A stretch of DNA of 64,000 bases from Xestospongia bergquistia (lineage: Eukaryota > Porifera > Demospongiae > Haplosclerida > Petrosiidae). How positions within the stretch are numbered: position 1 is the stretch's first letter; each line of letters opens with the position of its first letter. The notes beneath the pieces were generated by a model. It searched no databases. It saw only the letters and a list, made by a program, of their open reading frames with translations, and was not told the origin of the DNA. The translations under genes were made by a program, and so were the position numbers. The DNA lies in contig OZ014417.1 of the NCBI GenBank assembly GCA_963965975.1, positions 2,275,821 to 2,339,820 of the forward strand, given 5' to 3'. Shown here piece by piece: positions 1 to 64,000 of this stretch.

Positions 1-169
1 AGTCACATTCAGACATTTTTTAGGAGGAGTTATTATACTATAAATTGTAATGTATTCACTGATAAAAACAATTTGTTGTTCTACTTTTATATATTAATTA
101 TTATAACAAATAGTTTCTGATTTATAGCATAATCATCTTTTGTTGATGCATTTTATTCTTTCTTAACAG

Positions 170-3100
170 AATCGTCTTCACTCTTTACCTTCCTGGTCTC
201 TCTCATCACAACAAACCTGGTCTCTCTCATCACAGCAAACCTGGTCTATCTCATCACAACAATCCTCTCCCTGTCCCTCTCCTTCACCCACACCCCCAAG
301 ACGCAAATCCTCAGACAGTGACTACCCTAATGACATCAGGAGTCAGTCAGTTACACCTATTCGCTCCATTACATCCCCAGCAATGACAATGTCTGCACCA
401 CGTCCACCAAAATATGGATCCAAGACACAGGGAATACGTAAAGCAAAGTCTAGAGAAGATGTTTCTATGGGACATCATATTAGAGAAAGAGATAGACAAC
501 CTTACTTATCACCTTCTGATTTGGAATCAAAAAGTCCACAACAATCTCTCTCAAGTAGATTTTTGAGACGACGTAATAGTCAAGAGGTTATCAAAGATTT
601 AAAAGTGTTGACAGTACCATCAGGACGTCGTGCTGTTAGTCCTAACCCACAAAAAAGGAAGTGGTCAAATAAAACTAATAGCACAGAGAATCTCCAAACA
701 TCTGTAGAAGAAGATGATAATGATTCAGGTTCTTTACATCCTCCACTTCTTGTACCTCCTCCTCCAAATACAAGTTCATCACATTATGATTATCAAGAAG
801 GAGAAGAGGATTTAGAGAATCCTATAGATTATTCTACTCTTGAAGAAGATACTCAACTGACTATAGACTCTCCATTACATCTTATTTTACAGGCACTCCT
901 TAATAAAGAGTATGTGTAATGCTTTGTACTCAGATTGATAATATATCTAAACTAAATGTAGTTATACAGACAGACCCAGTAATTACTTCTACCATAAACT
1001 ATTTCAGATCCATTCTACTGACTACTATAAATATATTGTGTCAGAGATAAATCATGTCTTTTAAATGTACAGTTTGTAGTACAATAATACTGGGTCTAGT
1101 TTCTGACTTACTTTTATATTTTTAACTAGTACCTTTTTATTATTGTAGTGATGGAATAGATATAATGAACCAACCATCATTAAAGACAAAATGTTTTATT
1201 TCAATGGAGGCTGTAAAATGGTTACAAGAGAAACTAGATGGAGAACCAACTAGAAAAGACATTGTGAAAACTATGCAGGTAAGAGGAAGAATTACTGTTA
1301 GTACAGATTAATTTGTTGTATTATTAGAAAATGATTAAGAATGGATTACTACTACATGCTTCTGGTGATCATAGGATACCATTTATTGATGGTTACTATT
1401 TCTACTATGCTCCTGAATGTAAGTATATATCTAATAAATTACATATATCATATATAATTGAGGTAGATGTATAATTGTATGTTCATACTGAATTCATTGA
1501 CGTTTGTAATGATTTATTCAATCATTTTATTCATTAAATATTTTACATCTGTCTATGACATTTTAAATTTACTGATCAATTCCATTGCTAAAGTACATGT
1601 ATAGAAATATTGTCACATTTAACTTGGTATAGTAAATTTAGTTTAATTCAAGTATTAACTGTTTATCTTATGTCTTTCATTTTCTCCATTAGATCAATCC
1701 TTACCTCAACCTCTACAAGAAGAGGAAGATTGGGATTCCTTTAGAAAGAAGTGGTTTGAAGTAGCTATTATACATCCTCTAGATATCTTATCACAAAGTA
1801 GTGGAACTGAATCTGTTAGTACATCTAGCCACGCCTCCTCATTTCAGAGTTCTCCTTACTACATGCATCATGAAGAACAAGTTAAAAGTATGTAATAAAT
1901 CAATCTACATGTATAATGTATATATGTGGGAGTGTATATGTTAAATGACATTCTCCTTAAAATTTATAATTAGTGTAATTGAATTTCTTTGTGTAATTGG
2001 ACTGATTTTTCCTTTAAATAATACTTGTGAATGTTTATGAAATCTTGTGATTTTTATGCCAATTTATGATCAGAAATAAAGATTACTGTTCTACCTGTCC
2101 AAGTATCACCTGTCTTTGATATCAAATGACCTGTATCTCTCTCTCTTTCTGTAGTTCCTAATGATATATTTTCTCGTTATGTGGAATATAATCCTGATCT
2201 TCATGGTCTCTCTGATCGTCCTGAGTGGTGTTATATTCAATATGATCATACTTATAATCCAACACAAGGTTATGAACTAGAGTTTCAATGGATGGCATGT
2301 ACCATCTCTTTATTACATAAATCAGTAAGTACTTAGTACAATAGAACACTATATTTCTAATAATATCAATTAATAGAATATGAATTGATATATTAAAATC
2401 TAGTTAATTAAGACATGACCTACTTTCTGGATATATCACTTAACTTTATAGAAATATAATAATTTCCTCAACATTTTCTGATATACTCTCTCTAGATTCA
2501 AAACTGGGCTCACAAAGCAGCAATGTGTGGTTTCAATATAGTACCTGTCCATTCATTGGGTACACTAGGATTAGTAGATAGTACTATAGACACACCTCAT
2601 CCATTTCTACGTCCTGTTTTCTTACCACTAGAACTTCCTCAGGAATTCAGAAACCACCTTGAAAGTAAGTCAATAAAAGATGAGTTACAATTAGACACCT
2701 TGATCAAGTAGTTGTTATTAATACTGAGTATCCTCTAAGTACATATATACATACATTAATATCAGTATTGTTGACACATTATTATACATGTGTTATAACA
2801 GTGTTCATTTGTTTTTATAGAATCTAATGAAGACTCATCCACTAGTCTCATGTATCTCTTTCAAGCTATTGTAGACAAGTAAGCAGTAAACTCCACATTA
2901 ACAACATGTAACTATACTACTAGTGTGATATATTATGTAGTTTAATGACTTACATTCTTTATACCATATACACTGGATATAAAGTTCTGTTTTGTCTTTC
3001 ATCAGGTTTGGATTCCTTGTTGATCCCTCAAGTGTTTCAACTGATATAGATCTGTCTGATATTACATGGAAACCTCATCTCAATCATTTCTTGTCACATG

Positions 3101-3372
3101 TTTTTATTCATCATTCAGGTTGTGCTCTATTACAACCAGTTTATGATAGTCAGAGGAGGACAGGTGCTTCTCCTTATAAGGAAGGTGGTTTAGAGAGCAA
3201 GTTTGAGTGTGGTTTTAAATGGTTTTGTAATAGTTATTATTTAAGGCAGAAATCAACTGAACAAAGTATATTACTGAAATATGAGGAATTAGTAGAGAGA
3301 TTTAGTTATTTCTGTACAACTTGTAATGGAGAATTAGCTGTATTATGTAATAAGATACTACAAACAGTTTAA
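170..3372 (+). CDS. DEPDC5: DEPDC5 (Iml1-type GATOR1 subunit), copy A, 3' exons only
   Basis: These are the last eight coding exons of a DEPDC5-like gene whose 5' part lies left of the window. Exons read by eye: 170-909, 1149-1278, 1328-1418, 1693-1887, 2155-2324, 2496-2664, 2821-2878 and 3006-3372, with GT-AG borders and consistent phases. The first encodes a Ser/Gln/Pro-rich linker that begins with 8-residue WSLSSQQT-like repeats. Exons 2-3 encode the DEP domain ([15 protein letters not shown], then [10 protein letters not shown] and GYYFYY, matching the DEPDC5 signature LITHASG...GFYFY). The rest is the C-terminal domain, ending at a TAA at 3370-3372. In known biology DEPDC5 is the GATOR1 subunit that docks on Rag GTPases at the lysosome. 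An AATAAA at 3581-3586 is a possible polyadenylation signal. No lesion is visible in these exons. The last exons are almost identical to copy B, while the first is closer to copy C. Confidence 0.85.
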
Positions 3373-3607
3373 CAATGATTATTGTGATAATGTTTTTTTG
3401 TAATATTAATAACATCATTAAAAAGTAATAACAAAATCACAGTTTTGTAAAATAATGGAAAATTAACTATATAGTGTAATAAGATACTAAATGTGAATAC
3501 ACTCTAATAATGTTTATAATGAACTAAAAATAGTGATTATAATTTTTAATACAAAAGGACATAGTAGAATGTAGTCTAGGAATAAAGTGTGAACCAACAT
3601 GAGAAAT

Positions 3608-5445
3608 TATTACAATCCTCCAAGACAATGGACTAAATATAGATTTCAACCTAGAGTGAAAATCTCTGACCATTTAGTAAGTAAGAAGGCAGGGAAAGGA
3701 TTAGTAATTGATATGATAGAATACTTGATATGTTTTACTGACATTAGGTCAATAAGTACCTCAAAATAAGAATGGGACCACGCAGCAGTCTTAAAAATGT
3801 CCCAAATGAACAGCTTACTAAACGAGGTAATATAGAACAGTGTTAACAATTCATTAATCAGATGTAATATTTATACATGTATTTACTGTATATCCTTGTG
3901 TTTCAGACCCTTCTCCATTATTTGATCCTAATGACCCCTTATCTTGTATGGACTATGATGAATATGATGCTAATATCTTTACATCAAGACCAACTACTGC
4001 TAGTACTACTTTTAGGAAAATATATAGTTTTAATGAAGATATTGTAGATGGACCAGAATCTGTATCCTAATTTTTTGCTAGTAATTTGAATATAACAATT
4101 TTATTAGCTACATGTTAATGTTGTTTGTCTTAAGGAATGACTTGGAATTGTTTTTTACAAAAAAAAAACATTTTTATAGACTAATGTTACATAATGCTCT
4201 AAAGTGCTCAATATTATTGTTATCACAAAACAATTTGTTAATATTATTATAATTACTTTAGTATAGTTGTTAAGTATAGTTACCTTAACTTACTATTAGT
4301 ATTCTGAAGATGTAGAAGTCTTTGAAATGAAGTCACCAGTAGAACTAAAGACTACTCTACTTGGTGTGAGTTGATATATCATTCTCTTTTATAGAGCAAG
4401 TCCAGTATTTAATATCGGAGAGAATCGAGAGGTATAAAATAATACATAAATACTTAGTACAAACTATTAGAGAATTTTTGTACCTTATAATAAGACTGGT
4501 ATAAACTTAACTTGACCTGCTTTATATGTGTGTGTGTGTAATGAAGAAAGCTCTAAATAACTTACCAATACACTTACAAAGTATAGTCTTGGTTTCTATA
4601 GTGGTTTTATTAAAGTCTATTCATGTTTATTTTGACCTTATAAATCACTTAATGGCTTCGTATTTATAATACTCAAATTTATATGCACCTTAATGGCTGA
4701 CATTGGAACCTTCAAACATATTGACTACAGACATATGCTGTATTAACAGAAAGTACTATCAGAGGAATATGATACCTTATAATCAGATGTTGAACAACAA
4801 AGACAAAGTTATGATAGATAAATAAAAAAGGTCAAAGTTAATATGATCAGACTTTAATAATGTTTTGTTATAATAAATAGACCAGTAATATTATATAATG
4901 TAAATGGACAGATAAATGGATGTATGGTTTAATTAATGGATAGAGAGATAGTGTAAATGGACAGATGAATAGGTTTATGGGCAGATGAGCATCTACAAGA
5001 TGTGTTATGTTATTGTTATGGTTTACAGTTAGTTTTTCATAGTGGTAGTTTGTTCACACTTCACAACTTTACACAAAAATCACACATTAAAACAAAAACA
5101 AACTTTCTGCCCTCTTTATATCAACTCTTGTCCTGTCACTACTCACTATAACTCATCTACATATATTATATAACATGTTATGTTTTAAGTATATAACTAA
5201 TAATATTTTTTATCATTTTTAAGTGTATTTATTAAAAATGCAAGAAGGAACATGTTTAGAATGTGGAGAGTAGTGTGTATGATATAAGATGACAAAGTTA
5301 TTTGCTTTCTTTAAGGTCCTAAGTCATTATAATCATACTATAATATCTTTTATCATTGTTAAGTTTACTAAATACTTTATATTATATTAATATATACACA
5401 TATACATATATACAATGTAATGTTGATATGTTATTGTATTGTAAA
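3608..5445 (+). pseudogene. DEPDC5 internal fragment, rearranged (unit A)
   Basis: The sequence jumps from the 3' flank of copy A into the middle of the exon that in copy B encodes [17 protein letters not shown] (10,133-10,264). Exon-like pieces then follow in gene order: the rest of that exon (about 3,608-3,672), the VNKYLKIRMGPRSS exon (about 3,748-3,825), the DPSPLFDPNDPLS exon (about 3,907-4,061), the YSEDVEVFEMKS exon and the SPVFNIGE exon. The 704-base exon of the full gene (11,631-12,334 in copy B) is deleted. The exon with LVFHSGSLFTLH is fused to downstream intron sequence, removing two further exons, and the [11 protein letters not shown] exon is also missing. It cannot encode a DEPDC5 protein. 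A near-identical fragment sits at 17,582-19,430. Confidence 0.8.
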
Positions 5446-6140
5446 TACTTGTTTAGTCCCTCTTTGTAGAGCTCAGTAAATGTTAGGGAAATTTATAATA
5501 ATCATCTTTTGTTGATGCATTTTATTCTTTCTTAACAGAATCGTCTCCACTCTTTACCTTCCTGGTCTCTCTCATCACAACAAACCTGGTCTCTCTCATC
5601 ACAACAATCCTCTCCCTGTCCCTCTCCTTTACCCACACCCCCAAGACGCAAATCCTCAGACAGTGACTACCCTCATGACATCAGGAGTCAGTCAGTTACA
5701 CCTATTTGCTCCATTACAACCCCAGCAATGACAATGTCTGCACCACGTCCACCAAAATATGGATCTAGGACACGGGGGATGCGTAAAGCAAAGTCTAGAG
5801 AACATGTCTCTATGGGACGGCACATTTAAGAGGGAGAGAGACGACCTTACTTATCACCTTCTGATTTAAGATAAAAAAATTGACAACAATCTCTATCTAG
5901 TAGATCTTCGAGATGATGTAATAGCCAAGAGGTGATTAAAGATTTGAAAAACAGGTTTGTAATTGGCTAATGTTACATTAAGTGGTCAATATTATTGTTA
6001 TCACACAATTTAGATGTTGTTAATATGTTATCATAACAATTTTAGTATAGTTGTTAAGTATAGAAACCTTTAACTTACTATTAGTATTCTGAAGATGTAG
6101 AAGCCTTTGAAATGAAGCATAGTTTCACTTTACAAAAAAA
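5446..6140 (+). pseudogene. DEPDC5 linker-exon relic plus small exon relic (unit A)
   Basis: A copy of the start of the large linker exon (equivalent to 14,144-14,883) begins at 5,539 after a normal TTAACAG acceptor. It has two instead of three WSLSSQQ-type repeats and reads in frame to MGRHI, where a TAA stop at 5,827-5,829 ends it. More stops follow and the similarity fades near 5,950. A second piece then resembles the intron and small exon with EDVEAFEMK (about 6,082-6,116), which is out of normal gene order. The intron piece before the relic is shortened compared with 19,470-19,870. The DUF4419 gene begins its 3' end 84 bases further on. Confidence 0.75.
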
Positions 6141-6223
6141 TATATATATGGGAAATATATATGCATACACAATGTCAAAAAATTGATTTCTAAGATTTTT
6201 AAATTTTAATGATGATTGCTTAG

Positions 6224-7300
6224 TTAAAATAATGTCTTCTTTGCTTTCTTCAGTTCTTCATCATCCACAACAGCCCAGCCAATCTCAGGATGGATATGAA
6301 GAGTGACAGGATCTTGACTGGCACCTATAAACCCAGCATAAAAGTACATCTTAAAATCCTGTCCTAAATAGTGCCAAATAAATGGAGTTGTAGTTACTCC
6401 TGGAGGAAATGAGCCAGTTGTAGGACCAAAACCAAACTGCCTTTCAGTCATACGAGACCTCCAATCCTGCCAACTGTATTTCAGCCAACAATTCCTTTGA
6501 GTATCCATATATGGAAAAAGGTTGACAATCCAACCTGAAATATAAGGACTTCCAGAGCCAATTGTCTCTTGCTTGTAAATACTTGACCAAAAGGATTTAT
6601 CAACATGACCTTCAATTGCAGCTACAAACTGATCAAGGATGGGTTTGAGGGGGCCAATCCACCACTGGAGATCAAATTGGGCCAGACCTAGGGCTCTCTC
6701 TCGTAGCTGTTTCCAGTCATCCACTGTACCCTCCAATGTGATCTGTGGAATACCACACACAGTATATAAATGATAATCAAAGTATTCTTTGAAAGCATTC
6801 ATTAATACAATTTCTGCTGCTGCCTTCTCAACAGGACCAGTAGTAGTGAAGGTAGGAGTGAGTAGATCATGAGTTTTCTCTCCAATATGACTACGAATTT
6901 GGACAGAGAACTCAGGAAACACTTCTGGCCATGGATTGTGTGGGGAACCTTTAACAAAGTCATCTCTTCTCACTTCAATGATTTTCTTTTCTTCATGTTC
7001 AACAAATAAATGACGTAGCTTTTCTGCATTTTGATTGACATGAGCAGCAAATCCTTGAACAATACACATCCATATATGATCAGGAGAGAGAACTAATGGA
7101 TAATGTTTAGCATAAGCCGTATGAACAGCTCTAACAAATCCATTTGATCCGAAACAAGCTACAGGGATTCGACCCTTTCTTGGTGGTGATTGAGCTTCAA
7201 CTTTAGTTCTGTTACAAAAATTAGACACCAATTTCTCCCATTCTACAGGTGGTAGGGACGTAGAAGGCGTCTGAACTTTATCAACCTTGAAAGTAGCCAT
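6224..7300 (-). CDS. DUF4419 domain protein, copy 1, intronless
   Basis: A single uninterrupted frame of 358 codons starts with MATFKVDKVQ at 7,300. It matches the DUF4419 family (PF14388) by several conserved stretches: HTAYAKHYPLVLSPDHIWM, the central GIPQITLEGTVDDWKQLRER, and SGWIVNLFPY near residue 256. No signal peptide or membrane segment is seen. The biochemical function of DUF4419 proteins is unknown to me. The gene has no introns although its neighbours have many, which may indicate a retrocopy or a naturally intronless family. It is head-to-head with DEPDC5 copy B, about 140 bases away. It differs from the second copy at about 23 of 358 residues and neither has a stop or frameshift, so both look functional. 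Confidence 0.85.
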   Translation of the reverse strand: MATFKVDKVQTPSTSLPPVEWEKLVSNFCNRTKVEAQSPPRKGRIPVACFGSNGFVRAVHTAYAKHYPLVLSPDHIWMCIVQGFAAHVNQNAEKLRHLFVEHEEKKIIEVRRDDFVKGSPHNPWPEVFPEFSVQIRSHIGEKTHDLLTPTFTTTGPVEKAAAEIVLMNAFKEYFDYHLYTVCGIPQITLEGTVDDWKQLRERALGLAQFDLQWWIGPLKPILDQFVAAIEGHVDKSFWSSIYKQETIGSGSPYISGWIVNLFPYMDTQRNCWLKYSWQDWRSRMTERQFGFGPTTGSFPPGVTTTPFIWHYLGQDFKMYFYAGFIGASQDPVTLHIHPEIGWAVVDDEELKKAKKTLF

Positions 7301-7440
7301 TTACAGGAACTATGAACTATATGACTGTGCAATTAATTACGTGGCCTGATAAAACAGGAAAGAAGGACTGGCTAATTGTGTTAGTATATATAGTTAGAAG
7401 TCACACTTCATGTTAAAAGCAATAAAGACAGTCCATCATC
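7301..7440. promoter_or_regulatory. Likely shared divergent promoter, DUF4419 copy 1 / DEPDC5 copy B
   Basis: This short gap separates two divergently oriented 5' ends. It holds an ATTACGTGG motif close to a bZIP-type core. The equivalent gap before copy C is also short and carries TTACGTAA followed by a GC-rich patch. Assignment as a promoter rests on position only; no TATA box or start site can be proven. Confidence 0.35.
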
Positions 7441-9724
7441 TCCAGGCAAATTCTATTTAGAAAGCAAAATCATCAAGTTACAAACACATCCAAGGAACTT
7501 TAGTGGTAAGTATATATGACCAGTTCTCAACTTATACAGTATAATTGTCCTACTGTCTGTTTGTATATTAGATGAAGATTTAATAGTTAATTTTGAATCA
7601 TTTGCTAAAGACAAGTTTCAACTTTGGGAGGGTACAGGTATTGAGATATTTCCATTAGATGACCGGCTGTCGAATGAACGAAGGTAGTGTCCATTATTGT
7701 AATGTTGTATTGTGTATTGTTCTTGTAATAGAAACCATCTCATTTTGGAAGTGAAAGATGTCTCTTTTGATGTTCAAGCTAAAGGTACCTTATATTATTA
7801 GTTAGGATATTTGAGACTTTAATTTTGTTTGTTGACTCTGGGAAGTGAACACAAATCCATACACTTGCTGCTGTTTTCCATACTATATATCTACTAATAT
7901 TGTTAGTTATAATATTGTGATTTCTCTACTTTGTTGAGTTTGAAACATACAAACTAATATAATAAATTGACCTGAATACCTTGTCTATTAATATGTTATG
8001 TTAACACCTGGTAATATTATTTGATGAGGTCATTATTACACTATATAGGTGGTCCATTAAGTATTAGTCAAGAAGTAGCACAAGCTTTTAATCTTAATGG
8101 ACTCAGAGAAGTATGTATCAGACGAGTTGACAAACAACTAGTTGCTTTGGACTTAGTAGAGTTTAGATTTAAGGTAAGAACTAATATAGAATACCATTTT
8201 TTTCTTTATTAAATGAACATGATAAAGTTAATATAATAATCATATTATCTAAAATGTAAAAGGGTGTGTATGATATAGTTATATTGTATATTATGAGAAT
8301 AGTAATAATGTAGTATGTCTCTATTATATTTAGGATCAAGCTTTAAGTAGAAGTGATATGTGGAGATTTACAAACAGTTTGGTATGTCACTATAACTGTA
8401 CTAAACCAACTTAAGTTATAACTTGTATATCATTATAATAGACATTATAGTTGTTGTCATGTATTATCTAGATTGGTAAAGGAATGTATGTATCTAGAAA
8501 ACTACAGTTTGCTAGTATGTTATTGAGAGTGAGTGGTCTTTGGGCTCAGGGAGACAAAGTGATGAGTGGAGCTGTTGTAGACACTACTAGAGTAAGAGAA
8601 TATTGTGTATATATGAAAGTAAAGTTATCTTTGTTGTTTATTGTAGGTTGTGTTCAGGTCATCATCTTCTCAGATGTTCCTCTTTCTTCAAGTTAGTTTT
8701 GAAACATGGGAGCTTGATCCAAATGGTTAGTAAGTAATATAATATGACAGTATTGTATGTAACATATATAGGAGACTTATATTTTGATAAAGGAGTAGAT
8801 GGATTCTTAAGGACCTCTTCTCACAATGGAAGGTAGGTTACTGTTATTAGCAAACATAATTATTTCTTTGTGACGATAGGAGAAAAAATGTAATCATGAA
8901 GTAACACTTGTTTTATTTGCAAGAAAGTACTACCAGTCACAAGGTAGGTTATATTGTTCCTATTATAACATGATCTATGTACTATATTTTAAGATACCAC
9001 TGATGGACGAGAGAAACATATCATACAACAAGATATATGTGGTAGATGGTATCAAGATTACTACAAGTATGTTATATACCTACATACATAATAGATCCAT
9101 TATTGGTTTGTAGTTATTTTAATATCAATGTGAAGTGAAAGTGAATATACATTTTATAATTAGTACATGAAATTTTGTTATTTTGTAACAATATAAATAG
9201 TCTTCACTGTTATTAAAGGTTACAATAGTAGGTTTGTATTGGGGGGGGTGACTCCTGGCAAAACTTTCAAACTTTTTTTATAGAACTATTTTATTTTATT
9301 TAGAGTTATTGTTCAGAGAGAAAGTCGTGATGATTGGTCAAGTGCTATTATTGAAGTGAATAAGAACTTCCAAACATTTCAACAAGTCCTTAAACCTGGA
9401 ATTAATACAAGTCACCTAATATATGGTATATAATATTATAACTATTAATATACGATATGTAATATTATAACTATTAATATATGGTATGTAATATTATAAC
9501 TATTAATATACGGTATGTAATATTATAACTATTAAAATTATTAATATGTAATAGTGTCATTTGCAACGTTACTATATTTTCAGAGGGAGACAATATTGAT
9601 GAAGAACAAGATGAATGGATATCAACAGCTGCTGAAGGAAATGTTTTAGAAGCTATTAACTTAGCAATAAATGGTATAACCACTTAGTAATTTAACAAAT
9701 CTTTTAAAGTTTATCTCACCCCTA

Positions 9725-9757
<33 letters not shown>

Positions 9758-9941
9758 TAGTATTTGAGTCTCAACACAAAGACTGTAGTTTTAATACAAC
9801 AGGTCAACAAATAGTCTTGATATCTCCTGGAGTAGGAGTATTTGAAGTAAATAATATCAACATGTTTGTTAATATTACATGTATTATATTATTAGGTGGA
9901 TCATGAATTAAGTAGATTAACTAAAGAGAGAATTATAGATC

Positions 9942-9991
<50 letters not shown>

Positions 9992-12900
9992 TCATATACT
10001 ATATTATATCTATTATATATTAAGGTATTGGTATTGATTTGATTTGTCTCAATGAACAACCACTTCATGCTGTCCCTTTATTTAAGGTATTTTATTACTA
10101 TCATTATATTGTGAGTGTTTTCTCTCCTATAGTATTATCATGGACTAACTCTACCAGAGGAACATTATCACATTCCATATTGGATTAACTATAGTTTTTA
10201 CAATCCTCCAAGGCCATGGACTAAATATAGATTTCAACCTAGAGTGAAAATCTCTGACCATTTAGTAAGTAAAGAGGCAGGGAGAGGATTAGTAATTGAT
10301 ATGATAGAATATTTAATATGTTTTACTGACATTAGGTCAATAAACACCTCAAAATAAGAATGGCACACAGCAGTCTTAAAAATGTCCCAAATGAACAGCT
10401 TACTAAACAAGGTAATATAGAACAATGTTAACAATTCATTTGTTAGATGTAATTTATATACATGTATTTACTGTATATCCTTGTGTTTCAGACCCTTCTC
10501 CATTATTGGATCCTAATGACCCCCTATCTCGTATGGACTATGATGAATATGATGCTAATATCTTTACATCAAGACCAACTACTGCTAGTACTACTTTTAG
10601 GAAAACATATAGTTTTAATGAAGATATTGTAGATGGACCAGAATCTGTATCCTAAATTTTTTGCAAGTAATTTGAATATAACAATTTTATTAGCTACATG
10701 TTAATGTTGTCTGTCTTAAGGAATGACTTGGAATTTTTTTTACAAAAACCTCCAGTTTTATAGACTAATGTTACATAATTCTCTGAATTGCTCAATATTA
10801 TTGTTATAACAAAACATTTTGTTAATATTATTATAACTATTTTAGTAAAGTTGTTAAGTATAGTTACCTTAACTTACTATTAGTATTCTGAAGATGTAGA
10901 AGCCTTTGAAATGAAATCTCCATTAGAACCTAGGTAAGGAATACTCTATTAGCTGTGAATTGATATATCATTCTCTTTTATAGAACAAGTCCAGTATTTA
11001 ATATCGGAGAGAAAAGAGAGGTACAAAATAATACATTGTAAATACTTGGTATAATCTTAACTCGACCTGCTTTATATTTGTGTGTGTGTGATGAAGAGAA
11101 CTCTAAATAACTTACCAATACACTTACAAAGTATAGTCTTGGTTTCTAAAGTGGTTTTATTAAAGTCTATTCATGTTTATTTTGACCTTATAAATCACTT
11201 TAATGGCTTCATATTTATAATGCACAAATTTATATGCACCTTTATGGCTAACATTGGAACCTTCAAACATATTGACTACAGACATGTGCTGTATTAACAG
11301 GAAATACTATTAGAGGAATATGGTACCTTATAATCAGATGTTGAACAACAAAGGCAAAGTTATGATAGATAAATAAAAAAGATCAAAGTTAATATGATCA
11401 GACTTTAACAGTGTTTTGTTATAATAAATAGACCAGTAATATTATATAATGTAAATGTACTTGTATTGTTTTGTTAACTGTTAATTCATTCATTGTTAAT
11501 TTGTTATATACAGTTGAAACAAAGACTATCAAAGGAGAGTATCCTATCTACATCATCAGGTCGTGGAAGAAGAATTCCTAGTGAGTTATAGCTGTTGACT
11601 GATATTCTCATTATATCTATAATATTAAAGGAACACGTTATTTTTCTGACAATTATGAGAACCAAGGTTTGGAAGATGGAGTTATGAAGAAAGTTGGAAG
11701 TGGTGAGAATGTACATCCATTATCAGGTCATCCCACAACTGGTACTCCTGTGTTCAGACGTAAAAAATCATTTATTAACCCTTTTGATCCTACAAAAGTT
11801 CACAATGAGAAAAACTCTCATCTTTGTCGTTGGATGCATACATTTCCTCGTGACTCTTCTGGACGTGCTTTTCAAACTCACCATGTAGTGAAAAAATTAG
11901 AACCAGTAGATGAGAATAACGAATTCAAAATGGACTCAGATAATAGGAGCATTCCCTCATTAGACACAACATCATCTGACCATCAGACATCAGAAAGTTT
12001 ACCAAATGAAAACAGCTCCACTTCATTAGTATCAGTGGGCGGAACAGCTTTACCTCTTAAAAAAACGGTAGTGGAAAACTTTGCTTCTGTTCGACGAGCT
12101 GGTATGGATTGGACGTCATTAACAGAACCAGCTTGTCTACCGATAACTACTGATTATTATCCTGATGAGTCATCTATTAGTCGTGATTATTTATATTATC
12201 CTAGTTCATTAGTAGTTAATAATTTAAATGAATCCAGTAAATCTAGTAAAGTGACTAATGGTTGGAGAGCTAATCATCAAAATATGACAACTTATCAAGC
12301 TTTTAAAGAAATGATATCACAACGTTTGTCACAAGTATGAATGAATAGATGGACAATGGATGGATGGATGGATGTACAGATAGATGGATTGATAAATGTA
12401 TAGATAGATAGATAGATAGGTTATATGGACAGATGAGTGGACTGATGGATGAATGATCATTTACAAGATGTACTATTGATTTCATTTTTATATTATAGGG
12501 TTTCCAGTTAGTTTTTCATAATGGTAGTTTGTTTACACTTCATAAAGACTTGGCAGACTTGGAAAACAAGAGAAGAAAACCAGTTAGTCAATAATACAAA
12601 CAATAATGTACATGTGTATTATAATAGAAAATATATAATATCATTAATATTTGTTGACTACACACTATATATACATGTATTACTGTATTTAAAATTATTT
12701 TGTGACTTCTTGTTTTGTAGAAAAAAGTTGAAGTCAAGTTCAGTTTGGGTCGAGTATTTCAAACAATTGATCTTGTCTATCCAGATATGTCTACTCATGT
12801 CTACAGATCAAAGTATTGTATCAATACACTTTGTAATAAAGCTATCTTTTGTTCATCTTTAGGACATCATTAGGAGTAAAACCCTTTACTTATCATTATA

Positions 12901-15900
12901 AATTAGTCTCTAATAATGACCCTAGTGATGATGGTCATGTGACATCATGTACTATTGGACATCAAAGACCTGAGGGCTATAATTGGAACTATTTAGATCA
13001 ACATGTTTGTGGACATGATGAGTTTGAAATATATCAAGAGGTAAATAAAGAAACTTTATACAAAAATCACACAATAGAATAAAAACAAACTACAACTCTC
13101 TCTCTATATCAACTCTTATCCTATTACTACTCACTATAACTCATTTACATGTACATTTATAACATATTATGTTTTAAGTATATAACTACATGTAGACTAT
13201 AGTGTAATTGTACTGACTTTATTAGAAATGTGAGATGGAATATATTTGGAATGTGAAGAGTAGTATGTGTGATATAAGATGACAAAGTTATTTACTTTCT
13301 TTAAGGTCCTAAGTCAGTACAATCATACTATAATATCTTCTATCATTGTTAAGTGTACTAAATACTTTATATTATATTAATGTATACACATATACATATA
13401 TACAATGTAATGTTGATATATTATTATATTGTTGATTTCTAGTCTCACAAGTACTGGAGATGTCGTATGGTAGTTCTTCCCTCAACTCCACCTCCTCATG
13501 ACAGTCCATGTGAGGAGAGAAACAAATGGTCACTAGACAAGATTAATGGATTTGTTAGATTACTTGAATTATTTAATAATATCAAAAGAGGTCATAATGG
13601 ATCAGGACAAAACAAGAAAGAATTTGTAAGTATTATATAGACCACAATGTATCTTAATTGTATGAACATTTGTTCTAGTCCCTCTTTGTAGAGCTCAGTA
13701 AATGCTAAGGAAATTTATATATATATATGCTTTTTATAACAAAGTTCCACTATGAAATATTTTGTAACTAAACTCTGTTTGGTTAGACTTTGTATAATGA
13801 TATTTAATCTTTACTTTATTATTCACAAAGTAATTGATATTTTCTAAATATTCTTTTTGACAATCCTCCATTATGGCTCTATATAAATTAATGTGTATAA
13901 TCTCCCATTAGGAAACAAAGATTAGCACTTACATTCATAATATTTTAAATTAGTTTATTCAAATTCTTCTTACCCTAAACATACATGTAATAAACTGTTA
14001 TACTTTACTATACTGTAAATCATAATGTATTCACTGATAAAAATAATTTGTTGTTCTAGTTTATATATTAATTATTATAACAAATAATTTCTGGTTTATA
14101 GTATAATCATCTTTTGTTGATGTATTTTATTCTTTCTTAACAGAATCGTCTCCACTCTTTACCTTCCTGGTCTCTCTCATCACAGCAAACCTGGTCTCTC
14201 TCATCACAACAAACCTGGTCTATCTCATCACAACAATCCTCTCCCTGTCCCTCTCCTTCACCCACACCCCCAAGACGCAAATCCTCAGACAGTGACTACC
14301 CTCATGACATCAGGAGTCAGTCAGTTACACCTATCCGCTCCATTACATCCCCAGCAATGACAATGTCTGCACCACGTCCACCAAAATATGGACCCAAGAC
14401 ACAGGGAATACGTAAAGCAAAGTCTAGAGAAGACGTCTCTATGGGACATCATATTAGAGAAGGAGAGAGACGACCTTACTTATCACCTTCTGATTTAGAA
14501 TCAAAAAGTCCACAACAATCTTTCTCTAGTAGATTTTTGAGACGACGTAATAGTCAAGAGGTTATCAAAGATTTAAAAGTGTTGACAGTACCATCAGGAC
14601 GTCGTGCTGTTAGTCCTAACCCACAAAAAAGGAAGTGGTCAAATAAAACTGATAGGACAGAGAATCTCCAAACATCTGTAGAAGAAGATGATAATGATTC
14701 AGATTCTTTACATCCTCCACTTCTTGTACCTCCTCCTCCAAATACAAGTTCATCACATTATGATTATCAAGAAGGAGAAGAGGATTTAGAGAATCCTATA
14801 GATTATTCTACTCTTGAAGAAGATACTTCACTCACTATAGACTCTCCATTACATCTTATTTTACAGGCACTCCTTAATAAAGAGTATGTATAATGCTTTG
14901 TACTCAGATTGATAATAGATCTAAACTAAATGTAGTTATACAGACAGACCCAGTAATTACTTCTACCATAAACTATTTCAGATCCATTCCACTGACTACT
15001 ATAAATATATTGTGTCAGAGATAAATCATGTCTTTTAAATGTACAGTTTGTAGTACAATAATACTGGGTCTAGTTTCTGACTTAATTTTATATTTTTGAC
15101 TAGTACCTTTTTATTATTGTAGTGATGGAATAGATATAATGAACCAACCATCATTAAAGACAAAATGTTTTATTTCAATGGAGGCTATAAAATGGTTACA
15201 AGAGAAACTAGATGGAGAACCAACTAGAAAAGACATTGTGAAAACTATGCAGGTAAGAGGAAGAATTACTGTTAGTACTAATTTGTTGTATTATTAGAAA
15301 ATGATTAAGGATGGATTACTACTACATGCCTCTGGTGATCATAGGATACCATTTATTGATGGTTACTATTTCTACTATGCTCCTGAATGTAAGTATATAT
15401 CTAATACATTACATATATCATATATAATTGAGGTACATGTATATTGTATGTTCATACTGAATTCATTGATGTTTGTAATGATTTATTCAATCATTTTATT
15501 CATTAAATATTTTACATCTGTCTTTGACATTTTTAATTTACTGATCAATTCCATTGCTAAAGTATATGTATAGAAATATTGTCACATTTAACTTGGTATA
15601 GTAAATTTAGTTTAATTCAAGTATTAACTGTTTATCTTATGTCTTTCATTTTCTCCATTAGATCAGTCCTTACCTCAACCTCTACAAGAAGAGGAAGATT
15701 GGGATTCCTTTAGAAAGAAGTGGTTTGAAGTAGCTATTATACATCCTCTAGATATCTTATCACAAAGTGGTAGAACTGAATCTGTTAGTACATCTAGCCA
15801 CGCCTCCTCATTTCAGAGTTCTCCTTACTACATGCATCATGAAGAACAAGTTAAAAGTATGTAATAAATCAATCTACATGTATAATGTATATATGTGGGA

Positions 15901-17345
15901 GTGTATATGTTAAATGACATTCTCCTTGAAATTTATAATTAGTGTAATTGAATTTCTTTGTGTAATTGGACTGATTTTTCCTTTAAATAATAATACCTCT
16001 GAATGTTTATGAAATCTTGTGATTTTTTATGCCAATTTATGATCAGAAATAAAGATTACTGTTCTACCTGTCCAAGTATCACTTGTCTTTGATATCAAAT
16101 GACCTGTGTGTCTCTCTCTTTCTGTAGTTCCTAATGATATATTTTCTCGTTATGTGGAATATAATCCTGATCTTCATGGTCTCTCTGATCGTCCTGAGTG
16201 GTGTTATATTCAATATGATCATACTTATAATCCAACACAAGGTTATGAACTAGAGTTTCAATGGATGGCATGTACCATCTCTTTATTACATAAATCAGTA
16301 AGTACTTAGTACAATAGAACACTATATTTCTAATAATATCAATTAATAGAATATGAATTGATATATTAAAATCTAGTTAATTAAGACATGACCTACTTTC
16401 TGGATATATCACTTAACTTTATAGAAATATAATAATTTCCTCAACATTTTCTGATATACTCTCTCTAGATTCAAAACTGGGCTCACAAAGCAGCAATGTG
16501 TGGTTTCAATATAGTACCTGTCCATTCATTGGGTACACTAGGATTAGTAGATAGTACTATAGACACACCTCATCCATTTCTACGTCCTGTTTTCTTACCA
16601 CTAGAACTTCCTCAGGAATTCAGAAACCACCTTGAAAGTAAGTCAATAAAAGATGAGTTACAATTAGACACCTTGATCAAGTAGTTGTTATTAATACTGA
16701 GTATCCTCTAAGTACATATATACATACATTAATATCAGTATTGTTGACACATTATTATACATGTGTTATAACAGTGTTCATTTGTTTTTATAGAATCTAA
16801 TGAAGACTCATCCACTAGTCTCATGTATCTCTTTCAAGCTATTGTAGACAAGTAAGCAGTAAACTCCACATTAACAACATGTAACTATACTACTAGTGTG
16901 ATATATTATGTAGTTTAATGACTTACATTCTTTATACCATATACACTGGATATAAAGTTCTGTTTTGTCTTTCATCAGGTTTGGATTCCTTGTTGATCCC
17001 TCAAGTGTTTCAACTGATATAGATCTGTCTGATATTACATGGAAACCTCATCTCAATCATTTCTTGTCACATGTTTTTATTCATCATTCAGGTTGTGCTC
17101 TATTACAACCAGTTTATGATAGTCAGAGGAGGACAGGTGCTTCTCCTTATAAGGAAGGTGGTTTAGAGAGCAAGTTTGAGTGTGGTTTTAAATGGTTTTG
17201 TAATAGTTATTATTTAAGGCAGAAATCAACTGAACAAAGTATATTACTGAAATATGAGGAATTAGTAGAGAGATTTAGTTATTTCTGTACAACTTGTAAT
17301 GGAGAATTAGCTGTATTGTGTAATAAGATACTACAAACAGTTTAA
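7411..17345 (+). CDS. DEPDC5: DEPDC5 (Iml1-type GATOR1 subunit), copy B, with frameshift in a SABA exon
   Basis: About 34 exons can be chained in phase, roughly 1,610 codons, close to vertebrate DEPDC5. Anchors: exon 1 ends at 7,505 (HPRNFS; start codon not found); 7,572-7,683; 7,732-7,784; 8,049-8,173; 8,334-8,381; 8,472-8,591; 8,647-8,725; 8,772-8,832; 8,880-8,943; 8,994-9,066; 9,304-9,425; 9,584-9,673; 9,761-9,846; 9,896-9,944; 10,025-10,086; 10,133-10,264; 10,336-10,411; 10,492-10,646; 10,884-10,933; 10,984-11,020; 11,514-11,580; 11,631-12,334; 12,499-12,582; 12,721-12,812; 12,863-13,040; 13,443-13,625; 14,144-14,883; then DEP and C-terminal exons to 17,345. Motifs: [15 protein letters not shown]-type SABA strands, [53 protein letters not shown]. 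Exon 8,772-8,832 is 61 bases, one short of copy C, shifting the frame. Otherwise intact. Confidence 0.85.
9419..9534. repeat. 29-bp intronic tandem repeat, four units
   Basis: The intron between the SABA exons 9,304-9,425 and 9,584-9,673 holds four near-identical 29-base units built on ATATTATAACTATTAATATA. The first unit overlaps the splice donor region. The matching intron of copy C (about 23,820-23,877) has only two units. Confidence 0.75.
9729..9990. repeat. Microsatellites: (TC)n acceptor tract and (AAT)n
   Basis: A (TC)n run at about 9,729-9,757 forms the polypyrimidine tract directly before the acceptor of the exon starting at 9,761. An (AAT)n run at about 9,948-9,989 begins right after the donor of the exon ending at 9,944. 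Both occur, with different lengths, in copy C at about 24,075-24,099 and 24,293-24,330. Confidence 0.8.
12340..12450. repeat. GATG/GATA-type tetranucleotide repeat in DEPDC5 intron
   Basis: Directly after the donor of the 704-base exon the intron contains runs of GGAT and TAGA units. The same array lies at about 26,664-26,775 in copy C. Remnants occur in the pseudogene fragments at about 4,910-4,990 and 18,885-18,960, at the point where the 704-base exon was deleted. Confidence 0.7.
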
Positions 17346-17581
17346 CAATGATTATTGTGATAATGTTTTTTTGTAATATTAATAACATCATTAAAAAGTA
17401 ATAACAAAATCACAGTTTTGTAAAATAATGGAAAATTAACTATATAGTGTAATAAGATACTAAATGTGAATACACTCTAATAATGTTTATAATGAACTAA
17501 AAATAGTGATTATAATTTTTAATACAAAAGGACATAGTAGAAATGTAGTCTAGGAATAAAGTGTGAACCAACATGAGAAAT

Positions 17582-19430
17582 TATTACAATCCTCCAAGAC
17601 AATGGACTAAATATAGATTTCAACCTAGAGTGAAAATCTCTGACCATTTAGTAAGTAAGAAGGCAGGGAAAGGATTAGTAATTGATATGATAGAATACTT
17701 GATATGTTTTACTGACATTAGGTCAATAAGTACCTCAAAATAAGAATGGGACCACGCAGCAGTCTTAAAAATGTCCCAAATGAACAGCTTACTAAACGAG
17801 GTAATATAGAACAGTGTTAACAATTCATTAATCAGATGTAATATTTATACATGTATTTACTGTATATCCTTGTGTTTCAGACCCTTCTCCGTTATTTGAT
17901 CCTAATGACCCCTTATCTTGTATGGACTATGATGAATATGATGCTAATATCTTTACATCAAGACCAACTACTGCTAGTACTACTTTTAGGAAAATATATA
18001 GTTTTAATGAAGATATTGTAGATGGACCAGAATCTGTATCCTAATTTTTTGCTAGTAATTTGAATATAACAATTTTATTAGCTACATGTTAATGTTGTTT
18101 GTCTTAAGGAATGACTTGGAATTGTTTTTTACAAAAAAAAACATTTTTATAGACTAATGTTACATAATGCTCTGAAGTGCTCAATATTATTGTTATCACA
18201 AAACATTTTGTTAATATTATTATAACTACTTTAGTATAGTTGTTAAGTATAGTTACCTTAACTTACTATTAGTATTCTGAAGATGTAGAAGTCTTTGAAA
18301 TGAAGTCACCAGTAGAACTAAAGAATACTCTACTTGGTGTGAGTTGATATATCATTCTCTTTTATAGAGCAAGTCCAGTATTTAATATCGGAGAGAATCG
18401 AGAGGTATAAAATAATACATAAATACTTAGTACAAACTATTAGAAAATTTTTGTACCTTATAATAAGACTGGTATAAACTTAACTTGACCTGCTTTATAT
18501 GTGTGTGTGTGTAATGAAGAAAGCTCTAAATAACTTACCAATACACTTACAAAGTATAGTCTTGGTTTCTATAGTGGTTTTATTAAAGTCTATTCATGTT
18601 TATTTTGACCTTATAAATCACTTAATGGCTTCATATTTATAATACACAAATTTATATGCACCTTAATGGCTAACATTGGAACCTTCAAACATATTGACTA
18701 CAGACATATGCTGTATTAACAGGAAGTACTATCAGAGGAATATGATACCTTATAATCAGATATTGAACAACAAAGACAAAGTTATGATAGATAAATAAAA
18801 AAGGTCAAAGTTAATATGATCAGACTTTAATAATGTTTTGTTATAATAAATAGACCAGTAATATTATATAATGTAAATGGACAGATAAATGGATGTATGG
18901 TTTAATTAATGGATAGAGAGATAGTGTAAATGGACAGATGAATAGGTTTATGGGCAGATGAGCATCTACAAGATGTGTTATGTTATTGTTATGGTTTACA
19001 GTTAGTTTTTCATAGTGGTAGTTTGTTCACACTTCACAACTTTACACAAAAATCACACATTAAAACAAAAACAAACTTTCTGCCCTCTTTATATCAACTC
19101 TTGTCCTGTCACTACTCACTATAACTCATCTACATATATTATATAACATGTTATGTTTTAAGTATATAACTAATAATATTTTTTATCATTTTAAAGTGTA
19201 TTTATTAAGAATGCAAGAAGGAACATGTTTAGAATGTGGAGAGTAGTATGTGTGAAATAAGATGACAAAGTTATTTACTTTCTTTAAGGTCCTAAGTCAG
19301 TACAATCATACTATAACATCTTTTATCATTGTTAAGTGTACTAAATACTTTATATTATATTAATGTATACACATATACATATATACAATGTAATATTGAT
19401 ATATTATTATATTGTAAATACTTGTTTAGT
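17582..19430 (+). pseudogene. DEPDC5 internal fragment, rearranged (unit B)
   Basis: This is the counterpart of 3,608-5,445 with the same left junction (3' flank of copy B joined inside the SFYNPPRPW exon), the same three exon-scale deletions and nearly the same bases throughout. The 704-base exon, the exons for [13 protein letters not shown] and [10 protein letters not shown], and the [11 protein letters not shown] exon are absent. Because the deletions are shared, they predate the duplication that produced the two units, or were spread by gene conversion. Confidence 0.8.
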
Positions 19431-20530
19431 CCCTCTTTGTAGAGCTCAGTAAATGTTAGGGAAATTTATATATATATGTTTTTTATAGCAAAGTTCCACT
19501 ATGATATACTTTGTAACTAAACTCTGTTTAATTGGACTTACAATACGATTTTTAACCTTTACTTTATTAATCACAAAAGCAATTGGTATTTTGTAAGTAT
19601 TCTTTATGAATACCCTCCATATAAATTCATGTGTATAATCTCCCATAAGGAATCTCTTTTTTCTGCTAATTCAAAAACAACAAAGATTAGCACTTACATT
19701 CATAATATTTTAAATTGAGTTTTTAGTTTATTCAAATTCTTACCCTAAACATACATGTAATAAACTGTTATACTTTACTATACTGTAAATCATAATGTAT
19801 TCACTGATAAAAATACTTTGTTGTTCTAGTTTTATATATTAATTATTTTAGCAAATAGTTTCTGATTTATAGTATAATCATCTTTTGTTGATGCATTTTA
19901 TTCTTTCTTAACAGAATCATCTCCACTCTTTACCTTCCTGGTCTCTCTCATCACAACTCTCTCATCACAGCAAACCTGGTCTCTCTCATCACAACAATCC
20001 TCTCCCTGTCCCTCTCCTTCACCCACACCCCCGAGACGCAAATCCTCAGACAGTGACTACCCTCATGACATCAGGAGTCAGTCAGTTACACCTATTTGCT
20101 CCATTACATCCCCAGCAATGACAATGTCTGCACCACGTCCACCAAAATATGGATCCAAGACACAGGGAATACGTAAAGCAAAGTCTAGAGAACATGTCTC
20201 TATGGGACGGCACATTTAAGAGGGAGAGAGACGACCTTACTTATCACCTTCTGATTTAGGATAAAAAAATCAACAACAATTTCTATCTAGTAGATCTTTG
20301 AGATGATGTAATAGCCAAGAAGTAATTAAAGATTTGAAAAACAGGTTTGTAATTGGCTAATGTTACATTATGTTCTGAAGTGGTCAATATTATTGTTATC
20401 ACACAAGATGTTGTTAATGTTATCATAACAATTTTAGTATAGTTGTTAAGTATAGAAACCTTTAACTTACTATTAGTATTCTGAAGATGTAGAAGCCTTT
20501 GAAATGAAGTCACCATTAGAACATAGTTTC
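19431..20530 (+). pseudogene. DEPDC5 linker-exon relic plus small exon relic (unit B)
   Basis: After about 440 bases of intron-like sequence retained from the full gene, a relic of the large linker exon begins at about 19,914. It is in frame through [10 protein letters not shown] to MGRHI, then hits TAA in the same place as the unit A relic (CACATTTAAG at 20,211-20,220). One WSLSSQQ repeat is partly deleted. The small [13 protein letters not shown] exon relic follows at about 20,475-20,520. The DUF4419 gene copy 2 ends 100 bases further on. Confidence 0.75.
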
Positions 20531-20629
20531 ACTTTACAAATATATATATATATATGGGAAATATATATGCATACACAATGTCAAAAAATTGATTTCTAAG
20601 ATTTTTAAATTTTAATGATGTTTGCTTAG

Positions 20630-21706
20630 TTAAAATAATGTCTTCTTTGCTTTCTTCAGTTCTTCATCATCCACAACAGCCCAGCCAATCTCAGGATGGA
20701 TATGAAGAGTGACAGGATCTTGACTGGAACCTATAAACCCAGCATAAAAGTACATCTTAAATTCCTGTTCAAAATAGTGCCAAATAAATGGAGTTGTAGT
20801 TACTCCTGGAGGAAACAAGTCTGATGTAGCACCAAAACCAAACTGCCTTTCAGTCATACGAGACTTCCAATCCTGCCAACTGTATTTCAGCCAATGATTT
20901 TTTTGAGTATCCATATATGGAAAAAGGTTGACAATCCAACCTGAAATATAAGGACCTCCAGAGCCAATTGTCTCTTGCTTGTAAATACTTGACCAAAAGG
21001 ATTTATCAACATGACCTTCAACTGCAGCTACAAACTGATCAAGGATGGGTTTGAGGGGGCCAATCCACCACTGGAGATCAAATTGGGCCAGACCTAGGGC
21101 TCTCTCTCGTAGCTGTTTCCAGTCATCCACTGTGCCCTCCAATGTGATCTGTGGAATACCACACATAGTATAAAAATGATAATCAAAGTATTCTTTGAAA
21201 GCATTCATTAATACAATTTCTGCTGCTGCCTTCTCAACAGGACCAGTAGTAGTGAAAGTAGGAGTGAGTAGATCATGAGTTTTCTCTCCAATATGGCTAC
21301 GAATTTGGACAGAGAACTCAGGAAACACTTCTGGCCATGGATTGTGTGGGGAACTTTTAACAAAGTCATCTCTTCTCATTTTAATGATTTTCTTTCCTTC
21401 ATGTTCCACAAATAAATGACGTAATTTTTCTGCATTTTGATTAACATGAACAGCAAATCCTTGAACAATACACATCCATATATGATCAGGAGAGAGAACT
21501 AATGGATAATGTTTAGCATAAGCTGTATGAACAGCTTCTATGAATCCATTTGATCCGAAACAAGCTACAGGGATTCGACCCTTTCTTGGTGGTGATTGAG
21601 CTTCAACTTTAGCTCTGTTACAAAAATTAGACACCAATTTCTCCCATTCTACAGGTGGTAGGGACGTAGAAGGCGTCTGAACTTTATCAACCTTGAAAGT
21701 AGCCAT
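20630..21706 (-). CDS. DUF4419 domain protein, copy 2, intronless
   Basis: A 358-codon uninterrupted frame of exactly the same length as the copy at 6,224-7,300, starting MATFKVDKVQ. The two proteins differ at about 23 positions (about 94% identical) with no indel. Differences cluster near residue 56-58 (FVR versus FIE), residues 105-118 and the C-terminal stretch after residue 290. Conserved family motifs such as GIPQITLEGTVDDWKQL and SGWIVNLFPY are unchanged. Retained length and substitution-only divergence argue that it is an active gene. It is head-to-head with DEPDC5 copy C. Its role is unknown to me. Confidence 0.85.
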   Translation of the reverse strand: MATFKVDKVQTPSTSLPPVEWEKLVSNFCNRAKVEAQSPPRKGRIPVACFGSNGFIEAVHTAYAKHYPLVLSPDHIWMCIVQGFAVHVNQNAEKLRHLFVEHEGKKIIKMRRDDFVKSSPHNPWPEVFPEFSVQIRSHIGEKTHDLLTPTFTTTGPVEKAAAEIVLMNAFKEYFDYHFYTMCGIPQITLEGTVDDWKQLRERALGLAQFDLQWWIGPLKPILDQFVAAVEGHVDKSFWSSIYKQETIGSGGPYISGWIVNLFPYMDTQKNHWLKYSWQDWKSRMTERQFGFGATSDLFPPGVTTTPFIWHYFEQEFKMYFYAGFIGSSQDPVTLHIHPEIGWAVVDDEELKKAKKTLF

Positions 21707-21840
21707 TTACAGGAACTATGACTGTGCAGTTACGTAAATACCGGCCGCTAGGCCTGATAAAACAGGAAAGAAGGACTGGCTAATTGTGTTGTTAGAAGTC
21801 ACACTTCACATAAAATAAAAATGTCTGTTAAAAGGAATAC
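21707..21840. promoter_or_regulatory. Likely shared divergent promoter, DUF4419 copy 2 / DEPDC5 copy C
   Basis: The gap between the divergent DUF4419 and DEPDC5 copy C 5' ends contains TTACGTAA (a PAR-bZIP-type palindrome) and an unusually GC-rich CCGGCCGCTAGGCC that is absent from the copy B gap. Promoter function is inferred from position. Confidence 0.3.
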
Positions 21841-24290
21841 AGTCCATCGTCTCCAGGCAAGTTCTGTTTAAAAAGCGAAATTGTCAAGTTACGAACACAT
21901 CCAAGGAACTTTAGTGGTAAGTATATATGATCAATTCTCAACTTGTACTGTATAATTATTGTACTATTGTCTGTTTGTATATTAAATAAAATTTGATAGT
22001 TAATTTTGAGTCATTTGCTAAAGACAAATTTCAACTCTGAAAGTAATACAGTTATTGAGATATTTCCATTAGATGAGCAGCTATCAAATGAACGGAGATA
22101 CCATCCATTATTGTAGTATCATACTGTGTATTGTTCTTGTAATAGAAACCATCTCGTTTTGGAAGCGAGAAATGTTCTTCTGATGTTCAAGCTAAAGGTA
22201 CTTCAATTATTGTTAGGATATTTGACACTTTATTTGTTGACTCTGGGAAGTGAACACAAATCCATACACTTGCTGCTCTATTCCATATTATATATCTATT
22301 AGCATAGTTAGTTATAATATTGTGATTTCTCTACTTTATTAAGCTAGACACAAACTAATATAATAAAATTGACTGAATACCTTGTCTATTAATATGTTAT
22401 GTTAAAACCTGGTAATATTATTTGATGAGGTCATTATTACACTATATAGGTGGTCCATTAAGTATTAGTCAAGAAGTAGCACAGGCTTTTAATCTTAATG
22501 GACTCTGAGAAGTATGTATCAGACGAGTTGACAAGCAAGTGGTTGCTTTGGACTTAGTAGAGTTTAGATTTAAGGTAAGAACTAACATATCCTTTTCTTT
22601 AATAAATGAATAATTATGATAAAGTTAATATAATAATCATATTATCTAAAATGTAAAAGGGTGTGTATGATATGGTTATATTCTATAATTATGTCAATAG
22701 TAATAATGTAATAATGTCTCTATTATATTTAGGATCAAGCTTTAAGTAGAAGTGATATGTGGAGATTTACAAACAGTTTGGTATGTCACTATAATTGTAC
22801 TAAACCAACTTAAGTTATAACTTGTATATCATTATAATAGACATTATAGTTGTTGTCTTGTATTATCTAGATTGGTAAAGGAATGTATGTATCTAGAAAA
22901 CTACAGTTTGCTAGTATGTTATTGAGAGTGAGTGGTCTTTGGGCTCAGGGAGATAAAGTGATGAGTGGAGCTGTTGTAGACACTACTAGAGTAAGAGAAT
23001 ATTGTGTATATATGAAAGTAAAGTTGTCTTTGTTGTTTATTGTAGGTTGTGTTCAGGTCATCATCTTCTCAGATGTTCCTCTTTCTTCAAGTTAGTTTTG
23101 AAACATGGGAGTTTGATCCAAATGGTTAGTAAGTAATATAATATGACAGTATTGTATGTAACATATATAGGAGACTTATATTTTGATAAAGGAGTAGATG
23201 GATTTCTCAAGGACCTCTTCTCACAATGGAAGGTAGGTCACTGTTATTAGCAAACATAATTATTTCTTTGTGATGATAGGAGAAAAAATGTAATCATGAA
23301 GTAACACTTGTTTTATTTGCAAGAAAGTACTACCAGTCACAAGGTAGGTTATATTGTTCCTATTATAACATGATCTATGTACTATATTTTAAGATACCAC
23401 TGATGGACGAGAGAAACATATCATACAACAAGATATATGTGGTAGATGGTATCAAGATTACTACAAGTATGTTATATACCTACATACTTAATAGATCCAT
23501 TATTTGTTTGTTGTTTTTTAATATCAATGTGAAGTGAAAGTGAATATACATTTTATAATTAGTACATGAAATTTTGTTATTTTGTAACAATATAAATAGT
23601 CTTCACTGTTATTGAAGGTTACAATAGTAGGTTTGTATTGGGGATTGGGTGTGACTCCTGGCAAAACTTTCAAACTTTTTTTATAAAACTATTTTATTTT
23701 ATTTAGAGTTATTGTTCAGAGAGAAAGTCGTGATGATTGGTCAAGTGCTATTATTGAAGTGAAGAAGAACTTCCAAACATTTCAACAAGTCCTTAAACCT
23801 GGAATTAATACAAGTCACCTAATATATGGTATATAATATTATAACTATTAATATACGGTATGTAATATTATAACTATTAAAATTATTAATATGTAATAGT
23901 GTCATTTGCAACGTTACTATATTTTCAGAGGGAGACAATATTGATGAAGAACAAGATGAATGGATATCAACAGCTGCTGAAGGAAATGTTTTAGAAGCTA
24001 TTAACTTAGCAATAAATGGTACAACCACTTAGTAATTTAACAAATCTTTTAAAGTTTATCTCACCCCTATGTCTTTCTCTTTCTCTCTCTCTCTCTCTTA
24101 GTATTTGAGTCTCAACACAAAGACTGTAGTTTTAATACAACAGGTCAACAAATAGTCTTGATATCTCCTGGAGTAGGAGTGTTTGAAGTAAATAATATCA
24201 ACATGTTCGTTAATATTACATGTACTATATTATTAGGTGGATCATGAATTAAGTAGATTAACTAAGGAGAGAATTATAGATCATGGTAAT

Positions 24291-24332
<42 letters not shown>

Positions 24333-27300
24333 TCATATCCTATATTATATGTATTAATACTAAGGTATTGGTATTGACTTAATTTGTCTCAATGAACAAC
24401 CACTTCATGCTGTCCCTTTATTTAAGGTATTTATTATTATCATTATATTGTGAGTGTTTTCTCTCCTATAGTATTATCATGGACTAACTCTACCAGAGGA
24501 ACATTATCACATTCCATATTGGATTAACTATAGTTTTTACAATCCTCCAAGGCCATGGACTAAATATAGATTTCAACCTAGAGTGAAAATCTCTGACCAT
24601 TTAGTAAGTGAAGAGGCAGGGAGAGGATAGTAATTGATATGATAGAATATTTAATATGTTTTACTGACATTAGGTCAATAAACATCTCAAAATAAGAATG
24701 GCACCACGCAGCAGTCTTAAAAATGTCCCAAATGAACAGATTACTAAACAAGGTAATATAGAACAATGTTAACAATGCATTTGTTAGATGTAATTTATAT
24801 ACATGTATTTACCGTGTATCCTTGTGTTTCAGACCCTTCTCCATTATTGGATCCTAATGACCCCATATCTCGTATGGACTATGATGAATATGATGCTAAT
24901 ATTTTTACATCAAGACCAACTACTGCTAGTACTACTTTTAAGAAGACATATAGTTTTAATGAAGATATTGTAGATGGACCAGAATCTGTATCCTAAATTT
25001 GTTACAAGTAATTTGAAATGTAACAATTTTACTAACGACATGTTAATATTGTCTGTCTTAAGGAATGACTTGGAATAGTTTTTAAACAAAAAAAACAGTT
25101 TTTACAAGCTAATGTTACATTATGTTTTGAAGTGCTCAATATTATTGTTATCACAAACATTTTGTTAATATAATTACTTTAGTATAGTTAAGTATAGTTA
25201 CCTTAACTTAATATTAGTATTCTGAAGATGTAGAAGTCTTTGAAATGAAGTCTCCATTAGAACCTAGGTAAGGAATACTCTATTAGCTGTGAATTGATAT
25301 ATCATTCTCTTTTATAGAACAAGTCCAGTATTTAATATCGGAGAGAAAAGAGAGGTACATAATAGTACATTGTAAATACTTGGTATAATCTTAACTCGAC
25401 CTGCTTTATGTGTGTGTGTGTGTGTGATGAAGAAAGCTCTAAATAACTTACCAATACACTTACAAAGTATAGTCTTGGTTTCTATAGTGGTTTCATTAAA
25501 GTCTATTCATGTTTATTTTGACCTTATAAATCACTTTAATGGCTTCATATTTATAATACACAAATTTATATGCACCTTTATGGCTAACATTGGAACCTTC
25601 AAACATATTGACTACAGACATGTGCTTTATTAACAGGAAGTACTATCGGAGGAATATGGTACCTTATAATCAGATATTGAACAACAAAGGCAAAGTTATG
25701 ATAGATAAATAAAAAAGGTCAAAGTTAATATGATCAGACTTAAATAGTGTTTTGTTATAATAAATAGATCAGTAATATCATATAATGTAAATGTATTATT
25801 TTGTTAACTGATAATTCATTCATTGTTATAAACAGTTTAAACCAAGACCATCAAAGGAGAGTGTCCTATCTACATCATTAGGTCGTGGAAGAAGAATTCC
25901 TAGTGAGTTATAGCTGTTGACTGATATTCTCATTATATCTGTAATATTAAAGGGACACGTTACTTTTCTGACAATTATGAGAGCCAGGGTTTGGAAGATG
26001 GAGTTATGAAGAAAGTTGGAAGTGCTGAGAATGTACATCCATTATCAGGTCATCCCACAACTGGTACTCCTGTGTTCAGACGTAAAAAATCATTTATTAA
26101 CCCTTTTGATCCTACAAAAGTACACAATGAGAAAAACTCTCATCTTTGTCGTTGGATGCATACATTTACTCGTGACTCTTCTGGACGTGCTTTTCAAACT
26201 CACCATGTAGTGAAAAAATTAGAACCAGTAGATGAGAATAACGAATTCAAAATGGACTCAGATAATAGGAGCATTCCCTCATTAGACACAACATCATCTG
26301 ACCATCAGACATCAGAAAGTCTACCTAATGAAAACAGCTCCACTTCATTAATATCAGTGGGTGGAACAGCTTCACCTCTTAAAAAAACAGTAGTGGAAAA
26401 CTTTGCTTCTGTTCGACGAGCTGGTATGGATTGGACATCATTAGCAGAACCAGCTTGTCTACCAATAACTACTGATTATTATCCTGATGAGTCATCTATT
26501 AGTCGTGATTATTTATATTATCCTAGTTCATTAGTAGTTAATAATTTAAATGAATCCAATAAATCTAGTAAAGTGACTAATGGTTGGAGAGCTAATCATC
26601 AAAATATGACAACTTATCAAGCTTTTAAAGAAATGATATCACAACGTTTGTCACAAGTATGAATGAATAGATGGACAATGAATGGATGGATGGATGTACA
26701 GATAGATGGATTGATAGATGTATAGATAGATAGATAGATAAGGTAGATGGACAGATGAGTGGACTGATGGATGAATGATCATTTACAAGATGTACTATTG
26801 ATTTCATTTTTATGTTATAGGGTTTCCAGTTAGTTTTTCATAATGGTAGTTTGTTTACACTTCATAAAGACTTGGCAGACTTGGAAAACAAGAGAAGAAA
26901 ACCAGTTAGTCAATAATACAAACAATAATGTACATGTGTATTATAATATAAAATATATAATACCATTAATATTTGTTAACTACACACTATATATACATGT
27001 ACTACTGTATTTAAAATTATTTTGTGACTTCTTGTTTTGTAGAAAAAAGTTGAAGTCAAGTTCAGTTTGGGTCGAGTATTTCAAACAATTGATCTTGTCT
27101 ATCCAGACATGTCTACTCATGTCTACAGATCAAAGTATTGTATCAATACATTTTGTAATAAAGCTATCTTTTGATGTTCATCTTTAGGATATCATTAGGA
27201 GTAAAACCCTTTGTTTATCATTATAAATTAGTCTCTAATAATGACCCTAGTGATGATGGTCATGTGACATCATGTATTATTGGACATCAAAGACCTGAGA

Positions 27301-30300
27301 GCTATAATTGGAACTATTTAGATCAACATGTTTGTGGACATGATGAGTTTGAAATATATCAAGAGGTAAATAAAGAAACTTTATGCAAAAATCACACAAT
27401 AGAATAAAAACAAACTTCAACTCTCTCTATATATCAACTCTTATTCTATCAATACTCATTATAACTCATTTACATGTACATTTATAACATGTTATGTTTT
27501 AAGTATATAACTACATGTAGACTATAGTGTAATTGTACTGACTTTATTAGAAATGTGAAGTGGAATATATTTGGAATGTGAAGAATAGTATGTGTGATAT
27601 AAGATGACAAAGTTATTTACTTTCTTTAAGGTCCTAAGTCAGTACAATCATACTATAATATCTTCTATCATTGTTAAGTGTACTAAATACTTTACATTAT
27701 ATTAATGTATACACATATAGATATATACAATGTAATGTTGATATATTATTATATTGTTGATTTCTAGTCTCACAAGTACTGGAGATGTCGTATGTTAGTT
27801 CTTCCCTCAACTCCACCTCCTCATGACAGTCCATGTGAGGAGAGAAACAAATGGTCACTAGACAAGATTAATGGATTTGTTAGATTACTTGAATTATTTA
27901 ATAATATCAAAAGAGGTCATAATGGATCAGGACAAAACAAGAAAGAATTTGTAAGTATTATATAGACCACAATGTATCTTAATTGTATGAACATTTGTTC
28001 TAGTCCCTCTTTGTAGAGCTCAGTAAATGCTAAGGAAATTTATATATATGTTTTTTATAGCAAAGTTCCACTATGATATACTTTGTAACTAAACTCTGTT
28101 TGGTTGGAGTTTATATAATGATTTTTAACCTTTACTTTACTATTCACAAAGTAATTGATATTTTGATTTTCTAAATATTCTTTTTGACAATCCTCCATTA
28201 TGATTCTATATAAAATTTCCCATAAGGAATAACTTCTTTCTGCTAATTCAAAAACAACAAATACTAGCACTTACATTCATAATATTTTAAATTGAGTTTT
28301 TATTTTATTCAAATTCTTACCGTAAACATACATGTAATAAAAGACATAATTCCAGAAACTTTACAGTCAATGAAGAAGTCATTTTTCCTAGAGAAAAATT
28401 GTAATAATGTTGCATGGTTTCTTAACTTATCAAAGTACCTGTGAGCAAAGCAATATCCAAGTCTGTTCGATAAGTCTTAGGAAAAGGGAATGGATCAGGA
28501 ATGTCATCATCATCTGATGACTCAATTATAATCACAGGTGGGGATACATGATGACATTGGTCAGCTAGCTTGAGGTTTTCAGTCACATTCAGACATTTTT
28601 TAGGAGGAGTTATTATACTATAAATCGTAATGTATTCACTGATAAAAACAATTTGTTGTTCTAGTTTTATATATTAATTATTATAACGAATAGTTTCTGA
28701 TTTATAGCATAACCATCTTTTGTTGATGCATTTTATTCTTTCTTAACAGAATCGTCTCCACTCTTTACCTTCCTGGTCTCTCTCATCACAACAAACCTGG
28801 TCTCTTTCATCACAGCAAACCTGGTCTCTCTCATCACAACAATCCTCTCCCTGTCCCTCTCCTTCACCCACACCCCCAAGACGCAAATCCTCAGACAGTG
28901 ACTACCCTCATGACATCAGGAGTCAGTCAGTTACACCTATTCGCTCCATTACATCCCCAGCAATGACAATGTCTGCACCACGTCCACCAAAATATGGATC
29001 CAAGACACAGGGAATACGTAAAGCAAAGTCTAGAGAAGACGTCTCTATGGGACATCATATTAGAGAAGGAGATAAACGACCTTACTTATCACCTTCTGAT
29101 TTAGAATCAAAAAGTCCACAACAATCTCTCTCTAGTAGATTTTTGAGACGACGTAATAGTCAAGAGGTTATCAAAGATTTAAAAGTGTTGACAGTACCAT
29201 CAGGACGTCGTGCTGTTAGTCCTAACCCACAAAAAAGGAAGTGGTTAAATAAAACTAATAGCACAGAGAATCTCCAAACATCTGTAGAAGAAGATGATAA
29301 TGATTCAGGTTCTTTACATCCTCCACTTCTTGTACCTCCTCCTCCAAATACAAGTTCATCACATTATGATTATCAAGAAGGAGAAGAGGATTTAGAGAAT
29401 CCTATAGATTATTCTACTCTTGAAGAAGATACACCACTGACTATAGACTCTCCATTACATCTTATTTTACAGGCACTCCTTAATAAAGAGTATGTATAAT
29501 GCTTTGTACTCAGATTGATAATAAATTTAAACTAAATGTAGTTATACAGACAGACCCAGTAATTACTTCTACTATAAACTATTTCAGATCCATTCCACTG
29601 ACTACTATAAATATATTGTGTCAGAGATAAATCATGTCTTTTAAATGTACAGTTTGTAGTACAATAATACTGGGTCTAGTTTCTGACTTAATTTTATATT
29701 TTTAACTAGTACCTTTTTATTATTGTAGTGATGGAATAGATATAATGAACCAACCATCATTAAAGACAAAATGTTTTATTTCAATGGAGGCTGTAAAATG
29801 GTTACAAGAGAAACTAGATGGAGAACCAACTAGAAAAGACATTGTGAAAACTATGCAGGTAAGAGGAAGAATTACTGTTAGTACTGACTAATTTGTTGTA
29901 TTATTAGAAAATGATCAAGAATGGATTACTACTACATGCTTCTGGTGATCATAGGATACCATTTATTGATGGTTACTATTTCTACTATGCTCCTGAATGT
30001 AAGTATATATCTAATAAATTACATATATCATATATAATTGAGGTAGATGTATATTGTATGTTCATACTGAATTCATTGATGTTTTTAATGATCATTTTAT
30101 TTATTAAATATTTGACATCTGTCTATGACATTTTAAATTTACTGATCAATTCCATTGCTAAAGTACATGTATAGAAATATTGTCACATTTAACTTGGTAT
30201 AGTTTAATTCAAGTATTAACTGTTTCTTTCATTTTCTCCATTAGATCAGTCCTTACCTCAACCTCTACAAGAAGAGGAAGATTGGGATTCCTTTAGAAAG

Positions 30301-31923
30301 AAGTGGTTTGAAGTAGCTATTATACATCCTCTAGATATCTTATCACAAAGTGGTGGAACTGAATCTGTTAGTACATCTAGCCACACCTCCTCATTTCAGA
30401 GTTCTCCTTACTACAGGCATCATGAAGAACAAGTTAAAAGTATGTAATAAATCAATCTACATGTATAATGTATATATGTGGGAGTGTATATGTTAAATGA
30501 CATTCTCCTTGAAATTTATAATTAGTGTAATTGAATTTCTTTGTGTAATTGGACTGATTTTTCCTTTAAATAATACTTCTGAATGTTTATGAAATCTTGT
30601 GATTTTTATGCCAATTTATGATCAGAAATAAAGATTACTGTTCTACCTGTCCAAGTATCACCTGTCTTTGATATCAAATGACCTGTATCTCTCTCTCTTT
30701 CTGTAGTTCCTAATGATATATTTTCTCGTTATGTGGAATATAATCCTGATCTTCATGGTCTCTCAGATCGTCCTGAGTGGTGTTATATTCAATATGATCA
30801 TACTTATAATCCAACACAAGGTTATGAACTAGAGTTTCAATGGATGGCATGTACCATCTCTTTATTACATAAATCAGTAAGTACTTAGTACAATAGAACA
30901 CTATATTTCTAATAATATCAATTAATATAATATGAATTGATACATTAAAATCTAGTTAATTAAGACATGACCTACTTTCTGGATATATCACTTAACTTTA
31001 TAAAAATATAATAATTTCCTCAACATTTTCTGATATACTCTCTCTAGATTCAAAACTGGGCTCACAAAGCGGCAATGTGTGGTTTCAATATAGTACCTGT
31101 CCATTCATTGGGTACACTAGGATTAGTAGATAGTACTATAGACACACCTCATCCATTTCTACGTCCTGTTTTCTTACCACTAGAACTTCCTCAGGAATTC
31201 AGAAACCACCTTGAAAGTAAGTCAATCAAAGATGAGTTACAATTAGACACCTTGATCAAGTAGTTGTTATTAATACTGAGTATCCTCTAAGTGCATATAT
31301 ACACATTAATATCACCATTGTTGACACATTATTATAGATGTGTTATAACAGTATTCATTTGTTTTTTATAGAATCTAATGAAGACTCATCCACTAGTCTC
31401 ATGTATCTCTTTCAAACTATTGTAGACAAGTAAGCAGTAAACTCCACATTAACAACATGTAACTATACTACTAGTGTGATATATTATGTAGTTTAATGAC
31501 TTACATTCTTTATATTACATACACTGGATATAAAGTTCTGTTTTGTCTTTCATCAGGTTTGGATTCCTTGTTGATCCCTCAAGTGTTTCAACTGATATAG
31601 ATCTGTCTGATATTACATGGAAACCTCATCTCAATCATTTCTTGTCACATGTTTTTATTCATCATTCAGGTTGTGCTCTATTACAACCAGTTTATGATAG
31701 TCAGAGGAGGACAGGTGGTTCTCCTTATAAAGAAGGTGGTTTAGAGAGCAAGTTTGAGTGTGGTTTTAAATGGTTTTGTAATAGCTATTATTTGAGGCAG
31801 AAATCAACTGAACAAAGTATATTACTGAAATATGAGGAATTAGTAGAGAGATTTAGTTATTTCTGTACAACTTGTAATGGAGAATTAGCTGTATTGTGTA
31901 ATAAGATACTACAAACAGTTTAA
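21840..31923 (+). CDS. DEPDC5: DEPDC5 (Iml1-type GATOR1 subunit), copy C, 5' exons degenerate
   Basis: Everything from the exon starting at 22,733 ([16 protein letters not shown]) to the stop at 31,923 follows copy B exon for exon in phase. This includes the SABA exon 23,171-23,232, which at 62 bases reads [11 protein letters not shown] as in other DEPDC5 proteins. Further anchors are the RWMHTFTRDSSG exon near 25,953-26,656, the linker exon 28,750-29,489, DEP exons following 29,728, and the last exon 31,557-31,923. The N-terminal exons (21,985-22,574) are broken, so a full-length protein is unlikely unless translation starts downstream. The large intron before the linker exon contains an extra antisense open segment near 28,330-28,606 that copy B lacks. 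The 3' flank runs on to about 32,140 and then diverges from the flanks of copies A and B, so this is the original 3' boundary of the array. Confidence 0.8.
21985..22574 (+). pseudogene. Degenerate N-terminal exons of DEPDC5 copy C
   Basis: Compared with copy B, exon 2 here has lost its acceptor (AG replaced by AA at about 21,983), lost its donor (GT replaced by AT after 22,097), gained one base and acquired a TGA at 22,038-22,040. Exon 3 (22,146-22,197) is 52 rather than 53 bases. Exon 4 (22,450-22,574) has a TGA at 22,506-22,508 where copy B encodes Arg in GLREVC. These exons encode the N-terminal domain that precedes the SABA domain. Confidence 0.8.
28330..28606 (-). other. Antisense coding-like insert in a DEPDC5 intron, SIM-like motif
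   Basis: Within the intron before the linker exon of copy C, the - strand is open for about 57 codons from near 28,606. It contains the hydrophobic-acidic run VIIIESSDDDD, which fits a SUMO-interacting motif, followed by PDPFPFPKTYRTD. The frame reaches a possible GTACTT donor near 28,438, with a CTCTAG acceptor about 50 bases on. The window begins at the last 30 or so bases of the same insert in copy A, while copy B lacks it. It looks like an exon or two of an unidentified gene carried into the intron; I cannot name it. Confidence 0.4.
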
Positions 31924-32483
31924 CAATGATTCTTGTGATAATGTTTTTTTGTAATATTAATGACATCATTAAAAGTAATAACATATAAAATAATGGAAAA
32001 TTAGCTATATTGTGCAATAAATACTAAAAGTGAATAATAATGTTTACAACAAAATAAAAATAGTAATTTTAATTTTTAATACAAAAAGGACATGAGAGAA
32101 ATGTAGTCTAGGAATAAATAAAGTGTGAACCAACATGAGAAAAATTATTTCATTTACTGTAGTACAAATAGCCTAGAACGACAAGACTACTATTACAAAC
32201 ACTTCAACATATAGGAAACTCCATTGGTTGATATGATTGTCTAAAGCAATAGACACATTTGTAAAATCATATGAAATCAAAGCATATACTAGTAACCACA
32301 TTGGTTTTAATTAACATAAGCTATGATGCTTGTAGGATACTGAAGAACTAGGAAAGTGAAATATATGAAGACACAAGCAGAGTCAGGTAATTGTGAGCCA
32401 AATGTATACAATTACAAAAACACTACACATCAAACTCTGGTACTGCATTAATTACAATGGCATGTACACAATTCTAGTTACCT
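31924..32483. other. Convergent intergenic spacer
   Basis: This AT-rich stretch separates the 3' ends of DEPDC5 copy C and the - strand Roc-COR-death gene. The first about 215 bases are shared with the 3' flanks of copies A and B, including an AATAAATAAA at about 32,110-32,120 that may be the polyadenylation signal. The remainder is unique and I see no gene in it. Confidence 0.6.
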
Positions 32484-35400
32484 CTATAATTGAAGTGCTT
32501 CTTTCATTTTAATTGCAGCATCTTTGTCTCCACATTTCTCTACTGCATCTACTAACTCCTTCCATTCTGGCTGACCAGTGTGTTCTTTTATCCAACAATA
32601 TAATGAGTCCTCTAATGCTGATTGTAAATCATATAGCTCATTGATTTTAGTTTCAATTTCATTTCTTTTCTCATATGGAACTCGTAAGCGGAGTGCTAAC
32701 AACTTCCAGAAAGATACTTTAAACCCATATTGATCAAGTAGATCAAAGGCAGTATCAACAGTGAGTGCTTTATCTATAAACAAGATAAGACTTCCAATTA
32801 AAACAAACAAACATATTTTGACCTAATTATAATTATCATTCACAGTCAATTAATTTGCTTTAGTAAGTCCAACATATTCTCACAATCCATTATTGATCTC
32901 CCATTCACCAAATTACTATTAAGTGTAATTATTATAAGCTGCACCCACATGGGACAAAATGGTGGACATAATAAGTTTATAAAATGTCTCTCTTGAAAAA
33001 AATGTTAACACATCTTTTGCATTTAAACATGTGCTGGGTTTTTTAAATTTTTATCTGGAAGTCTAGAAATGCTCAAACATATTTATTTATGAAATTATTA
33101 TTTCTTAGGTGTAACTAGTGACACTCCTTCCTTTAGTTAATTATATTAGTAAAGAGTTCTATTAAAAACCCAACTAGTTTCCTCTAAATCATGTATGATA
33201 ACATGAACAAGATAACACATATATGATATACACATCATTAAATATAGTAATACTTACTTATAAAATTGGACTTTTCTTCTTGGAGCTTTCTTTTCTTGGA
33301 ACTCTCCTCTTCTATAGTTATAATAGATGGAATACATTTATTCATTTCATACTTACCTAATTGTTCCAAACTTTCTTCTTCCAGTTTTCTTTTCTTGGAG
33401 CTATCTTTTTTAAAAGAATCATGAACTTCTTGACAGTCTACAATGTTTAAAAAATTAAAATTTAATGCACAAACATACCAACAATAATTAAATCATTAAT
33501 TATTACATGAATATACACATAGATTATACACTGAGGTAAAGGTTTCTACTGAATTTACCAAGCACCAAATGTGCAAGGTTTGATAACTTTAAACTTCAAG
33601 CTCAAGAAACTGAGACGTTTGGTAAACAAATAAATGCAAAGCTGAAGCAACTACATAAACAATCTCCTATGTTATTCTTAGTTTATCCTAACATGTCGAA
33701 CTAAATTTACTTGTTCATGTCTAATATTATTAATAGCCTTAGTTAGAGAGATAGTAATTTCTTAATTACTACCTCTCTAAGTAAGGATGTAAACAATTAT
33801 TATAATTGAAACTGGTATGCATTTGATAAACTATAAGCATGAAAGCTAAATTACATAAAATGACATGAATTACTTAACAAATACAATAACAATAGCAATT
33901 AATAACACTATTATGCCTAAAACAACAAAATAAAAACAATAGTTATTACATGTAATACCTTGACTGGATCTTATAGTGTCACATTTTTCAACAGCTCTTG
34001 TCAATTCTTCTAATGATGGCTGATTAGGATGGTGAGTTATCCAATAATCTAAGGTTTCTTCCAAAACCCAGTCATGGTTTTTGCTTTCCTTATATGATGC
34101 TGTTAATTTCCTTCTCTCTTTAAAAGGGACATCAAGAGCTCTAGCTAAAGTACACCACTCAGATGACTTGAATTTGTGTTCTTCAAGGAACAAGAAAGCT
34201 TCATTGACTTTAAGCTCTGCATTAAAAGGCAAATGATCTTCAAATTTATGTACACATAACTATTATAATTAACTGCAAACAGAATACACTAACACATGTT
34301 CATTTGTTATGCAAAAAAATTGGCTTTTGAAAGTCATAAAGTACTTTCAAGATTATAAACGTAGATGAGTATGTTCATCTCATTGGTTAGCCTTTCACTT
34401 AGACACATAGCAAAGGAAAGAATAGCTTGGCAACTACTGTTTATATGCAACTAGTCACTGGATGTTGGAATTAATGAGGAAGTTATGGGTCAGATTCTTA
34501 ACAACAATGTTATCATATTTATACTAAGATAATTATTAATGATTAATTAGTGCCTTTATAGTGAACATTGTCTACTAGAGCAGACAAGATGAAATGTGTC
34601 AGTTTATCTAATGTGTACTTGATTTGTCTCAATTCCCATAACAGCTCATACTGATTCAAAAGCTATGTACATTATCTTTGAACAGGCTTCATGAGACTTT
34701 CATTCTGTTATTGTCTATTTTGTTATGTGCTATGTAAATAGCATACAATGCTCAGTCATAACAATGGAATTTTGATGTAATAATTACTTGTTTCCCAGAT
34801 ATCTGGAAAATTAAGTATATCTGAAAAAAACAGTTACTAGGCATTCTTTATTCTTTCATTGGCTATAATAGTTAACAAACATGGAGAAGGGCAATGCATA
34901 TTAAATATTCAGAAATTTTCACAGACTCTCCTGGATTAAAATGCTTATCAAATCTGCTATACAGTTGTAAAGTCACAAAAGTACTTACCTGGAGTATTCT
35001 GTTGCTTAGCATCTTGGTGTTTCAATGACTTGTATATCTCCATAGCTACAGCTTTATTCTGAACTAGTGGTCCTTTAACAACATCTAGAATTACTTTCCA
35101 TGTGACAGGAGTACATTGACCGTCCATTTCAATCCATTTCTGAAGGACATGATCAAGTTTTTTTTGATCAGGTAAGCTGGATTCAGCTAAGCTTTGAAGG
35201 TCATTATAGCTTACTCCAAGATCAAAACCAATACCACGCCATGATGCATCAATACAAACTAGTTTTGTTAAAACCTCAAGTTTATCGGGCCTGTTATCTA
35301 GAAAAGGAGAAAGCAGTTGATTATGTAATGTTAATACTGCATACTTACATAATTGAGGAATATCACTCATATCTTCATTGATTAACTCTACTTCCTTTGC

Positions 35401-38400
35401 ACAAACTGTATCTTTATTCCCTGTAAATAAAATGGAAATGATAAGATTGTAAATATGTATTTTGAAAAAAATGTATAGCAAAAACTTGCAAGGATAATTA
35501 TTTAATTTAAAAGTACAATAATATATGGAAGGAAATATGGTAGAAAAACATTGGAGAACATAGACATAAAGTAGATTTTAATGAAATCAATGTGCTAAAC
35601 GACTACTTAACAACAACTATTATAACTTGAAATAGAAGATATCCTCAAAGACCATCTACATTGGGAAGGTTACTGCTTCTTTAAAAAAATTTTAAAACGT
35701 CATGATGCAATATGGAAAATATGTTCACTACTTGTTCTGCCTACTATACCACACCCAAATAAGAGAAAAATGTTTCATAAACTAATGAAACACAATTTCC
35801 AATTTTCCAATTTTTCTCTCTCTACATTTACCTGCTATATGTTAACTACATCCAATAACATGATTGTACATACTTGCATGACTTTTGACTTAATTTTTGC
35901 AATTATATAGTGCTAACATAGCTATAGAATATTATCTATCAAAGTAAGGAGTCATATAGTAGTAGACAAATTATCTAGACCATATACAACTATAAGCTAA
36001 ATATTTATACATATAGCTATATAGAAATTCCATAATATTAATTTCTCGTGAGTGACAAGATAACACCATATAAACAGTAAAGATCAATTGCACCAAATTT
36101 CGTACTATATACTCTTCCTTTTGTATTACAACAAATCCCATCAATAACAACAATCATGATGACACATACATGGGATCATTTAATATAGAAAAATTGTAAT
36201 CAATCATGACTTCAATGAGGTTAAAATGATCACATATGATACTAATATACACAAATATCAAAAGGTATAAGCTTACTTTGTCTTTTGACTTTTCTTTGCT
36301 CAATTCGTATATTCTTCAAGGACTCCTGTATAGTGATAGCTACATCTTCCTTCTGAACAACAGGACCTTTTACAACCTGAATGATCTTCTCCCATGTTAC
36401 AGGTGTAGGTTTAGTGTCAATCCACTTCTGCAGAACTTCTGTTAGTTTGTTTATAGATGCTTTTTCACAGTTTCTCAGGCCCTCAATGAAGTTTTCTTCA
36501 ACTCCAAGTTGTGTGCCAAGCAGCTCCCATTTAGAACTAATAGGTGCTAATAGTTCTACAAGATGACGTAGTTCTGGTCTTTTACCTGTAGTTACAATAA
36601 TAACATTAGTAAATAATTAGATCACATACTTGGATTGCTCTTCAAAGAAGAAATCCATGACATTTGTGGAGAGATTTTGACACAATCACCATCAGGCAAA
36701 TTACATTGAAGCTCAAAGCATTGCTGTTTTAAATTAGCAAGATGGTGAGGCTGCTTACCACAAGGACAATAAAAAGCAATATCTAATTTCATTTCTCTAC
36801 CAATGTTCCGCCTCTTCTTGGTCTCCTTGATAGCATTTTCAATGGCTTCCTTGACTTCAGCCTGATCTTCACGACATTCACAGTGGATCTCAAACCAATC
36901 TGAAGATTCTACCAAACAAACCCTTCCCAGCAAATCGTTGTTGCACAATATAATAGCATTGGAGTACATCTTGGGAGTAAACTTAGTGTCAAGTTCCCAC
37001 GAAAAGTCATTATAGAGTCCATTGTCATCATCATCAGTGATATAATCTTCACTTGAAAGGAGGTTGGCTATCATAGCACAAAAGAAGCCAATTGGTGCAC
37101 CATTTTTAAAGTAGAAAAGTAATGGAGTGATGCCAAAGCTTAAAAATGTAGCCGCCAAAGGATCAATTAAGGGCAACAAGGCAGGCATAAAATATTTGCC
37201 ATTGGGCAATTTTGCTGCTATCAGAAGATGTACAAAGACTTTCATTAAGTCACGCTTGAAAATTGGATATATGTTGGATATTTCAGTAAACTTCCGAAGC
37301 TTAACTTGAGATAAACCCTCACTAGAAATGACACCATACTTGGACATTTCTTGCAAAGTGAGTAGTCCTCCACTGACACTATCTCCACTGCGTACTTTAC
37401 AAAGTAGAACCATCAGCTCATTCACTACCTGGATGAGACTGTAAGGATCAATGAAAACAAGATCAGTCACTTCTGGATAGTAAAGAATAGAATTAATAAC
37501 ATGCAAATAGTTCAAAGCACTTTCAATTTCATCTTTCAAAATTAAATCTTTACCAAAAGACTTGCACTCTTCCAATGTGAGTATACCACAAGAATTACAA
37601 GCTTTATGACGAAGGAGAATTTCATAACCATACCAGAATAGTGGAATGTCAACTTCAAAAGCATTTGTACTTAATTTGTCACGGATCTCCTTAATAACAT
37701 CATCTTCAAAATCTCCTTTTGAAGCATTACGACCATCAACTTCATATGGAATTATATTAAGGCCAACATTGTGACAAAGCAAATTATCTGCTATCCCTTG
37801 AAAAATTTGATTTAATCGAGTGTATTTATCTTCAATGCTTTCAATATTTTTTCCTTCCTTTTTGAGCTGGTCATATTTATCTCGATGAGTAGCAATGGTC
37901 ATCACATGCACTTTTGATGGTGATTTATCTGCAGGCTTAGGAAGACTGTTGTTACCACTAGTAAATGCCAGTTGTTGTTTGTTTAAACTCACCATACTTA
38001 TGAGACGTCTTAGAAGAGTCTCAATTGATATTGAGTGCTCGCTCACTTTGTAATTCCTGCCACCTTCACAATGGAATTCACAAGAAGACTGGTCAGAAAG
38101 GTTATCTGCTAAACTGATAACTAACATAAGGATTGATGCATAAGGTATAAAAGCTTGTAAAATCTGCTGAAATTGGATTTGACCCCCAGAATCAATAAAG
38201 TAAAGCCACTCTTCACAGAGTGTTAATTTTTCATCCCTGTTAGATGCTTCATTAAGAATTTCTGACAACTCCTTTACTACAGCATCATCTTGATCGGTGT
38301 TTGCGCTTGGGCGACTAATATTATGGTCTGGCTCTTGTGATTTTGTGCTTCTATTGTTGAGACTGTCATTATGAAACTCCTTTACTGCACCATTGTCAAT

Positions 38401-41400
38401 TTTAGCAGTGTTTTCACCTGGGGTGCTAACATGTTGATCCAAATCTCCTCCATCAATATTATGACCTGGCTCTTGTAGTTCCGTGCTTCCAAAATTGAGG
38501 CTGCCATTTTGTGCTTCATTGGTGTTGTTGGCATCTTGAGACTTGCCATTTTCTTCTCCTTGATCATCTTTCATTTTAGACTTGATATAGTTGGCAAAAA
38601 GTGCAACTATTTTATCATTCTTGTCATCCCTGACTAGTTCCCACTTCTTTTCTTTATTTTTACCAAATTTCTGTGCTATTTGTGGACGCTCAATAACACC
38701 AGTACTGTCAGTATTTTCATCATAAGGCTGAGAGAGCACAAGACATTTCACGCAAGTCTTACCAACTCGAGCTGGACCTTGTACTAGAACCTTTGAAATT
38801 TTGGCTCTGACTACTCCACCCTTTTTGATGGCATTTTGAAGATGATGGTGATCTATGGAAGTAGATGTATACATATTGTATGAACTTCTGAAAAAAAGCC
38901 TTAGTATTGGCCTTGCCCAATGTTTTGTGAGAATAATGTTATATGTCTGTCAATTTCTACCATCATAACTCCATATATATGCAGTTTTAAATTGTTAACA
39001 AATAACAATTCATTGTAGCATAAAGTGTTGCTGTCTGGTAGTATATCTATTGGTTTAGTTATTGTGCATATACATTGAATGATAACTACTAACATTGCAA
39101 ATTACAAATTCAGTCATGGTATATTAGTATCCCAGAGTCAACAAGAAATAGAACTAAGATGAAAATATAGTTGGCAAATATTTCTTGTTTGAGTATATAT
39201 CCAAGCCATGAATAAAATTACCACATTAGAATCTGCCCATTTTTGAACACTAAAAGATATGTTAGCTAACCAAATCATTTCTTTGTCTAAGATTCATTTA
39301 ACTATATTGAACATTTTGTTATCCATTTTGTCTTGAAGCCATAATCACAATAACTTTAGGGGCCTACAATTTTTCTGCCTGCATGCTTACATATCTTATG
39401 CTAACATACATATTTGTATTCAAATTAGAGCAAATAATAATTAACTTGTAACAATCATATCTTTCTTTATTATGTATTCAACACAGCCAATTACCTAATT
39501 CAAATCTCTTAAAAGTCTTTGATCAATAGTTAGATGTAGCTATTGATAAATGTTCACTGATATTTCTAAAGATTCCTTTTTCATGATCATTCCAAGCCAT
39601 GTTAAACCCACCAATCAGAAAAAAGCAGAGGACAAGCTGTTGACATGAGCAATACACTACACTAGCATACATAGTTGTTACAGTTAAGATAAGCCTGATT
39701 TATTGTAAATATGAACAATAATTTGATTATATTTATAATAAACCACACCTAAAAATGGTATGATGACTTGTATCATTGAAGCCACACATGAGACATGTTA
39801 TAGGACAGAATTTGATTAGTCAAATGAAAACTTGCTTGGTAACACGAAAACACATTTGTATTTTAAATTTTAGTATTTTGAATTTTTCTCTCTTTGCCAA
39901 TTGTTTTCATGATTAATTTAGCTTAAACACCACAGAATTGTCTTCCAGAGCTAAGTTGCTTCTTTAGAAGGAAGAATTTCAATAGTTGGTGACAATATAT
40001 AAGACATAGAATGTTCTATGGTTATAATGATGACTCTATTTGTAATAACAGGAGGTCACATTCTGGCCTTAAACCAAATAATAAATAATGACAAAGATTA
40101 GTACCAATGTCCTAACATCAGCTAATCTTTCATATGGAGAAGAAATCAGTGCTGGGCATTGACCAGCATATCTAAGTTTGCTGTCTCAGTCATAAGCTAG
40201 TAATAGTAACAGATAAAAGACTGTATAATATTGCCTACTGTAATACCATTTGTTTTTGACTGTACTTTCTATGCAGTTTTGTATATTTCCTATAAAACAT
40301 GGATATTACACCAACAACAGTGCAGATATCTCTATATGTACATATAGATAGTACATCATAGTCAGTGCCTTTCATGTATGGCTTCATCATGATACCAATA
40401 AGAAAGAAAGCTAGGCAATCCATCTCATGTGAGCATTTTTCTATAAACATTTTTTTTACAAATTAAACAATTTACTGACAGTAACCAGCTATCAACACTT
40501 GTGATAATGAGGAGTTATACTAGCAGGTAAAGTTGACAGTACAAGACCATTATTATCTCAAGTTTTACTGTAGCTGGATTTGAATCCATGCATTAAACAA
40601 AACCATTAAAATTTGGAAGCCACAAATAATAAAATTATCATAATTGGCTAGCTAATGGTAAATTTATAATAACTAACCTATTTTCTCATATAAGGTAGTG
40701 TCTTCTAGATCATCTGCAAGTAAAAGTTCATATCATAATTAAAATCCAATGCTAGCAAATTAATATTCAAACATACAGCATTATGTTTTCAGGAGGTGGC
40801 AAGTTAAATATTATTAATATTACACATACCAACAGTATTAAAACAGTTTCATGTTGGGTTGTAAAACATGTGTCAATAAGTATTCAAGCTGCTATCATTG
40901 CAAGCTTCTTGCTAAACTGATTTCAAATTTATTTATAGCTGAAGCATGTTGACAATCACAGTGTAACAAATCTAACGAACTTCCTCAATTGTAAAAGCAA
41001 TGCCTAATACAAATGCAAAATCATTCTGCTGTTGTCAAGATGGTTGTCTCCACACTAAATTACAATTTCAACATAAAAACATCTATTGAAATTGCTAACT
41101 AAGATTTTCACTGCAATCTTTAACTGCCAACACACAAACTACAATTGAGTTTGTTAGCTCCTATGTTGTCAGTGCTAATATAATGGTTATGCCTCAGTGC
41201 ACAGAAAATGCTGAAGCAACTTAGTACATTGTATATGCAATGCATGTAGTAGCTTCAATGTTTCCCTGGACTATGCATTGTTTATGTCAAATGATAATGC
41301 ATCTTTTTAGTCTTTGATTTGTTAATAACAAGAGGCCTCTCGATGGCAGAAATCAATGTCTCAGGTAACAGCAACAAAAATATTCATCCACCTGCCACCT

Positions 41401-42242
41401 TTGCAAAAGTATAGTGGAAACTTAGTAAAAATTGCTTGACAAGCTATATCAGCTCTATTACACATGGTTCTTAGGTTTATAAGCATTGTATCAGCCTGAT
41501 TGGGACTTTTCAAGCCAAACTATAAAGGCAATATACTACTGTAGATTTATAGAGATGGTTGGAGGTTAGCATGACAATATACAACATGATACATTGGTCT
41601 ACAGCATAATATCAATACTGCCAACTGAACATTTTGTAAAAATGTCTTTCTTGTTATTAGCAGGGTTGACAAGAACAATGTTATATATCATGTTATGTTA
41701 TACATTTATAAATTAGCCATTCTTTGTTGTTTTATTATTAGGATAAGAGAACAGCTTTATATTATGCTTCTCTTTATCGTAACACTTAATCAGTTTGTTC
41801 TATGTGCCAGTATGTGGTTGTAACATGCTATAAGTCAAGTTAAGCAGTATAGTGGGACTATATATATATAAGCTGAATTTAATACAACTAACAACTACAC
41901 AACTCTATAATAATAACTCATCCCATATTGTGGTTCCCTAATATTGTTGGCATAAAATAATCTGTTTCAGTTTAATAGCATCCTAGTTTTTCAATCTTAA
42001 TGAGGTATATTGTCTTTGCATGTTGCTTGGAATAATAAAAATAACAAGAAGAAAGAACATCATGTCATACCTACATAGGTAGTGCTACCACCTGCCTGAT
42101 ACTTCTCTTATAAATATGGTGGTTATTTTCAATACATTTATGCTGATAGAATGTTCTAATTATTTTAACAATATCTTACCAGTAGTAGTCAATAGCTCCA
42201 ACAGATCATCATCACTAATGTCACTACTTCCCTTTGTCATAG
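32484..42242 (-). CDS. Divergent Roc-like GTPase-COR protein with multiple death domains (gene 2)
   Basis: Exons chain in phase on the - strand: 42,180-42,242 (MTKGSSDISDDD), 40,678-40,713, 36,630-38,852, 36,277-36,585, 35,349-35,420, 34,989-35,297, 33,959-34,216, then alternative ends. The 741-codon exon has a P-loop GPARVGKT (38,755-38,778), a G3-like DSGGQ (about 38,179-38,193), a G4-like ATHRD, then a COR-like region (LIQVVNELMVLL, YFMPALLPL) and a Cys-rich end (HCEC, CPCGK). Three death domains follow: KWELLGTQLGV...WEKIIQVV (36,277-36,585), SWRGIGFDLGV...WKVILDVV (34,989-35,297) and a more divergent one (33,959-34,216). The C-terminus is either a tail anchor (stop at 33,870) or exons 33,357-33,437, 33,258-33,311 and 32,484-32,773 carrying KKRKL basic motifs and a fourth death-like domain. 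It may be fused to the upstream gene. Confidence 0.7.
33870..33958 (-). other. Alternative terminal segment encoding a membrane tail anchor
   Basis: Reading straight on from the third death domain exon, the frame continues through YCFYFVVLGIIVLLIAIVIV to FVK and a TAA at 33,870-33,872, giving a single hydrophobic helix at the very C-terminus. A 42-base GT...AG segment (33,917-33,958) could also be removed without changing the frame, shortening the hydrophobic run. The paralogue at 59,991-60,110 likewise ends in one hydrophobic helix followed by basic residues, which supports this as a real C-terminus. Confidence 0.55.
38853..40677 (-). other. Long intron of gene 2
   Basis: The AG acceptor at 38,853-38,854 and the GT donor at 40,676-40,677 bound about 1.8 kb without supported coding sequence. 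I see no RNA gene, repeat array or other exon in it. Confidence 0.5.
40714..42179 (-). other. Long intron between the MTKGSS exon and the DDLEDTT exon
   Basis: This 1.47 kb AT-rich interval lies between two small exons that join in phase (ACT ACT ACT G and AT GAT CTA). It contains no convincing coding block. If gene 2 has its own promoter it might lie here or just upstream of 42,242. Confidence 0.45.
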
Positions 42243-42451
42243 CTGCAAAAACAATAGCATAGAATAACTACGATAATTACTAGCTCACAAAGGTAATAGT
42301 AAGTAAATATTACTAATAAGCAATTTCTCTTATTAACTACTACACAAATTTATGTTTTCTTATGTGAAAGACCATTGCAATTTTTAAGTGAGTTCTTAAA
42401 TACAACAACAGTACAATTACCTTATTTTACTCAGACTATATGAGCACTCAC

Positions 42452-45400
42452 ATTTTAAAAACATTTCCATCTCCATCACAGTAATTTTACTTTCAATGGG
42501 TGGACTTTCTATTACTTGTAAAATTGTGTTCCAAGTGACAGGTGTAGGCATTGTATCCATCCAATGTTGAAGTACTTCAACAAGTTTTTCAATGTCACTT
42601 GAAATCTTGTTTTGTAAAGAGGCCAGGTAGTTGTATTCAATTCCAAGTACTTCACCAATAATATACCATCTAAAAGCAATACTTGACATTAGTTGTATAA
42701 GGTCACTTTTATTAGGAGGTTTTGCTAATAAATCAAAAAGAGCAAAGTCATCAGACACAAAATGTATATGTACACACATAATTATGTAAGAAAGCTATCA
42801 TTGCCTACACAATATGCATGCATATTTATCAAACCTTTTAGACTCGAAATATTTTTAGACTGAAGGCAATCTTTTGAGACTTTTATGATTTCATCAAATG
42901 TTAAAGGATGACTTGAGAGAATCTTAAATTCAATAAAATATATATCTTGAAATAATGCACACAGGATAATAATAATGTATTAATTCAATAATTGATTGTG
43001 CTCACATATAAAGATGTATAGGCTCATATATCATATAATTATGAAGACATGTACTATAACTTACCAAAGGATTTCGTCCAGTAAAAATGCTATAATTATT
43101 AAGATGACTGGCAACATCAGAATAGGTGCTACCTTTGTATGTATTATAAAATGACATTATACTGGGAGCAAATTCTTGTATGTGTTGAAGGAATCTCTCT
43201 GGAATAACTTCATTGGCTTTGCTATTAGAAAATAAGGCATGGACAACTGCTGGTGCAAGGGAAATGTATGGCTCATATCGACAAATGTGTTTGACATTGA
43301 TCGGACTGTCATAAACTCTATTATGGTCAAATGTTTCCGTGTTAACTAGCATTGCTCGAGCTACATCATTTACACTGTAGAGTATTCGCTCAGAAATGGC
43401 CTTACTACGAATGTCAGCTAAAGATCCAGAAGGGATGACGTACTCATCAATTTTACATGGGCAAAACTGCTTTTGAAGAGAAAGAACGAGTTTTATAACA
43501 GAACAACATATTTTTTGACTTTCAACTCCTGTGTCATTAGAAACAAATACAGTAACACATCTATTATTATCTGTCACTTCCACTGCTACATCATTGCTAT
43601 GTTTCCAATAAATACCATTCTTCCAGACTGTACAACGACGATTCGACTGCTGCATAGGAGACCTTGGGTCTAATGTAATAGCTTCATGGTGATGAGGAAG
43701 GCAAAATAGATACACTAATCGAAGCAAAAGAACATGAAGGAAGCGAACAGAGAGAAATTGAAATGGATTAGGGCAATACAAGCACCAACCAAATCCATGT
43801 TGGAAATGATAATTTAAATCTAAAGGAGGCTTAGCAGTGAGGAGAGCTGGAAAGAAAAGTAAGTCAACATTAGAAAAATGATCTGATGAAGACAGGTTGG
43901 TACTAATAGCATTCAGTGTGTCTGAATCGATAATATGACAAAATTCCATGCTTATTAAAAAATCAATAAGCATACTTGTGTCATATGTTGGAAACAGCTC
44001 TTGTAAAACAGAAATGTGGACAATGCCAGTGTTGCTAGAGATTGGTATAGGAAGACGCTTGATGTTCTTATTAAAAAGAACACCATTAACTTCAGCAAGA
44101 AAACGTGATTTGTTAACTACAATCCAGTTGTTAGACACTATTTTATTTCTCAGAAACAGAACAAGACCTTTGTCACTGAGAATTGACAAGTAGTTAACCA
44201 AAACTGTTTCATCTGAAGGGAGGGATGGATCGTTAAGATCTTTTAAACTTTCAATAAGCTCATTAAGGCTAATAGCTACTTTCTGTAGCTTTTGGAGGTA
44301 GGCATAATACACGTGGCAATAATAACTAATGTTATCAGACTTATTAAGAACAGCCTTACAACTTTCACGAAGGTGAACAATGAATTCCGGGAAACCTTTT
44401 CCACCTGGACGATGACATTCCATGGCAATAAAGCCTCTATATTCTTGTTTACGAATGGCATCTTTAACAACATAATTGACATGTGACTTGAATTCATCAT
44501 AACTACCGGTAAATTGATCAGCAAAACTTCCAACGACAATCACTTGAGATGGTTTGGTTAAATTGGAGCATACATTTTCAATAAAGTTAAACCAGTAATA
44601 CAACCAGTTCTTGAAGTAGTCAAAACCTTTGGTGGAATCTATCACTATTGTAAAAACTGCAGGAGTTCTCAACATAAGATTCTCCAGTACAGCTGCATGG
44701 CTACTGTAATATTCTTGATGACCAGCAAAATCATAAAGAGTAATATTGCCAACTTCATGACTACAAATATTATGATAATTAATACCAGCGGTTTCCAATT
44801 GCACACCCTCAACCGATTGAAAAGTGTTGTAGTGATAATCTGCAGGTTTATCAGCACGATATATAATGCACTGGGCTAATGAACTCTTTCCAGCTGATAT
44901 GCTTCCACAAAAAAATACTTTTCTATATGAATCAATTGAATAGTCTTGACGACTTTTCTCAAATGGCTCAAACATCCTCAATATTTCAAGTTTATTTGGA
45001 TCGTACAGTTGGACTTCTTCCAGTGGTGTATTCTGATTATTATTATGAGCAAGTGGATTGACTTTTCCAGTGTGAAGGAGATATGAAATTATGTCTACCT
45101 TACTGTTTGCACAAGCAAGATGTAAGAGAGAGTTCCCTCTCTGTGAAAAATTAGAAAATATTTATATTTTTATTAATACAATCTAGATAATAGATAATAC
45201 ATGTATGATAGGTATATAATGTTATATAATCTCCTAACAAAGCAAATATGACATTTTACCTAAAAATAGTTATCAAAAAGGTTAATTCCCCTTAAAATAT
45301 TGATATTACAAAAGCAATAGTGTTACATCGGATGTTCATTGCTATGCAAAGCATATAAAAAATCACTTTAATTAATTTTTATGAGGACATGGTCAATTGC

Positions 45401-48400
45401 CACGTGGAAATTGGTGACTAGATTCTTCAAAGCAATTCCAGTTTTTTGGTGGGACGACAGCAATTTATTGCAGTGATGTGTCAAAATGTACTTACTAAAG
45501 GGTCAGCTCTGCAAAATACCTATAGCAATACCAATAGATGGTTGCTAGTATATGTCAAGGTACATGAAATATCTTAGGCATATACTGTTGATAGTGCTAA
45601 AGCTATAATAGAAGCTTTTATCAATTATTCCTTGTATCACTTATGTGTCACCAGATTTTTCAAGATGTTCAGGAGCAGGTACTCATGGCTATTACTGATG
45701 ATAGAAGTATTGATGGTGTAAAAGTACATAAAAAATTTTAGACAAGCAAAGTTAGGCAATGTAGCTATGTTGTGGGCAAAAAATAAACAGAAAAAATTAG
45801 GATGATGAAGCCAAATAAAAAGTTTATCATCAAAATAATGTCCATGATATTAAAAGGACAAGACTGAATAAGGAATTTGGAATAAATTTTTTTTCTCATT
45901 TACTATTTTACTGTCAACAGTATCATGTTCCAATAGTACACTTTTTGTCAATTAATTTGGGCTTTAGTTCTTTTCCAACTGTGATAGATAGGATCATTGT
46001 TCTTTGAAAGTTTTGATCAAAAGCATGTTATCAAAATTTAAAAGATTCGAAATAGTGGGTATTCTGGGTATCAATTTTGAATACCTCATTAAAATGTCAT
46101 GCTTGAACAACTGTAATGTGACTAACTTTGTCCCTAGCATTCACATCAACTTGTCCAACTTCAATTAATAACTTTAGAATATCAACATGACCTGCCTCTG
46201 CTGCAACATGTGCAGGTGCTTGTTCAATCTAGAAAACAAAAGTGAAAAAGTTAATCAATTACAAAATCACAGGAACTATCAAACAATAAACTATATAGTA
46301 AACAGTCTCCAATACTCATAGCCATTGTATTACCATGCTAAATTGAATGTACCACATATACAACACACTCAATACAAACTAAAACAGTAGCTAAGATGTC
46401 CTTATATAGATGCAGACAGCAAAAGTCTACCTTTGTAGTTTATAATCAACATATTATATGAAACTACTAATATGAAAAATTGTAAAGGAAATGTTCATAA
46501 ATGGATTACATTTGTAACACATGCAAATATGCCGTACTTCAAAAAAACTATTATAATACCAAGAGCTCATGAACTCATGATTACACAAGATGTATATGTG
46601 TTGCTAATCCTACATACCGGTACTTCAATGCTCAAATACTATCAAAGAATTGATTCACTGAATTTGTAGTTTATTCCAAGGATACAAATGTTTGAATTAA
46701 GTAAATGTTGCAAAATGAATTGCTAAGTCTTCTTTTTTGACATATAAACAAAATTAAAAATAATGTGCCATAAAAAAACTCAATTGGAACTACAATGAAG
46801 AAGTGATTTTTCTAATTCATAACTGACTACAAAACAACTTTTAATAAAATACTGGCATTATTATATTATTATCTAATATAGGTGCTTCATAAAAATAACA
46901 ACAAAGCCAAAATCTGCTTAGTTTTAAAAAAATATAATTAATTTAAAAGTTAGAACATGCTTGAACTGAGGAGGGATCTTTTTATGTGATTAGACCAAAT
47001 TACTAAATAAGGATGGATTTTTTTAACGTTAACAAGAATGTAATAAGTCATCCTAAGATTACATTGATAGTGCTTCTGTTGCTGCAAAGGACTAGATTAT
47101 TGCTAACTTAGGGTTTAGGGTTTGAGATGGAAATTAATAGCAGCACAAAAATATAGTATAATGCAGGCAATACCATTCCAACAATCATCAGAACATTTTT
47201 AAACAAATGCACGACCTTTGTCAACGATACCAAGATGATTTCAAGGATATGTACTATTAGAACAAGCCACATCTACTGATAGCTACCACCAACTATGTTT
47301 GTTAAGCTTTACTAAGAAAATATTTAAACCACAAGTTGACAAAAACCTTATTAGCCACACCAATAACATTCTATATCTATTAAATAAGTTACATGTAGTA
47401 CTCTCTACACACAATATACACTGACCATGTCACAAATATTGGGATCTGCATTGGAGCATAGCAGTAGCTGTACAATATCGAAGTGACCTCCTTCTGAGGC
47501 TAGATATAGAGCTGTTTGCTGATGCTATAGGAAGTACACAAGTATTTATTGTTGACTATAATAGCATAAAAATTTACAGATTATAATATATACCTTTAAT
47601 AAAATCAATCATGTATTAAAGTTAAAAAAATCGTAAAAAAATTATTAATATAATTTTAGTTGTGTTGGTATTGTAATTGTTAAAATTGTAACATTTGAGG
47701 TAGTTATAATAAAATGATAGAAAAATCTTGTTATTAAGGGTTGAACAAACTACAATTATAACTTCTCAAACTTGAATTGCTTAACATTTGGCATTTGAGT
47801 AGTTGTGCTCAGGCTAAAGTGCTGGCGAAAAAAATTAATTAAATTCATTGATTGATAAGTGCATTGTGGTCATTGCATCCAGTTAAATCTTATTCGTTAA
47901 TTTCAATACTCAAATATAATTATCTCTAAATAAAGCACTAAAATGTACATTTATGTTGTATGTAAACACAGTTCAAAACAACCTTATAACTGTCTAACAT
48001 GTAAAGTGTACTAGTGAAACAAACAATGACTACAAATACCATAAATATATTAAAGTTTAGCACTAAGAAAGAATTAGGACTACAGTATTATTAGTATAAT
48101 AATTGTAATACATGGTCTGATAAAAGGGATGAGTAATACTTTGATATTTGGATCATAATGACATGTACTACTAATAATGACACCATTTTAATCACACTTC
48201 TTGGTAACATCTACGTACTTCAAGACTTACACCTCTAGTGTATGGTGTGCTCCTGTTTTAAAATTAAGTGGGAGTGGTTCACTACTGGCTGTGCTCTCTA
48301 CACTGAAGTATTTAGGGTTTAAGTTTTTAAAAGGGTATAGTAACAGCATAAAAGTATAGCATAACGATGAGATACCACTCTCATAATCATCAGAATGTTT

Positions 48401-51400
48401 TGAAGAATGTTTTGACACAGCAACATACTAATACCAAAAGCTCATGAACTCATGATTATATTATAAAATGTATATGTGTTGTTAATCCTACATACTTCAA
48501 TGCTCAAGTATTATCAAAGAATTGACAAACTATATTTGTAGTTTATTCCAAGGGCACAAATGACTAAATTAAGTAAATGTTGCAAAATGAGTTGCTAAGT
48601 CTTCTTTTTTGACATATAAACAAAATTTTAAAAAATGTGCCATAAAAACACTCAACTGGAACCACAATGAAGTAGTAATTTTTCTAATTCATAACTGACT
48701 ACAAAACAACTTTTAATAAAATACCGACGTTATTATATTATTATCTAATATAGGTAATAATATAATAGTAATTTTTCTAATTCATAACTGACTACAAAAC
48801 AACTTTTAATAAAATACCGACGTTATTATATTATTATCTAATATAGGTGCTTCATAAAAATAACAACAAAGCCAAAATCTGCTTAGTTTTAAAAAAATAT
48901 AATTAATTTAAAAGTAGAACATGCTTGAACTGAGGAGGGATCTTTTTATGTGATTAGACCAAATTACTAAATAAGGATGGATTTTTTTAACGTTAACAAG
49001 AATGTAATAAGTCATCCTAAGATTACATTGATAGTGCTTCTGTTGCTGTAAAGGACTAGATTATTGCTAACTTAGGGTTTAGGGTTTGAGATGGAAATTA
49101 ATAACAGTACAAAAATATAGTATAATGCAGGCAATACCATTCCAACAATCATCAGAACATTTTTAAACAAATGCACGACCTTTGTCAACGATACCAAGAT
49201 GATTTCAAGGATATGTACTATTAGAACAAGCCACATCTACTGATAGCTACCACCAACTATGTTTGTTAAGCTTTACTAAGAAAATATTTAAACAACAAGT
49301 TGACAAAAACCTTAATAGCCACACCCATAACATTCTATATATATTAAATAAGTTACATGTAGTACTCTCTACACAATATACACTGACCATGTCACAAATA
49401 TTGGGATCTGCATTGGAGCATAGCAGTAGCTGTACAATATCGAAGTGACCTCCTTCTGAGGCTAGATATAGAGCTGTTTGCTGATGCTATAGGAAGTACA
49501 CAAGTATTTATTGTTGACTATAATAGCATAAAAATTTACAGATTATAATATATACCTTTAATAAAATCATGTATTAAAGTTTAAGTCTTGTTATTAAGGG
49601 TTGAACAAACTACAATTATAAGTTCTCAAACTTGAATTGCTTAACATTTGGTATTTGAGTAGTTGTGCTCAGGCTAAGTGCATTGTGCTCAAGTATTATC
49701 AAAGAATTGACAAACTATATTTGTAGTTTATTCCAAGGATACAAAATTAATAATTGAATTAAATAAATGTTGCAAAATGAGTTACTAAGTCTTTTACACC
49801 AACCCAGGCAGTTGGCAACTACAATACCCTACTATTTTATTGTGATAACAGCTAGTTCTATATTTTAAGAATTTGTAAGGTATGCCATTGAAATTGTATG
49901 AAGAGTTGTAGTTTGATACTTTTTCTACTTGTAAAGAAGCTTACTTTTTGCAAAATACCTGCTTTGCAATGTGAAAGTCTCTTGTCATTATCTTATACAA
50001 AGACAAAGTTATTTTTATTGATTAGGATCCTAAGTCAGTGCAAACATATTATAAAGAGGTAATACTACAAATATATACATGTAATAGATCTAGAGACAGC
50101 AAGTGAAATAAAAAACTATACACAATTTACACTGACCCTGTTACAAATATTAGGATCTGCATTTAATAATAAGAGAAGTTGGACTGTCTCTTTGTGGCCA
50201 TTACCTGAGGCTAAATGCAAAGCTGTATTCCGATTCTAATAATAAAACAGAAAAGAATGTGAATGAAAAAATGACTATTACAACTTTTAAATTACTACAG
50301 TAAGATAATATCACTAAGTCAAGTAATAAGTTACAGTATAGCAAAGATAATCATAGCAATGTTTGGCATCATAGTATAAAGTTAGTAATAGTTTTAAAAT
50401 GTACGTGTACACAATAAAGTAGTGACTTTGTTGATGACAGGCTTGGTATAATTTTGAAAGGCCAAATAAAAATTTACTGATGGAGCTGAAAGATGATGAA
50501 AACAATTAAAACAGTAACTTTATGATCATAATGATAACAAATTAGGATAGCCTGTAGTTCTGATTAACTGCCAATAATTTATTGAAGGCTTCTTATATTT
50601 TAACTGACATAATAAGATGTTAACTCATTGTTTTTTTACTATATTTTTTGTGTTTGTGGTTTGTTCAAGAACATAACATACAAGTACAACTATACATTGC
50701 ACAATGGATTCTTATACTACACTGTGATTTTGAGTATCATACTCTGGTTTTCAATTGTTGGTATTTACACACAAACTATTTAATGTCTTAGCATTTTTAT
50801 CTTCATATGATTCCTATATTATGATGTCATGATATATACAGCATAGCTCCTTTGGTTTTGAGTCTTTTATGACAATCAAAAAATTTACTTTCAAAGCACT
50901 AAGTTTAGTATATCTGACTTCTCATGATAATATTATAATTACTGTTTTATATATGAATTTATAATTGTGACATTAGTGAGCTATCCTTTTTATTATAAAG
51001 GTATCATTTATCATAATAAGGTATAGCTTACAAATAAGGTTTGCCCATTGATATTAGTATTCTTCTTTACAGCTTCTTTCACTATTTCTACTTGTCCTGT
51101 TACAGCAGCTGCTAACAGAATCTCATCCTAAGAAATCACAATAAGTAAATGCAAATAATGTACATTATAATAAATACTGCAGTTAATAGTAGGAACATAG
51201 ATGTGTACAAATGCCACATGGCCCAGATTTCTTGGGCCTGCATGAAACTCCATATTAATTATGTATGAAGCATATGGGCATGTGCAGTGTTGCATAACTA
51301 TATCCTACCTATGAAATCACAATTTCAATATCTCAAGTAATTTCAAGACTTTAACACTATCATTCACAAATAGATAGATAAAGATCTCCTATATAACATA

Positions 51401-53716
51401 AGATTTGCGGTGCTACCTTATGGTTAAGATGGGTGGTTAGTCAAAGACAATTTAGTGATTGTTCAAATATACAATCAGTCTAGTTCAATCTTTTGCCCAA
51501 AACGTCTTACAAACCAATTAACACAAAAACTAAAGATTAACTATAAAGCCTGGTAAATATGAAATACTAAAATCAAATTGCTTAGTCATTTTTTACTAAC
51601 AGTTTGACTGGGAGTTAATCAATTCACAAGGTGTATGAGTTTTTATTATTTGTAAAATAAACATTACATGTTCAAAAAAGCAATTAATTACATGCCTAAA
51701 CTTGGCAGATATATACAAAGATTTTCCAGTACAAATCCTGTGTCCTGCAGCTTTAATTGCCTAGTTCTAATGTATTTAACAATATGTGTTGCCTTTATTA
51801 AAGTAATTGTGATAAGTACAACGAATCTCTTAATTTATCAGCTTTTAAATATATGTCATTTATAGCAACTGCTCTAGTATTCATAAACTTAAAAGAAGGC
51901 TATTTCTTCCATGTCACACAGATGGCTCTGCATTATTCTGAACATAGAAGGCTAGAGTTTCTCCATCAAAATGAATACTGTGTCTGTTATATAAACAACT
52001 CCTAATATTGATATGGCTCAACTTAACCTTCTAACTAGGTATAAGATAAGGTAGCAAAGTATGCTTATTGTTCATTCTAATATAACATCAACGCTAGTAC
52101 CATTCTGTCATAATTTATTATAATTCTGACACTTGTGATCAAATAAATCTGGATATGACTGCTGTGTAAAGTAATAGTTTAGTCAATCCTTCAACAATTC
52201 TTTTCTAATGTTATATGAAGTCAATTGTAAACCTGTTGTACCTTAGTGTTATATGATACGCTTTAAAATTATGCTTAATGATAATTACTAGCTATATAAA
52301 CCAATATTAAAAGAAAGGTAGTGTGTAGAAAAGCAACATACATACACAACAATTATATCAGTAAAGGTCACAATAATTATCCATTAAATATATTGCTATG
52401 TGTCTTGAGTTATTCTAAATATTGACCTTAACTACATACATGTATACACTTACATAATTAGGAGAAACACCTTCACTTTCCAATAACTCTACTATTGTGT
52501 AATGACCATTGATGTAAGCTACAGTATGAGGTGTTGTTTCTGTTACATGAAAACCTTTGTCACAAACAATCTATATAATAAACAATGAAATTTCAATATA
52601 TGAAAAAAGTCAAATTACCTATCTATTTATACACAATATAAGCTGTTACTTTACATTGTATGCATCATTAATGAAAACATAATACAATGGATTCCATCCA
52701 ATTAAATATTATATGTAAAGATCATGTATATTATTAATTGTGGATACTAATTTAGTAACTTTAAAAAATAGAAAAATAATTACTAAATTATTTAAGGGTT
52801 GAGTTTTTAATTTAAATTTAGGTGTGGCTAAAAGGAACTAATGCTCATTAAATCTACCAAGTTTTGATATAAGTTTGTTGACACAAATAATAACAGTAAG
52901 TTAAAGGTAAATTAATAGGATCTTACATCAAATCGACAATTGATGTTTACTCCTCGCTGAAGAGCTTGTTTTGTTTGCTCTAAATTTCCATTTTTAGCAG
53001 ACAACCAAAGTGCCCTGTCCTATATAATATGAAAACAAGTTATCTCTACCAGACCACCACAACTACATGTATTATATTAAAATAATAAAACTATAGGATA
53101 GGTCAAATACACAAAACACAAAGTGAAAATATTTATTAAACAAACGGGACATAATTAGGTTTATGTATATAACTAACATGGACAATTTGACTATACTACA
53201 ATTACAAGACTACACTAACTAGTAGCAAACAGTTCAGTGATCTTCATTTCAATTTTTTATTGTTATTGTTTATTTTACATGTGATATGATCACATGATAG
53301 CAATAATTGGACACTATTTAAGTATTAAAGTGAGTATACTAGGAACACATAGAGACAGGTCTATAGAATGATAGTAAATGCAACCATTGTCTATATAACT
53401 ATGCAATACTGTTCATATAAACTAATACATACCTAAACCTAAATGTGCACACATTCTGCTTACAGCAGGCATACATATCAACTAGTAATTAATAAACATG
53501 TAATTATTGAATATTAATAGCGTGAATAATTATTTATAACCAGATAAAACTCAACTAAGATCACAGCTTGTAAGAAAATATCACTTGATGAGCAATTTGA
53601 GTTATGAAGAAACTGCGTGTACATACTTAACATACATACTTAACATACTTTAATTTAATGCTATAACTCATTATTAATAAAATTACCTGCTCTCTCAATG
53701 AAAATTGACCTGCCAT
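42452..53716 (-). CDS. Ankyrin-Roc-COR-death domain protein (ROCO family, DAPK-like without kinase), gene 1
   Basis: Exons from the 5' end: 53,687-53,716 (MAGQFSLREQ), 52,927-53,019, 52,454-52,570, 51,032-51,127, 50,137-50,235, 49,388-49,486, 47,426-47,524, 46,127-46,228, 43,065-45,140, 42,835-42,922, 42,452-42,724; about 1,024 codons. The first small exons are phase 0 and each encodes about one ankyrin repeat (TALHLASGNGHKETVQLLL type). The large exon finishes with another ankyrin repeat, then a Roc GTPase with P-loop GSISAGKSS (44,880-44,906), G3 DFAGHQEYY (about 44,706-44,732) and GSFADQ at the G4 position, then a long COR region. The last exon is a death domain (WYIIGEVLGIEYNYLASL...VTWNTILQVI). 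The order matches DAPK1 without its kinase. Roc-COR modules act as dimerising GTPase switches, and death domains recruit partners by homotypic contact. The death-domain exon can end at GTGAGT (42,446-42,451) and splice on in phase, or read through to a stop at 42,417. Confidence 0.8.
46565..47820. repeat. Tandem duplication unit 1 containing an ankyrin exon
   Basis: This roughly 1.25 kb intron-exon-intron block recurs at 48,440-49,680 with few differences. It carries the ankyrin exon 47,426-47,524 encoding HQQTALYLASEGGHFDIV and flanking introns. The interval between the units (47,821-48,439) is unique intron sequence with no gene seen. Confidence 0.8.
48440..49680. repeat. Tandem duplication unit 2 containing an ankyrin exon
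   Basis: Second copy of the 46,565-47,820 block. The 99-base exon (49,388-49,486) encodes the same 33 residues as its partner. A further duplicated piece of the unit start appears at 49,684-49,795 (from GCTCAAGTATTATCAAAGAA), indicating more than one unequal exchange. Confidence 0.8.
48674..48847. repeat. Direct repeat of about 80 bases, period about 94
   Basis: A block starting AGTAATTTTTCTAATTCATAA is present twice in a row, at about 48,674-48,754 and 48,767-48,847, inside duplication unit 2. Unit 1 has it once (about 46,803-46,880), so this is a later local duplication. Confidence 0.75.
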
Positions 53717-56084
53717 TGCCAGAAGAGGGTTGGTACTAATAATTTGATCTCTAATAGAACATAAAATATAAATGTAATATATCTGGTATACACTATGTGA
53801 CAAAATATCTTTTATATATGTATATATACATAATATAACAAAGAGAATAGAGTGTATGTTCTTAATTTATGATCACTGTAAAATGATTACATTTTAACAC
53901 TAACATCATCTCCAATCAAACAATTTAACATTAAAGTAAATAATGGGACTATCATTTCTAACATTGATGATTAAAAGGATAAAGAAATATGGCTTGGGTT
54001 ACACAGCCTCAATTCTACTATCTTTGTAACTGTTGTAAACACAGTCATCTTTTCAGACATATCCAGAACTCCAAGATAGAAGATAATCTGATGTTTTAGT
54101 TCTTGACACAAGAAGTCTTAAGTCCAAGTATAATGTTTAACCTTGCTTATCCCACTTTGGCATAAAACCCCACCCCAAAATGTCTGTATATTTAAATCAT
54201 TGGTGGATAATACACTAATAGTCTTATATTGTATGGTTCTACATTATATTATATATATACATATATATATAATATAATGTCCTTTCACTTTATTGTATGT
54301 TTATTTTAAACTTTCGACACATTTAGTGACCAATGAATGTTATTAACCCTGACAATGTTTCTTGTCCCTAATCAATGCTGTGGAGTTACTTTCTTCCAAA
54401 ACATTTATAGGATGATTTTTAGGTATCCCACAATGGCTATGGACTTTTTTGTTTTAGTTAACTGGAGGACAGAAGTAGACAAAGGCAGACATCATTGAAA
54501 CCTTATGTGTCTGCTTGTCATCACCAAATAATGAGGGATCTCATCAGTTTACCATCTTGTATAGGTTGTTTGGCTGTTGTGATCCCAGTTGTGAAATCAG
54601 ATAACCAGTATAATCATTCTGGAAAGCCACTGCTCCTATACATATGATATCATCAACCTTTTAAAACAGTGAGAAAGAGACTTTCCTTATGAAACAATCT
54701 GTGATCAAAATTAATGTCAAGAAAGAAGTGTAAAAGGAGAGGAGCAAGGTACAAACAACATTTGCAACTGAACTATCATTGTTAACATTGTTCCCTGCTT
54801 TATTTAAGTATGCTTTTGGAGTTGCAAAAGAAAAAGGAGCATCTAAATGTCTTACCTTTCTATTAATTGGCTTTGCCCTACACAAATGAGCCTTTAAAGA
54901 TGCTCTGTTACTGTGATATGTCCTACTCTCCTACTAACTGTATCTGCAAGAAACGATTTTCAGTCAATTGTAAATTGAGTTGCTCTTTTGGGGGGTTCCC
55001 TTCCATCTGACACAATGAGGTCGGGGACATTATGGTCCACCTACTAAACTTAGTAGAGCCTCAATTAATCTCGCCCTCTGCGATATTCTAATTTTACTTT
55101 GTAATTTCATATTCTGCTTTGAAGTCTTCCAAAAATATTCCAATTCCAATTCTATTTTCTATAATTTGATGACTACTAAAATCCTATACCCCTACCCTAA
55201 CTGGAAACATGTCACTTCACTCCATTATAAAAGACAGCTTGCGATTTTTGCACTCCACTCTGACTCATTGAGTGATGGAAAATAGAATTGGAATGTCTAC
55301 CTTCAGCTCCCGTACCTTAGATATGCATTTCAAAGCCAGAATGGATTTTGTCACTGATAGCTTGCCATATCGAGCGCATGGAGTAGAGATTTCCTAACTC
55401 CACCTATAATCATTCTAAAAACCTAAGCTAATTGCACACTCCCAAAATGTGATGTTACTAACGGAGCACCATACACTTTAACACTGATATCTCTAATTAA
55501 CTAACCAGAGTATAAGTGTATAAATATAACATAACATTATAATTATATTTTTGTCTAAGTAGCAACACTAGATGACATTAACAAATAGCACTTTATTTAC
55601 TTACAATCGTCTTGATCAGAGACACTGTTCAATTCAATAGGTCAGATCCTTCCTTCTTGTTGTCTGCAAAGCATTCCGTATATGCTACATAATATATCAT
55701 CATATGATATTGTGATGGGAAATGGGTGGGTCTTAAATGATCTCAAAATACTGCGTCTTATTTACATAATAATACAAGTGAATACATTCATGATATTTAT
55801 TAATGGAGCGTTATGAGGTAGTGTTATCTATACCATAGATAGTATAGACTATGTGACTGGGATTGGAAACACCCATGCACTTCCGGTACACTCCTTGTCA
55901 TCTCCATCTGACAAGCATAAACTACATGTAAACTATGGCTTAAAGTGCTCCTGTTTCTTATGAAACATGTATGTTGTATTTTTAGAATTTTACTTCGATT
56001 AAGTGTCACTTTATAATAAATATACCTACCACATCTATTCACAAAAGCATTAGTATATAAGTTTTTGTAGTACTGCAGCATCCA
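53717..56084. other. Intergenic region upstream of gene 1
   Basis: No supported gene. It includes the likely 5' flank of the ankyrin-Roc-COR gene, a 40-base palindrome at 54,241-54,280 and a 17-base inverted repeat at 55,143-55,159 / 55,278-55,294. A less AT-rich patch around 54,980-55,420 stands out in base composition and could be a promoter or a short mobile element remnant. Confidence 0.5.
54241..54280. repeat. 40-base near-perfect AT palindrome
   Basis: The two 20-base halves are reverse complements except for one position at the centre. The core alternates A and T, with ACATTATATT and AATATAATGT at the ends, so a cruciform or hairpin is possible. Confidence 0.8.
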
Positions 56085-57975
56085 TTTTCCATTGTAGTGA
56101 GATTATTGAACATTGTCACCTGTTAACAATGAATATTATAATTGTGTTGTTTCACTGAGAATGACACCCTTCATACTTTATTTCCACCATATCTGATAAC
56201 CTCTTGGTGGTCATGTGGCAACAAACAGACCTACGTGAAAGTCAATATTTTAGTTTGTTTAATACACTAACACTAATATGAAAGTTACAAACAAAAATAA
56301 TAATTCATAAATCGTACTATAATTTCAGTGAATCACTGACTAGAGGATTAAAGAATTGGCCCCAGTGGCTGTGAAGCACCCATAGAAAAGTTGAAAAAAG
56401 TAATCAGAGAGATGTTTCTAGCATAATCAGTCACACCCATCATTATAGTGCTCACAGTTAAAGTTAATGATTATTGGTTGCTATATACATTAGTGTTCAA
56501 AGAATACAGTTTAATTTCATTTGTATTACTTTCAATTGTTGCATATGATACTAGAATTGACCAAAGCAAATGGACATCTAAGTAACGGTCCAAAATGATT
56601 TTACAATTTTTTTACAATGACAATTCTTACCAGTTCAAGCATGTCGTTCTAACTAGTGATGATTGGTCCATTGCTACTTTCCATTGTAGTGAGGTTATTG
56701 AACATTGTAACCTGTTAACAATGAATATTATAATTACATTGTTTCACTGAGAATGGCACCCTTGAACATTGTCACTTGTTACCAATGAATATTATAATTA
56801 CATTGTTTCACTGAGAATGACACCCTTCATAGTTTATTTCCACCATATCTGATAACCTCTTGGTGGTCATGTGGCAACAAATAGACCTACGTGAAAGTCA
56901 ATATTTTAGTTTGTTTAATACACTAACAATAATATGAAAGTTACAAACAAAATATAATTCATAAATCATATTATTATTTCAGTGAATCACTGACTAGAGG
57001 ATTAAAGAGTTGGCCCCAGTGGCTGTGAAGCACCCATAGAAAAGTTGAAAAAAAGTAATCAGAGAGATGTTTCTAGCATAATCGGTCACACCCATCATTA
57101 TAGTGCTCACAGTTAAAGTTAATTGCTATATATATTAGTATTCAAAGAATACAGTTTAATTTCATTTGTATTACTTTCAATTGTAGCATATGATACTAGA
57201 TTGACCAAAGCAAATGGACATCTAAGTAACGGTCCAAAATGATTTTACAATTTTTTTATAATGACAATTCTTACCAGTTCAAGCATGTCGTTCTAACTAG
57301 TGATAATTGGTCCATTGCTATTTTCCATTGTAGTGAGGTTATTGAACATTGTAACCTGTTAACAATGAATATTATAATTACATTGTTTCACTGAGAATGG
57401 CACCATTGAACATTGTCAGCTATTCCAATGAATATTATAATTACATTGTTTCACTGAGAATGACACCCTTCATAGTTTATTTCCACCATATCTGATAACC
57501 TCTTGGTGGTCATGTGGCAACAAATAGACCTACGTGAAAGTCAATATTTTAGTTTGTTTAATACACTAACACTAATATGAAAGTTACAAACAAAATAATA
57601 ATTCATAAATCGTACTATAATTTCAGTGAATCACTGACTAGAGGATTAAAGAATTGGCCCCAGTGGCTGTGAAGCACCCATAGAAAAGTTGAAAAAAGTA
57701 ATCAGAGAGATGTTTCTAGCATAATCAGTCACACCCATCATTATAGTGCTCAGTTATTTTTTTGTTTGCTATATACATTAGTGTTCAAAGAATACAGTTT
57801 AATTTCATTTGTATTACTTTCAATTGTTGCACATGACACTAGATTGACTAAAGCAAATGGACATCTAAGTAACGTTCCAAAATGATTTTACAATTTTTTT
57901 ATAATGACAATTCTTACCAGTTCAAGCATGTCGTTCTAACTAGTGACGATTGGTCCATTGCTATTTTCCATTGTA
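56085..57975. repeat. Tandem array of about 590-645 bp units, three copies
   Basis: Units begin with CCATTGTAGTGAG-like sequence at 56,089, 56,681 and 57,325, with a terminal partial at 57,968, so the periods are 592, 644 and 643 bases. Shared landmarks include CACTGAGAATGACACCC, CTCTTGGTGGTCATGTGGCA and CAGTGGCTGTGAAGCACCC. Units 2 and 3 are longer because a block of about 65 bases (ACAATGAATATTATAATTAC followed by the GTTTCACTGAGAATG stretch) is itself doubled. No coding frame spans a unit. Confidence 0.8.
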
Positions 57976-58775
57976 GTGTATTTTCCATGTATTTGTGTGT
58001 GGTATAACATTATGTTAGTTCTATATGATCAATAAGAATAAAGTATAAACTTCCTTGACAATATATTTGGTCTTGCTTTGAAGTTATGTAAATCATGAAA
58101 TTGTGGCTTTCTCATACTTTTGGCCTGGATGGACTTTGATTTTAATAAGACTTCTATAAAAGAGGATGCTTTATGTAAAATCCAAAGTTTTATGTAAAAA
58201 TAATATTTATAAATCTTCTCCTTTATGGTTTTCATGGCACAAAGAATATCATGCCATCCCTAGCTACATAGACAGTGCTACTACCTGTCTGATTACAAGT
58301 TCAACTCACATGTCTACATTACAAACAAGTGGCAAGTAGTGATCTACTAATTATGTAATCATGAAATAATTATTAAAGTTTTTCCTGCATGGAAATTTAA
58401 ACAGCTACTATATCAGTGAAAGTAATGGCCAAAGTTGTTTATAGATAAATAATGAGTCTATCAAGCTATGTAATAAGTGCATACATACTAGACTGAAGAG
58501 CATATGTCATGTTAGGTCAAGTCTGGACTATATTCTATCCACTTATCATATTTAAGATACATAATAAAAGCTTTGTCATAGCCCATATCATGAGGCTTAA
58601 TAGCATTGAAGTGCTGCTAATGCCCATGCTATTATTACAAAGTTTTAATATGCAATCAGTGATTTGTTGTGTATTTGCAATGTTTGGAGGTATAGCTTGA
58701 TCTTGTTGATTGACTATTTAGCTTTAATAGTTTTAGAATCAACTATTGGGAATTATTGTCAAGAGGTAACTATAT
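57976..58775. other. Unique spacer between repeat units
   Basis: An AT-rich spacer. Short open frames on both strands look like chance. A stretch near 58,250-58,305 resembles 42,060-42,105 (ACATAG...AGTGCTAC.ACCTG), which may be a short dispersed repeat. I see no gene. Confidence 0.4.
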
Positions 58776-59215
58776 TATTTAGCTACCACATCTATTCACA
58801 AAAACACGAATATATAAGTATTTCTAGTACTGCAGCATCCTATTTTTCTATCTTAGTGAGGTCTGTGAACATTGTCAGCTGTTAACAATGAATATTATAA
58901 TTACAATGTTTCACTGAGAACGACACCCTTCATACTTTATTTGCACCATACTTGATAACCTCTTGGGTGTAATGTGGCAACAAACAGACCTACATGAAAG
59001 TCAATATTTTGGTACATTTAATACAGACAATACCTAACACTAATATGAAAGTTACAAGCAAAATTATAATTTATAAATTATTCTATAATTACAGTGAAAC
59101 ATAGACTGGAGGATTAAAGAACCAAAGCAAATGGACATCTAAGTAATGGTCCAAAATGATATTACAATTTTTTACAATGACAATTCTTAAGGTTCAATCA
59201 TGTCATTCTAACAAG
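58776..59215. repeat. Diverged, internally deleted copy of the 640-bp unit
   Basis: Sequence from CTACCACATCTATTCACAAA onward matches 56,030-56,330 (the flank plus first half of unit 1). It then skips the middle of the unit and resumes at ACCAAAGCAAATGGACATCT. It is more diverged than the three array units. Confidence 0.7.
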
Positions 59216-59317
59216 CTATAATCTATCAATTGACTTGGTTCACATTCAAGCTAACAGCATCCCTGTAAAATAATGGTTAAGCTTCTCACAATACACAGTA
59301 AAGTTTTTCAATTTGAA

Positions 59318-59553
59318 TGATAGTTAGAAGAGGACAGGTAGTTCTCCGTATAAGACAGGTGGTTTAGACAGCAAGTTTGAGTGTGGCTTTAAATGATTTT
59401 GTAATAGCTATTATTTGAGGCAGAAATCAACTTAACAAAGTATATTACTCAAATATGAGGAATTAGTAGAGAGATTTAGTTATTTCTGTACAACTTGTAA
59501 TGGAGAATTAGCTGTATTGTGTAGTAAGATTTTACAAACTGTTTAACAATGAT
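59318..59553 (+). pseudogene. Relic of the DEPDC5 last exon
   Basis: This matches the terminal DEPDC5 exon (31,557-31,923) from the GACAGG (RRTG) region to the stop codon. Two in-frame stops mark it as dead: TGA at 59,394-59,396 in place of Trp, and TAA at 59,433-59,435 in place of Glu. No other DEPDC5 exon is recognisable nearby. It lies about 440 bases from the 3' end of the second death-domain gene, mirroring copy C and gene 2. Confidence 0.85.
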
Positions 59554-60646
59554 ACTCCATAAAATTAAGTAATGGCAATTAAATTGCAATTCTTTTGCCA
59601 TCATCCTTTAAAATGTAACAACTATATGATTACATAAGACGTTTTCTTTACAATTTTTCATCAGTTTAAGTAACTGCTGAATACATTATTTTGAATGTTG
59701 AAAGCAATATCTATAATTTTCAAACTGATGTTGCAAACGTTAAGTACTCCTCATTAGACAATGAAATCAGTGACTGTACATATATATGGCCACAACACAA
59801 AGCTGGATAGTGCTCTATAATTATTAATTACCATGTGCACATTTCCTGTTATGTTATAATCTATTTATTTAATTGAAATGTTGATAAAAATTTTGTTAAT
59901 TACATATGACTAAAATTCTAAAAATATCAATATGACAATATTATTTTTTCAAAAAATAACCACTATATACATGAGTATAGAATGTATTATTTATTTGTGT
60001 TTACGCAGACATGAACGACCAACTTTTTTACTGAAATATGAACGACCAACCATAACAGCAATTAACACTACTGATATACATGTAGCAGCAATGATAAGAT
60101 TCTTTTGATTTATAAGATGAAAAGACTTTGTAACAATAAATACAAATTTACTATAATGATTATATACCATATTATGTAGTTATAATTCTTTACCAAAGGT
60201 CACGTGCACTGAAAAAGTCTTAAGGTACCATTTTAATGAGCAATTACCTTGGTCATCATCACCGCTTTCTCCTTTTAGTTCTCTCTGCATTTTAGTAGCA
60301 ACATTCTTTTCTCCACACTCCTCAACTGCTTTTGTCAACTCATCTAATGTTGGCTGACCAGAATGGCACATTATCCAGCAGCTTAACATTTCTTCTAAAA
60401 CCCAATCATGATTGTTGCTTATTTCATATGATGACAACAGCTTCTTTCTATCATCAAGAGGAACATGTAAAAGTGGAGCAAGGGATTCCCATTTAGATGA
60501 CTTGAATCCACACTTATAAAGGAACAAGAAGGCTTTGTTAGCATTGAGTTCTGTGTGAAAAGATAGATCTCATCAATAGTACATGTAATGGTGTATATGT
60601 TTGACCACTCTTCTTTATTTATACTAATGCAAATCTGTCAACTTAC

Positions 60647-60810
60647 CATCACTTCTTCAGTAGTATTGTTGCTACCCACATTAGCACTTTGCTCTGCTAG
60701 AGTAATGCTCTCCAGTACATTAGCACTTTGATCTACTAGAGTAATGCTCCCTAGCACAATAGCACTTTGCTCCACTTGGGTAATGTTTCCCACACTAGCA
60801 CTTTTGTCTT
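60647..60810 (-). repeat. Linker exon with 13-residue (39-base) repeats
   Basis: The exon encodes about four units of the form QSANVLESITLAE, in the order DKSASVGNITQVE, QSAIVLGSITLVD, QSANVLESITLAE and a final degenerate unit. It lies between death domains 2 and 3 of the paralogue and has no counterpart that I can see in gene 2. Confidence 0.7.
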
Positions 60811-61942
60811 CTATATTAATATACACAACAATATTTACAATATAATGCATGGTTATAAATTTTGCTTTTATTTAACAAAATAAATCTGAATTCTATTTTA
60901 TAAGGATTCAATCAATAAACTGTTACATTGCCTGTGTATAGACAGTGTTTGGTCCGCACATAAATCTGTTACTGATGTATTCAGCAGTAACTTAGTTTGA
61001 ACTTGGCAACAACAATGACTGCTGTCAAAACTTGACAACAGAACTAGAACATGACTGTTAATGTTATATCCATGATGGTAAGCTGCTGATATGCATTACT
61101 AGTGTGCTGTTATAATGCATCCATGCATCACTGTTGTATACAATACAGAATGACATACTGAGAAGTAGTAAACTTTATATGTTTATTTAAATAATATATT
61201 GATTGACACTTAGCAGTCATGTAGTAAATTGTTGACACTATAATGATTTTGTTTAATCCCTCATTAGTTAGACCATAATTTTCATGGATGCTTGGTTTGT
61301 ATGTGAGGACTTGTCACCATGGAATTTACCAGACACATGTCATTTAAAGAAAGTCACTTTATGGTTGAAGTGTGTGAACTATCAATTCCATAGTAATTAG
61401 TAATAAGACAATATATATTACTTTCAATATATATGCTGTAGGCATGTATGCAACCTAAGTGACTGTGAATTGGTGAAACAACCAATCTGTTTTAACTGTG
61501 ATGTAGCTATTTCATTTTATAATTAATAAGGTTTTCAGCAAGTTCTTAGTGGGAGTATGGCAAACTAATGTTACAGCAATTCAGCTATTACTAATGACAG
61601 TGATGGTTTAATAGTATAGTCATCGTTACGCTAAATAACAAGGATTTAAATAATTACAGAAAGTATATGATAAGGTAGTCCTGTATATTATGTTACATTA
61701 CAGAAAGCTAGCCTATATAAACATTTGAAATAAAAATTATTAAGGATGCCTAATGTTAACCTTTAGTTAAGTGATTGATAGTAAGGCTCATAATACACAT
61801 ACCAATGTGGAACATATGTGCTACCTTCTTTGGTTAATTTGAAACATTAATAAGTTGACCTAATGCATAAGATAACATATAGGACTACCTTACCACATGA
61901 CATGTCAGATATGTCAGTAATATTATGTATTAACTAACTTAC
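60811..61942 (-). other. Intron of the gene 2 paralogue
   Basis: About 1.1 kb of AT-rich sequence between two in-phase linker exons. I see no coding block, RNA gene or repeat array in it. Confidence 0.45.
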
Positions 61943-64000
61943 CAACAATACTTGTTCCATCAGACTTGCCAGCATATGTTCCTTTTTCAATGCCTATGAT
62001 AAGATAAACAAACATAACTTAAAATATATAAAAGTTGTTATGACTTACCAGTGTTCTCAGAAATGTTAGGTTCATTTCTAGCAAGACCTTTTTCCTAAGG
62101 ACATTCAGAGCCTGTACTTTCTCTTACATTTTGCTCTGGTTTAACATCTACAAGAATATCATACCTTCAGATAGTTAAGAGCATATATTTTAAACTTACT
62201 TGTACCAATCAGTTGCTTATCACTTTCTTGTTTTAGTGCCTGGTATATCTTCATAGCCAAGGCATTATTCTGAACTAGTGGTCCCTTAACAACATCTAGA
62301 ATTGCTTGCCAAGTGACTGGAGTAGCTTGACCATCCATTTCTATCCACTTCTGAAGGACACAATCAAGTTTTGTTTGATTAGACTTGTTAGACTCAGCCA
62401 AACCATCAAGGTCATTATTACTTACACCAAGATCTAAGCCAATACCACGCCATGATGCATCAATTTCAACTAGCCATTCTAGAACATCAATTTTTCTTGG
62501 CTTTTCAGCTATAATTAAAATCAATATAGAATATTTTCCCTTTAAAATACTAATAACTTACATAGTTTAGCAAAACTGCTCATTTCATTTGTATGGCTCT
62601 TTGTAGCTACTACTTGCTCATGATGACCTGTACGATTATCTGAGATTGAAATAAAATAACATGATGAAATGTATATATGTGAATTATTGAAAGACATTAT
62701 TTACAACTGTTAAAATGTTATCTGTACATTTATCATTTGAAAACAATAGCAAAAATGTAAATGTGATAAGTATATGATTATACTAACATATCTGTAAGGT
62801 TATTTCATGAACTGTACACTCACTTTGTCTTTTAGCTCTTCTGTATTCAATTCGAATTTTCTTCAAATGTTTTTGAATAGTGATAGCTACATTTTGATTT
62901 TGAACAACAGGGCCTCCAACAACCTTTATGATGTTGTCCCAAGTAACAGGAGTGGGTTTCATTTCTATCCACTTCTGGAGAATTTCTGTTAATCTAGTTT
63001 CGTCGGATTTGTTCAAACGTTTCAAACCATCAATAAATTAGATTCTACCCCAAGTTGGTCACCAAGTAAGTCCCATCTAGAACTGACAGGAGCTAACAAC
63101 TGCACAAGATGTCGCAGTTCAGGTCTTTTACCTATAGTTGTAATGACAATATGTAAGTACTATTTCAATAATATAAATATACATATACCTGGATTGCTCT
63201 TTAAAGAAGTAATCCACGACATACGTGGAGTGCCTTCTGTGTCTTCAACATAACAATCATGACAACCATCAGGCAAATTACAGTGAAGCTTGTGATATTG
63301 CTGCTTTAAAATAGCGAGATGGCGACGCTGTTTACCACATGGACAAAAGAAAGCAATATCTAATTTCATTCCTTTACCAATGTTCCGTCTCTTTTTGGTC
63401 TCCTTGATAGCATTTTCAATGGCTTCCTTGACTTCAGACTGATCTTCACGACATTCACAGTGGATCTCAAACCAATCTGAAGATTCCACCAAACCAACTC
63501 TTCCCAGCAAATCGTAGTTGCGCAATATAATAGCATTGGAGTACATTTTGGGAGTAGACTTAGTGTCAAGTTCCCACGAAAAGTCATTATAGAGTCTATC
63601 GTCATCATCATCAGTGATATAATCTTCACTTGAGAGGAGGTTGACTATCATAGCACAAAAGAGGCCAACTGGTGCACCATTTTTAAAGTAGAACAGCAAA
63701 GGACTGTTAGCAGGTGACTCAAATGGAATTGCTTTCAATGGATTGGTTAATGGCAACAAAGCAGGCATAAAGTATTTATCATTAAGTGGTTTGTTACCAG
63801 GCAATTTTTTGGCAATCAAAAGATGTGTAAAAATATTAAATAAATGAGACTTAAAATCACTGTATTTGCTGGACACTGTTGCAAACATTTTAAGATGATC
63901 TTCATGTGAAAATACATCACTAGATATGATGCCAAATTTTGCTACATCTCGCAATGCTAGTGTACCTCGACCAACATTAATGCCATTACGAGCTTTACAG

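Follow-up and report, generated by a model that had tools for sequence, protein, structure and literature searches.

A possible double Roco-type protein in a sponge: a predicted gene joining two unlike G modules and five death domains

Roco GTPases, including LRRK2 and DAPK1, are thought to act as dimers, and DAPK1 carries ankyrin repeats, Roc, COR and a death domain in that order. In the sections of PMC6337361 available here, each Roco GTPase, LRRK2 and DAPK1 among them, is given one Roc-COR, the Roco groups are drawn with a single Roc-COR per chain, and a group with a death domain is described. In brown algae, the ROCO genes form large families with shuffled exons, LRR exons being those shuffled, and have been proposed as immune receptors (PMC11378527, sections available). 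A limited search of open-licence papers, including the available sections of PMC6337361 and PMC11378527, returned no description of a double Roc-COR protein.

The window considered here is a stretch of 64,000 nucleotides from the sponge Xestospongia bergquistia (contig OZ014417.1, positions 2,275,821 to 2,339,820), in which an ankyrin-Roc-COR-death gene (gene 1) is followed on the minus strand by a second G-domain and death-domain module (gene 2; Table 1). Gene 1 has ankyrin repeats, Roc, a COR-like region and a putative death domain in the order of DAPK1, and differs from it in being followed by another G module with four additional death domains and in that no kinase is found among the gene 1 exons read (53019 downstream). 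It resembles the Roco/LRRK2 proteins in its Roc domain, which passes the Pfam cut-off (PF08477, 28.3-28.6 bits, cut-off 27), is matched in 8/8 members of the gene-1 alignment A2 (best E 8e-08) and retrieves an LRRK2 Roc structure in a profile search (E 0.0045); the difference is that two Roc-type modules of different subfamilies would here lie in one predicted chain. The COR-B profile gives 12.3 bits in gene 1 against a cut-off of 27, with two of the eight A2 members at E<=10. With the brown-algal ROCO genes, as presented in the available sections of PMC11378527, the sponge genes share large families and shuffled exons, but there the LRR exons vary, whereas here it is the heads before a Roc-like death-domain module that do so. 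The gene in the window, if fused, would be a variant of the Roco/DAPK1 type.

Table 1. Exons and other features of the gene 1-gene 2 region, in window coordinates
Feature	Position	Strand	Remarks
Ankyrin exon 1, gene 1	52927..53019	-	phase 0-0; GT-AG borders; gene 1 start codon not located
Ankyrin exon 2, gene 1	52454..52570	-	exon chain
Ankyrin exon 3, gene 1	51032..51127	-	exon chain
Ankyrin exon 4, gene 1	50137..50235	-	exon chain
Ankyrin exon 5, gene 1	49388..49486	-	exon chain
Ankyrin exon 5, second copy	47426..47524	-	identical encoded peptide; sits in duplicated stretch
Ankyrin exon 6, gene 1	46127..46228	-	exon chain
Large exon, gene 1	43065..45140	-	last ankyrin repeat, Roc, sub-threshold COR-B-like region
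Exon X, gene 1, ILSSHPLTFDEIIKVSKDCLQSKNISSLK	42835..42922	-	phase 0 to 1; tblastn match in 14/15 loci searched
Death-domain exon (DD1), gene 1	42452..42724	-	phase 1-1; sub-threshold Pfam Death score (16.0 bits, cut-off 22.6)
63-base internal exon, gene 1	42180..42242	-	phase 1-1; kept in 15/15 loci read
Dispersed-repeat-like stretch	41718..42103	-	matches elsewhere in genome; just downstream of break 42162
Conserved block	41401..41517	-	three genome copies found, all flanked by a gene-1-like copy on one side and a gene-2 copy on the other
36-base exon, D-DLEDTTLYEKI	40678..40713	-	phase 1-1; precedes P-loop exon in gene-2 family
Second dispersed-repeat-like stretch, in intron	39699..40401	-	repeat matches
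Large exon, gene 2	36630..38852	-	P-loop GPARVGKT, DSGGQ, THRD, COR-like region
Death-domain exon DD2	36277..36585	-	Pfam Death 23.1 bits, cut-off 22.6
Death-domain exon DD3	34989..35420	-	19.3 bits, below cut-off 22.6
Death-domain exon DD4	33959..34216	-	22.1 bits, below cut-off 22.6
Linker exon 1	33357..33437	-	exon chain
Linker exon 2	33258..33311	-	exon chain
Last exon, DD5 + stop	32484..32773	-	Pfam Death 26.9 bits

The exons from 53019 to 32484 form a single open frame of 2,295 codons plus stop with GT-AG borders, the start codon of gene 1 not having been located, and this length agrees with the expectation of an earlier, sequence-only reading that a spliced product reaching the last death domain would exceed 2,100 residues. 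To link the Roc exon with the one for the death domain, the frame requires exon X, which that reading had not named, and all junctions from DD1 onward are in phase 1. An ankyrin exon is doubled at 49486-47426 (minus strand), with an identical peptide, inside a repeat of about 2 kb.

The sequence-only reading had proposed that the death-domain exon of gene 1 is spliced across a short gap and that the frame continues to the second P-loop. A GTGAGT donor indeed stands at 42451-42446, directly after the phase-1 exon end AAAAT; the intron (42451-42243) is 209 bases long, with the acceptor tattgtttttgcag, and the exon at 42242-42180 starts with CT, which completes TCT, reads S-MTKGSSDISDDDLLELLTTT and is followed by the donor GTAAGATA. 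The GTGAGT donor, the AG acceptor, the 63-base length, phase 1 and a GTAAR donor were found in 15/15 loci read (the window, its C7 duplicate, 12 loci on C6 and one on C10, taken from 26 match rows by a script that sought these patterns beside the aligned position). Because this pattern is kept throughout, the death-domain exon is taken to be spliced to the 63-base exon, which is internal to gene 1. The alternative then offered, that the ATG just after the acceptor starts gene 2, is ruled out, that ATG being present in only 4/15 loci. The frame does reach the second P-loop, by way of a further exon (40713-40678) that had gone unnamed and of the acceptor at 38852. That the 209-base gap holds no AATAAA is true yet uninformative, since four occur in 42451-38853 (the first at 41736) against 4.8 expected, and its absence was dropped as evidence for one gene.

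The second G domain diverges well beyond what the name Roc implies, the large exon of gene 2 matching no Pfam family at E<=0.01, and the Roc-COR name depends on motifs and sub-threshold profile matches. The motifs GPARVGKT, DxGGQ and THxD are invariant in 9/9 rows of the gene-2 alignment A1, and we take them to fit a Roc-type G domain. The Roc profile gives 15.2 bits for the window member against a cut-off of 27 (6/9 members at E<=10, best E 0.0016), and COR-A gives 12.5 bits against 35.3 (3/9 members at E<=10). An AlphaFold model of the exon from nine sequences was unusable (pLDDT 32) and no fold search was built on it; a PDB profile search with gene 2 gave nothing notable (best E 0.31), and when the profiles of gene 1 and gene 2 were compared, nothing but the P-loop aligned (probability 0.6%). 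Two of the four death exons of gene 2, DD2 and DD5, lie above the Pfam Death cut-off. After DD4, at 33930-33870 (minus strand), a hydrophobic GIIVLLIAIVIVFVK with a stop was seen by eye as an alternative end, which could yield a membrane-anchored form without DD5.

Gene 1 in the window no longer continues as its relatives do. DNA homology with the gene-1 relatives on C6 and C10 ends at 42170-42161 (about 42162), some 18 and at most 19 bases past the 63-base exon, and four relatives followed beyond the break keep matching one another. Among the matches listed, 12/19 C6/C10 relatives have a C-terminal domain of about 97 residues, placed 1.7-7.8 kb downstream of their Roc exon; it was found in neither C7 copy and gave no match in the window. 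Among the same matches, 7/19 of the relatives are likewise without it within 8 kb, so its lack is not peculiar to the window. Together with the repeats at 42103-41718, the homology stop and the missing domain indicate that gene 1 of the window was severed from its relatives' 3' sequence. The domain has at least 135 matches genome-wide and no Pfam match; it was seen 3' of both gene-1 copies (C6) and gene-2 copies (C6:8.43/8.45 Mb).

The exons on either side, their frame and their conservation are observed directly; the join from 42180 to 40713 we infer. A phase-1 acceptor common to its relatives opens the large exon of gene 2, which hence needs an upstream coding exon; this also rules out a start of gene 2 at that acceptor. 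Ahead of the large exon, an exon that ends in K-I/L-G and has a phase-1 acceptor occurs in 5/10 locus groups (the window, C7:1.50 Mb, C3, C7:2.36 Mb and C4), compared with a simulated mean of 0.075 and maximum of 2 (n=200 simulations), for a pattern framed post hoc with the cases already known. The second C7 copy misses this pattern, though its exon reads open by eye, and the C6 cluster has a different exon, phase 0-to-1, ending FTEI-G. In the C7:2.36 Mb relative, the exon reads D-QQEDFVKAAEAQKI, and its last nine exon bases and first eight intron bases are identical to those of the window; taken alone, this 17-base match (score 17, shuffle maximum 18) is within shuffles and not significant. 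The donor at 40678 tops the 179 GT sites in the gap, scoring 9.2 when excluded from the training set, with the runner-up at 8.5, and the gene-1/gene-2 arrangement is retained in the second copy (C7:2422814-2431711). Also in its favour are the homology break just past a gene 1 that stays open and the varied heads upstream of gene-2 modules elsewhere. Against the join stand the conserved block discussed below, with the ATG at codon -7 in the loci that bear it, and three C7 gene-2 copies for which no head was seen by eye. The acceptor at 38852 scores low (1.3), and the stronger site at 38887 (5.6) is out of frame for the join, leading to a stop at the 12th codon; moreover, the truncated gene 1 may end by read-through, with GKILLK and a stop. 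That the join is in frame proves little, because the junctions from DD1 on are all phase 1 and any two genes of these families would be expected to join in frame. Altogether, a fused transcript, with two G modules in one gene, is somewhat the better reading, its share including forms with an internal start.

An alternative that we find possible, though doubtful, is that there are two genes, gene 2 having its own promoter or 5' end near the conserved block at 41517-41401, with an ATG at 41465 or at 38874 (after acceptor 38887), and gene 1 ending within 42180-41520 in a short new 3' end. The block is possibly a 5' element of gene 2 and would allow gene 2 a 5' end of its own; it was found in three places of the genome and solely between gene-1-like and gene-2 copies. 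One copy lies at C7:2371134-2371249 (78% alike), and there, at C7:2.37 Mb, the gene-1-like neighbour, read by eye, terminates at a stop codon some 9 kb short of gene 2, so that the block may represent the 5' portion of gene 2. The neighbours C7:2361348 and C7:2374389 had been considered as another fusion and were rejected, the upstream gene having its own terminal exon and stop (by eye). Of 19 rows, just the three from block-bearing loci carry an in-frame ATG at codon -7, which the remaining 16 lack; in three more rows ATGs stand at -9, -9 and -14/-15, and the row for C7:2.50 Mb is mis-anchored. From the ATG at 41465 to 41399 there are 67 bases, which gives phase 1. However, the donor of the block scores 0.1, compared with 1.5-11.4 for the chain exons, a gap of two bases breaks the block frame in the third locus, the 36-base exon holds no in-frame ATG, and two of three headless gene-2 copies are broken, with frameshifts in DD2 and near the P-loop.

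Both forms might be made, the gene-1 promoter driving a long fused transcript and an internal promoter at the block driving a short one for gene 2, with a common 3' end. This would unite the conserved exon chain with the conserved block, but the block donor is weak and the transcripts are deduced from genome sequence; we hold it to be unlikely, and its share is counted inside the fused reading. Between the window and the second C7 copy, gene 1 has a dN/dS of 0.58 and no stop, while 129 random changes would give 5.5 stops on average, with zero stops in 0.25% of 2,000 simulations; gene 1 thus looks alive. Gene 2 has a dN/dS of 0.35, and the large exons of either C7 pair are without stops; divergence peaks between the two C7 pairs were too few for use. 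A decaying tandem array, in which gene 1 would be a 3'-truncated remnant without product, would fit the homology break at 42162 and the frameshifts in neighbouring gene-2 copies, but is quite improbable given these open large exons and dN/dS values. Within the DD1 exon (42724-42452, minus strand), the two C7 gene-1 copies differ by 20.5 replacement and 1.5 silent changes, a small count that is a possible sign of positive selection.

Gene-2 modules are found elsewhere in the genome behind other heads. The family comprises 91 match rows, often two rows per gene, and heads are here same-strand neighbours whose phases match in part, their common transcripts being presumed. At C7:1.50 Mb (C7:1501000-1510316), actinin-type CH exons (58.6 bits) lie upstream of a gene-2 module, the last with a phase-1 donor, and could represent an actin-binding head on a Roc-like death-domain protein. 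In the tandem gene-2 cluster at C6:1.5-1.7 Mb, with its loci at C6:1.54-1.65 Mb, Ras-like GTPase frames lie upstream in 4/4 loci scanned (eight fetched), with Ras at 59.5 bits, over the cut-off, in one peptide and a Rho-like peptide at 19.4, below 21.6. At C3:268300-278524, LRR_6 (36.1 bits) and a second gene-2-like module (E 2e-30, 24.6-25.9% identity, phase-1 donor and acceptor) stand directly before the gene-2 exon, making this locus a candidate for a second double-G protein; it shares with the window a G module placed upstream of gene 2, and differs in its head, which is LRR plus gene-2-like rather than ankyrin-Roc-COR-death. A similar pair of gene-2 matches lies at C3:241549-245936. At C4:3.40 Mb, DD1-like exons (E 2e-13 and 2e-9, no Pfam Death match) are found upstream. 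Further upstream of these death-like exons and the gene-2 module, at C4:3402000-3405050, a peptide contains LSGDVELNPGP, which resembles a 2A-type sequence and could belong to a retroelement. No head was seen by eye among frames of >=55 codons for the gene-2 copies at C7:2.36, 2.34 and 2.50 Mb, the latter two of which are frameshifted, and the head at C6:8.44 Mb gave no family match in the one frame scanned.

The window itself holds a further gene-2 copy, entering at 60180-64000 (minus strand), whose DD2 exon is frameshifted near 63030. Positions 1-32000 hold units of about 14 kb in tandem, in which 300-base stretches are 96-100% alike, and a DUF4419 gene (289 bits) lies at 7300-6224 (minus strand), with a similar frame at 21706-20630 (minus strand).

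From these comparisons we propose, tentatively and at a little under even confidence, that gene 2 is one of a large family of C-terminal Roc-like/death-domain modules that are joined to heads of various kinds through symmetric phase-1 exons (ankyrin-Roc-COR-death, actinin-type CH, Ras/Rho-like GTPases, LRR with a second Roc-like module, death-domain pairs). Such joins would give multi-GTPase death-domain proteins, likely a lineage-specific repertoire of immune or cell-death receptors, and the window gene would be a recent fusion of two Roco lineages.

Under the fused reading, gene 1 would serve as the N-terminal head of a gene-2 module. A rearrangement some 18 bases past the donor of the 63-base exon (42162) would have severed a gene-1 copy from its relatives' 3' sequence and left it in front of a gene-2 module of the kind whose relatives stand behind varied heads. 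The transcript would read through, splicing 42180 to 40713 to 38852, with an additional internal start, giving gene 2 alone, also possible. The product would run from ankyrin repeats through Roc, a COR-like region and a death domain to a second, very divergent Roc-like G domain with its COR-like region and four death domains. As to function, the two G modules may be nucleotide switches working in cis and perhaps bind each other within the chain, in the way that Roco proteins pair via COR; the five death domains, once exposed, might nucleate a death-fold signalling assembly; and the ankyrin repeats would be the sensing part.

If the fusion is real, its two unlike G modules would form a natural pair within one chain. 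The larger point, which came from the relatives and not from the window, is the gene-2 module behind many heads: if true, a family that swaps heads ahead of its G-module/death-domain tail would offer a new case of receptor diversification in an animal.
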